From the NCBI GenBank assembly GCA_017621475.1, contig JAGATA010000010.1:1-64000 (forward strand): 64,000 nucleotides of DNA. Reading direction: 5' to 3'. A program made the position numbers and the translations under genes. Under the pieces are notes generated by a model. The model searched no databases, was not told the origin of the DNA, and was given only the letters and a program-made list of their open reading frames with translations. Of this stretch, positions 1-64,000 are shown piece after piece. This stretch comes from Clostridia bacterium. GTDB taxonomy: Bacteria; Bacillota; Clostridia; Oscillospirales; CAG-272. The first letter of the stretch is position 1. Every line of letters starts with the position of its first letter.

Positions 1-134
1 CGTCAGGCTACGATTTCGCTATCCCTTCTTTTTGCCTACACCTCGCGGTGTAAACATTGGGAGTCGCTTTCGGGTTGGTCGGTAACTACCTCCCAGCGGA
101 CTTTCACCGCAGAGCATTGATATGCCCGTCATAC
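1..134 (-). mobile_element. Group II intron, 5' end (truncated by window edge)
   Basis: Read on the minus strand, the segment starts with GTATGACGGGC and continues with a GCGGTGAAAGTCCGC hairpin, then GACCAACCCGAAAGCGACTCCC and ACACCGCGAGGTGT. I recognise this series (a GUAUG-like 5' end and a GGTGAAAGTCC element) as domain I of bacterial group II introns. The intron runs off the left edge, so no reverse transcriptase is visible. Its presumed first base lies four bases behind a 12-bp terminator stem; insertion just after terminators is typical of class C introns. The class assignment is inference. Confidence 0.65.
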
Positions 135-137
135 TAG

Positions 138-172
138 AAAAGGAGTACGAACAAATCGTCCGTACTCCTTTT
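138..172 (-). terminator. Terminator hairpin, target of the group II intron
   Basis: AAAAGGAGTACG pairs perfectly with CGTACTCCTTTT across an 11-base loop. On the minus strand it ends in TTTT and lies downstream of the small membrane protein gene, so it would end that transcript. The intron begins a few bases later. Confidence 0.8.
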
Positions 173-238
173 TCTTTTCGGTAGTTAGAAACTGCTTTAT
201 GGAAGGCAACCCTTTCGGGAGTTTTTTTTGATTGAAAA

Positions 239-583
239 TTATTCGTTTTCTTTTGCTTCTGCAGCGCGTGCAAAGGGTTCGCCTTCAAGTTCGAAATCTT
301 CGTCTTCTTCAGCTTCTTCTGCTTCGCATTCTTCGAGAGCTTCGCAATCTTCACATTCATCGCAAGCTTCGCAATCGCCGTCGCAATATTCTTCAAAGTC
401 TTTTTCTTCGTTGTAGCATTCGCACATAAGATATGCGCCTGCTGCGCCGCTCACACCACTGATAGCAAGGAATGCTGCGGAAATACCTTTTTTCTTAGTT
501 GCCAAAATGATGAAAGCAACCAAAGAAGCGATGGACTGCGCGATGAGGGCAATAGCCACGTAGAATTTTGTGTTTTTGAACAT
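239..583 (-). CDS. Small membrane protein with Cys/Glu-rich tail
   Basis: 114 aa, not recognised as a named family. Residues about 5-55 form two hydrophobic stretches separated by a KKK turn, suggesting two membrane helices. The tail, from about residue 53, is very acidic and carries about a dozen cysteines in spaced C-x(2-4)-C groups (CECYNEE, CDGDCEACDECEDCEALEEC), which could bind metal. A good ribosome site (AGGAGG) precedes the ATG. It lies 24 bases behind prfB on the same strand and may be co-transcribed. Metal binding is inference. Confidence 0.7.
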   Translation of the reverse strand: MFKNTKFYVAIALIAQSIASLVAFIILATKKKGISAAFLAISGVSGAAGAYLMCECYNEEKDFEEYCDGDCEACDECEDCEALEECEAEEAEEDEDFELEGEPFARAAEAKENE

Positions 584-607
584 AGTATATATCCTCCTTT
601 AAAAAAA

Positions 608-1708
608 TTACACTTTCATTTTGAGATAAGCGTTGATAAATCCGTCTATCTCACCGTCCATAACGGCGGTAATATTACCGTCCTCGTATGCCGTGCGGCT
701 GTCTTTTGCGAGCGTATAGGGCATAAATACGTAGGAACGGATTTGGGAACCCCATTCGATGTTCGTCTTTTCGCCGCGGATGTCTTCGATCTTTTCGAGG
801 TTTTCTCTCGCTTTGATCTCCGCAAGCTTACTTTTGAGCATCTTGAGGGCAGTTTCTTTGTTCTGGAGCTGGCTGCGCTCTGTTTGGCAGCCTACAACGA
901 TACCCGTGGGCTTGTGAACGATACGGATAGCGGAGTCGGTCTTGTTGATGTGCTGACCGCCCGCGCCGCTTGCGCGGTGCGCCGTAATTTCAAGGTCTTC
1001 CGCCTTGAGCTCTATATCCGTGCTGTCGTCAAGTTCGGGTGTAACTTCAACGGAAGCAAAGGATGTATGTCTTCTGCCGGAGCCGTCGAAGGGGGAAACG
1101 CGCACAAGTCTGTGAACGCCGTGTTCGCTTTTAAGGTAACCGTAAACATTGTCGCCTTCAATAAGGATGGTCGCGCTCTTGATACCCGCTTCTTCGCCGT
1201 CGAGCCAGTCAAGGAGCTTAACTGTGTAGCCGTGGCGTTCTGCCCAACGTGTGTACATACGGTAGAGCATCTGCGCCCAGTCCTGCGCTTCCGTGCCGCC
1301 CGCACCGGGGTGGAGGGAAACGATGGCGTTACATCCGTCATATTCGCCGGAAAGGAGCGTTTCAAGACGCATTTTTTCTTCTCCTTTTTCAATTTCGGCA
1401 ACCTCTGCAAGCACTTCGTCAACAACGCTTTCATCGTTTTCTTCTATGCCCATTTCGGCAAGAGTGAGCGCATCTTCCGTCTGTGCTTTAAGGCTATTAT
1501 ATTCTTCTATCTTATCTTTTGCTCTTTTAAGATCCTGCAAAATTTTGCCGGAGCCTTCCATTTCCCAGAAGCCGGGCGCGGCTGTCTGTTCTTCAAGCTC
1601 TTCTATTTTTGCAGTAAGCTTATCTATTTTTATAGCAGACGCAAGCTCTTTTACCGCGTCTGAAAGCTCTAAAAGCTTATATTTTGCTTCTTCAAGTTGT
1701 ACTATCAA
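608..1708 (-). CDS. prfB: Peptide chain release factor 2
   Basis: Class I release factor that ends translation at UGA and UAA. The GGQ peptidyl-tRNA hydrolysis motif is in SGAGGQHINKTDSAIR (about residue 250), and the RF2-type stop-codon recognition tripeptide SPF is in RVSPFDGSGRRHTSF (about 205). I start it at a TTG (1708) because GGGAGG sits six bases upstream; an ATG at 1726 lies before that ribosome site and has none of its own. The frame is open throughout, so the autoregulatory in-frame UGA and +1 frameshift found in many prfB genes are absent. It is the far end of the minus-strand series from lon. Confidence 0.95.
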   Translation of the reverse strand: MIVQLEEAKYKLLELSDAVKELASAIKIDKLTAKIEELEEQTAAPGFWEMEGSGKILQDLKRAKDKIEEYNSLKAQTEDALTLAEMGIEENDESVVDEVLAEVAEIEKGEEKMRLETLLSGEYDGCNAIVSLHPGAGGTEAQDWAQMLYRMYTRWAERHGYTVKLLDWLDGEEAGIKSATILIEGDNVYGYLKSEHGVHRLVRVSPFDGSGRRHTSFASVEVTPELDDSTDIELKAEDLEITAHRASGAGGQHINKTDSAIRIVHKPTGIVVGCQTERSQLQNKETALKMLKSKLAEIKARENLEKIEDIRGEKTNIEWGSQIRSYVFMPYTLAKDSRTAYEDGNITAVMDGEIDGFINAYLKMKV

Positions 1709-1853
1709 GTCTGTCCTCCCACGCATAACGCGTCGCTTTCGGAAAATTATGGTATGTTCATTACTATTTTACCACAATATTTTGAAATTGTAAACTGCGT
1801 TTTGCAACTTTTTTATAAAAGTAAAAATCTTTTGCCAAAATAATTTGTTTTTT

Positions 1854-2234
1854 TCAGTGCTTGCAGGGGTCGCTCGTGAAAAATCCCTCAAGATTCATAT
1901 AAAGTCTGCCGTCTTCAAGCTTTTTAAAGCCAACAGCAAGTGTGAGTCTGCTCTCTTCCCCCTCAAAATATGCGTCCTTCACACCGCAAAGGTCCATAAA
2001 ATTGAGTGCCGCACGGCCCAAAACGAACTGCGAAGTAAAATCGTCCGTGTCGGGTGCAGGAGCAATATCGTATATGTGACCTGCGCCGTCGCGCATACTG
2101 AACTGGCAAACGCCGAGGAATACGCCGTCTTCATATGCGGAATAAGCAAAATAATCCGCGTTATATGTAACGGAGCATTTTTCGCAGAGCGTCTTCTGGT
2201 CTTCTTTTTTATCAATAGGTTTTACTGTAAGCAT
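1854..2234 (-). CDS. GNAT-like acetyltransferase-fold protein
   Basis: 126 aa. The pattern of a strand with YSAYEDGVFLGVCQFSMRDG, a middle segment LGRAALNFMDLCGVKDAYF and a closing GFKKLEDGRLYMNLEGFF resembles small GNAT-fold proteins, but the acetyl-CoA loop is not a clear match, so activity is uncertain. The start chosen (2234) has AAAGGAG upstream; a longer frame to 2291 would overlap rluB. It follows rluB by 11 bases and is probably in the same transcript. Confidence 0.7.
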   Translation of the reverse strand: MLTVKPIDKKEDQKTLCEKCSVTYNADYFAYSAYEDGVFLGVCQFSMRDGAGHIYDIAPAPDTDDFTSQFVLGRAALNFMDLCGVKDAYFEGEESRLTLAVGFKKLEDGRLYMNLEGFFTSDPCKH

Positions 2235-2245
2235 TATTTTCTCCT

Positions 2246-2956
2246 TTAAGACATGAGCGCGTCTATTTCGCTTCTTGTAAGGTATCTCCACTTGCCGGGG
2301 CGAAGGTCTCCGAGTTTAAGAGAGCCGAGCGAAATGCGGCGAAGCGTGATTATATCAAGCTCTACCTGTTCGCACATTTTTCTTATCTGACGGTTTCTGC
2401 CTTCAAAAAGCTCCATTGCAAGCACCGTGTGATCCTCTTTCATAGTGATAACGGATACGTTTACGGGCTTTGCGGTGTAATCGTCTATTTTCATAGGTCT
2501 GGAAAGTGCGCGAACCTTTTCCGGCTCTACCTTGCCGCGCACCTTAACGTGGTAAACCTTGGGCTTGTGGTAGCGCGGATGCATAAGGCGGTTTGCAAGC
2601 TCGCCGTCGTTTGTAAAGAGAAGCAAGCCTTCGCTTTCCTTATCAAGTCTGCCGATGGGGTAAACGCGCGTGCCAACGTCCTCCACAAGCTCTGCAACGC
2701 AGGCTCTGCCCTGCTCATCATTCATAGTGGTAACGTAGCCGACGGGCTTGTTGAGCATAATATAAACGTTCTTTTTCGCGGCAGTGCCGATGCGCTTGCC
2801 GCGGTATTCCACAATGTCAACCTCATCGTCTATCTTTTGACCGAGAACGGCGCGCACGCCGTTTACGGTGACGTTTCCTCTTTCAATCTCTTCTTCTGCC
2901 GCGCGGCGGGACATAATGCCCGCCTCGGACATAAATTTTTGAAGTCTTTTCTCCAT
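2246..2956 (-). CDS. rluB: 23S rRNA pseudouridine synthase, RluB/RsuA family
   Basis: 236 aa. An N-terminal S4 RNA-binding domain (MEKRLQKFMSEAGIMSRRAAEE) is followed by the catalytic domain with the family motif GRLDKESEGLLLFTNDG, whose Asp is the nucleophile. RluB forms the pseudouridine in helix 89 of 23S rRNA. In many Firmicutes rluB lies downstream of dac, spmA and spmB; here spmA and spmB are missing and rluB follows the carboxypeptidase by 20 bases. Confidence 0.92.
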   Translation of the reverse strand: MEKRLQKFMSEAGIMSRRAAEEEIERGNVTVNGVRAVLGQKIDDEVDIVEYRGKRIGTAAKKNVYIMLNKPVGYVTTMNDEQGRACVAELVEDVGTRVYPIGRLDKESEGLLLFTNDGELANRLMHPRYHKPKVYHVKVRGKVEPEKVRALSRPMKIDDYTAKPVNVSVITMKEDHTVLAMELFEGRNRQIRKMCEQVELDIITLRRISLGSLKLGDLRPGKWRYLTRSEIDALMS

Positions 2957-2976
2957 AAATGCAATTTCCTAAATCA

Positions 2977-4068
2977 TTATTTCCCGAAAAAACCGCGTTT
3001 AACGGTCTTTTTCGGAATATCTTCCGCCGTATAAAGCGTAAGCGCGCCTATCTCTTTTCCGTCAAGGAAAAAGCGTACACGCCCTGCGCGGCTCCCTGCG
3101 GGAAGACCCGCATATATAAATCTTTCAAGCTCCGTTTTCACGGTTATATCTGTACGTTCTTTTGGCAAAACAAGGCAAAGGCTTTCTTTGTTCGCAACGC
3201 TCACCGTTTCGCTTTCTCCGCCAACAACGTGAATATCGAAGGAGAACTCTCCCTTTTTCGCAATGCTCACATTTTCGTAAAGCTCAAAGCCAAGATCAAG
3301 CATAGCTCGGTGGTCTTGCCAGTCGTTGCCGTCGTTAAGCGTTACCGCAACAAGGCGCACACCGCCTCTTTCCGCGGCGGAAACGAGCGTCCTGCCGCAT
3401 CTTTTGGTAAAGCCCGTCTTTACGCCGATAACATCATCATTGGTGCGAAGCAAGCGGTTGTGGTTCACAAGAACGCGTGCGCCCGTGCCGTCCTGCGTTT
3501 CTATCGTCTTCGCCTTTGTGGAAACGATACGCGCAAAATCCTCGTTTTTAAGCGCGTAGGCAGAGAGCAGTGCAAGCTCGTACGCCGTGGTGTAATGAGT
3601 CTGCCCGTCCAACCCATGCGGATTTTCAAAGTGTGTGTCGGAAAGACCGAGAGAATCACACTTTGCATTCATCATATCTGCAAAACCCTCGATGCTTCCG
3701 CCGACGGCAATGGCAATGGCGGCCGCCGCATCGTTTGCACTCTGAAGCATAAGCGCATAAATGAGGTCTTCAAGCGTTATCTTTTCACCCTCGGTAAGGT
3801 ATATAGACGAGCCCTCAACCCCCACAGCCTCACGCGGGACGGTTATAATAGTATCAAGCGGCATATTTTCTATTGCAACGATCGCCGTCATTATCTTCGT
3901 AGTGCTTGCCATACCGCGGCGTGTGTTTTCGTCTTTTGCAAAAATTATTTTTCCGCTTTCCGCTTCTATAAGCACGGCGCTGTAAGCGCTCACCTCAAGT
4001 GCAGACGCATTCGGCGCAAAAGCGCACAGCATAAAGATCAGAAGCAAAAAAGCAACAGTTTTTTTCAT
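2977..4068 (-). CDS. dacF: D-alanyl-D-alanine carboxypeptidase (low-MW PBP)
   Basis: 363 aa with a signal peptide (hydrophobic to about residue 23, ending NASA-LEV). It trims the terminal D-Ala from peptidoglycan stem peptides outside the membrane. The three S11/PBP motifs are present: SxxK as STTK (55-58), SxN as SAN (110-112) and KTG (217-219). A shorter beta-rich C-terminal domain follows, as in DacB/DacF. There is no obvious C-terminal amphipathic anchor. The position between ytfJ and rluB matches the sporulation-linked paralogs, but dacB and dacF cannot be told apart here. Confidence 0.92.
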   Translation of the reverse strand: MKKTVAFLLLIFMLCAFAPNASALEVSAYSAVLIEAESGKIIFAKDENTRRGMASTTKIMTAIVAIENMPLDTIITVPREAVGVEGSSIYLTEGEKITLEDLIYALMLQSANDAAAAIAIAVGGSIEGFADMMNAKCDSLGLSDTHFENPHGLDGQTHYTTAYELALLSAYALKNEDFARIVSTKAKTIETQDGTGARVLVNHNRLLRTNDDVIGVKTGFTKRCGRTLVSAAERGGVRLVAVTLNDGNDWQDHRAMLDLGFELYENVSIAKKGEFSFDIHVVGGESETVSVANKESLCLVLPKERTDITVKTELERFIYAGLPAGSRAGRVRFFLDGKEIGALTLYTAEDIPKKTVKRGFFGK

Positions 4069-4152
4069 CCGTATTCTCCGAAAATATTTTTTGAATATAT
4101 TTTTCGGAAAAAATGAGGATATTATTCCGCCAATAAATTGGGAAATAACGGT

Positions 4153-4677
4153 TTATTCAGATTTTATTTCAAAGCTTTTTTCAGGTTTTGCCGTTTCTTC
4201 GGGAGCGTTTTCATCGTTCGCGTCAGATTCCTCTGCTTTCTTTTCTTCTTTTTCTTCCTTCTTCTTTTCAAAAGTTTCTTTGAGCTTGTCCATAATTGCG
4301 GGGAGCTTTTCCACGATGCTTTCGATGGAAGAGCCTATATCGTTACCGGGGTTGTTGATATTTATCATATCTACCTTGCCCTCGCTATCTACAACGAGGA
4401 AGCCGATCGGCACAACGGAAACGCCCGTACCGCCGCCGCCACCGAAATTATTTTTCTGTTTTGCGCTTGCGTTCTTGCCGGCATAATCATTGCCGCCGCC
4501 CGCAAAGCCCATCGATATTTTGGAAATGGGGATGATGACCGTGCCGGAGGGTGTTTCAATAGGAGTTCCCGTAACGGTATTAGCGTCCAAAAATTCGCGC
4601 ACGCTGCCCAAGGATTCCTTGATAAGCTCGCTTATTTTATTTTTTTCGTTGTTCTGGTCTTGAGTTTTTTCACGCAT
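4153..4677 (-). CDS. ytfJ: Sporulation protein YtfJ (GerW family)
   Basis: 174 aa. The conserved core runs from ISELIKESLGSVREFLDANTVTG through a glycine-rich stretch (GFAGGGNDY, NNFGGGGGTGVSV) to PIGFLVVDSEGKV, typical of YtfJ/GerW, a forespore protein that in Bacillus is needed for germination through the GerA receptor. The C-terminal third is a charged Lys/Glu tail. The ATG at 4677 has GGAAAGGAA upstream; the longer open frame is an artefact. Its start overlaps the DUF2953 gene by eight bases, which suggests translational coupling. Confidence 0.9.
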   Translation of the reverse strand: MREKTQDQNNEKNKISELIKESLGSVREFLDANTVTGTPIETPSGTVIIPISKISMGFAGGGNDYAGKNASAKQKNNFGGGGGTGVSVVPIGFLVVDSEGKVDMININNPGNDIGSSIESIVEKLPAIMDKLKETFEKKKEEKEEKKAEESDANDENAPEETAKPEKSFEIKSE

Positions 4678-5401
4678 TGTCTTCGTTCCTTTCCGGCGTT
4701 TGCGCCGCTGATATTTCTTTTTTATCTTTATTTTCTTTAATATTTTCGTTCTTTTGTTGCTTCGGCATCTTTTTCGTCTTTTTAACGGTGATAAACTTCC
4801 ACAAAAGCACACCGCCGGAGACAAGCGCAAGCTTTACCACTTGACCTACGGATATGGAAATATCCACCTCTATATTCGCCTTTGTCTTTTCGGAAAGGTA
4901 ATCGCACCGAGCGCCGATGTCCGCATCGTCTTTTATGCGAAAATCCATCGCGCCTTCCAATATCTCGAATATAAGGCTGCACGCACCGCACACCGCGCCG
5001 AAAAGTATCGCGGTCTTTGCCGCATCCCCCGTTGCAACGTCAACGGAGAAATTATATACGCGCACGCGCAGATAACGCTTGAATTTTTTGAAAACCGTTA
5101 TAATAAGCTTTTTCACCATATCGAGTATATCCATAATGGCTATCTTTGTTTTCGGTTTATTTTTATCCTTGCTCTTTTTCTTCTTTTGTTTTTTCTTTTT
5201 CGGCTTTTTCTGCTTTTGAGGAAGATCAAGCTCCGGGTCGGGCGGATCTGTTTTTTTCGTCGTAAACACGCGCTTGTTTATAAAAAGCACCTTTATGCGA
5301 ACTTCAAGGTCTTCCTTTACTCGGATGAATATATGCGGTCTTATACAGCCGATAAGGAAAAACAACAAAAGGACGGAGCATATAACTATAAGCGCCGTCA
5401 T
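4670..5401 (-). CDS. DUF2953 domain protein
   Basis: 243 aa. One N-terminal membrane helix (ALIVICSVLLLFFLIGCI), a very Lys-rich linker at about 60-90, then the DUF2953 region (KRYLRVRVYNFSVDVATGDAAKTAILFGAVCGACSLIFEIL). A second hydrophobic segment lies near residue 195 and the tail is charged. The family has no known biochemical function, but sits between scpB and ytfJ in many Clostridia, as here. It overlaps scpB by four bases and ytfJ by eight, so the three are almost certainly one translational block. Confidence 0.85.
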   Translation of the reverse strand: MTALIVICSVLLLFFLIGCIRPHIFIRVKEDLEVRIKVLFINKRVFTTKKTDPPDPELDLPQKQKKPKKKKQKKKKSKDKNKPKTKIAIMDILDMVKKLIITVFKKFKRYLRVRVYNFSVDVATGDAAKTAILFGAVCGACSLIFEILEGAMDFRIKDDADIGARCDYLSEKTKANIEVDISISVGQVVKLALVSGGVLLWKFITVKKTKKMPKQQKNENIKENKDKKEISAAQTPERNEDNA

Positions 5402-5961
5402 AAATTTTCCCCTGCGGAAAGCTCAAGCGGCGGAAGCTCCTCTATTGAATCCAATCCGAAAGAGCGCAAAAATGTAACGGTCGTGCCGTAGAGCCTCGGT
5501 TTTCCGGGTACGTCAAGCCTTCCGCGGCACTCTATAAGTCCGCGGTCAAGCAAGCTGTTAACGGCATACGCGCTGTCCGAACCGCGCACCTGATCCACGT
5601 AAGTTTTCGTTACGGGCTGGTTGTATGCGATAACAGCAAGCGTTTCCATACTTGATTTAGAGAGGTTGCCCCCTTCTTTGATGCCGAGAGCTGTGCGGAT
5701 ATAACCCGCATACTCCTCTTTTGTAACTAGCTGGCAGGCATTTCCAAGTGTCAAAAGCTGTATTCCGCGAGGAAGCGTCGCATCATACTCTTCCCTGTAT
5801 TCGGAAACGAGCGTGCGAACGTCTTCTTCTTCCATATTCATAACCTCGGAAAGCTTTTTGTACGTAAGTGCATGCCCTGCGGCAAAAAGCACTGCTTCCA
5901 AAACCTTTTTCGCTTCGTCCCCCGAGAGTGTTTCTCTGAGTTCCAAGGGTTCATCAAACAT
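5398..5961 (-). CDS. scpB: Segregation and condensation protein B
   Basis: 187 aa with the two winged-helix domains of ScpB (AKKVLEAVLFAAGHALTYKKLSEVMNM and LSKSSMETLAVIAYNQPVTKTYVDQVRG). ScpB dimers bind ScpA and regulate the SMC ring that compacts and separates chromosomes. It begins directly after the scpA stop codon and overlaps the DUF2953 gene. Confidence 0.95.
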   Translation of the reverse strand: MFDEPLELRETLSGDEAKKVLEAVLFAAGHALTYKKLSEVMNMEEEDVRTLVSEYREEYDATLPRGIQLLTLGNACQLVTKEEYAGYIRTALGIKEGGNLSKSSMETLAVIAYNQPVTKTYVDQVRGSDSAYAVNSLLDRGLIECRGRLDVPGKPRLYGTTVTFLRSFGLDSIEELPPLELSAGENL

Positions 5962-6726
5962 TTAGCCCGCCTCCTCTTCTTCTTGTTTTCCTATATTATG
6001 TTCTCTGTTAAGTGTCAAAAGGATATTTTCCATACCGTCTGCGGAATATTCGCGTTCAATAGAAATTCTTCCCGATTTTAAAAGCTCCAATATGGCATAA
6101 AAAGTTGCAACAAGCTCCGAACGAGTCTTCACTTCTTCAAAAAATTCATCAAAATAGACGTTTCTTCGCTTCAGCATCTTTCGCATAATGGAAAGCACCT
6201 TGACGGGTATGGAAACGATCTTTTTCTTTATAAGCGGATTTATAAGCTCTATAGGTGTGCTTTCTTCCTCTTTATCCTTGTTCGCCATTTTTAAAAGCAA
6301 GCGCGAAAGCGCACCCGTAAGCAGGTTTACGTCAAGGTCAAGGACCGCGTTTTTGTCGGGTTTTATCTCATCCGTTTCTTTTTCATATCTTCCGCCGAAC
6401 TCGCGTGCGCGCAGAGCAAGGATGTTTGCCGCTTCCTTCGCGGTCTTATATTCCATAAGCTTGCGAACAAGCTCTTCCCTTGGGTCTTCCTCCTGCTTTG
6501 GCAGAAGCATTTTGCTTTTTATAAGCATAAGCTCCGCCGCCATAGTGATAAATTCGCCCGCAATGTCCATATCCATACGCTTCATCTCTTCCACATAAGC
6601 CATGTACTGGTCGAAAAGAACGTGTATTTGGATATCGAAAATATTCATTTTGTTTTTTGCTATAAGGGCAAGCAAAAGCTCCAGCGGGCCTTCGTACGCG
6701 CCCGTTTTAAAAACGAGTTCCGACAT
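5962..6726 (-). CDS. scpA: Segregation and condensation protein A (kleisin)
   Basis: 254 aa. The N-terminus YEGPLELLLALIAKNKMNIFDIQIHVLFDQY is the typical ScpA kleisin start, and the C-terminus (RSELVATFYAILELLKSGRISIEREYS) is the winged helix that contacts the SMC head. It closes the SMC ring with ScpB. The smc gene itself is not in the window. Confidence 0.95.
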   Translation of the reverse strand: MSELVFKTGAYEGPLELLLALIAKNKMNIFDIQIHVLFDQYMAYVEEMKRMDMDIAGEFITMAAELMLIKSKMLLPKQEEDPREELVRKLMEYKTAKEAANILALRAREFGGRYEKETDEIKPDKNAVLDLDVNLLTGALSRLLLKMANKDKEEESTPIELINPLIKKKIVSIPVKVLSIMRKMLKRRNVYFDEFFEEVKTRSELVATFYAILELLKSGRISIEREYSADGMENILLTLNREHNIGKQEEEEAG

Positions 6727-6743
6727 TTATTACTCCGAATGTT

Positions 6744-7409
6744 TTATTTGAAAATAGGTATAAGCTCCACAAGCCACTCCATACCGCCAAGAAGCGCGCC
6801 AGAAAGAAAATCGAGCGGTACATCGAGAATGCCTAGCCAAAGGAGCACGACCATACCGAGCATAATGAACCTTTCGTACTTCATAATTCCGAAATACGCT
6901 TTCGGCGGCATGAAAATATACGCAATGCGCGAACCGTCGAACGGTGGAATAGGTATCAAGTTAAATATCGCAAGAAAAACGTTAAGGCTTGCGAAAACTT
7001 GGAAAAACATATATATCGTAACGCATATATAATACGCCGTGTTCATCTCCGGGAAAGAGATGAGCCCCACAAGCTCGTATCCTATAACGCCTATGAACGC
7101 CATAATTATATTGGATATGGGGCCTGCCGCGGCGGTTATCGACATACCGCGGCGAGGGTTTTTATAGTAGCGCGGATTTACGGGCACGGGCCTTGCCCAG
7201 CCAACGCGGAAAAGCACCATACATACAAATCCGAAAAGATCAAAGTGCTTCAAGGGGTTGAGCGTTATGCGCCCAAGGTTTTTTGCCGTCGGGTCGCCCT
7301 GCTTATAGGAAACGTACCCGTGGGCGCTTTCGTGAACGGCGATGGAAATGAGCGCCGCCGGCACGGTAAGCAATATTCCGAATAATCTCATTATCAGTTG
7401 TTGTGGCAT
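6744..7409 (-). CDS. Site-2-type M50 metalloprotease
   Basis: 221 aa, about five or six membrane segments. The zinc site HExxH is HESAH in AVHESAHGYVSYKQGDPTAK, and the third ligand is the Asp of NLIPIPPFDGSR, as in small S2P proteases of the YwhC type. These cut membrane proteins inside the bilayer; the substrate here is unknown. It precedes scpA by 17 bases, an order common in Clostridia. Confidence 0.9.
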   Translation of the reverse strand: MPQQLIMRLFGILLTVPAALISIAVHESAHGYVSYKQGDPTAKNLGRITLNPLKHFDLFGFVCMVLFRVGWARPVPVNPRYYKNPRRGMSITAAAGPISNIIMAFIGVIGYELVGLISFPEMNTAYYICVTIYMFFQVFASLNVFLAIFNLIPIPPFDGSRIAYIFMPPKAYFGIMKYERFIMLGMVVLLWLGILDVPLDFLSGALLGGMEWLVELIPIFK

Positions 7410-7431
7410 TTAATTCTTTCCAATCCAAAAA

Positions 7432-8034
7432 TTATTTTTCGGCAAGCGCAGAGATAACGGAAAGCAGCTCCGCCTTCCCCTCTCCGTTGAGGGAGGAAAA
7501 CGGAATGATGTCTATCTTCTTTGCCGCGTGCGGCGGGTTAAGAAGAGGATCCTCGGAAAGAGCAGCAAGGTGCGCGTTTCTTTCCGTTTTGTTGAGTTTA
7601 TCGCATTTTGTTGCCGCGATGATATAGGGTATTCCCGTGCTGTTCATAAAATCGAACATCATACGGTCGTCCGCCGTTGCACCCGCTTTCAGGTCAACGA
7701 GCTGAACGATGAGCTCGGGAGTGTTACGGAGAAGGTATGTGTCCGTAAGCCCTGAGAATTTTTTCTGTTCTTCGGCTGTGCGCTTTGCGTAGCCGTAGCC
7801 GGGCAGATCGACAAGATATATCTTCTTATCTATATTATAAAAATTTATCGTTATCGTCTTACCCGGCGCGGAGCTGACACGCGCAAAATTTTTTCTGCCG
7901 AGAACCGTGTTTATAAGTGAGCTTTTGCCCACGTTGGAGCGCCCGGAAAGAGCGATCTGGGGAAGACCATCCTTGGGAAACTGCGTCGGCAAGCCCGCCG
8001 TCATAGAAAGTACAACATTTTGTGTGTTCAGCAT
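7432..8034 (-). CDS. ysxC: Ribosome biogenesis GTPase YsxC/EngB
   Basis: 200 aa. TrmE-Era-type GTPase with G1 GRSNVGKSSLIN, G3 DLPGYG, and G4 TKCD. It is required for late assembly of the 50S subunit. It lies directly behind lon, the arrangement known from Bacillus and most Clostridia. Confidence 0.95.
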   Translation of the reverse strand: MLNTQNVVLSMTAGLPTQFPKDGLPQIALSGRSNVGKSSLINTVLGRKNFARVSSAPGKTITINFYNIDKKIYLVDLPGYGYAKRTAEEQKKFSGLTDTYLLRNTPELIVQLVDLKAGATADDRMMFDFMNSTGIPYIIAATKCDKLNKTERNAHLAALSEDPLLNPPHAAKKIDIIPFSSLNGEGKAELLSVISALAEK

Positions 8035-8058
8035 ATTTCTTTTTCCTTAGCTTTATTT

Positions 8059-10476
8059 TTATCTCGCGCTTGTGCGGGGAGCTGTGCAGGAAGCGCCGTT
8101 TTCGGAAACGGGGAGAGGTTCGTTTGCCGTTTTCCTTTCAAAGGGATTTTCTGCAAGAGCGATGGAAAGCGCCTGCGCCACGTTGGAAACGGAAACTATA
8201 CGAACGTTCGCTTTTACCTCATCCGCTATCTCTTCCATATCCGCTTCATTTTCTTTTGGGATAAGAATTGTCTTGATGCCCGCAAGGTAAGCCGCCATCG
8301 TCTTTTCGCGAAGTCCCCCGATAGCCGTCACTCTGCCGTGGAGAGTTATCTCGCCCGTCATGGAAACGTCGCGGCGGCAAGGTATGCCCGTAAGCTCGCT
8401 TACAAGCGAAGTCGTGATAGCCGTACCTGCGGAAGGACCGTCCTTGGGAACTGCACCTTCGGGGAAATGGATATGTATATCTTTTGTCTTATAGAAATCG
8501 GGTTCTATGCCAAGCTCGCGTGCGTGAGCGCGGATATAGCTTACTGCGGCGCGTGCAGATTCTTTCATAACGTCGCCCAAAGAGCCCGTAAGCTCTATCT
8601 TTCCCGTGCCTTCCATAGCAACGGACTCTATGCGAAGAAGCGAGCCGCCAACCTCTGTCCAAGCCATACCTTGGGAAGTTCCGACTTCGTCAAAATCGTA
8701 AACCTTTTCGGGAATTATCTTGGAAACGCCGACAAAATCCGTAAGGTTTGCTTTTGTCACGCGGACGCTCTTTTCCCCATCAAAGGAGATGAGCTTTGCC
8801 GCCTTGCGGCAGCATCTTGCAACAAGCCTTTCAAGGCTTCTCACGCCGCTTTCGCGCGTGTAACCGTCGATAATAGTGTAAAGAGCCTCATCATCAAGCG
8901 TGAACATTCTGCCTTTAAGACCGTGGCGCTTTTTCTGCTTGGGAATAAGGTGGTTGCGCGCGATGGAGAATTTCTCCTGTCTTGTATAGCTTTTAAGCTC
9001 GATTATTTCCATTCTGTCAAGCAAGGGGCGCGCTATCGTATCAAGCGTGTTCGCCGTTGCAATGAACATACAACGGGAAAGGTCAACGGGCATTTCCACG
9101 AAATGGTCGCGGAATGTCTTGTTCTGCTCTCCGTCAAGAACCTCGAGCATAGCGCTCGCGGGGTCGCCGCGCATATCGCTTGCCATTTTATCTATCTCGT
9201 CAAGAAGGATTAGGGGGTTATTGGACTCTGCCTGGCAAAGAGCCTGAACTATTCTGCCGGGCATTGAGCCAACGTATGTTTTTCTGTGTCCGCGGATCTC
9301 CGCCTCATCGTGAACACCGCCGAGGGAAACGCGAACGTATTTGCGCTTCGTTGCGCGCGCAATAGACGCGGCAATGGAGGTTTTACCCGTTCCGGGAGGG
9401 CCTACAAGGCATATCACCTGGTTTTTAAGCTCCGGATTGAGCTTTATGGCAGACATATACTCCACAATTCGCTCTTTTACTTTTTCGAGTCCGTCATGGT
9501 CTTCATCAAGTATCTTCTGCACCATCTTAACATCGTTACGTTCCTTTGTGGATTTTGACCACGGAATTTCAAGGCACGCTTCTATATAGTTGCGGATAAC
9601 GACGTTATCCGCAGAGCCGACGGGTGTGCGCTGGAGCTTCTTTATCTCGCGTTCAAGCCTTTCGGCAACCTCTTTCGGGAATTTTCCATCCGCTATCTTT
9701 TTTCTGTATTCGATAATATCGTCATCAAGGTCTGCGTCCTCGCCAAGCTCGCTCTGGATGACCTTGAGCTGTTCGCGCAGGTAGTAATCGCGCTGGTTGC
9801 GATCCATATTTTCGCGGACTTCTTCCTGAATTTTGGCTTCCGTTAAAAGGATCTCCTTTTCGCGTTCAAGGATAATAAGCAGCTTCTGAAGTCTTGTAAT
9901 GGGGTCGAATTCTTCAAGAAGCATCTGCTTATCGTGAATATCGGATACCACGTTGGAAGCGACAAAATCGCTTATAACGCCGGGGTCTTCTATGGAATTG
10001 ATAACGAACCAAAGCTCCTTGGAGAATTTGGGAAGTATTTTTATAAATTCTCCAAGAATGCGGCGCACGTCTCTCATAAGGGCTTCGCCCTTGATGCCGC
10101 CGTTATCTTCGACGTATATTCTCTTTTCCATAACCGTCGCCGTGAGGTATTTATCGAACGTGATTTCCTCCACGTATGCGCGGGCGATGGGTTCTACAAT
10201 GATATGAAGGGATGTTCCCTGTCCTTTTACAAGCTGTTTTATTTTTGCAACTGTGCCGACCGTGTGGCAGTCCTTCTGCGTGGGGCTTTGAACCGTTGCA
10301 TCATTCTGGCATACAAGAAAAACCATATTGTCCGCACGGACTGCGGCTTCGCAAGCTCTCTTGGAGGGTGTACGCGCAACATCAAGGTTCATAGGTATGC
10401 CCGGAAAAGCTACGATCTGACGCATAGCGACGCAAGGAAGCTTGAGCTTTCTTATTTTTTCTGTTGTTTCTGACAT
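8059..10476 (-). CDS. lon: ATP-dependent protease Lon
   Basis: 805 aa. The LON N-terminal substrate domain begins RKLKLPCVAMRQIVAFPG, the AAA+ module has Walker A GPPGTGKTS and Walker B LILLDEID, and the C-terminal protease domain has the Ser of KDGPSAGTA and the Lys of AGIKTILIPKEN, which form the catalytic dyad. Cytosolic quality-control protease. I start at the ATG at 10476, matching the family N-terminus, with a modest AAAGG site 12 bases upstream; the longer open frame is unlikely. The leader carries an inverted repeat, ATATCGTG and CACGATGATAT, around 10533-10560. No CIRCE-like element was seen. Confidence 0.96.
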   Translation of the reverse strand: MSETTEKIRKLKLPCVAMRQIVAFPGIPMNLDVARTPSKRACEAAVRADNMVFLVCQNDATVQSPTQKDCHTVGTVAKIKQLVKGQGTSLHIIVEPIARAYVEEITFDKYLTATVMEKRIYVEDNGGIKGEALMRDVRRILGEFIKILPKFSKELWFVINSIEDPGVISDFVASNVVSDIHDKQMLLEEFDPITRLQKLLIILEREKEILLTEAKIQEEVRENMDRNQRDYYLREQLKVIQSELGEDADLDDDIIEYRKKIADGKFPKEVAERLEREIKKLQRTPVGSADNVVIRNYIEACLEIPWSKSTKERNDVKMVQKILDEDHDGLEKVKERIVEYMSAIKLNPELKNQVICLVGPPGTGKTSIAASIARATKRKYVRVSLGGVHDEAEIRGHRKTYVGSMPGRIVQALCQAESNNPLILLDEIDKMASDMRGDPASAMLEVLDGEQNKTFRDHFVEMPVDLSRCMFIATANTLDTIARPLLDRMEIIELKSYTRQEKFSIARNHLIPKQKKRHGLKGRMFTLDDEALYTIIDGYTRESGVRSLERLVARCCRKAAKLISFDGEKSVRVTKANLTDFVGVSKIIPEKVYDFDEVGTSQGMAWTEVGGSLLRIESVAMEGTGKIELTGSLGDVMKESARAAVSYIRAHARELGIEPDFYKTKDIHIHFPEGAVPKDGPSAGTAITTSLVSELTGIPCRRDVSMTGEITLHGRVTAIGGLREKTMAAYLAGIKTILIPKENEADMEEIADEVKANVRIVSVSNVAQALSIALAENPFERKTANEPLPVSENGASCTAPRTSAR

Positions 10477-10644
10477 TTCGGATATTTGCCTTTCTTTATA
10501 TAAATGCCGTTTCGGCAAGGTATTTTTGGATTTATATCGTGTTTTTGGCACGATGATATAGAAAATCAATATAATTATATCACATTCAAAACATCTTTTC
10601 CATATTTAATTTGAAAATTCATAATATATTTTCAATTTTAATTT

Positions 10645-10681
10645 TGAGAAAAAAGCAGAACCCAAAAATGAGTTCTGCTTT
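10645..10681 (-). terminator. Terminator after the trigger-factor-like lipoprotein gene
   Basis: AAAGCAGAAC pairs with GTTCTGCTTT around a 10-base loop; read on the minus strand the stem ends in six T. It separates the trigger-factor-like pair from lon, so lon probably has its own promoter. Confidence 0.85.
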
Positions 10682-10700
10682 CGCAATATCTTTATAACAT

Positions 10701-12140
10701 TTACATTACTTTGTCTGCAAGCGCTTCTACTATCTTATCGTAAAGGAAGTAGGCATAGTAATAATGCTTGCCGCCGAGCATACCGCTTTCAAATTCTTCC
10801 ACCGTGATCTCATAATCGGCAGAAGAGGATACAAGCGCTTGAACATCTTTCGCGTATTCATCATAGGAATATTCCACACCGAGCTCGTCCGCAAGAACGT
10901 TGTTTATAATAATATAATCCATCTGACCCGTTACAACACCGCGAATAAGATCTTCAATGTCATCATACGTCTCTTCTCCGAAAATTTCTTTTTGCATATA
11001 GTCAAAAACGTATTCTTCGGAAACGTCGCCAAGGCGTTCTTCAAGGTATTTTCTGTAAGAGCTCATAACGTCATCCGCCTGCTTACGCATTTCCGCTTCC
11101 ATCACGGCATATGCATCTTCCGGGTATGAATTTATTTTCGCGGCAGAGAATACAGCATTGTAAAGATACTCTTTTGCAAAGCTTTCAAGCGCGCAATATT
11201 CTTTCAGTTCCCAAACGGTTTTAAAGTTTTCGTTTTCGGGCAGAACTTTCGTATCGCATATCTTCGTTATATTGATGTAAAAATCCACCTTTTTGCCGTT
11301 TGCGAGGAAAAGATTGTTGTCGGAAGTAAATGCATCCTCGCTGAACGTTACGGAGAAGTTGGAGCCGCCGGCCTTTTTGCCGATGAGATATTCATCAAAG
11401 CCGGGGAAAATGCTGTTCTCTCCCACAAACAGGAATGCGTTTGTATTCGTATAGATAGCGGCACCGTTCGCTGTAGCGATGATGGAAAGGAACACGCCGT
11501 CGCCCGCTTCGACCGTTGTTTTATTTGAAACGCCGTCGAAATATTTTCTTGTATATACGTTAAGCTGTGCGTCGTCATAAAGCGGGGCTGTATAGGATAC
11601 AGGGGTTATAACGAATTTAAGCGTTTTTCCCGCGATGTCCGCGTTTGTGTTATCCGCACCGATGTCGAGCGTAAAAGAGAACTGCTTGCCGTTTTTAAGG
11701 GTTCTGGGCTGAACAGCGGCTTCATCTGCGGAAACAACGCTTGCCATAAGGCATTTATCGAAATCCGCATTTTTGCTGTCGCGAAGCACGCGGTAACCGC
11801 TTACAGGGAAGCCATATGTTTCATGGCAGAATTTTTCGTATTTATCAAAATCTTCTCCGTTTTTGATATACGCCGTAACGTAAAAATCAAAGTAAGAGCC
11901 GCCGCCTATTATATAAGAATCGGGTGTTTCTGCTTCTTTTATCGCTTTTTCGTATTCGGCAACAACGCCCTCACGCGTGTAAGAGCCAAGGTCCGGCAAG
12001 GTAACGTAGGAGGAAAGGTCTTCTGCCGCATAATCAAAATCGGGCAGTTCTTTTTTCCCGCATCCCGCGGCGCAAAGCGTTGCCGTAGCAAGAGATACAG
12101 CCAATATCTTTTTCAAATTTATTTTTATATTCTTAAACAT
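10701..12140 (-). CDS. Trigger-factor-like lipoprotein
   Basis: 479 aa. A signal sequence ends in a lipobox-like LCAAGC (Cys27), so the protein is probably anchored outside the membrane. Residues about 70-200 look like a degenerate FKBP domain (GSYFDFYVTAYI to DIAGKTLKFVITPVSY). A second, clearer FKBP-like domain follows (VEAGDGVFLSIIATANG, SIFPGFDEYLIGKKAGG, KKVDFYINITKI). The rest is helical, resembling the trigger-factor C-terminal chaperone arm. The ribosome-binding N domain of true trigger factor is missing. It follows a paralog by 24 bases and lies in the usual tig position near lon. A role in folding exported proteins is inference. Confidence 0.75.
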   Translation of the reverse strand: MFKNIKINLKKILAVSLATATLCAAGCGKKELPDFDYAAEDLSSYVTLPDLGSYTREGVVAEYEKAIKEAETPDSYIIGGGSYFDFYVTAYIKNGEDFDKYEKFCHETYGFPVSGYRVLRDSKNADFDKCLMASVVSADEAAVQPRTLKNGKQFSFTLDIGADNTNADIAGKTLKFVITPVSYTAPLYDDAQLNVYTRKYFDGVSNKTTVEAGDGVFLSIIATANGAAIYTNTNAFLFVGENSIFPGFDEYLIGKKAGGSNFSVTFSEDAFTSDNNLFLANGKKVDFYINITKICDTKVLPENENFKTVWELKEYCALESFAKEYLYNAVFSAAKINSYPEDAYAVMEAEMRKQADDVMSSYRKYLEERLGDVSEEYVFDYMQKEIFGEETYDDIEDLIRGVVTGQMDYIIINNVLADELGVEYSYDEYAKDVQALVSSSADYEITVEEFESGMLGGKHYYYAYFLYDKIVEALADKVM

Positions 12141-12164
12141 AATAATATCCGCTTTCTTTATATT

Positions 12165-13655
12165 TTAATAGGAAACGTAGCTGTCTGCAATATACTCTGC
12201 AAAAGGAGCACCGGTAACTCTCTGTGCAAACTTTGTGCCAAGTATAGGCGAAAGGAAGTTGGAGTAGAACACGCAAGCTTCGTCCCCGTTCGCGTAAAGC
12301 GCTTCAAGCGCCTCCTGCTTATTGGCAAAGCCGCCGTTTACAATATAGCTTGCAAGAGATTTTTCGTATCTTTCGTGAAGCTCTTCCAAAACGCCAAACT
12401 CTTTTGCCATGGCAAAGGAGGACATAAGCTCTCCCACAAGCGTTTTTACGTGGTCGTCAAGAAGGTCGTTCAAATAATCCTCTATCGTTTCGTAACCCGT
12501 GATGCCGTATGTTTCAAGAGCCGTTTCATCGCCGAGCGTTTCGGCAAATGAAGCCGCATTCTCGCGGAATTCAGTTTCCCACGTTGCATCTTCAAGCTTA
12601 TTATAAGTATTCAAAAGATTTTTGGGGTAAGAAAGAACTTCCGCACTCTGCGTTGCAAGAAGCATAAATCCATCGCTGTAAACAGCGTAGCACCAGATGC
12701 GAAGCTCCTCTTTAAGCTCAAACACGCTGTTGTAACCAAGCGCTTTTACGGCATTTTTTGCGTCATCTTCTTTGTAAACGCCTTTTACCGTGAAGTTTTC
12801 GGTAACGTCAGAAAATTCTTCCGTAAATGTGTCCCCCTCGGAATATCCCTTAAAATATTTAAGGTAATCGCCCGTGGCTTCAAGGCAAAGGTCCGTATAG
12901 GTCTGCGTTGTGCCATCGGAAAGAATATCTGTGCAGTCGTAGAGGACAATATCTCCTTCTTCTATCTTGCCGCCGCTTTTTTGGGCGGTACTTGTAACGA
13001 TCTTGCAGTACCAATCCGCAACGGTGGAGATGGAGTTATCGTAGCCGTCGTAAAGGTAGATGTATCTGCAAACGTAATCCGTCACAGTGATCGTAAAGCG
13101 AATGTTCTTTCCCGCATATTCACCGAAGCGTTCTTCCATAGGCACGGTAAGCTCAAACTTTGTTGCCGTATTTTTGGAAATATAGTGCTGGCTGTAATCG
13201 TCAAGGTTGCCTGCTTCGGCAAGCGCCTTATCAAAGAAAATGTTTTCCTCCTTGGAAAAGGGGCGGTAGCCGACTATCTTTGCATATTCTTCGGGTAGCA
13301 CTATATCCGTATATTCTTTCGTACCGTCAACCTCGTTAACAAGCTCTGCGGAAAGAGTGAAGTCAAGCGTGGAGCCTTCTTCAACGTAAACCTCACTTCC
13401 GAAGTAAGATTCGGTAAGCCCAACGCGGAAGACATCATATCCGGAAGATATTGCTTCTTTTATTTCGTCATATTCTATTTTCTCCGGAATTTCAAAATCA
13501 ACGTATTTTGAAAGATCTTTTTTCATCAAAAAATCTATGGGGGCGGTGCTTCTTGCCGCCAAAATAACAACCAACGGAACTATGATAAGCAACGCGGCGA
13601 GAAGTGCCGCAATAATTATCACAAGTTTTTTGGTGCTTTTTTTAGTATTTTCCAT
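12165..13655 (-). CDS. Trigger-factor-like membrane-anchored protein
   Basis: 496 aa. One N-terminal membrane anchor (LVIIIAALLAALLIIVPLVVILAA) has no lipobox, so the rest should face outward. It repeats the plan of the downstream lipoprotein: an FKBP-like region at about 70-205 (VEEGSTLDFTLSAELVNEVDG to AGKNIRFTITVTDYV), a second at about 230-300 (KIEEGDIVLYDCTDI), then an alpha-helical region reminiscent of the trigger-factor chaperone arm. Similarity between the two is in architecture more than in sequence. First gene of the pair; a GGAGG site precedes the ATG. Confidence 0.72.
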   Translation of the reverse strand: MENTKKSTKKLVIIIAALLAALLIIVPLVVILAARSTAPIDFLMKKDLSKYVDFEIPEKIEYDEIKEAISSGYDVFRVGLTESYFGSEVYVEEGSTLDFTLSAELVNEVDGTKEYTDIVLPEEYAKIVGYRPFSKEENIFFDKALAEAGNLDDYSQHYISKNTATKFELTVPMEERFGEYAGKNIRFTITVTDYVCRYIYLYDGYDNSISTVADWYCKIVTSTAQKSGGKIEEGDIVLYDCTDILSDGTTQTYTDLCLEATGDYLKYFKGYSEGDTFTEEFSDVTENFTVKGVYKEDDAKNAVKALGYNSVFELKEELRIWCYAVYSDGFMLLATQSAEVLSYPKNLLNTYNKLEDATWETEFRENAASFAETLGDETALETYGITGYETIEDYLNDLLDDHVKTLVGELMSSFAMAKEFGVLEELHERYEKSLASYIVNGGFANKQEALEALYANGDEACVFYSNFLSPILGTKFAQRVTGAPFAEYIADSYVSY

Positions 13656-13743
13656 TTTATCCTCCGTAGCCGTAACAGCATATTTTGCATACTTTTTTAT
13701 TGTATCATATACGGCTTAAAAAATCTATAAAAGTGCGTAAAGT

Positions 13744-14589
13744 TTACCGATTGTTCGTAATTTGTTTTTCCGTGTCCTCTTTTTCCTCAAATTTTCTGTA
13801 AAGATAAGCAAGAGAAGCGTTAAGTTTCTCTGTATTTATCGCACCATCGGGCGAAAGCACAGGGCTTTCGAGCGTGACACTATAGTCATAGCGCGGCATA
13901 GCCGCAATAAGAGAATCGAAATCCACCCTACCCTCTCCCGGATGAAGGATGGGACGAAGCATCCCCCAATGCTCCGCGCAGCGGATATAGGAGCTTATAT
14001 GGATATGGTGTACATCGCGCCAGAATGCAGGGGAAAATATGCGCGCGTGCTCTGCGTGGTATTCCCCGAAGCGCGTGTCGTAAATAAACTTCGCATCGTG
14101 ATATTCTTCTCTTACGGCAAGCCAATCGCAAACGGGTCCGTTATAAAGCGCGGGGATATTCTCTATAAGAAGCTCTATTCCCGCATCTTCACACTCGCGG
14201 TAAAAACGAGGAATATGCTTTACGGAATATTTAATAAATATATCGGAATTTTTTCCGCCCCAAAGGTGGAACACCGCCTTTTTAGCTCCCACTTTCTTTG
14301 CCGCCTCTACGTTAAGAGAAAATTTTTGCAAAGCTTCGGGAACGGACTCTGCCGTGTTTTCCGCAAGGAGCATACCTATGCCCTTATCAAAATGGACGAC
14401 GGGAAAATTCAAGCCGAAATCCGCTATCTCTGTGATGATCCTGTCAAAATCATCGTACCACGCGGAATATATCATAAGCTCAAAGCCATCGCAGTTTATT
14501 TTTTCCGCGTTCGCTTTTATTATATTATGGTCGTAAGCATTGGCTCTGCCGATAAAAGTGCCTGTGGAAGCGTAAATCTGATTTTTCAC
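13744..14589 (-). CDS. Sugar phosphate isomerase/epimerase-like TIM-barrel protein
   Basis: 281 aa. The segments DGFELMIYSAWYDDF, FPVVHFDKGIGML, KAVFHLWGGKN, IELLIENIPA, and HHIHISSY to HPGEGRVDFDSLI have the spacing of the xylose-isomerase-like/AP endonuclease 2 superfamily, with His, Glu and Asp residues suited to metal binding. The substrate cannot be read from the sequence. It lies 12 bases downstream of lexA on the same strand. Confidence 0.8.
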   Translation of the reverse strand: MKNQIYASTGTFIGRANAYDHNIIKANAEKINCDGFELMIYSAWYDDFDRIITEIADFGLNFPVVHFDKGIGMLLAENTAESVPEALQKFSLNVEAAKKVGAKKAVFHLWGGKNSDIFIKYSVKHIPRFYRECEDAGIELLIENIPALYNGPVCDWLAVREEYHDAKFIYDTRFGEYHAEHARIFSPAFWRDVHHIHISSYIRCAEHWGMLRPILHPGEGRVDFDSLIAAMPRYDYSVTLESPVLSPDGAINTEKLNASLAYLYRKFEEKEDTEKQITNNR

Positions 14590-14601
14590 AACATCACCCT
14601 G

Positions 14602-15213
14602 TCAATCGTAATAACGCACGTTGGCAATAACCTTTCCGAGAATATAAAGCTCTTTGGTTATGATAGGCTTCATAGTTTTGTTTTCGGGTTGGAGGCGAAA
14701 ATGACCGTTTTCGCGGTAAAAAGTTTTAACGGTTGCCTCGTCCTCAACGAGAACTACGGCAATATCGCCGTTTTCAACGTAAGACGTGCGGCAAACTATA
14801 ACTATATCCCCGTCCATAATGCCTGCCTCTATCATACTTTCGCCTTTTACGCGAAGCGCAAAAAGCTCACCGGGAAGGCGCTTTCCGCTTGAGGAAAAAT
14901 CGATATATCCCTCTATATTCTGCTCCGCAAGAATGGGAAGACCTGCGGCAACCTGACCGAGTATCGGCACGCGCGCTTTATTCTTACTGCTTGCGGGCGC
15001 ATCCTCGCCAAGAGTAAGTGTTCTGCTCTTTCCTTCCTCTTTGTGAATATATCCTTTTTCTTCAAGGCGATTTATATAAGAATGGACCGTAGACGTGCTT
15101 TTTATGCCGAGGTTATCGCGGATATCGCGCACAGAGGGGGAATATCCTTTCTGTTCTATTGTCGCGCAGATATAATCGTAAACCTCTTTTTCACGGCGTG
15201 TGAGTGCTTGCAT
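14602..15213 (-). CDS. lexA: SOS repressor LexA
   Basis: 203 aa. The winged helix-turn-helix is at 1-65 (SPSVRDIRDNLGIKSTSTVHSYINRLEEKG). The self-cleavage site is A90-G91 in GQVAAGLP, with Ser127 (KGESM) and Lys163 (TVKTF) as the catalytic dyad. It represses DNA-damage genes until RecA filaments trigger cleavage. A LexA-like box overlaps its promoter, suggesting autoregulation. Confidence 0.96.
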   Translation of the reverse strand: MQALTRREKEVYDYICATIEQKGYSPSVRDIRDNLGIKSTSTVHSYINRLEEKGYIHKEEGKSRTLTLGEDAPASSKNKARVPILGQVAAGLPILAEQNIEGYIDFSSSGKRLPGELFALRVKGESMIEAGIMDGDIVIVCRTSYVENGDIAVVLVEDEATVKTFYRENGHFRLQPENKTMKPIITKELYILGKVIANVRYYD

Positions 15214-15262
15214 AGTGTTTTCCTTTCGTACTGCGTATTTTTTTCTGTTTTATAATTTATTG

Positions 15263-15297
15263 TAGCATAAAATTTCAAAAAAAGCAAACTTTTGTTC
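15263..15297 (-). promoter_or_regulatory. lexA promoter with LexA-like box
   Basis: On the minus strand, -35 TTGCTT and -10 TACAAT are separated by 17 bases. GAACAAAAGTTT (15286-15297) matches GAAC-N4-GTTC at seven of eight positions and its right arm runs into the -35 element, an ideal position for repression by LexA. Confidence 0.7.
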
Positions 15298-15370
15298 TTG
15301 ATTTTTTAATATTTTTTGCGCAATGGGATCATTTACGTCCGTTGACTTTATACACAAATTCCTATGTAAA

Positions 15371-15514
15371 AAAGTGCGATAAATCGCACTCTACCTCATC
15401 CGTCAGCCTTCGGCTGCCACCTTCCCCAAAGGGGAAGGCTTTCTCACGGACCTGACTCTCGGCGCAGCCGACCTTCCCCAAAGGGGAAGGCTCAATTCGC
15501 GCAAATTCCTATTA
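15371..15514. repeat. Palindromic intergenic repeat, copy 1
   Basis: Begins with a GTGCGATAAATCGCAC hairpin, then CCTCATCCGTCAGCC, CTTCGGCTGCCACC and two CTTCCCCAAAGGGGAAGG palindromes, and ends near TTCCTATTA. A second near-full copy lies at 45592-45737 and a short one at 56296-56370. It lies between ireB and lexA; together with the ireB terminator it explains most of the 435-base gap. Not coding. Confidence 0.85.
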
Positions 15515-15518
15515 CGTA

Positions 15519-15552
15519 AAAATACGGCAAAAGTCGCCCTTTGCCGTATTTT
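15519..15552 (-). terminator. Terminator of ireB
   Basis: AAAATACGGCAAA pairs with TTTGCCGTATTTT, followed by TTTTT-rich sequence on the minus strand, about 100 bases behind the ireB stop codon. Confidence 0.75.
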
Positions 15553-15649
15553 CACATTTTTTAAATTCAAGAAAACAAAATGTTTTCTTTTTCCCTGTTC
15601 TTTTTGAATATACCTCTTGAAACGGCGGGAAAAACCAAGTATAATATAA

Positions 15650-15910
15650 TTAAATTTCAAGATATTTGCGGAGCAAACTGGAAAGAAGCTCGTCGCGGTC
15701 TATTTTACGCATTATAGAGCGTGCGCCTTTGTAATTCGTTATGTACGTAGGATCTTCCGAAAGTATGTAACCTACCATCTGGTTAACAGGGTTGTATCCT
15801 TTTTCCAAAAGCGCGTTATACACAGTCTTAATAGTTTCACGAAGTTCTTCCTCGCTTCCTACCTCGGAGCGAAACGCGGTAGTTTGTTCCATCATTTCTT
15901 TTTCAGCCAT
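15650..15910 (-). CDS. ireB: IreB family regulatory phosphoprotein
   Basis: 86 aa, the usual family length. The core [47 protein letters not shown] is diagnostic (formerly DUF965). In Enterococcus IreB is phosphorylated by the Ser/Thr kinase IreK and affects cephalosporin tolerance; phosphorylation is on N-terminal threonines, and TT occurs here in MMEQTTAF. The ATG at 15910 has GAAAGGA ten bases upstream. Confidence 0.92.
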
Positions 15911-16051
15911 TTTTAAACATTCCTTTCGCAAAAATTTACGCGCTTATCGTATAGATATATTTATATTTTACACCTAATCTGAAAATTTTTCAACATATTA
16001 TTTTAATTCTTAAAAAATATTTTAAAATTTTATATAGTAAGGAAGAAAACT

Positions 16052-16621
16052 ATGGAAATTTCACGCAAAAAAATCACCACAGAAGAGATCCACGCAAAAG
16101 AAACAGAGCTTGCAAACAGCATAAGCTCTCTTACAGAGGGTATGAAGGAAGACTTCGCCGCGCTCGGTTACGTTCTTGAAACGGAGATCACCCGCGAAAA
16201 CGATAATCTTCTCCCCGAAGAGATCAAGATTTTGCGTGCAACCCCCATCACCGAAGCTACAGAGTATTCCGACGGTTACATCAGCAGCGCCAAAATAACG
16301 GTAAAGCGTGAAAAAACGGAAGAAGTTCTCGCGCTCGAAGAAGAAGAGGCACAGGAAGAGGAAGCTCTTGAAGCTATGAAGCTCGAAACGGAAGAACTTC
16401 CCGAAGACGCGCAGGCAAGAAAAGATGAAATAGCTCTCGCACGCTCCAAGCGCGAGCTTGAGCGCAGCGTTGCTTTCACAACGATGTTCTTTGTTCGCGT
16501 TTACAAAACGTTCTGGCGCGAAACTGTCAGCATAAACGAAGGCATCTCCGAGGTTACAGCAGACCTTGAAGAATTTCTTTCCGTTCTTAAAGAAAGAGCA
16601 GGCGAAAAAGCCGATGTCTAA
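16052..16621 (+). CDS. Hypothetical acidic helical protein
   Basis: 189 aa, not recognised. No signal peptide or membrane segment. Glu-rich and predicted helical, with an uninterrupted acidic run near residues 95-125 that looks like a coiled coil. The C-terminus is more hydrophobic (VAFTTMFFVRVYKTFWRETVSINEGISEV). Codon use resembles the neighbours. Its stop codon overlaps the start of the next gene, so the two are probably translated together. Confidence 0.7.
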   Translation: MEISRKKITTEEIHAKETELANSISSLTEGMKEDFAALGYVLETEITRENDNLLPEEIKILRATPITEATEYSDGYISSAKITVKREKTEEVLALEEEEAQEEEALEAMKLETEELPEDAQARKDEIALARSKRELERSVAFTTMFFVRVYKTFWRETVSINEGISEVTADLEEFLSVLKERAGEKADV

Positions 16622-17048
16622 AGAATATATTTTCGAGCTCGACGGTAAGGAGGTCTCCTGCCAAGAGGACGGAAACAAATATTTTATCTATGAGGGTGAT
16701 AAATATGTCACCACGGTTTACGGAAAATTTTTCGGAGGCGTTGATGAAGAAGTGGAGCTTTACGGAAAGCCGTGCCGTTTTGTCATCCTTCACGAAAAGC
16801 CCGATATCGCCGCGGACGGCGTGCTTCTTTCAAACGGAAAAAGCTATGAGGAAGAAAAGGAAAAACGCCGCAAAAAATCGTGTATTGGGGCATATATAGA
16901 AATACTCTCAAGCCTTATCGCACTTGCGGTTATGGTAGTATTTGCAATAATCAATTCCAACATAAAAGCATATGTTCCCGTGTTCGCCGCAGCACTCCTA
17001 TTTTGCGCTTTCGGCGTGTGCGAGCTTATCAGCAACAGAAAAAAATAG
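16614..17048 (+). CDS. Hypothetical protein with two C-terminal membrane helices
   Basis: 144 aa, not recognised. An N-terminal soluble part (about 1-90) begins SKEYIFELDGKEVSC and looks beta-rich. Two hydrophobic helices follow (about 96-117 and 121-138), with a short basic end. I use the ATG at 16614, which overlaps the previous stop codon; a TTG at 16566 would give a longer form. It ends before a terminator and is convergent with the next gene. Confidence 0.7.
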   Translation: MSKEYIFELDGKEVSCQEDGNKYFIYEGDKYVTTVYGKFFGGVDEEVELYGKPCRFVILHEKPDIAADGVLLSNGKSYEEEKEKRRKKSCIGAYIEILSSLIALAVMVVFAIINSNIKAYVPVFAAALLFCAFGVCELISNRKK

Positions 17049-17057
17049 CATAAAATC

Positions 17058-17090
17058 GAAAAGCAGAGTGCGTGCGCCCTCTGCTTTTTT
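17058..17090 (+). terminator. Terminator between convergent genes
   Basis: AGCAGAG and CTCTGCT arms around a GC-rich loop, followed by six T on the plus strand and four T on the minus strand, so it can serve both convergent genes. A near copy is found at 18023-18050. Confidence 0.75.
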
Positions 17091-17099
17091 GCGGTGTGG

Positions 17100-18002
17100 T
17101 TATTCTTCGCTTTTCTTTCTGTCTTTTTTAGTGCAAATTATCGCATATATCACAGCGGCAAGGAGTATCAATATCACCCACAAAGACGGGCTGTCTTTAA
17201 GCATTTCAAGCAAAACCCGCGACAGCGGAACACCCGAGGGGGCATTATCTTCAATATACGCTTTGCGTTTTACAGCGTAATCCTCTGCGGAATACCAAGT
17301 TTCTTCAAAGCTTTCGCTGTATTCGTAAAAAATATTATTAAAGTCATACACACCGTAAACGCCGTCTTTTTCTGTAAGCAGAACGGGAGCGGCGTGATGA
17401 TAGACGTTATCGCTTACCAAAATGCAATCATCCCAGCCGTGCTTTTCCGTAAGGAACAATATCTTATCGTAAAGACGCATATGCTCTTTATTTAAGAAAG
17501 ACTCGTTCGGCTCGGTAATGCTCCAGCGCGTATAGCGAAATTCTTTATCCCTCGAATCGTAATAAAGAGAGGCTTCCGCTACAACCCTCTGCTCGCCGTC
17601 AACATCCGCAAAAACGGGAATGTATATATACTCCAATCCGTTAAAAAGAGCACCGTAATATCCATTCTCATCAAGGCAAAGAAGCCCGTCGAGAAAATCC
17701 TCCGCCGCCCAATATCCTATGTAATATCTGTCGGGGTAAATTCTGACGTTTTTGTAAACATCGCCATATCCGCCGCGCTCAACATCATCCTCATAAGATT
17801 TTGCTATATCGTATGTGAAAATAGCCTCTTCCACAAGGCTCTGCACGTCATAAACCTTTCCGCCGACGTATATCTCCTTTGCAGAAACGGAATATTCAAC
17901 GGATGGAGGAGCTTCGGAATCGGAATTTGAACACGCCGCGCACAAGATTGCAATTATCAGCGCAAAAAAAGCGCAAACGCATTTTTTGAAAATTTTATTC
18001 AT
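17100..18002 (-). CDS. Lipoprotein with C-terminal membrane helix
   Basis: 300 aa, not recognised. The signal sequence ends in a lipobox, ILCAAC (Cys about 24). The middle is rich in Tyr and acidic residues (VRIYPDRYYIGYWAAEDFLDGLLCLDENGYYGALF). Near the end a hydrophobic helix (SLWVILILLAAVIYAIIC) is followed by a basic tail, so both ends appear tied to the membrane. The ATG at 18002 has AAAGGAG upstream; the longer frame is not needed. It follows another lipoprotein gene on the same strand. Confidence 0.75.
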   Translation of the reverse strand: MNKIFKKCVCAFFALIIAILCAACSNSDSEAPPSVEYSVSAKEIYVGGKVYDVQSLVEEAIFTYDIAKSYEDDVERGGYGDVYKNVRIYPDRYYIGYWAAEDFLDGLLCLDENGYYGALFNGLEYIYIPVFADVDGEQRVVAEASLYYDSRDKEFRYTRWSITEPNESFLNKEHMRLYDKILFLTEKHGWDDCILVSDNVYHHAAPVLLTEKDGVYGVYDFNNIFYEYSESFEETWYSAEDYAVKRKAYIEDNAPSGVPLSRVLLEMLKDSPSLWVILILLAAVIYAIICTKKDRKKSEE

Positions 18003-18022
18003 TGTCACAGCTCCTTTGAGGG

Positions 18023-18050
18023 GAGCAGAGGGCGTGCGCCCTCTGCTTTT
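18023..18050. terminator. Terminator-like hairpin, copy of the one at 17058
   Basis: AGCAGAGGGCG and CGCCCTCTGCT form an 11-bp stem with a two-base loop. T5 follows on the plus strand only. It sits just downstream of a minus-strand gene, so for that gene it is a weak terminator or an attenuator. Confidence 0.5.
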
Positions 18051-18060
18051 TGTGGGTAGG

Positions 18061-18504
18061 TTATTCGTCAAGTGCTAATATATAGTAAAGCGATATGCCC
18101 TTAATACTCTGATTTGCAGATAGCTTTTCAAGATATTCCGCAAAAACCTCTACCCCTGCTTCATCTATGTCTGATAGCAGTACGTAAAAAACCCAATAAT
18201 TGCTTTTTTTATCGCGTATCACATTGGGAAATCCATCAAAATAATCTTCCGAAAGTTCTTCCCCGGAAATACTTACTTGTATTCTATCTTCATATTCGCG
18301 CACATAGTCAACGTATTCCGTTAAATATTCAACAAGATGTTCGTGGTGTCTTGGCTCGCGGTACATATAAGAAGAAATGCCTATATCGATCTTTGAATAA
18401 TCGGGGACAATTTCTTTTTCACCGCAGGATGTAAGCGAAAAAGTTAATAAAATCATAAAAAATGCTAAAAAGCACGGTAATAATTTTTTGGAATTTTTAA
18501 TCAT
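18061..18504 (-). CDS. Small lipoprotein
   Basis: 147 aa, not recognised. A signal sequence ends in LTSC (Cys27), a standard lipobox. The mature part is charged, with a His-rich segment (REPRHHEHLVEYLTEYVDYVREYEDR) and a final hydrophobic strand. The gene is more AT-rich than its neighbours, like the adjoining 3' part of the protease gene; it begins four bases after the protease stop codon, so the two are probably co-transcribed and may have arrived together. Confidence 0.7.
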   Translation of the reverse strand: MIKNSKKLLPCFLAFFMILLTFSLTSCGEKEIVPDYSKIDIGISSYMYREPRHHEHLVEYLTEYVDYVREYEDRIQVSISGEELSEDYFDGFPNVIRDKKSNYWVFYVLLSDIDEAGVEVFAEYLEKLSANQSIKGISLYYILALDE

Positions 18505-18507
18505 AAA

Positions 18508-20367
18508 TTATACTCCTGTAATCATATATGAGAGAGATATTGGATCATTGGGATTATAAGCATTTTTATTGCTATTTTGATACGCAACGATCCTATATGT
18601 TCCCGTTGTTGAAACTGTTTTTCTAATCAATTCAACATTGCTAGGTATCAAGTTAGACGAGGCAATTAAATTTCCATATGGGTCATATAGGCGTAAATTA
18701 TAATTTGTTAAATATGCGCCCGAAACCCATTTGTCGTAGTTACCATCATCAGTAAAATTGCCGTTTGCAATAAGCCACATAAGTCCAATTTGAATCTCGT
18801 CACCAGCATTCATATATACATTTTCACTAATAATTTCAACTCCACTTTGAGAGTTAGTATTATTGATACTTATATAGTTATTACTTGCATACAACATTCC
18901 CTCCAAGTTAATCATTCCTGCACCAACAACATCATCAAATTCTCCGTTATCATTAGAATAATCATACACCTTTTGCGCGGTTGCGGTAATTAACGAACAA
19001 ACTCTTTCGGGAAAAACTTTATACGAAGGAACTTTTTCACAAAGCATTGCTATACAAGCCGTAACGATTGGTGACGCAAAACTTGTTCCAGCTTGAACAC
19101 CTCCAATATTAGGAATAGATACCGAATATGACGCCGATATATTGGGTTTCATTTCCTCTCCGGGGCATACATAAGCAGCACTAGTATCTGATTTATACCA
19201 GTTCCACCCACTATAATACAAATATGATGAACCGCCAACAGTAATAGCATTCATTGCATAACCGGGGGAAGTTATTTGAGCATAAGGATTATACTTTTCT
19301 TCGGTATTGTTCGTATAAATATTTCCTGCCGAAACCACAACAATAATACAATTTGCCTTTATTTGATAATCATATACGCCATCAATATCAAATCTGTAGT
19401 CTCTTTCACCGACACTGTAGGTACCATCGCCATTGTCTATATTGTCATGGTATCCAAAGCTGCAATTAACAATATCGCAACCTTGTTGAATAAACCATTC
19501 AATCCCCATTCGATCGGTTTTTGAAACATATAACTGTGCATCAGGTGCCATTAAAGCAATTATTGATGTTACACTCGTTGCATGGGGACTTGTAGTTGTT
19601 CCTGCGCTTTGATTCACAATGATATTTTTATTAGCCAAATTTATATGATTGGTCTCGCAAATGCCTTCCGCCTCATAAATACCAATGCGAACACCGCTTC
19701 CCGTATATGTGCTGTTTTGAACAACATTAAATGCATTTGCACCATCTAATGATTGCTCCCATGTGGCATCCGCAACAGCCTCCGCTTCATACGCCACGGA
19801 AACGTGTTCCACGCCGGCGCAGGAAGCAACGCCAAGAAGCGCCGCCGTGCTTATATCATCAGGACTTGTTCTAAGAACCACGAACGGAGAATAGCCTATA
19901 ACGTCATAATCCGAATATTCCATATCCGAAAGCGATTTCATATTCTTTGCCACAAGGTTTTCGTGGAACTCCTTGGAATATGCGTTGAGCCTTGCACGCC
20001 ATTCGTGTACCTCGTCAATCGTTTCAAGAGTTTCCCTCTCGTTAAGAAATTCTTGATACTTTGCCGTTTCCATAAAGTTGCTTGCAAACTCAACCGTTAC
20101 GTGAAGCTCGCTTTCCGCAGTATCTTCTGTGTTTGTCAGCGCGTATGTAGCCGCATTTGTTTTGAGGCTCGCGGTCGCCTGTACCAATTCGCTGTAGCTG
20201 TCTATCGTGTAATTTTCTTCATTATCAAGATAGAAGTGCAGCTTGTTGTACGGGTTTTCGGTCTCCTCGGTGACGCCGTTCACCGCTGTTACCGTGTTGG
20301 CGGCAGGCACTATCAAAAGTGCTATCACCAACATTAAGCCTATGAGTTTTTTAAAAGTCCTTTTCAT
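18508..20367 (-). CDS. Subtilisin-like (S8) serine protease, atypical active site
   Basis: 619 aa with a signal peptide (to about 28) and a long N-terminal region (30-200) that may be a propeptide. In the S8 domain the Ser is present (GTSFASP, Ser429), as are the oxyanion Asn (SAGN, Asn349) and a His (SPHATSV, His262). The Asp motif is altered: at GVRIGIYEAEGI the usual Asp-x-Gly is replaced by Glu232/Glu234. After about 490 there is a beta-sandwich-like C-terminal domain (DEIQIGLMWLI to YRIVAY), as in P-domain-type extensions. Base use changes inside the gene near 19,790. Probably exported; activity is uncertain. Confidence 0.85.
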   Translation of the reverse strand: MKRTFKKLIGLMLVIALLIVPAANTVTAVNGVTEETENPYNKLHFYLDNEENYTIDSYSELVQATASLKTNAATYALTNTEDTAESELHVTVEFASNFMETAKYQEFLNERETLETIDEVHEWRARLNAYSKEFHENLVAKNMKSLSDMEYSDYDVIGYSPFVVLRTSPDDISTAALLGVASCAGVEHVSVAYEAEAVADATWEQSLDGANAFNVVQNSTYTGSGVRIGIYEAEGICETNHINLANKNIIVNQSAGTTTSPHATSVTSIIALMAPDAQLYVSKTDRMGIEWFIQQGCDIVNCSFGYHDNIDNGDGTYSVGERDYRFDIDGVYDYQIKANCIIVVVSAGNIYTNNTEEKYNPYAQITSPGYAMNAITVGGSSYLYYSGWNWYKSDTSAAYVCPGEEMKPNISASYSVSIPNIGGVQAGTSFASPIVTACIAMLCEKVPSYKVFPERVCSLITATAQKVYDYSNDNGEFDDVVGAGMINLEGMLYASNNYISINNTNSQSGVEIISENVYMNAGDEIQIGLMWLIANGNFTDDGNYDKWVSGAYLTNYNLRLYDPYGNLIASSNLIPSNVELIRKTVSTTGTYRIVAYQNSNKNAYNPNDPISLSYMITGV

Positions 20368-20388
20368 TCTCGGGACCTCCTTATAATT

Positions 20389-20417
20389 ATTTTACCACAC
20401 TGCAGCAAAAAATGCAA
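20389..20417 (-). promoter_or_regulatory. Promoter of the S8 protease gene
   Basis: On the minus strand, -35 TTGCAT and -10 TAAAAT with 17 bases between. A strong AAGGAGG ribosome site follows, just ahead of the ATG at 20367. Confidence 0.6.
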
Positions 20418-20441
20418 CAGTGCGATAATTGCATAGTAAAA

Positions 20442-20533
20442 CGGGAGGTGAAAATTTTCTTTCGGTTTTTACCCCTCTAATATACTAATAGTCAAATCTC
20501 GAGAAAAATTCTTCAAATTTTCTCGAGTTTTTT
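20442..20533 (+). other. Two hairpins and a terminator in a divergent gap
   Basis: In the 368-base gap between divergent genes, GGGAGGTGAAAA can pair imperfectly with TTTTTACCCCTC (20442-20480). CTCGAGAAAA then pairs perfectly with TTTTCTCGAG (20498-20527), followed by six T on the plus strand. No gene lies upstream on this strand that the terminator would serve. The rest of the gap (20534-20735) is AT-rich with no clear signal besides the GGAGG site of the next gene. Confidence 0.5.
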
Positions 20534-20735
20534 AAAATTTTTTATTTTTCTCTCTTTACTATATAGAGCCGGGATTTTTCTCAAAAAACGCCATTTTTAC
20601 AAAAAATTTTTTTAAAAATTTTCCCACAAAAAATTTTGTAAATATTTATATTTTTTTATTTCTTATCTATACTTTCGGCAAAAAATGTGCTAAACTAATA
20701 TTATCACATTTGAAATTGATTCCGGAGGACCTACA

Positions 20736-21326
20736 ATGGCACTGCGGCTTACCGAAAAGTCCGATATCAAAATTTTTATATTATATCTGCTTTCAAGAGT
20801 GGACCGTCCGCTCGATTTTATAACGCTTCACGACATTTGCGTTCAGGACGAGTTTATCAATACTTTTGATTTTATGGATGAATTCTATGAACTTCAAAAA
20901 ATAAAAGCCATCACCGTTGAAAAAAACGATGACGGCAGCGAAAAAGTGCGCATAACGCATAAAGGGCGCGATACAGCACAAACTATGAAGGATACTATCC
21001 TGCCGGAAATCCTGGACCACGCTGTGCGCTCCGCGCTCCAGCTGATCTCGTTCCAGACCAGAGGTCTCAAACCGCGCGCCTCTATAGAAGAAGCAACCGG
21101 CGGAAGATATAATTTCATTTGTTCCGTTTCGGGCGAAGACGGCATCTTTATGGAAACAAAGCTTTTGCTCGATTCAAGAAAGCAAGCGGAGCGAATGCTT
21201 ATAAACTTTGACGAGCGCAGCGAATTTATCTACCGCGGTATGATGGCACTGCTTTCCGGAGATATAAATTATCTTGCCGAGAGCTGGTGCGATGACCTTT
21301 CGGCAGTAAATGAAGAACAAAATTAA
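20736..21326 (+). CDS. DUF4364 family protein
   Basis: 196 aa. The N-terminus (KSDIKIFILYLLSRVDRPLDFITLHDICVQDEFINTFDFMDEFYELQKIKAI) has the winged-helix character of this Clostridia family, and the second half (RYNFICSVSGEDGIFMETKLLLDSRKQAERM) is a small alpha/beta domain. A transcription regulator role is suggested by the fold but is unproven. A GGAGG site precedes the ATG. Followed at once by a YesL-like membrane protein. Confidence 0.8.
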   Translation: MALRLTEKSDIKIFILYLLSRVDRPLDFITLHDICVQDEFINTFDFMDEFYELQKIKAITVEKNDDGSEKVRITHKGRDTAQTMKDTILPEILDHAVRSALQLISFQTRGLKPRASIEEATGGRYNFICSVSGEDGIFMETKLLLDSRKQAERMLINFDERSEFIYRGMMALLSGDINYLAESWCDDLSAVNEEQN

Positions 21327-21357
21327 CTCAAAAACAACATTCTCGGAGGATATTATT

Positions 21358-22488
21358 TTGAACGGCGAAAACAAAAACAGCGAAAACAAGAAAAAACGAT
21401 TTAATATCTACAACTGGATGTACGGGCGCGATGGTCGCGGCGTACGCAAAAGAGACGTTATAAAAAACTACAATTTTGAAAACTATTTCAAGCTCTTCGG
21501 CAGAAAGTTCCGTTATATAGTAAACACAAACCTTCTCTACATAGCGGGCAACTTTCCCGTGTTCTTTTTCATCCTCGCGATAAGCGGAAACCTCAGCCGT
21601 CAATCCATGCTTCCCACAAGCGAAATGTATTCCGTTTTGTACGGTCTTTCCACAGCGGGTGTGGAAAGTGCAGCGCTTCTTCCCATCTCCGGCATACACG
21701 GACTTATGAGCAGTTTTCCCGTACCGTTTGGAGTTGACAGTATCTTTGTAAAGATACTTTATGCGCTTTCGCTCTTACTTATTGTCACATTCGGTCTTGT
21801 AAATGCGGGTTGTGCATACGTTATGCGTAACGTTGTTAAGGGCGAGCCCATCTTCCTCTTCCAGGATTTCTTCGGTGCTATCAAGAGAAATTGGAAAATG
21901 GCTATCCCCATGGGTATATTCGATGCAGTTGTACTCGGTCTCTGCGCTTTCGCAACATATTCTTATTACCTTAACTACTCAACGCAGTACATTCTTTTCT
22001 TCTGCTCGCTCGTAACACTCGCAATATATCTCTTCATGAGATTCTATATGTACATGGTAATGGTAACGTTCAAGCAGAGCTTCTTTAAAGTGCTTAAAAA
22101 CAGCTTTATCTTTGCTATTCTCTGCTTCGGCAAAAACTTCTTGGCGTTCCTCGGTATCGCGCTTATCGTGTTCATCACGATGTTGCTTGCCGCGGTATAT
22201 ACCCCTCTCGGCGTTATATTGTTGCTTGTATTTGTATTTGGTGTCGCAACGTTTACTTCAACCTACGTTGCGTACCCACAGATGAAAAAGTATATGATAG
22301 ACCCTTATTATAACGACGAGCCCGAAGACGAAGAAGAAGGCGAGCCTATAGACGAAGTTCCCGCGCCCCCGGCAGGCAAATTCGGCAAAGCCGGCGGCTA
22401 CGGAGAGGACGACGGCGAGCTTTACGACGCAGGCGAATACGTCACCGACGAGGACGAGTTTAAATCAAGAAAGAAAAATAATGAATAA
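21358..22488 (+). CDS. DUF624 (YesL-like) membrane protein
   Basis: 376 aa with about five or six membrane helices (for example YIVNTNLLYIAGNFPVFFFILA and FLAFLGIALIVFITMLLA). The core resembles YesL/DUF624, small membrane proteins often near sugar-uptake genes. The C-terminal 60 residues are very acidic and Gly/Pro-rich. I chose the TTG at 21358 because AGGAGG is eight bases upstream; an ATG at 21310 overlaps the previous gene and lacks a ribosome site. Function unknown. Confidence 0.78.
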   Translation: MNGENKNSENKKKRFNIYNWMYGRDGRGVRKRDVIKNYNFENYFKLFGRKFRYIVNTNLLYIAGNFPVFFFILAISGNLSRQSMLPTSEMYSVLYGLSTAGVESAALLPISGIHGLMSSFPVPFGVDSIFVKILYALSLLLIVTFGLVNAGCAYVMRNVVKGEPIFLFQDFFGAIKRNWKMAIPMGIFDAVVLGLCAFATYSYYLNYSTQYILFFCSLVTLAIYLFMRFYMYMVMVTFKQSFFKVLKNSFIFAILCFGKNFLAFLGIALIVFITMLLAAVYTPLGVILLLVFVFGVATFTSTYVAYPQMKKYMIDPYYNDEPEDEEEGEPIDEVPAPPAGKFGKAGGYGEDDGELYDAGEYVTDEDEFKSRKKNNE

Positions 22489-22490
22489 AC

Positions 22491-22525
22491 AAAAAAAGAA
22501 CACCTTTTTGCAGGTGTTCTTTTTC
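22491..22525. terminator. Bidirectional terminator
   Basis: AGAACACCT and AGGTGTTCT arms with a loop of six bases, flanked by an A run on the left and a T run on the right, between convergent genes. Confidence 0.9.
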
Positions 22526-22532
22526 ATTTATC

Positions 22533-23231
22533 TTATCTGTTAAGAATAAGCTTTGTAAGTTCAACGGGTTCAACGATCTTGCCGTCTTTGTAAACGCGCA
22601 TATTACCGGAAGCGATCTCGTCGATGAGAACAACTTCGCCGTTGTTGTAACCGAATTCAAACTTGATATCCCAAAGGTCAAGACCGATCGTTTTGAGGTC
22701 GTCTGCAACGATCTTTGTGATCTTGAGAGTCTGTTCTTTCATGCTTGCGAACATTTCGGGTGTCATAACGCCGAGAGCTGCAAGACCTTCGCCTGTTACA
22801 AGCGGATCGCCCTTAGCATCATTTTTGAATGTGCATTCAACGTAACCGCCTTCGAGAACAGTACCGTCTTTGATGTATTCGCCGTATCTGCGGATAAAGC
22901 TGCCTGTAGCAACGAGACGGCAGATAACTTCAAGGCCGTTACCGCCCTGAGCTTTACCGAAACATTCCGCGGGGAGAACTTCCATTGTAGCTTCTTCTAC
23001 GTTAGCGCTTACATAATGTGTTTTGATGCCTGCTTTTTTGAGAAGTTCAAAGTAGTAAACGGATGTCTGAAGGTTTGCCTTGCCGATACCTTCGATAGTA
23101 AGACCAACGCTGTTTTCGCCGGGATCGAACACGCCGTCTTTACCTGTGCAGTCGTCCTTGAATTTGAGCATTACATTGCCGTTTTCAAGAGCATAAACGT
23201 CTTTTGTTTTGCCTTCATAAAGTTTTTTCAT
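22533..23231 (-). CDS. purC: SAICAR synthetase (PurC)
   Basis: 232 aa, close to the usual length. Family motifs are [11 protein letters not shown] at the start, the nucleotide-binding [36 protein letters not shown], and [30 protein letters not shown]. It joins aspartate to CAIR in purine synthesis. The ATG at 23231 has AAGGAG upstream. No other purine gene is near, so it stands alone with its own terminator. Confidence 0.96.
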
Positions 23232-23385
23232 AAAATAACTCCTTTGCAGGCAGTTTTGTTTTATGGAAACGCGTAAAATTTCACGTTTCAACCCGCCTGT
23301 TTTTAACGTCATATATTTTAACTCTTTTTTGATAAAAATTCAATATGTTTGGTAAAAATAAATGAAAAAATCGTGTTTTTTTGTC

Positions 23386-25251
23386 TTATATTATTTTAAC
23401 GCGAACTTTTCCTGCTCCAATTCCCTCTATCGCCCCCGCTGTGGGTGTGCTTCCTCTCTTATTTCCGAGGATATCGGTATCAAGTGTTATTTGCGTACCA
23501 TCGGGATTTTCGAAGAGAGCTTCCGTAATTCTGGGCATACCGAGCTTCTCTGTCGTGATGATCTCCGTCTTAACGTCCGCGAAACACGTATCAATATCCA
23601 TTTCAAGATATACGCCGTCTTCTTCAACGCTTATTTTCGCATTTGCCGCAGAATTTGAAAGAACGGAGTTTTTGTCTCTTTCATAAGCGGGAACACCATC
23701 CGCATAGAAGTTTCCGGACATATAAACGGGCTGTTTTTCGCGTGCGTAATATTCAACGTCGCCTTTGCCGTGCTTTGTCCAAACGGTATCAAGGTATTCT
23801 TCGAGCGTATCGGGGCACCCCTCATACATAGAAGTGCCGAGCTTCCAAAGCTCGTTTTCCTCGCCGAACGTGTTGGCAAAGATGTTGTTATAGAAGCGGT
23901 CATCCGCTCCGTAGGTAAGAGAGCAACCCTTAATATCCGTCGTATGCGGGAAGTGATAAGGAGTGGAGCGCTGCAAAACGTCGTATTTATAAATAGCGCC
24001 GAGGAAAATGTTGTGAACGTATGCGCCGCCCTGTGCCGCATTGAGCAGGTTCATCGTCGAGCCAAAGATGTTGTTATCTATAAGATGCGGTCCGTGCGTT
24101 ACTTCAAGCCAAAGGTCTTTTGTATTGTGATGATAGATGTTTGCGTAGAGATGGACGCCCTGCGCCTGCCAATCAAGCCAAGTGCCCATCGTGCAATCGT
24201 GGATGTTATTGTGGTGTATCTGCGTGTCGAGAGCCGCGTGGAGCTTGATGCCCGCTATCTCATAGCCGTAAAATTCGTGCTTCGTGCCGACGTTGTATAT
24301 CTCGTTGCCGTAAATTTCGGAAAAAGCACCGCCCATATGACCCACGATACCGTTCTGACCGCAGTTATATATCACGTTATTGCGGATGATATGAGAGCCG
24401 ATCTTCTCTTTCGTCCAGCCTGCCTGCTTTGCAAGGAACACGGTTTCAAGCTGATAAACGTAGCCCGCCTTGCGGTGGTACGTGTTGTAAAGGTTGTGGC
24501 CTGTGGAAATTTCCTTGCCCACGCTTACAGCGCTGCAGCGTGCATCGTGGATGATGTTATCCTCTATTATCCATCCCTTTGACCAATGCGTGCCGATAAG
24601 ACCCGGCTGGTCTGCCGTGGGGGGCGCCCAAGGCGTTGCCGCGTGCGCCATTTCAAAGCCACGCACCGTGATATAGTTTATACCTGTTTTTTCGGGATAG
24701 AAGCAGGAACGGCGCACATTTATTTCCGCAAGAGAAGTGTTCGGGTCTTTATCTGCAAAATTTGCATATATCTCTGTGGTATCGTCAAGCACTTGTGCAA
24801 ACCAATGCATCTCTTTTTCGGCAAGCTCTTCGAGTGTGGAGGCTTCTATGAGTGCCTCTCCGTTAAGATATACCGTGCCCGTGTGTCTTTTATGGTCAAG
24901 GGGCTTCTGCATCCAGTCGCCGTCTATTTCTTCTGCGTAAGGGTTGAGAGAAGCGAAGAGGGAGTTTTCCACAGAGGCGTGCCAAATTGCGCCTTCGCGC
25001 ACCCATCCGCACACCTCTTCCGAGCCTTTGATCACGGCCTTTTCGCCCTCTGCCGCAGTATATGTAATGCGTCCAAGCTCGTTTCTCGCGCCGTATTCGG
25101 GGCTTACACATTCGCGGTAAACACCTTCGTGAACAATAACCGTGTCACATTCCTTTGCTATCTTCGCCGCGCGGGATATTGTAAAGAACGGGAAAGATGC
25201 ACTTCCCTCGTTTTTGTCGTTTCCTGTTTTTGATACGTGATATACAGCCAT
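23386..25251 (-). CDS. Right-handed beta-helix protein (second of tandem pair)
   Basis: 621 aa. It begins MAVYHVSKTGNDKNEGSASF, a DUF1565-like start, with EGVYRE and a long run of NNVIYNCGQNGIVG-type turns that mark a right-handed parallel beta-helix, the fold of many polysaccharide lyases and hydrolases (GH141 enzymes also start this way). There is no signal peptide, so it should act inside the cell. The C-terminal segment (about 520-600) is probably a small beta domain. Its start codon lies two bases before the stop codon of its paralog; a GAGGTG site precedes it. Substrate unknown. Confidence 0.8.
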   Translation of the reverse strand: MAVYHVSKTGNDKNEGSASFPFFTISRAAKIAKECDTVIVHEGVYRECVSPEYGARNELGRITYTAAEGEKAVIKGSEEVCGWVREGAIWHASVENSLFASLNPYAEEIDGDWMQKPLDHKRHTGTVYLNGEALIEASTLEELAEKEMHWFAQVLDDTTEIYANFADKDPNTSLAEINVRRSCFYPEKTGINYITVRGFEMAHAATPWAPPTADQPGLIGTHWSKGWIIEDNIIHDARCSAVSVGKEISTGHNLYNTYHRKAGYVYQLETVFLAKQAGWTKEKIGSHIIRNNVIYNCGQNGIVGHMGGAFSEIYGNEIYNVGTKHEFYGYEIAGIKLHAALDTQIHHNNIHDCTMGTWLDWQAQGVHLYANIYHHNTKDLWLEVTHGPHLIDNNIFGSTMNLLNAAQGGAYVHNIFLGAIYKYDVLQRSTPYHFPHTTDIKGCSLTYGADDRFYNNIFANTFGEENELWKLGTSMYEGCPDTLEEYLDTVWTKHGKGDVEYYAREKQPVYMSGNFYADGVPAYERDKNSVLSNSAANAKISVEEDGVYLEMDIDTCFADVKTEIITTEKLGMPRITEALFENPDGTQITLDTDILGNKRGSTPTAGAIEGIGAGKVRVKII

Positions 25252-25252
25252 A

Positions 25253-27142
25253 TTACACCTCTTTGTAATTTTTGTTTTTTGCAATAAGAATACGGTTAAA
25301 GCCTGCGCAAAGCCCCTCTATCGCGCCCGACGTGGGGTGCGCTCCCCTGCTCTTGCCGAGCAGGTCCTCCGCGATAGTTATTGGCGAACCGTCAGCCGCT
25401 TCATACGGAAGCTCCGTAAGTCTTGGCACACCAAGGCGCGCCGTATCCACCCTTTGCGCTTTTATTGTATCGAAAGACGGGTCAAGCGTTATTTCAAGGT
25501 AAACTCCGTCCTCCTGTGTTACGATGCGCGCTTCCGTTTTCGTGTCCGTTTTAACGCTCGTTTCGTCCTTTTCGTAAGGAGGAACGCCATCCGCATAGAA
25601 ATTATGCGCCGTATAAACGGGTTGTTTTTCCATCGAAAATTGGTAAACGTCGCCCTTGGGGTACTTTTCCCAAACGGTATTTACGTATTCCTCCACGCTT
25701 GTGGGGCAGCCGTCGTACATAGAAAGACCGGGAAGGAAATCCCTGCCTTCTTCTCCCTCTGCATTTGCAAAAATGTTGTTGTAAAATCTATCGTCCGCGC
25801 CGTAAACAAGGGAACAGCCCGCAATATCCGTGGAGTGTGCAAGGTGGTACGGCGTGGGTCTGTCGAGAATGTCGTATTTATACATACCGCCAAGGAAGAT
25901 ATTGTGAACGTACGCACCGCCTTGGGCTGCATTCTGGAAGCTATGTGCCGAGCCGAAGATGTTGTTGTCTACAATATGCGGTCCGTGCGTTACTTCTATC
26001 TTTATGTCTATGGTGTTGTGGTGATATATATTGGAAGAAAGGCGAACGCCCTGCACCTGCCAATCAAGCCAAGTACCCATCGCGCAATGGTGGATGTGAT
26101 TATGGTGGATATATGTGTCAATAAGCGCGTGGAGCTTGATGCCTCCAAGCTCGTGACCCCAAAATTCGTTCTTCGTGCCGATATTATATATCTCGTTTCC
26201 GTAAATTTCGGAAAAAGCGCCGCCCATATGACCCACGATGCCGTTCTGCCCACAATCGTAGATCACGTTGTTGCGGATTATGTGAGAGCCGATGGTCTCG
26301 CGGCTCCAGCCCGCGCGTTTTGCGGCGAGCATTTCTTCGAACTGATAAACGCCGCCCGCCTTGCGGTGGTAGCGGTTATACATATTATGACCCGTTGTGC
26401 CGTCCTTACCAACGCTTACCGCGGCGCAACGTGCATCGTGTATGATATTATCCTCTATTATCCAACATTTCGACCAATGCGTACCGAGAAGCCCTGTCTG
26501 GTCCGCAGTTGGAGGCGCCCACTGGGTTGCCGCGTGCGCCATCTCAAATCCGCGAACCGTGATGTAGTTAAGCCCCGTCTTTTCGGGATAGAAGCAGGAA
26601 CGGCGCACGTTTATTTCCGTAAGAGAAAAGTTCGGGTCTTTATTTGCAAAATTTGCGTATATTTCCGTTGTATTTTCAAGCACCTGTGCGTACCAGCGCA
26701 TTTCCTCCCCCGCAAGGGCGTCGAACGTGGTCGCCTCGATCATCGATTCACCGTCTATATAGACCATTCCCGTGTGCTTTTTGTGGTCGAGGGGGCGGCG
26801 AAGCCAGTCGCCGTCTATCTCCTCCGCGTAAGGATTGAAAGAGCCGAAAAGCGTATTCGGCACGCTTACTTTGAAGTATTCGCCCTCGCGCACCCAGCCG
26901 CGTACCTCTTCCGAGCCTTTGATAACGGCTCTCTCGCCCTCTGCCGCGGTGTAAGTAATGCGTGAAAGCTCATTAAGTCCTCCGTGCACGGGGTTTACCC
27001 ATTCGCGGTAAACCCCTTCGTGGACGATAACGGTGTCGCCCGCTTCCGCAAGGCTTGCGGCGCGGGATATTGTAAGAAACGGGAAAGACGCGCTTCCCTC
27101 GTTTTTGTCATTTCCTGTTTTTGAAACGTGATATACAGCCAT
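25253..27142 (-). CDS. Right-handed beta-helix protein (first of tandem pair)
   Basis: 629 aa, strongly similar along its length to the next gene (same start, same RRSCFYPEKTG, HIIRNNVIY, CGQNGIVGHMGGAFSEIYGNE and GAIEG segments), so a tandem duplication. The two differ most in the last 110 residues, where this copy has KTEARIVTQEDGVYLEITLD. No signal peptide. A beta-helix carbohydrate-active enzyme is the best guess; a catalytic set cannot be named. The ATG at 27142 matches the paralog's start. Confidence 0.8.
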   Translation of the reverse strand: MAVYHVSKTGNDKNEGSASFPFLTISRAASLAEAGDTVIVHEGVYREWVNPVHGGLNELSRITYTAAEGERAVIKGSEEVRGWVREGEYFKVSVPNTLFGSFNPYAEEIDGDWLRRPLDHKKHTGMVYIDGESMIEATTFDALAGEEMRWYAQVLENTTEIYANFANKDPNFSLTEINVRRSCFYPEKTGLNYITVRGFEMAHAATQWAPPTADQTGLLGTHWSKCWIIEDNIIHDARCAAVSVGKDGTTGHNMYNRYHRKAGGVYQFEEMLAAKRAGWSRETIGSHIIRNNVIYDCGQNGIVGHMGGAFSEIYGNEIYNIGTKNEFWGHELGGIKLHALIDTYIHHNHIHHCAMGTWLDWQVQGVRLSSNIYHHNTIDIKIEVTHGPHIVDNNIFGSAHSFQNAAQGGAYVHNIFLGGMYKYDILDRPTPYHLAHSTDIAGCSLVYGADDRFYNNIFANAEGEEGRDFLPGLSMYDGCPTSVEEYVNTVWEKYPKGDVYQFSMEKQPVYTAHNFYADGVPPYEKDETSVKTDTKTEARIVTQEDGVYLEITLDPSFDTIKAQRVDTARLGVPRLTELPYEAADGSPITIAEDLLGKSRGAHPTSGAIEGLCAGFNRILIAKNKNYKEV

Positions 27143-27199
27143 AATGTGCCTCTGCAAAATAAGATTTATATATTAAATTTACCATATGTAAGAAGAAAA

Positions 27200-27250
27200 A
27201 GCAAGGAGGAATTAAAACTGTGCAAGTTTTAATTCCTTCTTGCTTTTTTG
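27200..27250. terminator. Long terminator hairpin, bidirectional
   Basis: AGCAAGGAGGAATTAAAACT pairs almost perfectly with AAGTTTTAATTCCTTCTTGCT around GTGC, with T runs on both strands. On the minus strand it would end transcripts coming from degV. Its core, TTAAAAC to GTTTTAA, resembles the ends of the nearby intergenic element. Confidence 0.8.
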
Positions 27251-27252
27251 AT

Positions 27253-27677
27253 GGGGTAAAACGCTTTGCATTTTAACAAAATCTGATTTTATCTTTAAAA
27301 CGCGTGATAGTAAAGCAAAAATTTTGATAAAAAACATCACGCGGCTTTGCTAAAGCCAGAATTTGCTTCCCTTCGTTCGAGTTAAGCGCAAATACATCGA
27401 CTATTGAAGTAAATATTTTTCGCAAACTTCGTGTCGATGTGTGCAGCGCGACTGTTTGAGAACGATATATAAAAACCAAGTCCGCACAAGCGAGTAAAGG
27501 GAAGTTCGCCCTTCGAACGAAGTGAGAATTAAGCATTATTAAAAAATCTGCATTTTCTCTAAAGGGGTATAAAACTGTTCGCACATAAGGCTTTTGCTTC
27601 TTTTTGTCACTTTTTCTTTCAAAAAGAAAAAGTGAATATAATAAATAATTTGTTAAAACGCCAAGCGTTTTAACTCC
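27253..27677. repeat. Inverted-repeat intergenic element A
   Basis: About 425 bases. The left end GGTAAAACGCTTTGCATTTTA closely matches the reverse complement of the right end (GTTAAAACGCCAAGCGTTTTA), and each end is itself a hairpin. Inside the right end is CACTTTTTCTTTCAAAAAGAAAAAGTG. The right 90 bases recur in element C (53110-53202) and partly in element B. It fills most of the 594-base gap between the beta-helix genes and degV; the one 103-codon open frame inside shows no sign of being a gene. Confidence 0.7.
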
Positions 27678-27736
27678 TCTTTTCTTTAAACAAGAAAAAG
27701 TTTAATATAATATTTTTTGAATTTTTTGCAAAAAAT

Positions 27737-28606
27737 TTAACTTCTTCCCTTACCTATAAAATAAAGTCCAAGCATACCGGGGCCTACGTGGCAGCCCGTC
27801 GCGGGCTCGTGGCAAACGGTAATTATTTTCCTGGGTTCTGCTATCTCGCGTATCATCGCTTCAAGAGTTTTTGCGTCCTCCTCGCAATCCGCGTGGGATA
27901 TGCCCACGATCTGCTCCCCTGCATCAACAACTCTTTGCTCGTAAAGGCGCGCAAGCTCCTTCACAGCCTTCTTTCTGCCTCGAACCTTATCAAAGGAAAC
28001 TATCTTGCCTTCCTCGCTTCCGATAAGTATGGGTTTTATATTAAGCACGGAGCCGATAACCGCCGTCGCGCCCGAAATTCTGCCGCTCATACGCAGATAT
28101 TTAAGGTCATCCACCGTAAAAAGCTGGTTCATCGGCGGCACAATGGCGTTAAGATGCTCTGCTGTTTCTTCAAGGCTCTTACCTGCGTTTCTGTCCTCAA
28201 CCGCGTAAAATGCAAGAAGCCCCTCCCCAAGGGAAGCGCCGAGGCTGTCAACGGACGCCATCTTTCTATCGGGGTATTTTTCCGAAAGCTCGCGAAAAGC
28301 TATGCGGGAGGATGAAAACGCACCGCTTACACCGGAGGAAAGGCTTATAAAAAGCACGTCGTTTCCTTTTTGCAAAATAGGCTCTATATATTCCGTATAT
28401 CTTGCAGGCGTTATCTGCGAGGTGGTGACAACTTGACCTGCGCGTATCATATCATAATATTTTTTACCGTCAAATCCTGCCGTGTCCGTGCAGGTATTTT
28501 CTTCGCCGTTTATATAAAAAGAAAACGGTATTACCGTAATATCGTTTTCACGCACAAATTCTATAGGGAGATTTGCGGATGTATCCGTAACTATTGAAAA
28601 TCTCAT
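27737..28606 (-). CDS. DegV family fatty acid-binding protein
   Basis: 289 aa. N-terminal IVTDTSANLP, then TTSQITPARYTEYIEPIL and FISLSSGVSGAFSSSRIA, the motifs that hold a fatty acid in DegV/FakB proteins; the C-terminus has GPGMLGLYFIGKG. FakB presents fatty acids to the kinase FakA, but FakA is not in the window. Single gene, followed by element A. Confidence 0.92.
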   Translation of the reverse strand: MRFSIVTDTSANLPIEFVRENDITVIPFSFYINGEENTCTDTAGFDGKKYYDMIRAGQVVTTSQITPARYTEYIEPILQKGNDVLFISLSSGVSGAFSSSRIAFRELSEKYPDRKMASVDSLGASLGEGLLAFYAVEDRNAGKSLEETAEHLNAIVPPMNQLFTVDDLKYLRMSGRISGATAVIGSVLNIKPILIGSEEGKIVSFDKVRGRKKAVKELARLYEQRVVDAGEQIVGISHADCEEDAKTLEAMIREIAEPRKIITVCHEPATGCHVGPGMLGLYFIGKGRS

Positions 28607-28715
28607 ATACTCGCTCCTTGTGTTAAAATCTTTTTGATTATTACCTTAAATATCATAAATAAAACGCACGGTAGAGTCAAGAAACAAAGAAAGAACGCTC
28701 TATCGCAAAGGAAAA

Positions 28716-28745
28716 GCGCACTCTACTCTCGGTAGAGTGCGCCGT
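28716..28745 (-). terminator. Terminator of the Nudix operon
   Basis: GCGCACTCTAC and GTAGAGTGCGC with a five-base loop, then TTTTCC on the minus strand, just behind the Nudix gene. Confidence 0.8.
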
Positions 28746-28752
28746 AGACTTA

Positions 28753-29319
28753 TCAAAAACCGAGCAAAAGCTTTGCTTTGAGCACTGCCGTCTGCGTTTT
28801 TGCATCGGGTATCTTATTTTCCATAATCATTTTTACAACTTCATCGAAAGGAACTTTCACAACGTCGAGGAATTCGTTCTCGTCAAGCTCCTGCTCCCCC
28901 TTGTGAAGCCCCGTTGCAACATACATCGCTATTTTTTCGCTGAGGATCGCGGGGGATGGATATATGTACCCGATAAAGGTGTAATTATCCGCGGTATATC
29001 CCGTTTCCTCGCGCAGTTCGCGCGCCGCCGCGAGCATCTCATCCGTTTCTCCCTTGTCAAGCTTTCCTGCGGGAATTTCCCAAATGACCTCGTCAAAAGG
29101 GTAACGGAACTGGCGCTCCATAATTATCTCTCCCTTATCCGTCACGGGAACGACGCAGACAGCGCCGTTGTGAAGGCAGACCTCGCGCGTGGCGGGTGCG
29201 CCGTTCGGAAGCTCTATCGTATCCTTTACAAGGTGAACGATGTGTCCTTCAAATATCTCCTCTCGCGAAACCTTTTTTTCCGCGAGCTTTTCATAAAGTT
29301 CTTTTGTAATTTCGGGCAT
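28753..29319 (-). CDS. Nudix hydrolase (ADP-ribose pyrophosphatase-like)
   Basis: 188 aa. The Nudix box GKLDKGETDEMLAAARELREETG fits GX5EX7REUXEEXGU and binds Mg for hydrolysis of a nucleoside diphosphate linked to another group. The domain after it (FIGYIYPSPAILSEKIAMYVATGL) is like NudF/YqkG ADP-ribose pyrophosphatases. It follows the phosphatase gene by 12 bases and is the last gene of the MFS operon series. Confidence 0.9.
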   Translation of the reverse strand: MPEITKELYEKLAEKKVSREEIFEGHIVHLVKDTIELPNGAPATREVCLHNGAVCVVPVTDKGEIIMERQFRYPFDEVIWEIPAGKLDKGETDEMLAAARELREETGYTADNYTFIGYIYPSPAILSEKIAMYVATGLHKGEQELDENEFLDVVKVPFDEVVKMIMENKIPDAKTQTAVLKAKLLLGF

Positions 29320-29331
29320 AATATGATCCTT

Positions 29332-29793
29332 TCAACCGTTTATTAAAGTTTTCAAAAGCGCAGCGCAGCCCTCGTAAATATCACGGTAGGCAATATCAAA
29401 TCGGTCGCTGTACCAAGGGTCGGCAACGTCACCGCCGCGCGCAGTGTAATCCATAAGCTTATGTATCTTCCCATCGGGGTCGCCGCCGAGGATGCGGTGC
29501 ATATTGCGTATATTCGCGCTGTCCATACCGATAAAAAGGTCGTATTTTCCGTAATCGTCCGCGCGAAGCTGAACAGAGCGTTTTTCCTTGCAGTAAATAG
29601 CGTGCTTTGCAAGCTCCGCCTCGGCGGGCGGATAGACGGCGCTTCCCTTTCCGTTCCATATGGTTTCGCTGCTCGTCGCGGAGGAAGCAACCGTAAAACC
29701 CTCGATGTGATTTTCATAGAGCATATCCTTAAAAATAAATTCCGCCATAGGGCTGCGGCAAATGTTGCCGTGGCAAACAAACATTATCCTCAT
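29332..29793 (-). CDS. Low-molecular-weight protein-tyrosine phosphatase
   Basis: 153 aa. The P-loop CHGNICRS (C-x5-R-S) near the N-terminus holds the catalytic Cys and Arg; the general acid Asp is in VADPWYSDRFD. It removes phosphate from tyrosine in the cytosol; no tyrosine kinase is near. The ATG at 29793 lies four bases after the nitroreductase stop codon, so the two are probably coupled. Confidence 0.93.
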   Translation of the reverse strand: MRIMFVCHGNICRSPMAEFIFKDMLYENHIEGFTVASSATSSETIWNGKGSAVYPPAEAELAKHAIYCKEKRSVQLRADDYGKYDLFIGMDSANIRNMHRILGGDPDGKIHKLMDYTARGGDVADPWYSDRFDIAYRDIYEGCAALLKTLING

Positions 29794-29797
29794 ATGC

Positions 29798-30457
29798 TCA
29801 CGCCCATTCAAATTTGTGCTCGAGAGCGCCCAGCTCGAAGTGGTATTTTACAATGCCGAGGTCCATCTTCGCGTAAGGCACGTTCGCGCAGGTTGCTTTT
29901 ACGGTGTTACCCGAAAGAGTGAATTTGAATTTCTGCTGATTGAGTGCTGTGGGTGCTGTAAGGGCGGCTTCCATAGCGTTTTTGAACCATTCGGGCATTT
30001 CCCCCTCACATTCGCAAAGAGATTCAAGCGGTTTGTTCTTGTGTTCTCTGCCCTCGTGCTCTCCGTAGCCAAGAGAGATAACTGCCTGCACCTTTTCGCC
30101 CTCGCCAAGAATCGCGGGAACGGCGCGCTTGCTGTACGTCAGCACCACCCAGCAGGTGTTGAGTCCGAGCGTCTGCGCCAATAGCACAAGCTTTTCTCCG
30201 TGGTAGCCTATCTCCTCATCCCTGCCGTCTGCGGCGGAAATGCAGAAATAGTTTTTGCAGCCGGAAAAGTGGCCGTATTTTGCAAGCGTTCCCGAAAAAG
30301 CCTTCGGCTCGTCGAGGATAAGCTGCACGTTAAGCCCCGTTTCGGCGTTTATTTCATTTATCTTTGCAAGAAGAACGTCTATCTTCTCCTGATCAATGGG
30401 TCTTTCCGTATATTTGCGCACGGAATGGCGTGCGTTCATTGCTTCGTAAATCGTCAT
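29798..30457 (-). CDS. Nitroreductase family flavoprotein
   Basis: 219 aa. The N-terminus AMNARHSVRKYTERPI is the FMN phosphate-binding signature; ALTAPTALNQQKFKF and GIVKYHFELG are the C-terminal FMN-contact regions. Reduces nitro or quinone-type substrates with NAD(P)H; the natural substrate is unknown. Thirty bases behind the AAA ATPase gene. Confidence 0.9.
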   Translation of the reverse strand: MTIYEAMNARHSVRKYTERPIDQEKIDVLLAKINEINAETGLNVQLILDEPKAFSGTLAKYGHFSGCKNYFCISAADGRDEEIGYHGEKLVLLAQTLGLNTCWVVLTYSKRAVPAILGEGEKVQAVISLGYGEHEGREHKNKPLESLCECEGEMPEWFKNAMEAALTAPTALNQQKFKFTLSGNTVKATCANVPYAKMDLGIVKYHFELGALEHKFEWA

Positions 30458-30487
30458 AATTTCTCCTTTTGCTTTTCAGCGTATATG

Positions 30488-31372
30488 TTAAAATTTATCT
30501 TTATGTTTTTCAAAAAAGTCGCGGTAAACGCGGACATTTTCCAGCTCCGTCCATTTTCTCGGCACGGATGGTGTGCTGTCAAGGTCGTATATCTTCGCCT
30601 CGTTCAGCGCAAGCAGAAACGGGGAGTGAGTCGCGATTATAAATTGACAACCGAAAAAGCGCGCGCTGTCTGAAATGAACGCGGCAAGCTCCAGCTGAAG
30701 CTTGGGCGAAAGGCTGTTCTCCGGCTCGTCGAGCAGATACAGCGCGTTTTCCTTTATATGCTCCGTAAAATAGGCAAACGCGCTCTCGCCATTGGACTTT
30801 CTGTGGACTTCACGCACGGAAAGTCTTGGGGTTACGTATGCGGATTTGCTTTTTCTGCGCGCCTCGTTGCGCTTTTTCAGCTCATCATACTGCGAAAGAT
30901 CCTTCATTATAAATGGCGCGGAGCTTTTATCATTGTATTTTTCATACTCTTCGAAAAGCTCCTGCCTGCGTTTTTCCACACCCGTGTTGATAGCGCGAAC
31001 ATCGAGTAGGAAATCAAAAACGTCATCGCTCGTTATCATTCCGCTTTCTTCAGGTATCTGTCTTTCAAGGGAGCACGAGCACATAGAAACGTAATCCCTT
31101 GTAAGCGGCGTTTCGCCCCGGGGCGAGGAGCGCGAAACGCCGAGCTTTTCCGCTATTACGTTCAAAAGTGTGCTTTTCCCCGAGCCATTGCCGCCGTAAA
31201 AAACGGTTATCGGCTCAAATTCAAGCCTTTCGAGGTACTTCGCCGGAAATATCTTGAAAGGATATGCGTTTTCGCGCGTGTAGCAGAGCATTTCAAGCTG
31301 GTACGGAAAGGAGAGGAAAAACTCCGTTTCCATAGCCTCGCTCACAAGGCGGAAGGAAGAAAGATACCTCAC
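30488..31372 (-). CDS. AAA family ATPase (COG3910-like)
   Basis: 294 aa. Walker A GGNGSGKSTLLN (about residue 60), a signature-like stretch NGESAFAYFTEHI, Walker B LYLLDEPENSLSP, and a switch His in IIATHSPFLLA: an ABC-type ATP-binding domain with an inserted coiled middle (about 120-170). There is no membrane partner. Such stand-alone ATPases occur in many genomes; the role is unknown. Overlaps the GH2 gene by four bases. Confidence 0.85.
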   Translation of the reverse strand: MRYLSSFRLVSEAMETEFFLSFPYQLEMLCYTRENAYPFKIFPAKYLERLEFEPITVFYGGNGSGKSTLLNVIAEKLGVSRSSPRGETPLTRDYVSMCSCSLERQIPEESGMITSDDVFDFLLDVRAINTGVEKRRQELFEEYEKYNDKSSAPFIMKDLSQYDELKKRNEARRKSKSAYVTPRLSVREVHRKSNGESAFAYFTEHIKENALYLLDEPENSLSPKLQLELAAFISDSARFFGCQFIIATHSPFLLALNEAKIYDLDSTPSVPRKWTELENVRVYRDFFEKHKDKF

Positions 31373-33069
31373 TTTGCTATCTCCCCGTAAAGCGCCTTTG
31401 CAATTTCAAGCATTGGCTCTTCGCTTACCTTGCAGACCTTTCGGTCGTAGGAGAGAAGCCCGTTCGTTTCGTCCTCTACGTCGGACACCTGCGTATATAC
31501 CGCGGCACAAAGCCCCGCCTTTACAAGCGGAACGACCTCCTCGCGGTAAAGCTTCAGAAGCGCTTCCTCAAAGGCCTCTCTTTGGCTGAAAAACCTGTAG
31601 CCGTAGGTCTTTTCCGTGTTGAAAACGTGCCCTTCGGGTTTATACGAATAACCGCCGAACTCGGAAAGAACTATCGGTTTTTCACTTCTCTTTATCTTAA
31701 CGGGCTTAAAGTAGATATGCAGACTTTCCACGTCACTCTCGGCGCCCGCAAACCAGCCCGATGCCGTGTCTATAAAGCGCGTTGGGTCTATCTCTCTGAG
31801 CTTATGATACATCTTTTCGCTTTCAAACTGCCCCCAGCCCTCGTTAAAAATCGTGTAATAGCACACACAAGGGTGGTTATAGAGAAGTTCTGCCGTTTCT
31901 TTCATAGTGGAAACGAATGCGGCTCGTGTCTTTTTATCGCTGTGAAGATGCTTGTCGGAAAGTTTTTTGAGTCCCACCGTGGGAAGCGCGGTATCGCGCA
32001 AAAACGAATACGAGCCGTTATTCACCATATCCTGGAACACGACCATGCCGAGCCTGTCGCAATCGTAATAAAATTGCTCGGGCTCTATCTTAATATGCTT
32101 GCGAAGCATATTAAATCCGAGGCGCTTCATTTCCGTAATGTCGCGCTCAAAGCATTCGGGAGTAGCAGGGGTATATATTCCGTCGCTGAAATATCCTTGG
32201 TCAAGAAGCCCGTGGAAGAAATACGGCTTGCCATTGAGAAGAAGTCTTGGTACACCGTTCACCTTTTCTACCGTGAGCGTGCGAAGCGCAAAGTAAGAGC
32301 GCACCTCATCCTGCTCTGTCTTTATGGTAAATTCATAGAGGTACGGGTCTTCGGGTGACCAAAGGTAAGGAAAATCAAGCTCCACTCTTGCCTGTCCGCT
32401 CAAAAGAGGAAAAGAAAGCTCTCCGCCGGGAGTGCTTACGGTGACCTCTCCTTCGCTCACGCCTTGCACTGATATAAGCGCAAAGTTTTCGCTTGTTTCT
32501 ATTTTTATGCTTTTTATATAGTTTTCGGGTACGTTTTCAATCCACACCGTCTGCCATATGCCCGTAACGGGTGTGTACCACATACCGCCGCGCTTTTCAC
32601 ATTGCTTTCCGTATGGCAAAACCTTTGTGTGAAGCTCATCACGCACGAAAACTTCAAGGGTGTTTTCTTCGCAGATGCACTCCGTCACATCAAAAGAGAA
32701 CGGAGTATATCCGCCTCGGTGCTCGCCAAGCTCGCGTCCATTGAGGGTGACGCGAGCTATCTGATCGACAGCGCCGAAATGCAAAAGCACTCTGCCCTCT
32801 TTTGCAAATTCTTCGGGCAAGGAAAATTTCTTTCTGTAATAAAGCTTCGGGTCAACGCCCACACCGCGCCCTATGCCAGAAAGCAGCGATTCGGGCGCAA
32901 ACGGCACGATTATCTTTTCGGGGGAGCCTTCGTTTATGCTTATATCCCATTCGCCGTTAAGGCAGAAAAAGGAATCTCTTTTCATCTGTGGGCGCGGATA
33001 TACGTTCCACGGAACGGCGGGGAGATTTTCGCCCTCCGGCGTGTAGAGCTTTGCAAATTCAGTTTTCAT
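31369..33069 (-). CDS. Glycoside hydrolase family 2 enzyme
   Basis: 566 aa. A sugar-binding jelly roll (RDSFFCLNGEWDISI to RVTLNGRELGEHRGGYTPF), an immunoglobulin-like domain, and a TIM barrel with acid/base Glu in TIFNEGWGQF and nucleophile Glu in IVLSEFGGYS. It has no signal peptide, so it acts on imported sugars, probably delivered by the MFS transporter it overlaps by 11 bases. Specificity (galactoside, glucuronide or mannoside) cannot be read from the sequence. Confidence 0.93.
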   Translation of the reverse strand: MKTEFAKLYTPEGENLPAVPWNVYPRPQMKRDSFFCLNGEWDISINEGSPEKIIVPFAPESLLSGIGRGVGVDPKLYYRKKFSLPEEFAKEGRVLLHFGAVDQIARVTLNGRELGEHRGGYTPFSFDVTECICEENTLEVFVRDELHTKVLPYGKQCEKRGGMWYTPVTGIWQTVWIENVPENYIKSIKIETSENFALISVQGVSEGEVTVSTPGGELSFPLLSGQARVELDFPYLWSPEDPYLYEFTIKTEQDEVRSYFALRTLTVEKVNGVPRLLLNGKPYFFHGLLDQGYFSDGIYTPATPECFERDITEMKRLGFNMLRKHIKIEPEQFYYDCDRLGMVVFQDMVNNGSYSFLRDTALPTVGLKKLSDKHLHSDKKTRAAFVSTMKETAELLYNHPCVCYYTIFNEGWGQFESEKMYHKLREIDPTRFIDTASGWFAGAESDVESLHIYFKPVKIKRSEKPIVLSEFGGYSYKPEGHVFNTEKTYGYRFFSQREAFEEALLKLYREEVVPLVKAGLCAAVYTQVSDVEDETNGLLSYDRKVCKVSEEPMLEIAKALYGEIAK

Positions 33070-34363
33070 TTTTTACCTCCGCACGTTTTGTAAATTTAAA
33101 GATAACGAAAAGGAGCACAGTAAGCACAAGCGCCACGGCAAGCGCGGCAAGGAATATATTTTCGTTTGGCAAAAAGGACGTTGTGCCATCGTCGTTTACA
33201 ATGGTTTCGGCATTTTTAAGGATAGCCGAGCCGATGGCAGGTCCGATTATGCCGGGCAAAAGCACCTGAAAAGCTATGCGAAGCCCCTGGAACATACCCG
33301 CGCGGTTTGCGGGTGTGTTATCGCGGATGACCGCACCGAACACGGCAGAGCCTGCAAGGTAACCGCACATCATAAGAAGCGAACCGATAAATACAAGTGC
33401 GGTTCCGCGGAAGAAATAGAGCAAAACGTATCCGAGCATCAAAAGAGTAAGTGCAGGGATAACGCTTTTCTTAAATTTTACCTTATCATATACCCTGCCC
33501 CAGAATGCTGTGAAAACGGAAGCAAGGATTATCGCGGGAGCCATAACGAAAACGTAGTTGTCCATTTTAAGCGTTGCCGTATAATAGATTATAAGGTAAG
33601 GCATAAACACCTGAATGGATATGCCGAAAACGGCGAACGCCGCAAGGAAAAGATAGAGCATCTTATTATCTTTTATAACGGAGGGGCGGAAGCCGTAGAA
33701 AATATTTGCAAAATAATTTTGATTTTGGGATACCTCCAGCTTCGGCTCGGAAATGATAAAGAAGCCGATAATGCCTATAAGAACAACGACAGCGCCGATT
33801 ATGGCGAATATCGCCGTCCAGCTTTCGGACTTACCAAGGTCAAACGCCATAAAGCCGCCGAAAACAGCGAGTATTGCAACAAGCGGCATCATAGAGTTGA
33901 TGCCCTCTGCAGCTCCCCTGTCAGAGCTGTCCGTCATATCGGTAAGCCAAGCATTAAAGCAGGCATCATTTGCGGAAGAGCCGAAAAACGTCATAACGCA
34001 ATCCATAATTATAACAAGAGTTATGCACACGGCGGAAGCGGAAACAGCGGGAAAGAGCGCGCCGATAACATCCGTACGGATAAAGCAAAACGCGATAATG
34101 GAAATGCCCCAAAGTATATAGCCGCCGCACATAAATACACGGCGTTTGCCGAGCTTATCCGAAAGCGCACCGATAAAAAGCGTGGTAAGCGTAGCAGAAA
34201 CCGCGCTTGCCGCGACCATAAGCGAAATGTCGGACGCGGAAGCCCCGAACATTTTATAGATAAATACGTTGAAACACATATTTTCAACTACCCAGGCTAT
34301 CTGCCCTGTTAAGCTGAATATAACGAGCGTGAGGAAAAATTTTGCGCGGTTCTTCTGTTTCAT
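33059..34363 (-). CDS. MFS transporter
   Basis: 434 aa, about 12 membrane helices. The loop after helix 2 has the MFS signature as GALSDKLGKRRVFM, and a matching one after helix 8 is WGRVYDKVKFKKS. Helical blocks are split by a hydrophilic linker (SEPKLEVSQNQNYFANIFYG). First gene of an operon with GH2, so a glycoside or oligosaccharide uptake role is likely (inference). Confidence 0.9.
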   Translation of the reverse strand: MKQKNRAKFFLTLVIFSLTGQIAWVVENMCFNVFIYKMFGASASDISLMVAASAVSATLTTLFIGALSDKLGKRRVFMCGGYILWGISIIAFCFIRTDVIGALFPAVSASAVCITLVIIMDCVMTFFGSSANDACFNAWLTDMTDSSDRGAAEGINSMMPLVAILAVFGGFMAFDLGKSESWTAIFAIIGAVVVLIGIIGFFIISEPKLEVSQNQNYFANIFYGFRPSVIKDNKMLYLFLAAFAVFGISIQVFMPYLIIYYTATLKMDNYVFVMAPAIILASVFTAFWGRVYDKVKFKKSVIPALTLLMLGYVLLYFFRGTALVFIGSLLMMCGYLAGSAVFGAVIRDNTPANRAGMFQGLRIAFQVLLPGIIGPAIGSAILKNAETIVNDDGTTSFLPNENIFLAALAVALVLTVLLFVIFKFTKRAEVKNEN

Positions 34364-34389
34364 AAAGCATCTCCCGAAAAATTTATGTT

Positions 34390-34441
34390 ATATTATTATT
34401 GTAACACATTATAGGTCAAGTTTCCATAGGATTATATGGAA
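34390..34441 (-). promoter_or_regulatory. Promoter and operator of the MFS-GH2 operon
   Basis: On the minus strand, -35 TTGACC (34414-34419) and a TAATAT-like -10, 18 bases apart. Directly upstream of the -35 is an inverted repeat, TTCCATA-N6-TATGGAA (34422-34441), placed where an activator would bind. Confidence 0.55.
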
Positions 34442-34547
34442 CTTTTTATTTTTAGCCAAGAAAAATTGAATTAAAGCAATACTATAGACAACGCCGAAAT
34501 AATGTGATAAAATATTATATTATAGTTGGTTTTTTAAGGAGTACAAA

Positions 34548-35084
34548 ATGTCAATATCACTCGGAAGACCCGAAAATACGGAGGGCAGACTCCCGAAAGA
34601 GATAAGAACATACGATTTTCTCGATTCCATCGGAGTTACATATTACAGAATAGATCACGAGCCAACAAACAAAATGGAAGCCTGCGCGGAAATAGACAAG
34701 GAGCTTGGCGCTACGATATGCAAAAACCTCTTTCTCTGCAACAGAGGAAAAACTTCCTTTTATCTTCTTATGATGTGCGCGGAAAAGCAGTTTGCCACAA
34801 GAAATATTTCCGATCAGGTCGGCTCCTCGCGCCTGTGCTTCGGCACACCGGAAGACCTTGAAAGGCTTCTTGACCTGACCCCGGGTTCTGTCAGCGTTAT
34901 GGGTCTTATGAACGATAAGGAAAACCGCGTAAAGCTGCTTATAGACGAAGATATTCTCAAGGGAGAGTATTTTGGCTGCCATCCCTGCATCAATACGACG
35001 AGCCTTCGCATAAAGACGGCAGATCTTACGAGAAAGATATTTCCCGCTATGCACCACGAACCTTTTCCCGTACATATAGACTGA
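34548..35084 (+). CDS. YbaK/prolyl-tRNA deacylase domain protein
   Basis: 178 aa. The YbaK/EbsC-like fold is seen in the segments DFLDSIGVTYYRIDHEPT, GATICKNLFLCNRGKTSFYLLMM and GSVSVMGLMNDKENRVKLLIDE, with CHPCINTTSLRIKTADL near the end, typical of ProX-type enzymes that remove alanine wrongly attached to tRNA-Pro. A likely promoter (TAGACA-N17-TAAAAT) lies about 60 bases upstream, with an AAGGAG site. Confidence 0.88.
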   Translation: MSISLGRPENTEGRLPKEIRTYDFLDSIGVTYYRIDHEPTNKMEACAEIDKELGATICKNLFLCNRGKTSFYLLMMCAEKQFATRNISDQVGSSRLCFGTPEDLERLLDLTPGSVSVMGLMNDKENRVKLLIDEDILKGEYFGCHPCINTTSLRIKTADLTRKIFPAMHHEPFPVHID

Positions 35085-35087
35085 GAG

Positions 35088-35601
35088 ATGTTAAATCTCG
35101 CAGAGTTTTAAAAATTTATTTATCACATTCAACTTTTTCTTATTTAAAGAAAAAGTTGCAAAAAGATAAAAAACCTTGCAGGTTTATCGCCGGCGAAAAG
35201 TTGATACATATCAAGCGCATTCTCAAACAATCGCGTGCAAGCACGCTCAACTCGAACGCGGAAATGATAGCTTCAACTTTTAGAGTTTAAAGCGGCAAAA
35301 GCCGCAGTTTCGCAAGTGAAAATTGCCAGGGGAGCTGAAAGCACCAATAGTTCCAGTCAGCACACGCCGATAAAGTCGGCGCAAGGCTTTTGCCTCTTTT
35401 TTGTAACAAACACGGCTTCGCCTTTCTCTAGATACAAACAGCCATTTAGGATGTTTGTATCTGCTCACTTTCAAAAATAATAAAAATTTGTATAATAAAT
35501 AATTTGTTAAGACGATTTATCGTTTTAACTCCTCTTTTCTTTAAATAAGAAAAAGTTGAATACAATAAACAAATTCGTTAAAACTATGCAAGTTTTAACG
35601 A
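35088..35601. repeat. Inverted-repeat intergenic element B
   Basis: About 510 bases between two plus-strand genes. Its left end (GTTAAATCTCGCAGAGTTTTA then ATTCAACTTTTTCTTATTTA) matches that of element C, and AAAAACCTTGCAGGTTTATCG also recurs there. Near the right end is the GTTAAGACGATTTATCGTTTT hairpin shared with A and C, followed by a second left-type end in opposite orientation (35533-35601) that stops just before the ribosome site of the PHP gene. No gene is seen in it. Confidence 0.7.
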
Positions 35602-35618
35602 AACGAAAGGACAACACT

Positions 35619-36431
35619 ATGTATCCACAGAATCTTCACACACACGGCGTGCTTTGCGACGGCAAGGATACTTACGAATCCACCGTACAGCGCGCACTGG
35701 AGCTTGGCTTTACGTCGATAGGCTTTTCGGGACACTCCTATATGTCCTATTCCCCCTCGCACTCTATGTCTGTAGAGGGCACGGAGGAATACAAAAAACA
35801 GATACGCGCTCTTCAAAAAAAATATGAAGGCAAGATAGATATTTTCTGCGGTATCGAATTCGATATGTACTCCGAAGACCCTCTTAAAGATTACGATTAC
35901 ATAATCGGCTCCGTTCACTATCTCCTTATAAACGGAGAATACGTGGGATTCGACCGTTCTGCGGAGGAAGTTAAGCGCGTTATCGACACGTATTTCGGCG
36001 GCGATGGTATGAAATACGCCAAAATGTATTACGAAACGATGTGTGAGCTCCATAAATACGCAAAAAGCGATATAATCGGTCACTTCGACCTCATCACAAA
36101 ACACACAGAAACGCACAATTTCTTTGATACAGAATCCAAAGAATACAGAAGCTACGCTATCGAAGCATTGCACGAGGTTGCAAAGCATTGCAACGTGTTT
36201 GAAGTAAACACGGGCGCTATCTCCCGCGGATACAGAACGACGCCCTACCCTCAGCCTTTTATCCTTAAAGAGATGAAAGAGATGGGCTGCGGCATCGTCA
36301 TCAGCTCCGACTGCCACGACAACCGCTACCTTGATTGCAACTTCAAAGAAGCTCTTGAGCTTATTAAGTCCTGCGGCTTCCGCGAAGTGCTCACACTTAC
36401 AAAAAACGGCTTTGTGCCGCACCGCATTTGA
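35619..36431 (+). CDS. PHP-family phosphatase (HisJ-like)
   Basis: 270 aa. PHP metal ligands are present in order: NLHTHG, GFSGHS, GIEFDMY, GSVHYL, GHFDLI and SSDCHD. The layout matches HisJ-family histidinol phosphatases, but no histidine-pathway gene is near, so the substrate is open. The ATG at 35619 has GAAAGG eight bases upstream. EutH follows after 15 bases. Confidence 0.88.
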   Translation: MYPQNLHTHGVLCDGKDTYESTVQRALELGFTSIGFSGHSYMSYSPSHSMSVEGTEEYKKQIRALQKKYEGKIDIFCGIEFDMYSEDPLKDYDYIIGSVHYLLINGEYVGFDRSAEEVKRVIDTYFGGDGMKYAKMYYETMCELHKYAKSDIIGHFDLITKHTETHNFFDTESKEYRSYAIEALHEVAKHCNVFEVNTGAISRGYRTTPYPQPFILKEMKEMGCGIVISSDCHDNRYLDCNFKEALELIKSCGFREVLTLTKNGFVPHRI

Positions 36432-36446
36432 TTTTTGGAGGATATT

Positions 36447-37523
36447 ATGAACGTCATCTCTGTTGTAATGCTCGTTTTCTCCGTGCTCGGCGCGCTGGAT
36501 TACATAACGGGCAACCATTTCGGTATAGGCAAAGAATTTGAGCGCGGTATTATGCTCCTTGGCACAATGACGCTCTCTATGGTCGGTATGATAGTCCTCG
36601 CCCCGACTATTGCATATTTTCTTTCCCCCGTGCTTACGGTAATTGCCCAAAACACACCGTTTGAGCCCTCCGTTATCGCAGGCTCGCTCCTTGCAAACGA
36701 TATGGGCGGCGCACCGCTTGCTATGGAGCTTGCAAAAACGGAAATTTCGGGCTACTTTAACGGTCTTGTTGTCGGCGCAACGATGGGCGCGACCATCTCT
36801 TTCACACTTCCCCTCGCACTCGGCGTAACAAAAAAAGAACAGCACAAAAACATTATGCTCGGTCTTATGTGCGGTATCGCCGCCGTTCCCGTCGGCTGCT
36901 TCGTTGCCGGTATTATGATAAAAATGCCCATTACAGAGCTTCTTATCAACATCATCCCTCTCGTTATCTTCTCTGTTATCATTTCGATAGGTCTTCTCAA
37001 AATTCCCAACGTATGCGTTAAGATATTCAACGTATTCGGTATCATCATCAAGACCATCATAATCATCGGTCTTGTTATGGGTATTGCGGCGTTCCTTCTT
37101 GATTTTGAAATTCCCCATACAGCCCCCATCGAGGAAGGCGTTATGGTTGTATTCAACGCTTCTGCCGTTATGACGGGCGCGTTCCCGCTCCTCTATATCG
37201 TTGGCAAGCTCGTTAAAAAGCCCCTCGGCAAGCTCGCAGGAAAGATCGGAATAAACGAGACCTCCGCGCTCGGCTTTGTGGGCTCTCTTGCAACTAACGT
37301 AACGACCTTCGGCATTATGAAGGATATGGACGATAAGGGCGTTGTGCTCAACTCCGCTTTCGCCGTTTCCGCGGCGTTCACCTTTGCGGGCCACCTTGCT
37401 TTTACTATGTCGTTTAACGCGGATATGCTCCCCGCGGTAATCGTCGGCAAGCTCGTCGGCGGTGTTTGCGCCGTACTCGTAGCGCAGATAATCTATTCAA
37501 GAATAAATAAGAAAAAAGCGTGA
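36447..37523 (+). CDS. eutH: Ethanolamine permease-like protein EutH
   Basis: 358 aa, ten or more membrane helices. The segments LANDMGGAPLAMELAK, NGLVVGATMGATISFTLP, and LAFTMSFNADMLPAVIVGKL are typical of EutH, linked to ethanolamine uptake. No ethanolamine ammonia-lyase or microcompartment gene is near. The ATG at 36447 has GGAGG; a TTG at 36435 is less likely. Confidence 0.92.
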   Translation: MNVISVVMLVFSVLGALDYITGNHFGIGKEFERGIMLLGTMTLSMVGMIVLAPTIAYFLSPVLTVIAQNTPFEPSVIAGSLLANDMGGAPLAMELAKTEISGYFNGLVVGATMGATISFTLPLALGVTKKEQHKNIMLGLMCGIAAVPVGCFVAGIMIKMPITELLINIIPLVIFSVIISIGLLKIPNVCVKIFNVFGIIIKTIIIIGLVMGIAAFLLDFEIPHTAPIEEGVMVVFNASAVMTGAFPLLYIVGKLVKKPLGKLAGKIGINETSALGFVGSLATNVTTFGIMKDMDDKGVVLNSAFAVSAAFTFAGHLAFTMSFNADMLPAVIVGKLVGGVCAVLVAQIIYSRINKKKA

Positions 37524-37534
37524 AAACGTGTAAA

Positions 37535-37565
37535 AGCAGCAGGCATTTTGCCTACTGCTTTTTAT
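37535..37565. terminator. Terminator between eutH and rnj
   Basis: AGCAGCAGGC and GCCTACTGCT arms, T5 on the plus strand; it separates convergent genes. Confidence 0.8.
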
Positions 37566-37567
37566 TT

Positions 37568-39238
37568 TTATATCTCCATTATTATGGGAACGATCATCGG
37601 CTTGCGCTTTGTCTGCTGGTTTACAAACTTTGCGACCTCGTCTTTAATCTTGAACTTCATCTGGCTCCAATCGTTGCCGCGGTCAAAGCAAAGCTCGATA
37701 GTGTCGCGCGCAATGGTCTTTATGCTGTCGATAAGCGCTTCGGATTCCTTCGCATAAACAAAACCGCGGGAAATTACCTCCGGCCCCGTTACTATTTCGC
37801 TGTATGCGGGGTCGATTACCGCAACTATCGTTATCATACCATCGGAAGAAAGTATCTTCCTGTCGCGGAGCACCACGTTTCCAACGTCGCCCACGCCGTA
37901 ACCGTCAACAAGAACGATGCCCGCAGGCACTGTTCCCGAAAAATGCGCGCCCTTTGCATCGATTTCAAGGACTTTACCTATCTCGCCCACGAAAATGTTG
38001 GAGGCAGGCATACCCATATGCTCCGCAAGCGCCTTGTGAACGTGCAAATGTCTTGCCTCGCCGTGAACGGGCATAAAATACTCCGGCTTTGTAAGCGCGT
38101 GGAATATTTTAAGCTCCTCCCGGCACGCGTGGCCCGAAACGTGGACCTCCGCCACAGAATCCGAAAGCACCGTTACACCCTTTTTGTAAAGCTCGTTTAT
38201 TATATTGCCAACAAGCTTTTCGTTGCCCGGAATAGCGGATGCGCTGATGATAACAACGTCCTCCGTGGAAACATCCACCTTATCGTGCATATTGAACGCC
38301 ATGCGGTAGAGCGCGCTCATCGGCTCTCCCTGGCTGCCTGTGGAAACGATAACTATTTTGGAGGGCGGATAACGCTTGATATCCGCAATATCTATAAGAG
38401 TGCCGTCCGGCACGTTCATATAATCGAGATCTTTGGCAGCGCCGATAACATTTATCATACTTCTGCCCGTAACGGCAACCTTTCTGCCGTAGCGCACAGC
38501 AATATCGATTACCTGCTGCACACGGTGCACGTTGGAGGAAAACGTAGAAATTATAATGCGCTTCTGCTTATATTCCTCGAAATATTTTTCAAGGGATTCG
38601 CCGACTCTGCGCTCGGAATGCGTGTATCCCTCGCGCTCCACGTTTGTGGATTCGCACATAAGAAGCTTTACGCCTGCTCTGCCTATCTCACCGAGGCGCG
38701 TAAGATCTATCATCTCGCCGTCAACGGGCGTTGCGTCTATCTTAAAGTCGCCCGAATGAACTACCATACCGACGGGAGTTTTTATTGCAAGGCACACGGA
38801 ATCCGCAATGGAATGGTTCACTCGGATAAATTCCACCTCGAAAACGCCGAGCTTTATCTTGTCACCCGCGCTTACGCAGTTGAGCTCTGGAGCAAACTCG
38901 AACGTATGCTCCTCCAATTTATTAAGTATGATACCGAGAGTAAGCCTCGTTCCGTAAACGGGAACGGGGAGCTTTTTGAGTACATACGGAAGCGCACCTA
39001 TATGGTCCTCGTGACCGTGAGTGAGCACTATGCCCTTTACTTTTTGTATATTGTTCTGCAGATATGTTACGTCCGGCACAACAAGGTCTATGCCAAGCAT
39101 ATCATCGTTGGGGAAACCGAGCCCACAATCAATAACGATTATATTATCGCCGTATTCCAACGCCGTGATGTTCTTGCCTATCTCTCCAAGGCCGCCAAGA
39201 GGAATGACGCGCAGTTTTTTTAGCTTTGCTTTTGACAT
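37568..39238 (-). CDS. rnj: Ribonuclease J
   Basis: 556 aa. Starts with LRVIPLGGLGEIGKN, metallo-beta-lactamase motif THGHEDHIGA, HSGDFKID, then a beta-CASP domain (SSNVHRVQQVIDIAV, STGSQGEPMSALYR) and HVSGHACREEL/MPVHGEARH. It cleaves RNA internally and degrades it 5' to 3'. Start: ATG 39238 gives the family N-terminus but the AAGGAG site is 31 bases upstream, with a TCTTCGC/GCGAAGA hairpin between; an in-frame TTG at 39265 is an alternative. It has a leader of about 320 bases. Confidence 0.94.
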   Translation of the reverse strand: MSKAKLKKLRVIPLGGLGEIGKNITALEYGDNIIVIDCGLGFPNDDMLGIDLVVPDVTYLQNNIQKVKGIVLTHGHEDHIGALPYVLKKLPVPVYGTRLTLGIILNKLEEHTFEFAPELNCVSAGDKIKLGVFEVEFIRVNHSIADSVCLAIKTPVGMVVHSGDFKIDATPVDGEMIDLTRLGEIGRAGVKLLMCESTNVEREGYTHSERRVGESLEKYFEEYKQKRIIISTFSSNVHRVQQVIDIAVRYGRKVAVTGRSMINVIGAAKDLDYMNVPDGTLIDIADIKRYPPSKIVIVSTGSQGEPMSALYRMAFNMHDKVDVSTEDVVIISASAIPGNEKLVGNIINELYKKGVTVLSDSVAEVHVSGHACREELKIFHALTKPEYFMPVHGEARHLHVHKALAEHMGMPASNIFVGEIGKVLEIDAKGAHFSGTVPAGIVLVDGYGVGDVGNVVLRDRKILSSDGMITIVAVIDPAYSEIVTGPEVISRGFVYAKESEALIDSIKTIARDTIELCFDRGNDWSQMKFKIKDEVAKFVNQQTKRKPMIVPIIMEI

Positions 39239-39559
39239 TCTTAAATAACAACATTTTCTTCGCAAAAAAGCGAAGACTCCTTTCCTTGTATTTTTGATAT
39301 ACGCATTTCCCCGAAAAATTAAATAATTCCCGAAAAAAGGGCGCAAAAAATTATCTCCGTGCTTTTTGCACGGCAAACAATCTGAAATTATGTATGACAA
39401 GCGCAAAAAAGCCCTTTACGCTTTCGCCTCGCCAAATATTATATGGTTTTTTCGGCTTTTGCCCTGCTAGGATATTTTTCGCAACCCTTTCGAAAAATAT
39501 CCTAACAAATATATATAAATTTCAAATTATTAACTAAATAAAAGCCTTACACGGCTCGA
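39239..39559 (-). promoter_or_regulatory. Long structured 5' leader of rnj
   Basis: Between a likely promoter and the start codon is a leader with a perfect 13-bp hairpin, AGGATATTTTTCG/CGAAAAATATCCT (39469-39503), a GTGC-TTTTTG-CAC-type hairpin near 39360, and TCTTCGC/GCGAAGA just upstream of the start, between the ribosome site and the ATG. I do not recognise it as a known riboswitch class. It accounts for most of the gap between rnj and the next gene. Confidence 0.5.
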
Positions 39560-39566
39560 CAATATT

Positions 39567-39595
39567 ATTATACCTCTTTTTGCCATTTTAAGCAA
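39567..39595 (-). promoter_or_regulatory. Promoter of rnj
   Basis: -35 TTGCTT and -10 TATAAT with 17 bases between, on the minus strand. The same -35 hexamer is used ahead of lexA and nagB. Confidence 0.72.
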
Positions 39596-39721
39596 TAGTT
39601 TTTTCTTTCTTATCTTTCGCAAATTGTGACAAAAATATACGCCCGTTTTTTGGGAAATAGACGAATATACAGAATGTCAAGCGGCAAATAATATTTGCAT
39701 AAATAAATTCGGAGGTAAATT

Positions 39722-40000
39722 ATGACCGTCCACGAACACAAAAAGAACCTTATGATAGTGCGAAACGTCGATTCCGATATGATCAGCGAAGCTTACTTCA
39801 TTTTAAAAAGCGATATATACGAAAAAGAAAGCGAGGAAAAAATATCCGAAGAAGCGGAAAGGATCCTTCGCGAATACGATGAGCGCCTAGGAAAAAGCAA
39901 AAAGCTCTTTCCGCCCGCGCTCCTTTCCCTACTCATCGGAACGGGGATATTTGCTATCCTCATCTGTCTTGCGCTGCTCTGTGTTCAGTTCTCTATGTAA
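39722..40000 (+). CDS. Small single-pass membrane protein
   Basis: 92 aa, not recognised. A charged helical N-terminal part (1-60) with EEKISEEAERILREYDERLGKSKK, then one C-terminal membrane helix (LLSLLIGTGIFAILICLALLCV), so a tail-anchored cytosolic domain is likely. GGAGGTAA precedes the ATG. Its end overlaps the convergent ispE by 16 bases. Confidence 0.65.
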   Translation: MTVHEHKKNLMIVRNVDSDMISEAYFILKSDIYEKESEEKISEEAERILREYDERLGKSKKLFPPALLSLLIGTGIFAILICLALLCVQFSM

Positions 40001-40887
40001 CTTTCGTCGCGCGTGAACATTCCCGAAATGAAAGTTTCGGAAATGTCGCAAAGCTCTTCGCGTGCGGATTTTGCTTTGCGGGTATCATTGAATATTCCGA
40101 AAACGGCGCTGCCGCTTCCGCTCATAAGGGAGAGGGCGGCTCCGTTTTTATTCATTATCTCTTTAATTTTGAAAACGACGGAGGTTTGCGGTATAACATC
40201 CTCGAATATGTTTTTTGCCGCAGCCGCAATATTTCCTATATCGCAGCTTCTCATAGCCTCTTTCATCTTTTCAAAATCTGCATGAGCAGAATAAGCGTTT
40301 GTGCTGTCTATCTGAGCATAGGCTTCCTTTGTGGAGACTTTTTCGCTGTTAGGAAACGCAACAAGCACCGTTGCAAACGGCGCGGGCGTGCAATCACTCA
40401 TAATTTCTCCGATGCCTTCCACAAGTGCTGTGCCGCGGCGAAGCAGAAAAGGTACATCCGCCCCTACGCTCTTGCCAAGATCATACATCGCTTGTGAGCT
40501 CATTTTTGTTCCGTAAAGTTTATCAAGAGCTCGAAACGTTGCCGCCGCATCCGAAGAACCGCCGCCAAGCCCCGCTTCCGACGGTATCTTTTTATCTATT
40601 TCAATTGTTATATCGTATTTTTCTATGCCGTTATGACGAAGAAAAGCAAGGGCCGCGCGGTAAGCAATATTTTTTTCCGCGGGAAGGTTCGACATAGCTT
40701 TGCAAACGATTTTTATGTCTGCGCCCACGCTTTCTTCGCAAATACTCACCGTTACCTTATCGCAAAGATCGATCGTCTGCATAACGGATTCAATATCGTG
40801 GTAGCCATCCGCGCGGCGGCAGACCACGCCCAGGTAAAGATTTATTTTCGCAGGGGCTTTGAAAGATATTTTTTTAATGTTTTCCAT
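39985..40887 (-). CDS. ispE: 4-diphosphocytidyl-2-C-methyl-D-erythritol kinase
   Basis: 300 aa. GHMP kinase: FKAPAKINLYLGV at the start, the ATP loop PSEAGLGGGSSDAAA, and C-terminal LSLMSGSGSAVFGIF. It phosphorylates CDP-methylerythritol in the MEP isoprenoid pathway. The ATG at 40887 fits the family start, with GGAG upstream. Confidence 0.95.
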   Translation of the reverse strand: MENIKKISFKAPAKINLYLGVVCRRADGYHDIESVMQTIDLCDKVTVSICEESVGADIKIVCKAMSNLPAEKNIAYRAALAFLRHNGIEKYDITIEIDKKIPSEAGLGGGSSDAAATFRALDKLYGTKMSSQAMYDLGKSVGADVPFLLRRGTALVEGIGEIMSDCTPAPFATVLVAFPNSEKVSTKEAYAQIDSTNAYSAHADFEKMKEAMRSCDIGNIAAAAKNIFEDVIPQTSVVFKIKEIMNKNGAALSLMSGSGSAVFGIFNDTRKAKSAREELCDISETFISGMFTRDESYIEN

Positions 40888-41044
40888 ATGTACTCCGTAA
40901 AAATATGTAATCGCACACAAAGGGTGTGCTTTTTTCCGTGTTATATAATATCCATATGCGCGCTTCCTTGTGCAAAAAGCGCGCATAATAAAAACTTTTA
41001 TACTATTATATTATATGTTACCACGAAAAGAAAAATTTTTCAAC

Positions 41045-41581
41045 TTAACTTTTTGATTTTGCTTTTTTTGTACAAAACGGCTTGTTTTCGAGTTTTTTCG
41101 CCGCGGCAAGCACAGGAATGCAAAGCAAAAACCAAAAGAAAGAATACAGCGGGCATATCTGCCCCAAAATATTGCCAAACATTTTTTCGTAGTTCCAAAC
41201 ACCAAGGCACAACGCCTTATTCACAAGCAACCCAACGGCAAATTCTATTGCGGTTATAGCAAGTGCGCCTGCCGCCGCGCGCACAAGTATATGCTTTTTC
41301 CCCATTATTTTATTTATGGCGCAAATACATATAAGGCTTGCCCCGCCCGCAAGAAACATAGACCAATGCGTTCTGCCGCGCCAAAGTATTTCTATAAGCC
41401 CATATCCGACGCCGCCCGCAAGAAATTCAAGCTCGATCGCCTGCCGCGTGCAAAGTTTTCCGCAAAAGCGGCAAAAAATCACGCTTTTTTTCTTCTTTTT
41501 TGCTGTTCTTTTTATAGGGTGAAGGACAGCGCGCGTGCATTTCCCGTGCCCCGCGCCCAAAATCGCTTTTTCCACGTTCAT
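41045..41581 (-). CDS. CmpB-like membrane protein (putative ABC transporter permease)
   Basis: 178 aa, about four or five membrane helices. The segment FLAGGVGYGLIEILWRGRTHWSMFLAGGASL is the signature of the family annotated as putative ABC transporter permease (CmpB). Evidence for a transport role is weak and no ATPase is nearby. The N-terminal 40 residues are basic and Cys-containing. Its start overlaps the end of tepA by four bases. Confidence 0.8.
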   Translation of the reverse strand: MNVEKAILGAGHGKCTRAVLHPIKRTAKKKKKSVIFCRFCGKLCTRQAIELEFLAGGVGYGLIEILWRGRTHWSMFLAGGASLICICAINKIMGKKHILVRAAAGALAITAIEFAVGLLVNKALCLGVWNYEKMFGNILGQICPLYSFFWFLLCIPVLAAAKKLENKPFCTKKAKSKS

Positions 41582-42270
41582 GCCTGACCTCTCCCTTCCT
41601 TTATCATTTCACGAAGCGAAGAAAGCGCAGGCGAAAGCCCGCCAAGCTCATCTATTATTCCAAGCTCAACGGCTCTTTTGCCGTCTATTATCGTGCCGAC
41701 GTCGTTTGTCATATCCTCCGTATTGCAAAGAAGTTTTTCAAAGTTTTCCTGCGTCACCGCAGAATGGCTTACCACAAAATCCGTAATGCGCTTCTGCATA
41801 CGCGAAAGATAATCAAACGATTGCCACACGCCAAGCACAGTTCCCGTTATCCTGACGGGATGCAACGTCATCGTTGCACTCGGCACAATAAACGAACGCC
41901 TGCACGATACCGCTATCGGTACGCCGATGGAATGTCCCCCTCCGATAACAAGAGACACCGTAGGCTTGCTCATCGTGGAGAGCAGTTCCGCAATAGCAAG
42001 CCCTGCCTCCACATCTCCCCCGACCGTGTTTATGATGACGAGCAAGCCCTTTACCTCTTCATTTTCCTCCGCGTTTACGATAAGCGGCAAAAGATGCTCG
42101 TATTTTGTCGCTTTATTTCCCTGACCCAATGTGTAATGCCCCTCTATCTGCCCTATCACCGTAATGCAAAATATTCCGTCGGAATTTTCGCGCGCGGTAC
42201 TGCCGAAGCGCACTATCTCCTCTTCCGGTGCAAACACACCCTGTTTTTCCGTATTTTCTTTTTCATCCAT
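41578..42270 (-). CDS. tepA: TepA family ClpP-like serine protease
   Basis: 230 aa. ClpP fold: IGQIEGHY, LVIINTVGGDVEAGLAIAELLS, the Ser motif GGGHSIGVPIAVS and a His in MTLHPVRITG. It matches the TepA/YmfB proteins of Firmicutes, cytosolic ClpP relatives without a known unfoldase partner. The ATG at 42270 is chosen over 42294; overlaps the next gene by four bases. Confidence 0.88.
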   Translation of the reverse strand: MDEKENTEKQGVFAPEEEIVRFGSTARENSDGIFCITVIGQIEGHYTLGQGNKATKYEHLLPLIVNAEENEEVKGLLVIINTVGGDVEAGLAIAELLSTMSKPTVSLVIGGGHSIGVPIAVSCRRSFIVPSATMTLHPVRITGTVLGVWQSFDYLSRMQKRITDFVVSHSAVTQENFEKLLCNTEDMTNDVGTIIDGKRAVELGIIDELGGLSPALSSLREMIKEGRGQA

Positions 42271-42335
42271 ATAAAACCATACCCCGTTTTGCAAACTTTA
42301 ACTCTATTTTTTACAAAAAATTTCGCTCTTAATCA

Positions 42336-42364
42336 TTTACAAAGCAATAAAAATATACTATAAT
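42336..42364 (+). promoter_or_regulatory. Promoter of the pduL operon
   Basis: -35 TTTACA and -10 TATAAT with 17 bases between. About 150 bases of leader follow. Confidence 0.65.
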
Positions 42365-42384
42365 AAAAGTATAATAGAATAAGT

Positions 42385-42510
42385 ATGGCGTGCTTTGTTC
42401 CCCCATTAAAAACAAAGGAACGCCTCCGTGCATATGCAGTATCTGCTTTGCTGCGGAAAATACGATAAAATTTCTATACTACAAAAAACGACGGCTATCG
42501 CCGTCGGGAA
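42385..42510 (+). promoter_or_regulatory. Structured leader of the pduL operon
   Basis: Hairpin one pairs GGCGT-CTTTGTT with AACAAAG-ACGCC (about 42389-42426). A third, CGACGGC-TAT-CGCCGTCG (about 42490-42507), lies next to the ribosome site. In between is a CTGCTTTGCTGCGG stretch. I could not match it to a known riboswitch class. Confidence 0.4.
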
Positions 42511-42524
42511 AGTGAGGAAAAACA

Positions 42525-43094
42525 ATGGAAAACAAAATTCTTGTTGAAACATCTGCAAGACATATTCATCTTTCCGAAGAACACATCAACGTACTTTTCG
42601 GTGAAGGTCACCAGCTTACCGTTAAGAAAGAACTCTCCCAGCCCGGTCAGTTTGCTTGCGAAGAAAAAGTAACTGTTAAGGGTTCAAAGGGTGAGTTCAA
42701 GATGTCCGTTCTCGGCCCTGCAAGAAAAGCTTCCCAGGTAGAAGTTTCTCTCACAGACGCAAGAAGCATCGGTGTTACAGCCCCCATCCGTGAATCCGGC
42801 GATATCGCAGGTTCCGGCGCTTGCACACTCGTTGGTCCTTGCGGCAGCGTTGATATCGCAGAAGGCGTTATCGCTGCTCAGAGACACATCCACCTCACAC
42901 CCGAAGCTGCAAAAGACCTTGGTGTTGAAGACAAAGAGATCGTAAGTGTTAAACTTTCCACACCCCGCGCTCTCGTTTTCGGTGACGTTGTTGTTCGCGT
43001 CAGCGATAAATTCGCTCCCGCTATGCACATCGACACAGACGAAGCAAATGCCGCAGCCGCTTCCGGCGTTGTTTACGGCGAAATCGTTAAATAA
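42525..43094 (+). CDS. pduL: PduL-type phosphate acyltransferase
   Basis: 189 aa. It shows the PduL internal repeat: ILVETSARHIHLSEEHINVLFGEG and VIAAQRHIHLTPEAAKDLG, with metal-binding His residues, and ELSQPGQFACEEKVTVKG and VLGPARKASQVEVSLTDAR. It converts acyl-CoA plus phosphate to acyl phosphate. No N-terminal shell-targeting extension is present, so it is not a microcompartment type; it may serve as the cell's main phosphotransacetylase (inference). Codon use looks strongly optimised, as in the two genes behind it. Confidence 0.92.
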   Translation: MENKILVETSARHIHLSEEHINVLFGEGHQLTVKKELSQPGQFACEEKVTVKGSKGEFKMSVLGPARKASQVEVSLTDARSIGVTAPIRESGDIAGSGACTLVGPCGSVDIAEGVIAAQRHIHLTPEAAKDLGVEDKEIVSVKLSTPRALVFGDVVVRVSDKFAPAMHIDTDEANAAAASGVVYGEIVK

Positions 43095-43118
43095 ACTATA
43101 TTTAAAAGGAGAACAAAT

Positions 43119-43820
43119 ATGGCAGACCTCGTTTATTCCCATGAAGTTGAATCCATGTGCTGCGTAGCTAAAGGCCCTAACCACGGCCCCGCTCCCCTTC
43201 CCGAAGAAGGCAAATGGGTTCAGGCAAAACAAATTTCCGATATTTCCGGTTACACACACGGTATCGGCTGGTGCGCACCTCAGCAGGGCGCGTGCAAACT
43301 CTCCCTTAACGTAAAAGACGGCGTTATTGAAGAAGCTCTCGTTGAAACAATCGGTTGCTCCGGTATGACACACTCCGCTGCTATGGCGGCTGAGATCCTC
43401 CCCGGCAAGACAATCCTCGAAGCTCTTAACACAGACCTTGTTTGCGATGCTATCAACACAGCTATGCGTGAACTCTTCCTCCAGATCGTTTACGGTCGTA
43501 CACAGTCCGCATTCTCCGAAGGCGGCCTTGTAATCGGCGCAGGTATGGAAGACCTCGGTAAGGGCGCTCGTTCCATGGTTGGTACAATGTACGGCACAAA
43601 GGCAAAGGGAGTTCGTTACCTCGAAATGACAGAAGGCTACTGCACAAGAATGGCTCTTGACGCAGACGACCAGGTTATCGGTTATGAATTCGTTTCCCTC
43701 GGCAAGATGACAGACTTCATCAAAAAAGGTATGGAACCGAACGAAGCTTACGAAAAAGCTAAAGGTACATACGGCAGATTTGCTGACGCTGTTAAATACA
43801 TCGATCCCAGAAAAGAATAA
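43119..43820 (+). CDS. NifU/IscU-like iron-sulfur scaffold protein
   Basis: 233 aa. Cys residues suited to iron-sulfur ligation are seen in GWCAPQQGAC and IGCSGMTHSAAMAAEIL, the latter resembling the scaffold helix of NifU/IscU; VESMCCVA and EGYCTRM add others. It is longer than IscU (about 130 aa) and is the form I know adjacent to GGGtGRT genes, with no IscS cysteine desulfurase nearby. GGAGAACAAAT precedes the ATG, 24 bases behind pduL. Confidence 0.8.
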   Translation: MADLVYSHEVESMCCVAKGPNHGPAPLPEEGKWVQAKQISDISGYTHGIGWCAPQQGACKLSLNVKDGVIEEALVETIGCSGMTHSAAMAAEILPGKTILEALNTDLVCDAINTAMRELFLQIVYGRTQSAFSEGGLVIGAGMEDLGKGARSMVGTMYGTKAKGVRYLEMTEGYCTRMALDADDQVIGYEFVSLGKMTDFIKKGMEPNEAYEKAKGTYGRFADAVKYIDPRKE

Positions 43821-43838
43821 TTAAGGAGGTAAACGAAT

Positions 43839-44849
43839 ATGGCATTGTTTGAAAGCTACGAAAGACGCGTTGATAAGATCAACGCCGTTATTGCACAGTA
43901 TGGCATCTCTTCTATCGAAGAATGTAAAGAAATTACTCTTGCCGCAGGCATCGACTGCGATAAGATCGTAAGAGAAACACAGCCCATCTGCTTTGAAAAC
44001 GCTGTTTGGGCATACACAGTAGGCGCTGCCATCGCTATTAAGAAGGGCAGCAAGAAAGCTGCAGACGCTGCTGCCGACATCGGTATCGGTCTTCAGTCCT
44101 TCTGTATCCCCGGCTCCGTTGCAGAAAACCGTCAGGTTGGTCTCGGCCACGGTAACCTCGGCAAGATGCTCCTTTCCGAAGAAACAGAATGCTTCTGCTT
44201 CTTGGCCGGTCACGAATCCTTTGCTGCTGCAGAAGGCGCTATCAAGATCGCCCTCAACGCTAACAAGGTTCGTACAAAACCTCTTCGCGTTATCCTTAAC
44301 GGTCTTGGCAAAGACGCCGCTATGATCATCTCCAGAATCAACGGCTTCACATATGTTCAGACAGCTTTCGATAACAACACAGAAACAGTTTCCGTTGTTA
44401 AAGAAACACCTTACTCCAACGGTCCTCGCGCAGACGTTAAGTGCTACGGTGCAGACAACGTTCCCGAAGGCGTTGCTATCATGAAGCTTGAAAACGTTGG
44501 CGTTTCCATCACAGGTAACTCCACTAACCCCACACGTTTCCAGCACCCAGTTGCAGGCACATACAAGAAATGGTGCGTTGAAAACGGCGTTAAATACTTC
44601 TCCGTTGCTTCCGGCGGCGGTACAGGCCGTACACTCCACCCCGACAATATGGCTGCAGGTCCTTCCTCCTACGGTATGACGGACACAATGGGCCGTATGC
44701 ACTCCGACGCGCAGTTCGCAGGTTCTTCCTCCGTTCCCGCACACGTTGAAATGATGGGTCTCATCGGCGCAGGCAACAACCCCATGGTTGGTATGACTGT
44801 TGCAGTTGCGGTTGCAGTTGAAGAAGCTGCAAAAGCAGGCAGATTTTAA
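43839..44849 (+). CDS. GGGtGRT family protein
   Basis: 336 aa. It carries the family motif GGGTGRT in VASGGGTGRTLHPDNMAAG, near residue 267. Other conserved-looking parts are GLGHGNLGKMLLSEETECFCFLAGHESFAAAEGAI and RMHSDAQFAGSSSVPAHVEMMGL. No signal peptide or membrane helix. The biochemical role is not known to me. The partner scaffold-like gene lies 18 bases upstream; GGAGG precedes the ATG. Highly biased codons suggest an abundant protein. Confidence 0.85.
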   Translation: MALFESYERRVDKINAVIAQYGISSIEECKEITLAAGIDCDKIVRETQPICFENAVWAYTVGAAIAIKKGSKKAADAAADIGIGLQSFCIPGSVAENRQVGLGHGNLGKMLLSEETECFCFLAGHESFAAAEGAIKIALNANKVRTKPLRVILNGLGKDAAMIISRINGFTYVQTAFDNNTETVSVVKETPYSNGPRADVKCYGADNVPEGVAIMKLENVGVSITGNSTNPTRFQHPVAGTYKKWCVENGVKYFSVASGGGTGRTLHPDNMAAGPSSYGMTDTMGRMHSDAQFAGSSSVPAHVEMMGLIGAGNNPMVGMTVAVAVAVEEAAKAGRF

Positions 44850-44868
44850 TTGAATAATTAAAATAATA

Positions 44869-44896
44869 AAAAGAGCAGGTTACCCTGCTCTTTTTG
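44869..44896. terminator. Bidirectional terminator after the pduL operon
   Basis: AAAAAGAGCAGG and CCTGCTCTTTTT with a four-base loop, T5 on both strands; ends the pduL operon and the convergent gene. Confidence 0.9.
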
Positions 44897-44906
44897 TTAT
44901 TGATTA

Positions 44907-45374
44907 TCAATATGTATTTGCAAGCTCGTCAAGTGGGTCTGTGAGAAATTTAAATACGGGGGCGTTATATGTATAAACTATATTATTTATAGAAATGTTC
45001 GTGTCGTAATATTCAATACAACCGGAACTCGTTCCATCAAAGAAATAAATTGTCATAATGTAATCGTATCCGCCGCTTGGTATATCTATTATCGGGAAAG
45101 AATGACTGTAACGTGCGCTGTTCAGCGCTTCGCAAATATCTTCTATCTCGTGCCGATAGACGTAAGAAACACGCTTTCCAAGCCCGCTTTGAAGCATTAT
45201 TTCTTCAACTTCATCGGGGTCAAGATTAAAAATTCTGTGAGAAAAAGGATAGAAGGACGTGTATTTTGTAAAACGCGGTATTACGTTACCGAAAATGTAA
45301 AGCGCAACAATACCTAAAACGAGAAACCAAATCAAGATGTTTTTAATGAGTTTTTTAGTATTTACCTTTGTCAT
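44907..45374 (-). CDS. Hypothetical membrane-anchored protein
   Basis: 155 aa, not recognised. One N-terminal membrane helix (NILIWFLVLGIVALYIFGNVI), so the rest is probably outside the cell. The remainder looks beta-rich, with YDYIMTIYFFDGTSSGCIEYYDTNISINNIVY. Its own promoter probably lies in the AT-rich stretch upstream. Confidence 0.65.
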   Translation of the reverse strand: MTKVNTKKLIKNILIWFLVLGIVALYIFGNVIPRFTKYTSFYPFSHRIFNLDPDEVEEIMLQSGLGKRVSYVYRHEIEDICEALNSARYSHSFPIIDIPSGGYDYIMTIYFFDGTSSGCIEYYDTNISINNIVYTYNAPVFKFLTDPLDELANTY

Positions 45375-45591
45375 AATATCACATCCTTTTTTTAATTCAG
45401 ACTTCTCTGTGCGTTCATTATATCACATTTTGGCATTTTATTCAATATTTTTCCACAAAATTCTTTATTTTCGTAAATAATGTTTAATTTTTGAAAAGTA
45501 TCTATTCAGCTTGAAAAATTCTCTATATAAATACTTGTTATTATTAGACAAATAAAAATACTTTTAGCACAGCACAGCCTTGTTCCCCAAC

Positions 45592-45737
45592 AAAAGTGTG
45601 ATAAATCGCACTCTACCTCATCCGTCAGCCTTCGGCTGCCACCTTCCCCAAAGGGGAAGGCTTTCTAGCGAACCTGACTCTCAGCGTAGCCGACCTTACC
45701 CAAAGGGGACGGTGGATTTTGAAGTAATTTCCTATTA
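45592..45737. repeat. Palindromic intergenic repeat, copy 2
   Basis: Same order as the copy at 15371: the AAATCGCAC hairpin, CCTCATCCGTCAGCC, CTTCCCCAAAGGGGAAGG, a degenerate second palindrome CTTACCCAAAGGGGACGG, and TTCCTATTA at the end. With the terminator at 45741-45766 it fills most of the 401-base gap behind the kinase gene; 45375-45591 is AT-rich, with no gene seen. Confidence 0.85.
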
Positions 45738-45740
45738 TAC

Positions 45741-45766
45741 AAAAAACGACGGCAAAAGCCGTCGTT
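45741..45766 (-). terminator. Terminator of the amino-sugar operon
   Basis: AACGACGGC and GCCGTCGTT with a four-base loop, T6 on the minus strand, just behind the kinase gene. Confidence 0.9.
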
Positions 45767-45776
45767 TTCGTTATAT

Positions 45777-47673
<1,897 letters not shown>

Positions 47674-47695
47674 AATAATTTATCCTTCCTTAATT

Positions 47696-48844
47696 TTATG
47701 CTTTATATATTGTTTTACCGCCGCACACGGTATAAAGTACGTTGAATTTATCGTCAAGCACCGCAAAATCTGCGCGCTTGCCCTCGCGAATACTTCCTGC
47801 TTCATCATCAATGCCAAGCACTTTTGCGGGGTTTATAGTCGCAAGGTCGCACGCCTGTGTTATGCTCATTCCCGCGTGCTTCACCATATTTTCAAGAGCT
47901 TTGTTCATTCGGAGAACGCTTCCCGCAAGAGTACCGTCGGCAAGTCTTGCCTCTCCGTTTTTAACGAATACCTTTTGACCGCCGAGCTCGCTTTCGCCGT
48001 CCGCAATTCCCTTTGCGCGCATAGCGTCCGTTATAAGTATCAGCTTGCTATGCGGCTTACATTTTGCAAGAAGCTTTATCGCGGGAACGCTTACGTGGAT
48101 GGTGTCCGCAATAAGCTCGCAGGCAAGCTCGTCAAAGAGCATTGCACTTCCCACGGTGCCGATCTCCCTGTGGTGGAGGGCGGACTGCGCGTTGTATGTA
48201 TGCGTTACGTTTTCAGCGCCTGCCGAAATAGCTTTTTCAATATCCGCGCATTTCGCGCCTGTGTGACCGATCGATGCAACTATTCCGTTTTGCGAAAGGT
48301 GGGAAATAAGTTTTTGCGCGCCTTCTTCTTCGGGTGCAAGCGTTACTATCTTTATAGCGCCGCCGCTTGCCGCGTTATATTCATCAAAAACGTCAGCATC
48401 GGGTTTTGCCACGTATTCAAGGGGCTGTGCGCCCTTGTGTGCCGCGGCAATAAACGGTCCTTCCAGGTGAATACCGATAATCCTTGCACCGTCGTGATCG
48501 CCCTCGCGGTATTCCTTTACCGCGCGCATAGCGGAAAGGATGTTTTCGCGGCTCTGCGTCATCGTTGTGGCAAGGAAAGCTGTCGTTCCCTCCGCCGCAA
48601 CGGTGTTTGCGATGGTGGAAAGTGCTTCTTCGCTTGCGTCCATTGCATCGGCGCCGCCTGCGCCGTGGATATGCTCATCGATAAAACCGGGAAGCACCAC
48701 CGCGTTTTCGGGGATGTCAATTACCTTTGCGTCTCCTATCTCTGTGCCTATCTTTTCTATCTTTTCATCAAAGAGTATACTTGTTTTTACAAGTCCCTTG
48801 CCTTCTACGTAGCAAAGGGCGTTTTTAAAGCACTTCATCTTCAA
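47696..48844 (-). CDS. nagA: N-acetylglucosamine-6-phosphate deacetylase
   Basis: 382 aa. Amidohydrolase: GFIDEHIHGAGG, IGIHLEGPFI, SIGHTGAKC, VTHTYNAQSALHHRE, and LILITDAMRAKG hold the metal and catalytic residues (His and Asp). It turns GlcNAc-6-phosphate into glucosamine-6-phosphate. It overlaps nagB by four bases (ATGA), so coupled. Confidence 0.96.
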   Translation of the reverse strand: MKMKCFKNALCYVEGKGLVKTSILFDEKIEKIGTEIGDAKVIDIPENAVVLPGFIDEHIHGAGGADAMDASEEALSTIANTVAAEGTTAFLATTMTQSRENILSAMRAVKEYREGDHDGARIIGIHLEGPFIAAAHKGAQPLEYVAKPDADVFDEYNAASGGAIKIVTLAPEEEGAQKLISHLSQNGIVASIGHTGAKCADIEKAISAGAENVTHTYNAQSALHHREIGTVGSAMLFDELACELIADTIHVSVPAIKLLAKCKPHSKLILITDAMRAKGIADGESELGGQKVFVKNGEARLADGTLAGSVLRMNKALENMVKHAGMSITQACDLATINPAKVLGIDDEAGSIREGKRADFAVLDDKFNVLYTVCGGKTIYKA

Positions 48845-49572
48845 GCCTCAGCGATAAGCTTTGCAGCCGCTTCGTCGCAAATGAGTGTGCAATCGGGGTG
48901 GTTCTGAAGAATGCTTGCGGGAACTTCTTCCGTAACCTCACCCTTAACAAGACCGAAAACGGCTTTCGCTTTGTTTTCTCCGTTTGCAAGAACGATTATC
49001 TTCTTCGCATCCATAATATTTTTAAGACCCATTGTGAAAGCCTGACGCGGAACTTCGTCTATGCTCTTGAAGAGTCTGGAGTTATCTTTTATCGTGCTTT
49101 CCGTAAGGTCAACTATATGCGTTACGGAATCAAAGGACGTGCCGGGCTCGTTGAACGCGATGTGGCCGTTGGAGCCGATGCCGAGCACTTGAATATCCTG
49201 CACGTTATTTGCAAGAAAAGCGTTGTATCTTGCACATTCAGCCTCTGCATCCTCTGCCTTGCCGTTTTCTATGTGAGTATTGGCAAGGTCGATGTCTATG
49301 TGGTTGAAAAGATTTTCGCGCATAAAGTAAACGTAGCTCTGGTCGCTCGTTATATCAAGACCCTTATATTCATCAAGGTTCACTGCGCGGATGCTTTTGT
49401 AGCTCGTACCGTTTTCCTTATGGTCGCGGATCATTTCCTTGTAAAGACCGATGGGCGTCGAGCCTGTTGCAAGACCGAGAACCGCGCTGGGGTTCGCCGT
49501 TACAACTTCTTTCATTATCTCGAAAGCTTTTGCGCTCATTTCATTGTAATCTTTTGTAATAACAACCTTCAT
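48841..49572 (-). CDS. nagB: Glucosamine-6-phosphate deaminase
   Basis: 243 aa. LGLATGSTPIGLYKEMI, NLDEYKGL, and LGIGSNGHIAFNEPG are diagnostic. It converts glucosamine-6-phosphate to fructose-6-phosphate and ammonia. First gene of the operon; ATG 49572 has GAGGT upstream. Confidence 0.97.
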   Translation of the reverse strand: MKVVITKDYNEMSAKAFEIMKEVVTANPSAVLGLATGSTPIGLYKEMIRDHKENGTSYKSIRAVNLDEYKGLDITSDQSYVYFMRENLFNHIDIDLANTHIENGKAEDAEAECARYNAFLANNVQDIQVLGIGSNGHIAFNEPGTSFDSVTHIVDLTESTIKDNSRLFKSIDEVPRQAFTMGLKNIMDAKKIIVLANGENKAKAVFGLVKGEVTEEVPASILQNHPDCTLICDEAAAKLIAEA

Positions 49573-49641
49573 TTTTACCTCACAATTCACGCGCAAAAGG
49601 CGTTTCTTTCCCCTTTTCGCGTTTTCATCAATATTATTTTC

Positions 49642-49670
49642 AGTATATCACAAAAGCCGACTAAAAGCAA
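49642..49670 (-). promoter_or_regulatory. Promoter of the nag operon
   Basis: -35 TTGCTT and -10 TATACT with 17 bases between, on the minus strand, in the short gap behind gerAB. Confidence 0.7.
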
Positions 49671-49698
49671 CACAAAAACTAAAGCATTTTGAATTTGC

Positions 49699-50685
49699 TC
49701 ACCTCTTGCTGCCTGCGTGTATCTTGCGTCGCTCCCCGACAAAAACAAGCACAAAAAGTGCTCCAAATAATATCACGTTATACACCCCGGAAACCTCCAC
49801 CCATAAATATTCCGGTGCTAACCTACGGGAAAGCAGACCCGCGGCGCAAAGCGCGGCAAAAAGCACTGCCTTTTGCGCCGTTTTCCCTTTTTTACATTCC
49901 GGCACACCCAAAACGTCACTTGCACAGACAGCACTTGCAAAAAAGCCCGCAATGCATATCATCCACGCAAAAAGGAGGAGCAATATATTGCTCATTCCTC
50001 CTCTTGCGCAGATAAAAAGATACAGCGCACCCGCGCAAACAGAGCCCAAAGCACCGCAAAGCGTTGGGGATGGGTGCTTTCCACCATTCCTTGCAAAATC
50101 GCTCATACTCGCATCCTCGCTTGTAACAGCACGCAGATAAAGAGAAAATATTACCGTCGCCGAGCCAAGCGCATCAAAGGATAAAAGCACATCATCCGCA
50201 GAAAAAGAGAGAGAAACTTCCCCTCCCTTTCCCAAAAAGCAAAGAAGGATTATCGCAAAAACGGCAAAAGCGCTAAGCTCTGCAAAGCGCGCCGCGGGGG
50301 AAAACCTTCGGAATACGGAAAACGCCGCAAGAAAAACGCAGATCAAAAATACCAAAGCCGCGTTCGCGCCCTTATAGTACGCGCATATTTCAAGTGAAAA
50401 AGCGTACAGCGCACGCACCGCCGCAAAAGCAAGAAAAGCAAGATTCAAAAACCGCACCAAACCCGAAAATTTTCCGAAAACAGCACCGTAAAAATCAAGC
50501 GAGGAAGAAAAATCACGGCAAATATGCCCTGCCACAATACAGATTGCAGCGGCAAGAGCGCAAGCAAGCAGAGTTGATGCAAGAGACGCCCTCGCATAAA
50601 TAAAAAGCCCCGAAAAAACATATGCAAAAACAAGGAAGAATAATTGAAAAGAGGATATACGGTAATTTGTTTTTTCCATGATCAT
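49699..50685 (-). CDS. Spore germination permease, GerAB-like
   Basis: 328 aa, about ten membrane helices; N-terminus NYRISSFQLFFLVFAYVFSG. Taken alone it is poorly conserved, but it overlaps the GerAA-like gene by four bases, in the classic A-B order, so a GerAB role (germinant-sensing permease of the inner spore membrane) is likely. A GerC lipoprotein gene does not follow. Confidence 0.78.
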   Translation of the reverse strand: MIMEKTNYRISSFQLFFLVFAYVFSGLFIYARASLASTLLACALAAAICIVAGHICRDFSSSLDFYGAVFGKFSGLVRFLNLAFLAFAAVRALYAFSLEICAYYKGANAALVFLICVFLAAFSVFRRFSPAARFAELSAFAVFAIILLCFLGKGGEVSLSFSADDVLLSFDALGSATVIFSLYLRAVTSEDASMSDFARNGGKHPSPTLCGALGSVCAGALYLFICARGGMSNILLLLFAWMICIAGFFASAVCASDVLGVPECKKGKTAQKAVLFAALCAAGLLSRRLAPEYLWVEVSGVYNVILFGALFVLVFVGERRKIHAGSKR

Positions 50686-52127
50686 TTACCCTCCGTTCGC
50701 GTTAAGTTTCTTCCCGAAACACAGGAGGGCACTTTTTTCTGCCTCCATATCGGGGACATATAGAGGAAGTCGGAAAGCCCGTCCGTGCTTATGGGCGCAA
50801 ACGGAGAAAAATACGGCACGCCGAAAGAACTTTTTCCGCATCCTACGAGCAACGTAGCCGTTAAAAAGGTGAAAAATCCGAATATTCCCGAGATTCCCGA
50901 AACAAGGAGTATTGCAAAGCGGTATATTCCGTTTGGGTTCATATACGGCGCACAAATAAAATTGCATACGGCGGAAAAAGCCACTATTATAAGCACAAAT
51001 GGGGAAATTATCCCTGCACTCACCGCACTCTCCCCAAGTATGAGCGAGCCGACAATTCCCACGGCGCTTCCCACCGCTTTCGGCATACGAAGCCCAACCT
51101 CACGCAGTATCTCGAAGATGATAAACGCCGTTACCACCTCCCAGAGAAGCGATACCGTCATTCCTTCTCTTGTACTCGCCATATAATCCGCCATCTCACG
51201 CGGAAGAAAATCCATATGATGCGTAACAAGCGCTGTAAAGAGCGCGGGCAGATACAGGGCAAAAAGCACCGCGGCAAAGCGAAGCGAGCGAACAAATGTT
51301 GCAAAAAACGTGCTCTTTGCATAGTCCTCCGAAACCTGAAAGCCTTCCGTGAAAAGATACGGCACCGTCAGCACCACGGGGGAGCCATCCACTATAACGG
51401 CAATTCTGCCCTCCAATATCTTCCCTGCGACCTTATCGGGGCGTTCGGAGTTACCTACAGTCGGATAAAGCGCGTGCTTTCCATCGCTTATATACATTTC
51501 CACGCTGCCCGAGTCTATAAGCGCATCCGCGCGTATGGCGCAAAGGCGCTTTTTGAGAATACCAAGCGCTTTCTCGTTCACAAGCCCATCTATATACATA
51601 ATTATAACATCCGTTTTGGTAAGAGAGCCGAGGGTCATCTTCTCGCTTTTAAGGCGTTCGCTTTTTATTCTTCGGCGCAAAAGCACCTCGCTTTGCTGCG
51701 CGTTTTCGTTAAATCCCTCGTGCGGGCCGCGCACCACGTTTTCCGTTTCGGGCTCTGTATTCGTGCGCGCCGTTTCGTTCCTTGTGGCGCAGATATAGCC
51801 AAAAATATCGGACGGCATAGATGCAAAAGCAAGCAAGGAATTCCCCGAAAGAAGCGAATTTTTTGCCTCTTCCGCGCTTTTTGCCGCAGTAAAGCCGCTG
51901 CTCACCACAATACTTTCTATGGGGTTTGCGCCCTCGCCTTGAAGATAGGCTTCCGACACAGGGGAAATAACAAAGCGGTTTATGGCGTCCCCCGCGCTGA
52001 GCCCCCTTATATAATATATCAAAAACTCATCGTTTCCGAAGCGAAGCGTGCGCAGAAAAAAATCCTCCATACCCGAAAAGGCTTTTTGAAGGTCTTTTTT
52101 TAAAAGTTCAAAATTATTCAATATCAA
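50682..52127 (-). CDS. Spore germination protein, GerAA-like
   Basis: 481 aa. An N-terminal soluble part contains GLSAGDAINRFVISPV, and IMYIDGLVNEKALGILKKRL, and EGRIAVIVDGSPVVLTVPYLFTEGFQVSEDYA precede five C-terminal helices (LLWEVVTAFIIFEILREVGLRMPKAVGSAVGIVGSLILGESAV). This is the GerAA/SpoVAF family, the ion-channel subunit of germinant receptors. Start is a TTG with GGAG just upstream. Confidence 0.93.
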   Translation of the reverse strand: MILNNFELLKKDLQKAFSGMEDFFLRTLRFGNDEFLIYYIRGLSAGDAINRFVISPVSEAYLQGEGANPIESIVVSSGFTAAKSAEEAKNSLLSGNSLLAFASMPSDIFGYICATRNETARTNTEPETENVVRGPHEGFNENAQQSEVLLRRRIKSERLKSEKMTLGSLTKTDVIIMYIDGLVNEKALGILKKRLCAIRADALIDSGSVEMYISDGKHALYPTVGNSERPDKVAGKILEGRIAVIVDGSPVVLTVPYLFTEGFQVSEDYAKSTFFATFVRSLRFAAVLFALYLPALFTALVTHHMDFLPREMADYMASTREGMTVSLLWEVVTAFIIFEILREVGLRMPKAVGSAVGIVGSLILGESAVSAGIISPFVLIIVAFSAVCNFICAPYMNPNGIYRFAILLVSGISGIFGFFTFLTATLLVGCGKSSFGVPYFSPFAPISTDGLSDFLYMSPIWRQKKVPSCVSGRNLTRTEGK

Positions 52128-52159
52128 AATCTCCGCGTTATACTAAAACATTTCGTTTT

Positions 52160-52188
52160 TAGTATTCTACACAAAAAAAATTTTATAC
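52160..52188 (-). promoter_or_regulatory. Possible forespore (sigma-G-type) promoter of gerAA
   Basis: On the minus strand GTATA, 17 bases, AATACTA resembles the sigma-G pattern (GYATR, CATnnTA) with one mismatch. It lies 30-60 bases ahead of the TTG start. Tentative. Confidence 0.4.
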
Positions 52189-52213
52189 TTTGGATGTTTT
52201 TTTCAAAAAAGTA

Positions 52214-52242
52214 TTGATTTTTCGGACAAGGAGTGATATAAT
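52214..52242 (+). promoter_or_regulatory. Promoter of rplS
   Basis: -35 TTGATT and -10 TATAAT with 17 bases between. Confidence 0.75.
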
Positions 52243-52249
52243 TTCTCAT

Positions 52250-52322
52250 GTTGTATTATGAAATACGGCAACGAGGCGGTCCGCTGCATGCTCGCATGAA
52301 CGTTTCGATATTATTATTTTTA
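52250..52322 (+). ncRNA. Ribosomal protein L19 leader
   Basis: ATGAAATACGGCAACGAG, GCGGTCCGCTGCATGC and GCATGAACGTTTCG in front of rplS look like the Firmicutes L19 leader, an autoregulatory mRNA structure bound by L19. Match is from memory. Confidence 0.55.
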
Positions 52323-52335
52323 GGAGGAAGCCAAA

Positions 52336-52677
52336 ATGAATAAGATTCAGGCTTTTGTTAACGAGCAGTTGAAAACAGATATTCCCCAGTTTAACATTGG
52401 TGATACTGTTGAAGTTCAGAACAAGATCAAAGAAGGTTCCAGAGAACGTATCCAGCTTTTCAGCGGACTTGTAATCGCTAAGAAAAACGGCGGCATTTCC
52501 GAAACATTCACAGTAAGAAAGATCGCTTACGGTGTTGGCGTTGAAAAGACATTCCCCCTTCACTCTCCCAACGTTGTAGCTGTTAAAGTTACACGCCGTG
52601 GTAAAGTTCGTCGCGCTAAACTCTACTATGTTCGTGACAAGATCGGTAAGGACGCTCAGGTTAAGGAACTTATCTAA
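52336..52677 (+). CDS. rplS: 50S ribosomal protein L19
   Basis: 113 aa, standard length. [34 protein letters not shown] and [26 protein letters not shown] are typical. It sits at the interface of the 30S and 50S subunits. AGGAGG precedes the ATG, behind a leader structure. Monocistronic here: the usual trmD and rimM neighbours are not present. Confidence 0.97.
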
Positions 52678-52697
52678 GCTACTTAAGCAAACTAAAA

Positions 52698-52720
52698 ATC
52701 CCGCTTTCGCGGGATTTTTT
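52698..52720 (+). terminator. Terminator of rplS
   Basis: ATCCCGC and GCGGGAT with a TTTC loop, followed by six T. Confidence 0.92.
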
Positions 52721-52729
52721 GTTTTTAAA

Positions 52730-53202
52730 GGAGTTAAAACACGTTGTGTTTTAACGAAATTATTTATTGTATTCAACTTTTTCTTGTTTAAAGAAAAAGT
52801 TGCAAAAAGATAAAAAACCTTACAGGTTTATCGAAAGGCTGAATGGTTAGTTGTCGGCTACCGTACCTTTTTCACTCGCAAGCTCGCAAAAAACGCACGG
52901 AATCCCGCCGAGGTCATTTGCTCTGCCACTTTAAACTAAGCGCGTGATGAAAAATCGAAAATTTTAATATAAGTCCTCTCGCGTTTTCAGCCTAAACTTT
53001 GAAATCGGCACCCTTCGACGTGGTTCCGAGTAGTTTTTGCGAGCCTGCGAGTGAAAACTGCGCGGGGAGTCGAAATTGCCACAACTTCAAATCAGAACAA
53101 GCCGATAAATCTGCAGGATTTTTGCTTCTTTTTGTCACTTTTTCTTTCAAAAAGAAAAAGTGAGTTAAATAATTTGTTAAAACGATAAATCGTTTTAACT
53201 CC
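52730..53202. repeat. Inverted-repeat intergenic element C
   Basis: About 470 bases between rplS and a PHP gene. Left end GTTAAAACACGTTGTGTTTTA; right end GTTAAAACGATAAATCGTTTT; each forms a hairpin and the two ends are inverted repeats. Internal blocks shared with B are AAAGAAAAAGTTGCAAAAAG, AAAAACCT-ACAGGTTTATCG, and GCGAGTGAAAACTGC. CACTTTTTCTTTCAAAAAGAAAAAGTG near the right is shared with A. No gene is seen inside. Confidence 0.72.
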
Positions 53203-53249
53203 TCTTTTTTCTTTAAAAGAAAATTGAAAGAAAAAAATTTCGGGTTTTA

Positions 53250-54608
53250 TCAAAACCCGAAATATTTCTTTCTTAAATTCGGAACTCTGCGTGAAATGCG
53301 CGAAAGCTCCTTCGCCGCATAATCTGCCCCGAGGGCATATTCGCGCATAAGCTCTCCCTCCCGCGCACAGAGGCGGTCGTGCAAGGGGAAGAAGTTTTCC
53401 ATAAGGAAGCAAGCGTATTTTATAAGGCGGAAATGACCGACGTAGCGTTTTTCCGTGCAAGTTCCGTCCACCGCGACGGAATCACCGTCCTTGACAGCAC
53501 CCACGAGCGCATCGCGGGTGTTTTCTTTTGCAAAAACGATAGTGTTTGCAACAAGCCTTTTTGCGTTCGCCTCCATAGATCCGTGCGTGTCCGTCGTACC
53601 GACAACGGGAAAATCTATCCCGCGTGCACGCATCTCATAATAGAGCGCAGTCTGAAAACCATTCTGGCGGTAGTAGCTCTCCCCGCCGAGCACCTCAAAA
53701 GCATCAAATGGATGCACGGTGAGCATATACTCCGTAAAGTTTTCGGGGACCTGATAAACATCGCTTATCCAGTACGGATGGCAAAATATGCCCAGCCCCC
53801 CTGCCTCGCGTATGCGCTCGAACGTCCACACGCAAGAACCGAAATCGCGCTTTTCCACGTCCTCGGGAATATCGTATTTCTCCGCCGCCGCAAGGCACGC
53901 CGCGTGGTATTCCTCCTCCGTTAAAATATTGGGAACGTTTTCCGTCCCGGGCATAGCGCGGCGCGAAAGATCTGTTCCGTCCGCGTTTTGGGGAGATTTT
54001 TCATAGAGTGCGTTCACGCTGAAGCTGCCGCCGAAATTGACGATATGCACGTCCGTATCGGGAAGCTGTACCTCCTCCCCGGGGTATATCTTCATATCAA
54101 GAGGAATATCTTTAAATTCTTCTATAAGCATAAGAGAGGGATAATAGCGCCTGTGGTCCGTTATCGCCATAAAGTCATAGCCATATCCTCTGTAATTTGC
54201 CGCAACGATGTCGGGCGCTTCTATACCGTCGGAAAAACAGGTGTGCATATGCATATCTCCGAAATATGCGTATTTTCCGTAAAGGTCGCTCTCCACGGCA
54301 TAGAGTGCAAGCTTTACTATAAGCTTTTTGTCCGAGCCGAGCAAGCGAACGGAATATTCGCCCTCCTCGGGAAATTCAAAATTTACGCAAAGCTCGCCGT
54401 TTTTGTTCGGCATCGTGTAAAAATCGAACACGTTTTTTCTTTCTCTGTAGTTGTAAAACGCGCCGTGGCTCATCGGCATAATGCGGATGTGATACGTTTC
54501 CTCTTTAAATTGAACATGCGCGCCAAGCGGCTTGATGGTAAATCCCATCTCTTTTCCCACAGGAAAAACCTTGGGGTATATGTCGTAATCCATAAGCTCT
54601 ATCTTCAA
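53250..54608 (-). CDS. PHP-domain protein with N-terminal beta domain
   Basis: 452 aa. An N-terminal beta-sandwich-like region (1-110) precedes the PHP phosphoesterase core: FGDMHMHTCFSDG, ITDHRRYYP, YPGEEVQ, DVHIVNFGG, GIFCHPYW, and TTDTHGSM, with all the expected His, Glu and Asp metal ligands. No signal peptide, so cytosolic. The closing helical tail is basic. It is not the histidinol phosphatase type. The substrate is unknown. Confidence 0.85.
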   Translation of the reverse strand: MKIELMDYDIYPKVFPVGKEMGFTIKPLGAHVQFKEETYHIRIMPMSHGAFYNYRERKNVFDFYTMPNKNGELCVNFEFPEEGEYSVRLLGSDKKLIVKLALYAVESDLYGKYAYFGDMHMHTCFSDGIEAPDIVAANYRGYGYDFMAITDHRRYYPSLMLIEEFKDIPLDMKIYPGEEVQLPDTDVHIVNFGGSFSVNALYEKSPQNADGTDLSRRAMPGTENVPNILTEEEYHAACLAAAEKYDIPEDVEKRDFGSCVWTFERIREAGGLGIFCHPYWISDVYQVPENFTEYMLTVHPFDAFEVLGGESYYRQNGFQTALYYEMRARGIDFPVVGTTDTHGSMEANAKRLVANTIVFAKENTRDALVGAVKDGDSVAVDGTCTEKRYVGHFRLIKYACFLMENFFPLHDRLCAREGELMREYALGADYAAKELSRISRRVPNLRKKYFGF

Positions 54609-54776
54609 AATATGCCTCCCGAAAATGAGATCGGACAGTCGGGGACGCCTGTCCCTACGATTTTTCTGTTTTTATCCTGCCGTCAAATTCATTATACTAC
54701 AAAAAATACGGAGAAACAATATCTGAGCGGTTTTTGTACGGCAAAAATAAACGGAAAATATTATCCTCCCGATTTA

Positions 54777-55139
54777 TTACAAAGAACCGACAAAACCAAA
54801 TATTATCTTCGCAATATAGATCAAGATATGAAAATATCCCGTTCCGCAGCCAATGCCAGTAAATAACCTGCGAATGTTCGTTGATTTTAAAACTTTTTCG
54901 TACTGCAAAAACCAATCTATAAACATAACCGCCATTAAAACAACGGAAATCTCCAACGGAATAATTAAAAAAAACGAAAGAGCAAGACCGACAATATACC
55001 CGACAACGATACCCGTACATCTGGCGCAAATCGGAAATTGATATTTGCCAAAGAAAAAGCTCCTTTTCGGTAATTGATGGCACCCGCTCATTTTTCCGAC
55101 AGACATCAAAAAGCTATGGAATCTATCTTTAGAAAGCAT
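54777..55139 (-). CDS. DUF2085 membrane protein
   Basis: 120 aa with three membrane helices. The motif [30 protein letters not shown] is the family hallmark, with Cys pairs on the membrane surface. Function unknown. Its start overlaps the end of the zinc-ribbon gene by one base. The frame at 54697-55083 is a shadow. Confidence 0.88.
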
Positions 55140-55837
55140 TATTTGTCATCGTTTGAACGGCGCGCTTCTCTCTCCGCAGCTCCAAGGACCTTGTAGTCTA
55201 TTCCGTCATCATCGTCGCTGTCATCATCGTCATAATAATCATCGTCATCATCTCCATCATATTTTCCTTTTACCGAAGCCAACATAATAGCACCGATAAC
55301 GCAAAATAAAATGCCGAAAATCAACCCCAATGTGAAAAACAAGTTTAGATCGGATGAAACAGCTTTCATAAATATACCCAATATTATTTCTATGATACCG
55401 AAAACCAAAAAGAGTTTTCCAATTTTTTTCTTTTGCATCATTGAAGTATATTCTTCTCTTGCAAGGTCATCTTCATTTCTGAATTTATGACCGCAATCCG
55501 AACATACCCAATAAAGCTTATTGCTTTTAAACGTAGTCGTTTGTTGCTTGTTTCCGCAATTTCCGCAAAGCAAACCGAAAGGACCAAACACAAGGTATCC
55601 CAAACAACCTTTTACGCCCGAATATCCGCCGCCCCTCGTTATCGTTTTATCATCGTTTTCCGAAATCGCCTGTAAGTGTGAACCTCCGCACATAGGACAT
55701 ACTATTTTTTCGGATCTTTTCTCGGCAATATTCTCCTCCGCACGGACAACAGCAGGCTCTTGTTTTGTTTCTCTGCCGCATTCAGGACAAAATTTATCAC
55801 CGTCTTTTAATTCTTTTCCGCAATTACTGCAATACAT
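55139..55837 (-). CDS. Zinc-ribbon membrane protein with Asp-rich tail
   Basis: 232 aa. An N-terminal zinc ribbon, [21 protein letters not shown], is followed by further Cys pairs ([19 protein letters not shown]), two hydrophobic helices at about 140-195, and a run of Asp ([19 protein letters not shown]) near the end. The ATG at 55837 has GAGGTG upstream. Divergent from a small regulator across a palindrome-rich gap. Confidence 0.82.
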
Positions 55838-55893
55838 AAGTTTCACCTCGATAGTGTCAAAATAAGCAAAAATCTTTCATTTTGGATGATATA

Positions 55894-55928
55894 GGCTATT
55901 TATAGACTATATAGTACCATATATAGCC
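55894..55928. promoter_or_regulatory. Palindromic operator between divergent genes
   Basis: GGCTATTTAT and ATATATAGCC form inverted arms (nine of ten match), enclosing the perfect palindrome ACTATATAGT (55906-55915). A TATAAT follows on the plus strand. The position fits control by the adjacent XRE protein (inference). Confidence 0.5.
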
Positions 55929-55996
55929 CGTTTTGTCAAGGTGAAAAGTCTATAATTAGTCCATAAATATTTATGTTATAAGAAAGGGCGTATTTT

Positions 55997-56239
55997 ATGG
56001 ATACCTACACCGCGGTAAAAAACAGACTTTTAGTTCTTTGTGAAGAAAAACAAATCTCTATTCACAAGCTTGCAATCGAATCGGCGGTTGCTCCGTCCAC
56101 CATTAAAAACATTTTGTACGGAAAAAGCAAAAATCCCGGGATCGTTACGATAAAAATGCTTTGTGACGGTCTTCAAATTTCTTTGCTTGAATTTTTTAAC
56201 ACCGAAGAGTTTTTGAAATTGGAACAAGAAATAAAATAA
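55997..56239 (+). CDS. Small XRE-family regulator
   Basis: 80 aa, nearly all helix-turn-helix: LCEEKQISIHKLAIESAVAPSTIKNILYGKSKNPGIVTIKMLCDGLQISLLEFF. It probably represses its own and the divergent zinc-ribbon promoter. GAAAGG precedes the ATG. Confidence 0.88.
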   Translation: MDTYTAVKNRLLVLCEEKQISIHKLAIESAVAPSTIKNILYGKSKNPGIVTIKMLCDGLQISLLEFFNTEEFLKLEQEIK

Positions 56240-56247
56240 TAAATCAA

Positions 56248-56280
56248 GAAGCGACTCTTTATGAGTCGCTTCTTCGTCTT
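56248..56280 (+). terminator. Terminator of the XRE gene
   Basis: GAAGCGACTC and GAGTCGCTTC with a five-base loop, then TTCGTCTT. Confidence 0.75.
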
Positions 56281-56295
56281 ATTTGATTTCAACTA

Positions 56296-56370
56296 AAAAG
56301 TGCTATAAATCGCACTCAACCTCATCCGTCAGCCTACGGCTGCCACCTTCCCCAAAGGGGAAGGCTTTCT
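56296..56370. repeat. Palindromic intergenic repeat, copy 3 (short)
   Basis: First half of the repeat only: TGCTATAAATCGCAC, CCTCATCCGTCAGCC, CTTCCCCAAAGGGGAAGG, CTTTCT. It ends inside the TAG stop codon of the adjoining regulator gene. Confidence 0.85.
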
Positions 56371-57196
56371 AACAACCGAAATATTCGCTCACGTTGTAAT
56401 CGTGCTTACCCAAAATATACGTCGCGGCAAGCACCATATACGCCGCAATCCCGCAATGACCGCTTATTTTGTAGCCTTTTGCCGCGTATCTCGGCTCGGA
56501 AATAAAATCAATTATCCTGTTTTCCGTAAAGAGCAGCAAAAGCTCGTTAAGGCGGTGAAGCTCTATCCCCGTTTTTTCAATAATTTCGCTCTTGGGCATA
56601 GCCTTTTCGCAGTTAAGAGTGGAAATAAGCCTTGTGCCGTCCTCGGAAGCTATCTCTTTTATAACTTCCGTAATACTTTCCGATGCTTCGGGCAGACTTT
56701 TTATAAGGTCGGCGCGCACGACCGCTGCAACGCCCGCGTCGTCCCATATCTTCGTGCCGTAGCTCCCGCAAATGCGCGTGTTGCCATACGCCTTTGCGTC
56801 CTTTTGCTTTTCTCTGTCGCCTATCTCAATGAAGAAAATCCCCTTCCACATCTGCCAAAGATCGCTCCCAAGCTCCTTGTGCAGATTTTTGCCGTATCTG
56901 TCCTTGCAGGCACCCGATGAATTTGCCCAAACGAACTCCGTTCCAAGCTGTTCTATCCTGCTTGCAACGGCGTCTATATCTCCGCTGTTCTGTGTATCGA
57001 GCAAAACGTCCGCGGAAAGAGAGTAAACGTCGCTTATCGCTTTTAAGTTAAAGCAATCGGGCAGGCACTCCCCGGCCTCCCATTTAGAGATAGCCTGCGC
57101 GGAAACGCCTATTTTTTCCGCCACTTCTTCCTGTGTAAAGCCGATGTTTTTTCTGTGATTGCGAAGTTTTTCTCCGAATATTTTTTGATCAAGCAT
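56369..57196 (-). CDS. XRE-family regulator with C-terminal sensor-like domain
   Basis: 275 aa. HTH at 8-62 (LRNHRKNIGFTQEEVAEKIGVSAQAISKWEAGECLPDCFNLKAISDVYSLSADVLL). The rest (about 75-275) is not recognised, rich in Cys and charged residues, with a possible helix-turn segment at LPEASESITEVIKEIASEDG. The stop codon is formed at the junction with repeat copy 3, so the C-terminus may have been altered. A GGAGG site precedes the ATG. Confidence 0.82.
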   Translation of the reverse strand: MLDQKIFGEKLRNHRKNIGFTQEEVAEKIGVSAQAISKWEAGECLPDCFNLKAISDVYSLSADVLLDTQNSGDIDAVASRIEQLGTEFVWANSSGACKDRYGKNLHKELGSDLWQMWKGIFFIEIGDREKQKDAKAYGNTRICGSYGTKIWDDAGVAAVVRADLIKSLPEASESITEVIKEIASEDGTRLISTLNCEKAMPKSEIIEKTGIELHRLNELLLLFTENRIIDFISEPRYAAKGYKISGHCGIAAYMVLAATYILGKHDYNVSEYFGC

Positions 57197-57387
57197 TATT
57201 TTGTCCTCCTATAAAAATTCGAGATAGCTATCTTGTGATTTTATTATAACACAAGCAAATTCAACTTACAATAGTATTAAAATTGAGTTTACGTTGAAAA
57301 GTTCAACCCAAGGTTGTATTTATAAAGTAACTCAAAACCGCATCTTTCATATAATGTATTAGTTTTATATTGGAGGTGCAATAATTT

Positions 57388-57798
57388 ATGAACAGAAACG
57401 ACCCTGAAATGTCCTACGGCAAATTCGGCGTGCGCGCTTTTGCCGCAAACTCCGCCTACCCCGTGGAGAACGCGCTCGTTATAGTGCGCGGCAAAAAAGC
57501 AGACGGCGCACCCGCAACTATCGCGGTGCTTGAAACGGACGAAAGCGGAAAAACGCAGGTAATAACCCTTCCCACACCGCCCAAGAGCCTTTCCCTTTCC
57601 CCCGGCTCGGATATCCCACCTTATGCTCTTTACGATGTGGAGATAACCCACCCGGGTTTTTACTCCATCATCACGCGCGACGTGCAGATATACCCCGACA
57701 CAACTTCCATACTCCCAATAAACATGCTCCCGCTTCCCGACACGGGGGACACAAGCAACATCATAGTCAACGACGGCGGTGCCGCCCCGAACCTGTAA
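57388..57798 (+). CDS. Small beta-sandwich protein of the peptidoglycan-binding cluster
   Basis: 136 aa, unknown function. GKFGVRAFAANSAYPVENALVIVRGKK and LETDESGKTQVITLPTP look like a transthyretin/carboxypeptidase-regulatory fold. No signal peptide. The C-terminus is Pro/Asn-rich. GGAGGTG precedes the ATG; ten bases before the next gene. A CATATAAT box 35 bases upstream could be a mother-cell sigma promoter (tentative). Confidence 0.75.
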   Translation: MNRNDPEMSYGKFGVRAFAANSAYPVENALVIVRGKKADGAPATIAVLETDESGKTQVITLPTPPKSLSLSPGSDIPPYALYDVEITHPGFYSIITRDVQIYPDTTSILPINMLPLPDTGDTSNIIVNDGGAAPNL

Positions 57799-57807
57799 GG
57801 AGGCGTT

Positions 57808-59202
57808 ATGGCAACCTTACCCGTAATTCCCGAAAACATAACCGTTCACTTGGGCGCGCCGGGCTCGAACGCGCAAAACGTGACGGTCAGCTTCATTGAC
57901 TATATAAAAAACGTGGCATCAAGTGAAATTTACCCCACCTGGCCCGAAAACGCCCTGCGCGCCAATATCTACGCGCAAATATCATTTGCGCTCAACAGAA
58001 TATATACGGAGTATTACCGTTCCCGCGGGTACGATTTCGATATAACAAACTCCACGGCAATAGACCAATCCTTCGTCTACGGGCGCGACATCTTCGATAA
58101 TATCAGCGAGATAGTTGACGATATTTTCAACGATTACATAGTGCGCGGCGGCTTTGTGGAGCCGCTTTACGCGCTGTATTGCGACGGAACGACCGTCACC
58201 TGCAACGGGCTTTCCCAATGGGGCAGCGTTGACCTTGCGGAACAAGGCTATATTCCCTATGACATTCTGCGCTATTACTATGGGGATGACATAAACATCG
58301 TTATGGATGCACCGATAGAAAATATAAGCGCGTCCTATCCCGGTGTGCCGCTTTCGCTCGGCTCCGCAGGAAACGACGTGCGCACGGTGCAAACAAGGCT
58401 TAACAGAATTTCTGCAAATTATCCCGCCATACCCAAAATATCGAACCCAAGCGGTATTTTTTCCACGGAGACAGACGCCGCCGTGCGCGCTTTTCAAGAG
58501 ATATTCAGCCTGACAGCGGATGGCATCGTGGGAAAAGCGACGTGGTACAAAATACAATCCATTTACAACGCCGTTAAAAAGCTAAACGAGCTTGAAAGTG
58601 AGGGGCTTACACTTTCTGAGGTTTCCAAGCAGTTCAGCGGCACGCTCGCAGAGGGGGACACAGGAATCGAGGTTGCCGTTGTGCAGTATTATCTTCGCGT
58701 TATAGCGGATTTCAATCCGACTATCCCACCAGTCACGCCGAACGGCGTTTTTGACGGGCAAACAAAAAACGCCGTACTCGCTTTCCAGCGCGAGTACGGA
58801 CTTCCTCAAACGGGAGAGGCAGACGAGGAAACGTGGAATAAGCTTGCAAGCGTTTACCTGGGGCTTATAGCAAGCGCGGAAAACTCAGGCGCGGGCATTG
58901 CCGCAGAAGTTTTCCCGGGTGCTCTGCTCTCGCTCGGCTCTGCGGGAGAGGATGTTGAGCTTTTGCAAACGTATCTTAACACCGTGGCAGAGGTTTATAC
59001 GGAAATACCGACGGTTACCGCAAACGGCAATTTCGACGAGGCAACGGACAGAGCCGTGCGAATCTTCCAAGGCATTTTCGGAATACCGCAAAGCGGCGTT
59101 GTAGGGCCTATAACCTGGGAAATACTCGCGGAGAAATATGCGGAGATAGAAAACGGCAAAATTCGCGCAGAGTTTCAAAACCCCGGCGATATAACAACTT
59201 AA
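57808..59202 (+). CDS. SpoIID-like peptidoglycan-binding protein
   Basis: 464 aa. Residues about 45-160 (YPTWPENALRANIYAQISFALNRIYTEYY) resemble the SpoIID/LytB domain. Three peptidoglycan-binding_1 repeats follow, each ending like AVRAFQEIFSLTADGIVGKATWYKI, AVLAFQREYGLPQTGEADEETWNKL and AVRIFQGIFGIPQSGVVGPITWEIL. There is no signal peptide, which is unusual for wall-binding proteins; deposition on the spore from the mother cell is an inference. Confidence 0.82.
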   Translation: MATLPVIPENITVHLGAPGSNAQNVTVSFIDYIKNVASSEIYPTWPENALRANIYAQISFALNRIYTEYYRSRGYDFDITNSTAIDQSFVYGRDIFDNISEIVDDIFNDYIVRGGFVEPLYALYCDGTTVTCNGLSQWGSVDLAEQGYIPYDILRYYYGDDINIVMDAPIENISASYPGVPLSLGSAGNDVRTVQTRLNRISANYPAIPKISNPSGIFSTETDAAVRAFQEIFSLTADGIVGKATWYKIQSIYNAVKKLNELESEGLTLSEVSKQFSGTLAEGDTGIEVAVVQYYLRVIADFNPTIPPVTPNGVFDGQTKNAVLAFQREYGLPQTGEADEETWNKLASVYLGLIASAENSGAGIAAEVFPGALLSLGSAGEDVELLQTYLNTVAEVYTEIPTVTANGNFDEATDRAVRIFQGIFGIPQSGVVGPITWEILAEKYAEIENGKIRAEFQNPGDITT

Positions 59203-59218
59203 TTATGGAGGAAAACAT

Positions 59219-59740
59219 ATGGCAGAACCGACAAAAGAAATATACGAGCTTCAATATATGCTGCGCAAAATAGCGCTCACCACGGGGGAAGTTCCGCTTA
59301 TTACGCCCGACGGCATATACGATGCGGTAACGCGCGAGGCGGTGCGCACATTTCAAGCATCAAACTCTCTTGAGCCCACGGGAAACTTAAACAAAGAAAC
59401 GTGGGACAGCATTTTTGAAAAATATAAGGAAAGCGTTTATGCTTCCTCCGTAGGAGAGCCCATCTACCCATTTACCGACCCGTCATATACATCCTCCGAA
59501 GGGGAGCGAAGTGACATTATCACGCTTATACAGCTCATTCTTTCCGCACTTTCGGTAATATACGATGATTTTGAAGAGATAGAGATAACAGGCGTAAACG
59601 ATGAAGCGACGGTCGCCGCCCTTAAAAGGTTTCAATCCTACCACAGGCTTCCCGAAACGGGCGTGCTTGACAAGCGCACCTGGGATGCCGCAGCAAAAAG
59701 CTTTAATGCATATTACAGCAACCCGAATTATACGGCGTGA
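59219..59740 (+). CDS. Two-repeat peptidoglycan-binding protein
   Basis: 173 aa. Two peptidoglycan-binding_1 repeats (AVRTFQASNSLEPTGNLNKETWDSI and ALKRFQSYHRLPETGVLDKRTWDAA) and little else; no signal peptide. Starts 16 bases behind its neighbour, with GGAGG. Ends before a terminator. Confidence 0.82.
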   Translation: MAEPTKEIYELQYMLRKIALTTGEVPLITPDGIYDAVTREAVRTFQASNSLEPTGNLNKETWDSIFEKYKESVYASSVGEPIYPFTDPSYTSSEGERSDIITLIQLILSALSVIYDDFEEIEITGVNDEATVAALKRFQSYHRLPETGVLDKRTWDAAAKSFNAYYSNPNYTA

Positions 59741-59750
59741 TTAAACATAA

Positions 59751-59782
59751 AAAGTGGGCTGGAATGACTCAGCCCACTTTTT
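59751..59782 (+). terminator. Terminator of the peptidoglycan-binding cluster
   Basis: AAAGTGGGCTG and CAGCCCACTTT with an eight-base loop, then T run. Confidence 0.9.
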
Positions 59783-59794
59783 CTTATTGTAAGA

Positions 59795-60172
59795 CGAAAA
59801 CCCCGCCATAGTGGCGGGATTCTGTATAGGCCATGCCGATGAGCAGAAAGAGGAAAAAGGAGTAGTGCGGGATGCGTTTGTGAATAAGGCTCCCTCCGAG
59901 AGGGGGCTCCCGTCGGAGACGGGTGGAGGAGAGTGCGAAAATGACGGCAAAGTACTTGAAAGGAAGCGAGCGGAAAAGCGAAAGTTTCGCGGGCTCCTTC
60001 CACCGCAAGCGGTCCCCCTTCCTCCCGGAGGAAGGCTTTTGGAGAACCCGTTTACGGGTAGCAAGTGACGATTGCATGGCTGGCAGGCCAATCTAAAACG
60101 CACTTGTGCGTAGCCGGTAGCGTGTAGGGCTATGCCCGAAAATGAAATACCACCCGCTATGCGGGTGGATAT
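59795..60172. repeat. Hairpin-rich intergenic region
   Basis: A gap of about 430 bases without a gene. It holds CCCGCC-ATAGT-GGCGGG near 59800, paired GAGAGGGGGCTCCC and GGAGACGGGTGGAGG stretches, CCTTCCTCCCGGAGGAAGG near 60025 (similar in style to the repeat at 15371), and CCACCCGC-TAT-GCGGGTGG at 60150, which may end the convergent methyltransferase transcript. The open frames across it look like shadows. Confidence 0.5.
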
Positions 60173-60922
60173 TTATTCAGCTTTGCATACAAAGAAGCAA
60201 CGCTCGCTCTCGTCCGTAAGAGGCGAAAAATCCACGTCCGCACATTCGCAAACGATGGAAAAGCCCGCATCCTTCAGCGCTTTTCTTATTGTGCGCAGAG
60301 CATAGCACCTCTGCCTTTGTTCCTCGTCCTCGCGGCGGTAAAGTCTGCCCTCGCGAATGAAGAACGTAAGGTAAAAATCGCAAATGCTCGTTTTTTCGTT
60401 AAAATAGTTCTCCCAAGTCAGGAACACGTCGTCGTTTTCATACACGAAGGTGTTGTCTGCAAGGATATTTTTGTATTTATAGGGCGTGGATACGTCAAAC
60501 ACGAATACGCCGCCCTTTTCAATATTTTCGTGAACACGGTAAAGAGAAGCCTGCACATCCGCCGTTTTGAGCAGATAATTCATACAATCGAAAGAGGAAA
60601 TAGCCGCATCTGCCCTGAAACCGAGGTTAAAAGAGCGCATATCCGAGCCGAGAAAGCGGATGTCCCTATGCTCATCCTCCGCCTTTTTGGCGGCAAGAGC
60701 AAGCATTTCTTCGCTGATGTCAAGACCCGTCATCTTATATCCGCGCGCGCACATAGGCACGGTAATGCTTCCCGTACCGCAGCCGACGTCAACCACGCTC
60801 TGCACGGGTACGTCCGAAAAACGGCGAAAACACTCCGCATAAAAATCGCACCACGCATCGTAATCCACGTCCTGCATAAATGTATCGTAAAAAAGAGAAA
60901 GCAAGGAATACTGTTCGCTCAT
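60173..60922 (-). CDS. Class I SAM-dependent methyltransferase
   Basis: 249 aa. Motif I VVDVGCGTGSITVPMC binds S-adenosylmethionine; GLDISEEMLALA and ISSFDCMNYLL follow in order. Methylates an unknown small molecule, with the closest similarity in style to YqeM-type enzymes. Overlaps yerC by four bases. Confidence 0.9.
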   Translation of the reverse strand: MSEQYSLLSLFYDTFMQDVDYDAWCDFYAECFRRFSDVPVQSVVDVGCGTGSITVPMCARGYKMTGLDISEEMLALAAKKAEDEHRDIRFLGSDMRSFNLGFRADAAISSFDCMNYLLKTADVQASLYRVHENIEKGGVFVFDVSTPYKYKNILADNTFVYENDDVFLTWENYFNEKTSICDFYLTFFIREGRLYRREDEEQRQRCYALRTIRKALKDAGFSIVCECADVDFSPLTDESERCFFVCKAE

Positions 60923-61215
60923 TTTTTCTCCACTCCCAAAATATCGAGCGCACGCGCGTATCCTCCGCAGCCCTCGCGCAGAGCACCGTTGACGCGGGTG
61001 ATGGTTGCCGTGCTAAGACCCGTTTTTTCAACTATGGTAGTATATTTTTCTCCCTCTCTGATAAGCCTTGCCGCAAGGAAACGGCGCGCCATTTCGCGCA
61101 GCTCCGCCTTTGTGCAAAGGTCCTCGAAAAAAGCGTAGCACTGTTCCGTATCTTCAAGGGAAAGTATCGCTTTAAAAAGGAGGTCTTTATTTTCGTCCTT
61201 GATTATTTCCGCCAT
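60919..61215 (-). CDS. TrpR-related protein YerC/YecD
   Basis: 98 aa. LEDTEQCYAFFEDLCTKAELREMARRFLAARLIREG and IVEKTGLSTATITRVNGALREG carry a TrpR-like HTH, the YerC/YecD family. Probably a DNA-binding regulator; the ligand is not known. Confidence 0.92.
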   Translation of the reverse strand: MAEIIKDENKDLLFKAILSLEDTEQCYAFFEDLCTKAELREMARRFLAARLIREGEKYTTIVEKTGLSTATITRVNGALREGCGGYARALDILGVEKK

Positions 61216-61295
61216 ATCTTTGCCTGCCTTTGACTTATTTCAATACTATAATGCCATATTTTAAGGGAAATTGCAAGAGCAATTTCCCTTTGTTT

Positions 61296-62000
61296 TTATG
61301 AAAAAAGCGTTTCGCCGTCCGCAAGGTAAACCTCCATACGGCAAACCTCGTTTTCAGCCCCCGCGAAGCATTCGGGCATAGCTTTTTCAAGCACCTCTGC
61401 AATATACTTCGGGTTTACGAACGCCATTTCGTCACAGGAAAGCTTAACGTTCACCGTGAATACGTTTCCATCAAGTGAGGAGGAACAAAAACGGATGCCC
61501 TGTGCAATATTTACTACCTTGGGTTCGCCTTTTTTGCTGTATTTTTCGATGAATATTTCATCTGCGGAAAGGGCCGCTTTCGTCTTTTCTTCAATATTCT
61601 CGGGTGCTTTTCCCGAAAGCTCGAATTTTATTTCGTAAAGGCTCCATTTTATATCGCGGAAATGTGCTTTCGGCGCATAGCAAAGGCTTGCGCGCAGCCC
61701 CGCAGGGAAAGAAGCGTTGAGTCTTTCAACTATCGTTTCCGGCTCGACTTCCTCCACCATTTTAAAATCCATAAATTCCGTAAGGCTGGAAACGCCGACG
61801 GAAAGAGGGGGCGTAAAGGCAACTCTGGGATGGGGATTAAAGCCCTCGGAATACCATACGGGCAGCTTGCTTCTGAGGAAAGCGGACTGCATCGTGCGGT
61901 TGAGGTCAAGATGGGAAATAAATTTAAGGCTTCCCGTTTTTGAAAATTTAACACGAACTTTTATATCTGTTTTAACAGCGTTTACGCTTTCGGGCAACAC
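61296..62000 (-). CDS. TIGR03936 radical SAM-associated protein
   Basis: 234 aa. KVRVKFSKTGSLKFISHLDLNRTMQSAFLRSKLPVWYSEGFNPHPRVAFTPPLSVG is the family (DUF2344) signature. It always sits near the TIGR03960 radical SAM protein, and here it overlaps it by 19 bases. A GTG start at 62000 has GGAGGTG. Function unknown, perhaps RNA modification. Confidence 0.92.
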   Translation of the reverse strand: MLPESVNAVKTDIKVRVKFSKTGSLKFISHLDLNRTMQSAFLRSKLPVWYSEGFNPHPRVAFTPPLSVGVSSLTEFMDFKMVEEVEPETIVERLNASFPAGLRASLCYAPKAHFRDIKWSLYEIKFELSGKAPENIEEKTKAALSADEIFIEKYSKKGEPKVVNIAQGIRFCSSSLDGNVFTVNVKLSCDEMAFVNPKYIAEVLEKAMPECFAGAENEVCRMEVYLADGETLFS

Positions 62001-63823
62001 GATCTTTCACCTCCGAGTTTATTTGCGCCGCAGCCGCTGCACTGAAGCCTGCAGTTGGGCGTTGTTTTCTCTTCGTAAGCCTTGTGGCGCTCACGCAAGA
62101 GGAATGCTTTTGTAACGCCGATGTCGATGTTATCCCACGGCAATATTTCTTCTTCTCCGAATTCGCGGTTTGCATAGAACGCGGGGTCTATACCAAGGTC
62201 TGCGAAAACCTCCATCCATTTATCGTAATCGAAAAATTCTTCCCAACCGTCAAGACGTATGCCTCTCTTCGCCGCTTCAAGAAGTACGCGGCAAAGCTTT
62301 CTGTCGCCGCGCGCAAAAATTGCTTCGATACGGCTCACCTTGGCATCGTGATAGTTGTATTTTATTTTTCTGTTCATAACCTTACCCATAAGGTATTTCT
62401 GCTTACGCTGAAGCTCCTCAAGGTCACACTGCGCCTCCCACTGGAACGGTGTAAACGGCTTAGGGATAAAGCAAGCCGTGGAAAGAGTTACCTGCGGAGA
62501 TTTTTTGGGTCTGCCCGGCGTTGCGTAAAATTCGTCTATAACGCTTTCGGCAAGCTCGTTGATGCCCTCAAGGTCCTCGTCCGTTTCCGTGGGCAAGCCC
62601 TGCATAAAGTAGAGCTTGACCTGTGTCTTGCCGCCCTCGAAAGCTACGCGGCAAGCACGGAGAAGATCCGCTTTTTCCACGTTCTTGTTGATAACGTCGC
62701 GCAGTCTTTGCGTACCGGCCTCGGGCGCAAAGGTAATGCCGCCCGTGCGGATGGTGGATATCTTATCCATAAGCTCTTTTGTAAAGCTGTCCACGCGAAG
62801 TGAGGGCAGGTTGAGCGATATTTTGCGGTCATCCGTCCAGGAAAGAAGCTCGTCCGTAAGCTTCTCTATGCAGGAATAGTCGCTGATGGAGAGCGAGGAA
62901 AGCGAAATTTCGGAATAGCCCGTGGCATCAGCAAGTATCTTTGCCTGCTCGTTAAGTACCTCTGGCGTTTTTTCACGCACGGGGCGGTAAACCATACCTG
63001 CCTGGCAGAAACGACAGCCGCGGATACAGCCGCGGTAAACCTCAAGCACTATTCTGTCCTGCACCGTCTGGATAAAGGGCATAACGAGGTTTTTGGGGAA
63101 CGGAGCCTTATCCATATCCTTAACTATTCTCTTCTGCACCTTTGCGGGAACGTTGGGGAATTTGGGCGTGAAGCTCTTTATCGTGCCGTCCTCGTTATAT
63201 TCCACGTCGTAAAGAGAAGGAACGTACATACTCTGATGATGCGATACCTCGCGCAAGAACGCCGCACGGTCAAATCCCATCGCCTTGTGCTTTTTGTAAA
63301 TATCCATAAGCTCGGGAAGCTCGTCCTCGCCCTCGCCGATAAGGCAGATATCCGCGAAATCCGCAAAAGGCTCGCTGTTATAGGTGCAAGGACCGCCGCA
63401 AACAACGATCGGGGCATCGTTCGCTCTCTTTGCGCTTTCAAGCTCTATACCGCCAAGATCCAGCATATTGAGCATATTCGTATAGCAAAGCTCGTATTGG
63501 AGCGAAAAACCGACGAAATCGAACTCCGAAAGAGGTGTGCCGCTTTCAATGGAGCAAAGGGGCAGGTTGTGCTCGCGAAGCTTCTCTTCCATATCTGCCC
63601 ACGGAGCATAGCCGCGCTCGCACCAAACGTCCTCTCGCTCGTTGAGGATGTTGTAAAGTATGCGTATGCCAAGGTTGGACATACCTATCTCATATGTATC
63701 GGGGAAGCAGAACGCAAATCTTACGTCCACGCTCTCGGGGTCTTTTATGACCTCGCCCCATTCGCCGCCCGTATAACGGCCGGGTTTTTCAACTTGTTTA
63801 AGAATACTTTCGGGTATTTTCAA
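61982..63823 (-). CDS. TIGR03960 B12-binding radical SAM protein
   Basis: 613 aa. An N-terminal cobalamin-like domain (VDVRFAFCFPDTYEIGMSNLGIRILYNIL), then the CxxxCxxC cluster motif in YRGCIRGCRFCQAG and a radical SAM barrel. The C-terminus has many Cys (NCRLQCSGCG, RSCCPKA). Its reaction is unknown. A GAAAGGA site precedes the ATG. First of the pair with TIGR03936. Confidence 0.93.
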   Translation of the reverse strand: MKIPESILKQVEKPGRYTGGEWGEVIKDPESVDVRFAFCFPDTYEIGMSNLGIRILYNILNEREDVWCERGYAPWADMEEKLREHNLPLCSIESGTPLSEFDFVGFSLQYELCYTNMLNMLDLGGIELESAKRANDAPIVVCGGPCTYNSEPFADFADICLIGEGEDELPELMDIYKKHKAMGFDRAAFLREVSHHQSMYVPSLYDVEYNEDGTIKSFTPKFPNVPAKVQKRIVKDMDKAPFPKNLVMPFIQTVQDRIVLEVYRGCIRGCRFCQAGMVYRPVREKTPEVLNEQAKILADATGYSEISLSSLSISDYSCIEKLTDELLSWTDDRKISLNLPSLRVDSFTKELMDKISTIRTGGITFAPEAGTQRLRDVINKNVEKADLLRACRVAFEGGKTQVKLYFMQGLPTETDEDLEGINELAESVIDEFYATPGRPKKSPQVTLSTACFIPKPFTPFQWEAQCDLEELQRKQKYLMGKVMNRKIKYNYHDAKVSRIEAIFARGDRKLCRVLLEAAKRGIRLDGWEEFFDYDKWMEVFADLGIDPAFYANREFGEEEILPWDNIDIGVTKAFLLRERHKAYEEKTTPNCRLQCSGCGANKLGGERSCCPKA

Positions 63824-63854
63824 TTTATTTCATTCCTTTCAGAGAATTTTTCAC

Positions 63855-64000
63855 TTATTTCTTCACTCTGCAAACGGCGTGCATCTTGCAGTAGTCGCAA
63901 GCCGTTTGCTCGCACGGCGCGGCGTCCGCCTTGCCGGAACGTAGAGCGTCCGAGGCGCGGAGCACCGTTTCCACAACGGTGTTTTTAAGCTCCTCGAAAG
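63855..64000 (-). CDS. AddB-like nuclease C-terminus (partial)
   Basis: Only the last 48 residues are in the window, running off the right edge. FEELKNTVVETVLRASDALR is followed by CEQTACDYCKMHAVCRVKK and a stop. The C-x2-C-x5-C pattern with an upstream Cys fits the iron-sulfur cluster at the end of AddB-type PD-(D/E)XK nucleases of the RecBCD-like AddAB complex. Too short for certainty. Confidence 0.6.
   Translation of the reverse strand, partial: FEELKNTVVETVLRASDALRSGKADAAPCEQTACDYCKMHAVCRVKK

What the first reader, a model, noticed from the sequence alone, without database searches (positions are those of the whole stretch)
57388..59740. Unsecreted peptidoglycan-binding cluster
Five peptidoglycan-binding repeats and a SpoIID-like domain are in proteins without signal peptides, next to a beta-sandwich protein. 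A mother-cell deposition on the spore cortex or coat would explain this; a CATATAAT box precedes the operon.
Basis: partly seen in the sequence, partly recalled or inferred. Interest (0 to 1): 0.55.

Follow-up and report, generated by a model that had tools for sequence, protein, structure and literature searches.

The report
Spore-cortex enzyme split into three genes
Many gut Clostridia appear to make the enzyme that opens the spore cortex as separate parts (a detached inhibitor-like domain, the cutter and an extra anchor), with no sign of the protease that normally frees it, so how these spores switch it on is an open and testable question.

Summary
The three genes at 57388-59740 encode the parts of SleC, the clostridial spore cortex-lytic enzyme. 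Gene 1 matches the SleC propeptide and gene 2 its catalytic domain, both in the same PDB chain, 9h68 (C. difficile SleC zymogen). Gene 2 carries three peptidoglycan-binding domains and gene 3 two more. The split is conserved: g2 occurs in 132 of 146 genomes of the window's family, and split operons occur in 12 families of a 341-genome class sample. Single-ORF relatives with one propeptide, one catalytic and up to five binding domains exist; they match 'SleC2', reported in C. botulinum group II with unknown function. Canonical SleC forms its own clade (100/100), keeps a propeptide linker that split forms lack, and co-occurs with the activating protease Csp: 12 of 12 Csp genomes in the family, 16 of 16 in the class sample. 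Only one of 36 opened split genomes in the class sample has Csp. A sigma-K-type promoter precedes gene 1 in 56 of 94 upstream regions (4.7 expected). The operon tracks sporulation genes. Best reading: a mother-cell-made cortex-lytic enzyme whose propeptide acts in trans, switched on without Csp cleavage. The switch is inferred, not shown.

The parts
57330..57355 (+). sigma-K-type promoter: AC (57330-57331), 16 nt spacer, CATATAAT (57348-57355)
   Evidence: Read from the sequence; AC-N14-18-CATANNNT in 56 of 94 unique upstream regions, shuffles mean 4.7, max 11, reverse complements 3; AC peaks at spacer 16-17 when aligned on the -10 alone
57372..57376 (+). ribosome-binding site GGAGG of g1
   Evidence: Sequence
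57388..57798 (+). g1: separate SleC propeptide-type beta-sandwich protein, 136 aa, no signal peptide
   Evidence: Profile A1 matches the propeptide part of PDB 9h68 (SleC zymogen) at E=1.4e-19; fold search of the model: 9h68 first, E=1.8e-9, TM 0.75
57808..59202 (+). g2: SleC-type catalytic domain (about residues 1-176) plus three peptidoglycan-binding domains, 464 aa, no signal peptide
   Evidence: phmmer vs 9h68 E=2.5e-73, query 5-261 on chain 217-475; Foldseek 9h68 E=9.5e-23, 49% identity
57925..57927 (+). codon of Glu40 of g2, the presumed catalytic glutamate (position of the SpoIID catalytic Glu, recalled)
   Evidence: E in 87 of 88 SleC1, long and main split sequences; replaced in 6 of 6 split copies that coexist with SleC1 and Csp in the family
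58369..58551 (+). PG_binding_1 no. 1
   Evidence: E=2.7e-15
58666..58845 (+). PG_binding_1 no. 2
   Evidence: E=2.2e-14
58945..59127 (+). PG_binding_1 no. 3
   Evidence: E=4.3e-13
59219..59740 (+). g3: protein of two peptidoglycan-binding domains, 173 aa
   Evidence: a downstream PGB ORF follows g2 in 66 of 80 named loci (two PGB in 61, one in 5), none in 13, contig end in 1
59234..59410 (+). PG_binding_1 no. 4
   Evidence: E=5.8e-14
59519..59689 (+). PG_binding_1 no. 5
   Evidence: E=2.3e-12
59749..59782 (+). terminator-like hairpin, 14 pairs, after g3

Best explanation
The cluster is a split form of the SleC2 type of spore cortex-lytic enzyme. It is made in the mother cell late in sporulation from a sigma-K-type promoter and, like SleC, deposited on the cortex without a Sec signal. 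g2 is the enzyme: a SleC/SpoIID-type lytic transglycosylase domain anchored by three peptidoglycan-binding domains. g1 is the SleC propeptide encoded as its own protein. It most likely binds g2 non-covalently and keeps it inactive (or helps it fold) in the dormant spore. g3 adds two more peptidoglycan-binding domains. The peptide bond that Csp cuts in canonical SleC is absent from the start, so switch-on would be by release of g1 during germination, not by Csp proteolysis. Shown by sequence: homology, split, conservation, linker loss, Csp absence by profile, promoter type and sporulation linkage. Inferred: complex formation, inhibition, cortex location, activity and the trigger.
For: g1 and g2 match adjoining parts of one PDB chain, 9h68. 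Family sample of 146 genomes: g2 in 132, g1 in 130. Domain scans found g1 as a separate ORF just upstream in 79 of 80 named loci; the one exception starts at a contig end. Split operons lie in 36 opened genomes of 12 families in the 341-genome class sample. Natural single-ORF fusions: pro-cat-PGB1 in SleC1 (31 ORFs, 25 in the tree) and pro-cat with 2 to 5 PGB in five genomes (G321 and G213 with all five; G376 four; G347 and G050 two before the stretch ends). In the family Csp passes the cut-off in exactly the 12 genomes with SleC1; in the class sample 16 of 16 Csp genomes have SleC1, and 35 of 36 split genomes lack Csp. The [YF]xxKx[PA]E-type linker motif is in 31 of 31 SleC1, 0 of 5 long forms and 0 of 333 split ends. 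YabG, which processes C. difficile pre-pro-SleC, is in 0 of 146. Glu40 is kept in 53 of 53 SleC2-type copies from genomes without SleC1, but lost in 7 of 10 that have SleC1. The promoter is sigma-K type. Sporulation linkage: 129 of 130 vs 4 of 16.
Against: No experiment. That g1 inhibits g2 is unproven; full-length C. difficile SleC degrades cortex fragments in vitro (PMC4619724, passage), so even the canonical propeptide may not be a simple inhibitor. Csp absence rests on one prodomain profile (PF18425); the subtilase domain itself was not searched. Two canonical SleC genomes (G407, G376) show no Csp by that profile, and one split genome (G297) has Csp, SleC1 and an intact Glu40. Long single-ORF SleC2 also lacks the linker and can lack Csp (G321, G050), so the split is not the only Csp-free form. 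Another hydrolase of the SleB/CwlJ type (PF07486) is present in the window's genome and in 105 of 146, so this need not be the only cortex-lytic enzyme. g3 is missing next to g2 in 13 of 80 named loci.
Confidence: 0.62

Rival explanations
1. Mother-cell lysis: g1-g2-g3 is a late, unsecreted cell-wall lytic set (like the sigma-K amidases CwlC/CwlH of B. subtilis) that frees the finished spore by dissolving the mother-cell wall.
For: sigma-K-type promoter and no signal peptides fit this equally well. In four genomes (G081, G056, G109, G125; two genera) g1 is fused to an Amidase_3 domain, E=6e-39 to 2e-43.
Against: Closest characterised relative by far is SleC, a germination enzyme that C. difficile and C. 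perfringens need to degrade the cortex (PMC3567191, passages); genomes with Csp and SleC1 mostly lack an intact split copy, and Glu40 decay occurs where SleC1 is present.
Confidence: 0.15
2. Structural role: the proteins are a non-enzymatic anchor between cortex and coat, held by five peptidoglycan-binding domains.
For: Five binding domains; six copies in two genera of the family have lost Glu40, Trp138 and other core residues yet persist as operons.
Against: Glu40 is kept in 53 of 53 copies from genomes without SleC1, and Trp45, Asn53 and Trp138 are kept in 88 of 88 SleC1, long and main split sequences; the decayed copies look like the exception.
Confidence: 0.12
3. Protease-activated after all: an undetected subtilase or another spore protease degrades g1 during germination, so the logic is the usual SleC logic with a pre-cut chain.
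For: Csp was tested with the prodomain profile only; two SleC1 genomes also lack that hit.
Against: The linker that joins propeptide and enzyme in all 31 SleC1 ORFs is absent; YabG is absent in 146 of 146.
Confidence: 0.1
4. Artefact: a frameshifted or misassembled ordinary sleC.
For: None beyond the split itself.
Against: Separate ORFs in 79 of 80 named loci and in 12 families; linker missing, not just interrupted.
Confidence: 0.01

Closest known systems
SleC (canonical, 'SleC1'; C. difficile PDB 9h68, C. perfringens SleC)
   Same: Propeptide beta-sandwich, SpoIID-type catalytic domain with the same invariant residues, peptidoglycan-binding domain, no signal peptide, sigma-K-type promoter
   Different: One polypeptide with a conserved linker, one binding domain, Csp protease encoded in the same genome; forms a separate clade (100/100)
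SleC2a/SleC2b of Clostridium botulinum group II (PMC5083711, passage)
   Same: SpoIID/LytB domain plus 4-5 peptidoglycan-binding domains (about 792 or 698 aa); same domain list as g1+g2+g3 together
   Different: Single ORF; reported as a second sleC-like gene of unknown function; the split form is not described there in the passages seen
SpoIID (PDB 5i1t, 4rwr)
   Same: Catalytic fold and the Glu motif (weak matches)
   Different: Engulfment enzyme; SleC is a far better match
SleB/CwlJ cortex-lytic enzymes
   Same: Cortex lysis at germination; SleB has the same kind of binding domain (6tci)
   Different: Different catalytic domain (PF07486), absent from this cluster

Membership tests
SleC proper (SleC1) | Propeptide domain homologous to SleC | tested here: met
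SleC proper (SleC1) | SleC catalytic domain with the conserved Glu | tested here: met
SleC proper (SleC1) | Propeptide and enzyme in one chain joined by the conserved linker | tested here: not met
   Separate genes; motif in 31 of 31 SleC1 and 0 of 333 split ends (motif chosen after seeing the sequences)
SleC proper (SleC1) | One C-terminal peptidoglycan-binding domain | tested here: not met
   Three in g2, two in g3
SleC proper (SleC1) | Csp protease in the genome | tested here: not met
   No PF18425 match in G000; subtilase domain not searched
SleC proper (SleC1) | Falls in the SleC1 clade | tested here: not met
   SleC1 25 rows on one side of a 100/100 branch, window outside
SleC proper (SleC1) | sigma-K promoter | tested here: met
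   By consensus only
SleC proper (SleC1) | Cortex-lytic activity at germination | not testable with these tools
   Needs protein and spores
SleC2 (long SleC) | SpoIID/LytB domain with 4-5 peptidoglycan-binding domains | tested here: met
   Met by g2 and g3 together
SleC2 (long SleC) | Single ORF | tested here: not met
   Three ORFs
SleC2 (long SleC) | Groups with long SleC2 in a tree | tested here: inconclusive
   Long forms (5 rows) lie between the split group (99/92) and SleC1 and are not one group

The most novel reading that the evidence does not exclude
A zymogen split at the level of the genome: the SleC-type cortex enzyme is stored in the spore as a two- or three-protein complex with its propeptide in trans, and germination switches it on by dissociation, without Csp proteolysis. 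This would be a Csp-free cortex-lysis switch shared by many gut Clostridia.
Probability: 0.4. Interest if true: 0.78.

Novelty: new variant of a known kind. Interest (0 to 1): 0.6.

Why it matters
Germination of clostridial spores is understood mainly through the Csp-SleC cascade of C. difficile and C. perfringens. In the samples taken here the split, Csp-free form is more common than that cascade: 36 opened split genomes against 18 with canonical SleC in the class sample, and by frame length about 117 against 12 in the family sample. If it is the working cortex enzyme, the textbook activation step does not apply to much of the spore-forming gut flora, and a minimal two-protein system is at hand for asking how a propeptide restrains SleC.

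Tried and rejected
Considered and set aside: a broken sleC (split conserved in 12 families); vegetative secretion (no signal-like stretch, sporulation linkage); phage or plasmid origin (g2 hits in 'phages' that cover at least 80% of g2 are unannotated faecal records at 42-55% identity, and the plasmid hits that do so are Monoglobus and Subdoligranulum records); my first idea that the split is simply SleC cut at the Csp site. The tree instead gives two old types, SleC1 and a longer SleC2 type, of which the split is a form. A sigma-70 promoter scan found no + strand site at the CATATAAT box. YabG and tRNA searches were negative. The precise Csp cut site in SleC was not found in the passages read, so I do not claim that g2 starts exactly there. 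Weak class-sample propeptide hits (14 of 69 genomes, at most 41.6 bits) were left out of the split/fused counts: three opened ones have no catalytic gene in the fetched stretch (L196-L198) and the rest were not opened; G420 (strong hit) was not opened. G347's SleC1 was judged by frame length only. L208 (G058, weak Csp hit) gave no Csp domain. L217 was fetched but not analysed further; L218 likewise.

Full report
OBSERVATION. The window carries three tightly spaced genes: g1 (57388-57798), g2 (57808-59202) and g3 (59219-59740), with gaps of 9 and 16 nt. Five PG_binding_1 domains are over the Pfam cut-off, three in g2 and two in g3, and a search of the whole 1.98 Mb genome finds no others. The SpoIID match sits just below its cut-off. 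The N-termini have no hydrophobic stretch, also across relatives, apart from one g1 of 57. A terminator-like hairpin follows g3.

IDENTITY. g2 residues 5-261 match PDB 9h68, the spore cortex-lytic enzyme pre-pro-form, at E=2.5e-73. g1 matches an earlier part of the same chain: E=2.3e-5 alone, 1.4e-19 as a profile of 27 sequences. Predicted structures agree. The g1 model (pLDDT 88) has 9h68 as its best PDB match, ahead of transthyretins. The g2 model (mean pLDDT 75, pTM 0.47, so only moderate) also has 9h68 first, at 49% identity. The listing names 9h68 as C. difficile SleC in its zymogenic form; I did not find a paper on it in the searches made. The cluster is therefore the SleC zymogen with its propeptide and enzyme in separate genes, plus extra binding domains.

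CONSERVATION. In 146 genomes of the window's family, g2-like sequence is in 132 and the g1 profile in 130. Of the 130, 12 have the propeptide inside a 416-462 aa canonical SleC ORF, one (G050) inside a longer fusion, and the other 117 in a separate frame; those 117 are by frame length and position unless opened. Among 80 named loci found by pattern and tblastn with g2 (a biased draw: the best 80 of 584 matches), all have three binding domains in g2, 79 have a separate g1 upstream and one begins at a contig end. 66 have a PGB ORF downstream (61 with two domains, 5 with one), 13 have none and one ends. Cultured carriers include Ructibacterium gallinarum DSM 107454 and Monoglobus pectinilyticus. 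In a 341-genome class sample the propeptide profile hits 69 genomes; opened loci give 36 split genomes in 12 families, including the window's own.

TWO TYPES OF SleC. Domain scans separate canonical SleC1 (pro-cat-PGB1) from a longer type (pro-cat-PGB up to five). The long single-ORF form is in G321 (843 aa) and G213 (800 aa) with five binding domains, G376 (four), and G347 and G050 (two before the fetched stretch ends). It fits 'SleC2a/b' of C. botulinum group II: about 792 or 698 aa, SpoIID/LytB plus 4-5 binding domains, function unknown (PMC5083711, passage). g1+g2+g3 has the same parts. A maximum-likelihood tree of 94 catalytic-plus-first-PGB sequences puts all 25 SleC1 on one side of a 100/100 branch and all 64 split sequences on one side of a 99/92 branch, with the five long forms between and not one group. 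The root is midpoint only, so direction of change is not shown.

CSP. The SleC-activating protease was sought with its prodomain profile PF18425. In the family it passes the cut-off in 12 genomes, exactly the 12 with SleC1 (ORFs opened). In the class sample 16 of 16 Csp genomes have SleC1 (15 opened, G347 by frame length), while two SleC1 genomes (G407, G376) show no Csp. Of the 36 split genomes only G297 has Csp, and it also has SleC1. SleC1 carries a linker motif between propeptide and enzyme in 31 of 31 ORFs (six are second copies of genes fetched twice); it is absent from the 5 long forms and from 333 split g1 tails and g2 heads, repeat copies included. I chose that motif after seeing the sequences. 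YabG, which trims C. difficile SleC (PMC10681294, passages), has no match in 146 genomes, with B. subtilis positive.

ACTIVE SITE. The glutamate at g2 position 40 is kept in 87 of 88 sequences (25 SleC1, 58 main split, 4 of 5 long). In the six split copies that sit in family genomes with SleC1 and Csp it is A, Q or T, with other core residues lost too. Counting all SleC2-type copies in that alignment, 7 of 10 that coexist with SleC1 lost it, against 0 of 53 in genomes without SleC1 (Fisher p=2e-7). The losses fall in about three lineages, so the test overstates independence; six named loci of unknown SleC1 status were left out. G297, G213 and G347 keep Glu40 beside SleC1. Naming this residue catalytic rests on recalled SpoIID work. 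I read the pattern as SleC1 plus Csp relieving the split enzyme of its duty.

CONTROL AND SPORULATION. Of 110 loci, 106 gave a g1 start and 94 unique upstream regions. AC-N14-18-CATANNNT occurs in 56, against a shuffle mean of 4.7 (maximum 11) and 3 in reverse complements. Aligned on the -10 alone (70 regions), AC peaks at spacers 16 and 17 (28 and 21 of 70, background about 4), and ATA does not. In C. difficile sigma-K and sigma-E share the -10 and differ at -35, AC against ATA, and sleC is sigma-K dependent (PMC3789822, passages). Spo0A, SpoIVA, SpoIVB and SpoIIR are in the window's genome. SpoIVA is in 117 of 130 genomes with g1 and 4 of 16 without. The 29 discordant or g1-less genomes were re-tested with SpoIVB and SpoIIR: then 129 of 130 against 4 of 16 have a sporulation marker (p=2e-13). 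The exception with g1 is G031; G013, G051, G053 and G076 have markers but no g1.

MECHANISM. Most likely g2 is a cortex-lytic enzyme, g1 its propeptide acting in trans and g3 an added anchor, all laid on the spore by the mother cell. Natural fusions in SleC1 and long SleC2 argue that the parts work together. Because no bond or linker joins g1 and g2 and Csp is not detected, release of g1 rather than Csp cleavage should be the switch. This is inference. A caution: full-length C. difficile SleC is active on cortex fragments in vitro (PMC4619724, passage). A second hydrolase type (PF07486) is in the window's genome and in 105 of 146; of the 20 genomes listed (of 41) without it, 12 have the split g2, so there this operon may be the main cortex enzyme. 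Rival: mother-cell lysis, favoured by the same promoter and by four genomes in which g1 is fused to an unsecreted Amidase_3 domain.

NOVELTY. Nine library searches (one search was for genus names and for Monoglobus) showed, in their listings, no description of a split SleC; only SleC2a/b came near. The library lacks most subscription journals.

Noticed in passing
L210-L213 (G081, G056, G109, G125): The g1 propeptide domain is C-terminal to an Amidase_3 domain without a signal peptide (Pfam E 6e-39 to 2e-43), upstream of a normal g2.
   Followed up: partly
L179:821-4060 and L180:795-3995 (G313, G394): Csp protease and canonical SleC are read in one ORF of about 1070-1080 aa, a tethered protease and substrate.
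   Followed up: no
L187-L192 (G040, G046, G098, G102, G141, G145): Split operons with a decayed active site (Glu40 to A, Q or T) beside intact SleC1 and Csp; look like pseudoenzymes kept as operons.
   Followed up: partly
L193, L194, L195 (G047, G063, G103): Lone propeptide-type ORF with no catalytic gene seen in the fetched stretch (two stretches are cut by a contig end), in genomes with SleC1 and Csp.
   Followed up: no
L219 (Monoglobus pectinilyticus NZ_OY725736.1) 2329-3465: g1 has a long Asn/Gln-rich N-terminal extension (378 aa in all); similar extensions occur in L140 and L155.
   Followed up: no
GenBank MT838825, MT836287, MT837020, MT835563, MT836301: Faecal records labelled 'Bacteriophage sp.' hold g2-like genes at 42-55% identity; perhaps misassigned bacterial contigs, not checked.
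   Followed up: no
G013, G051, G053, G076: Family genomes with sporulation markers but no g1 match; their cortex enzyme is unknown (assembly gap possible).
   Followed up: no
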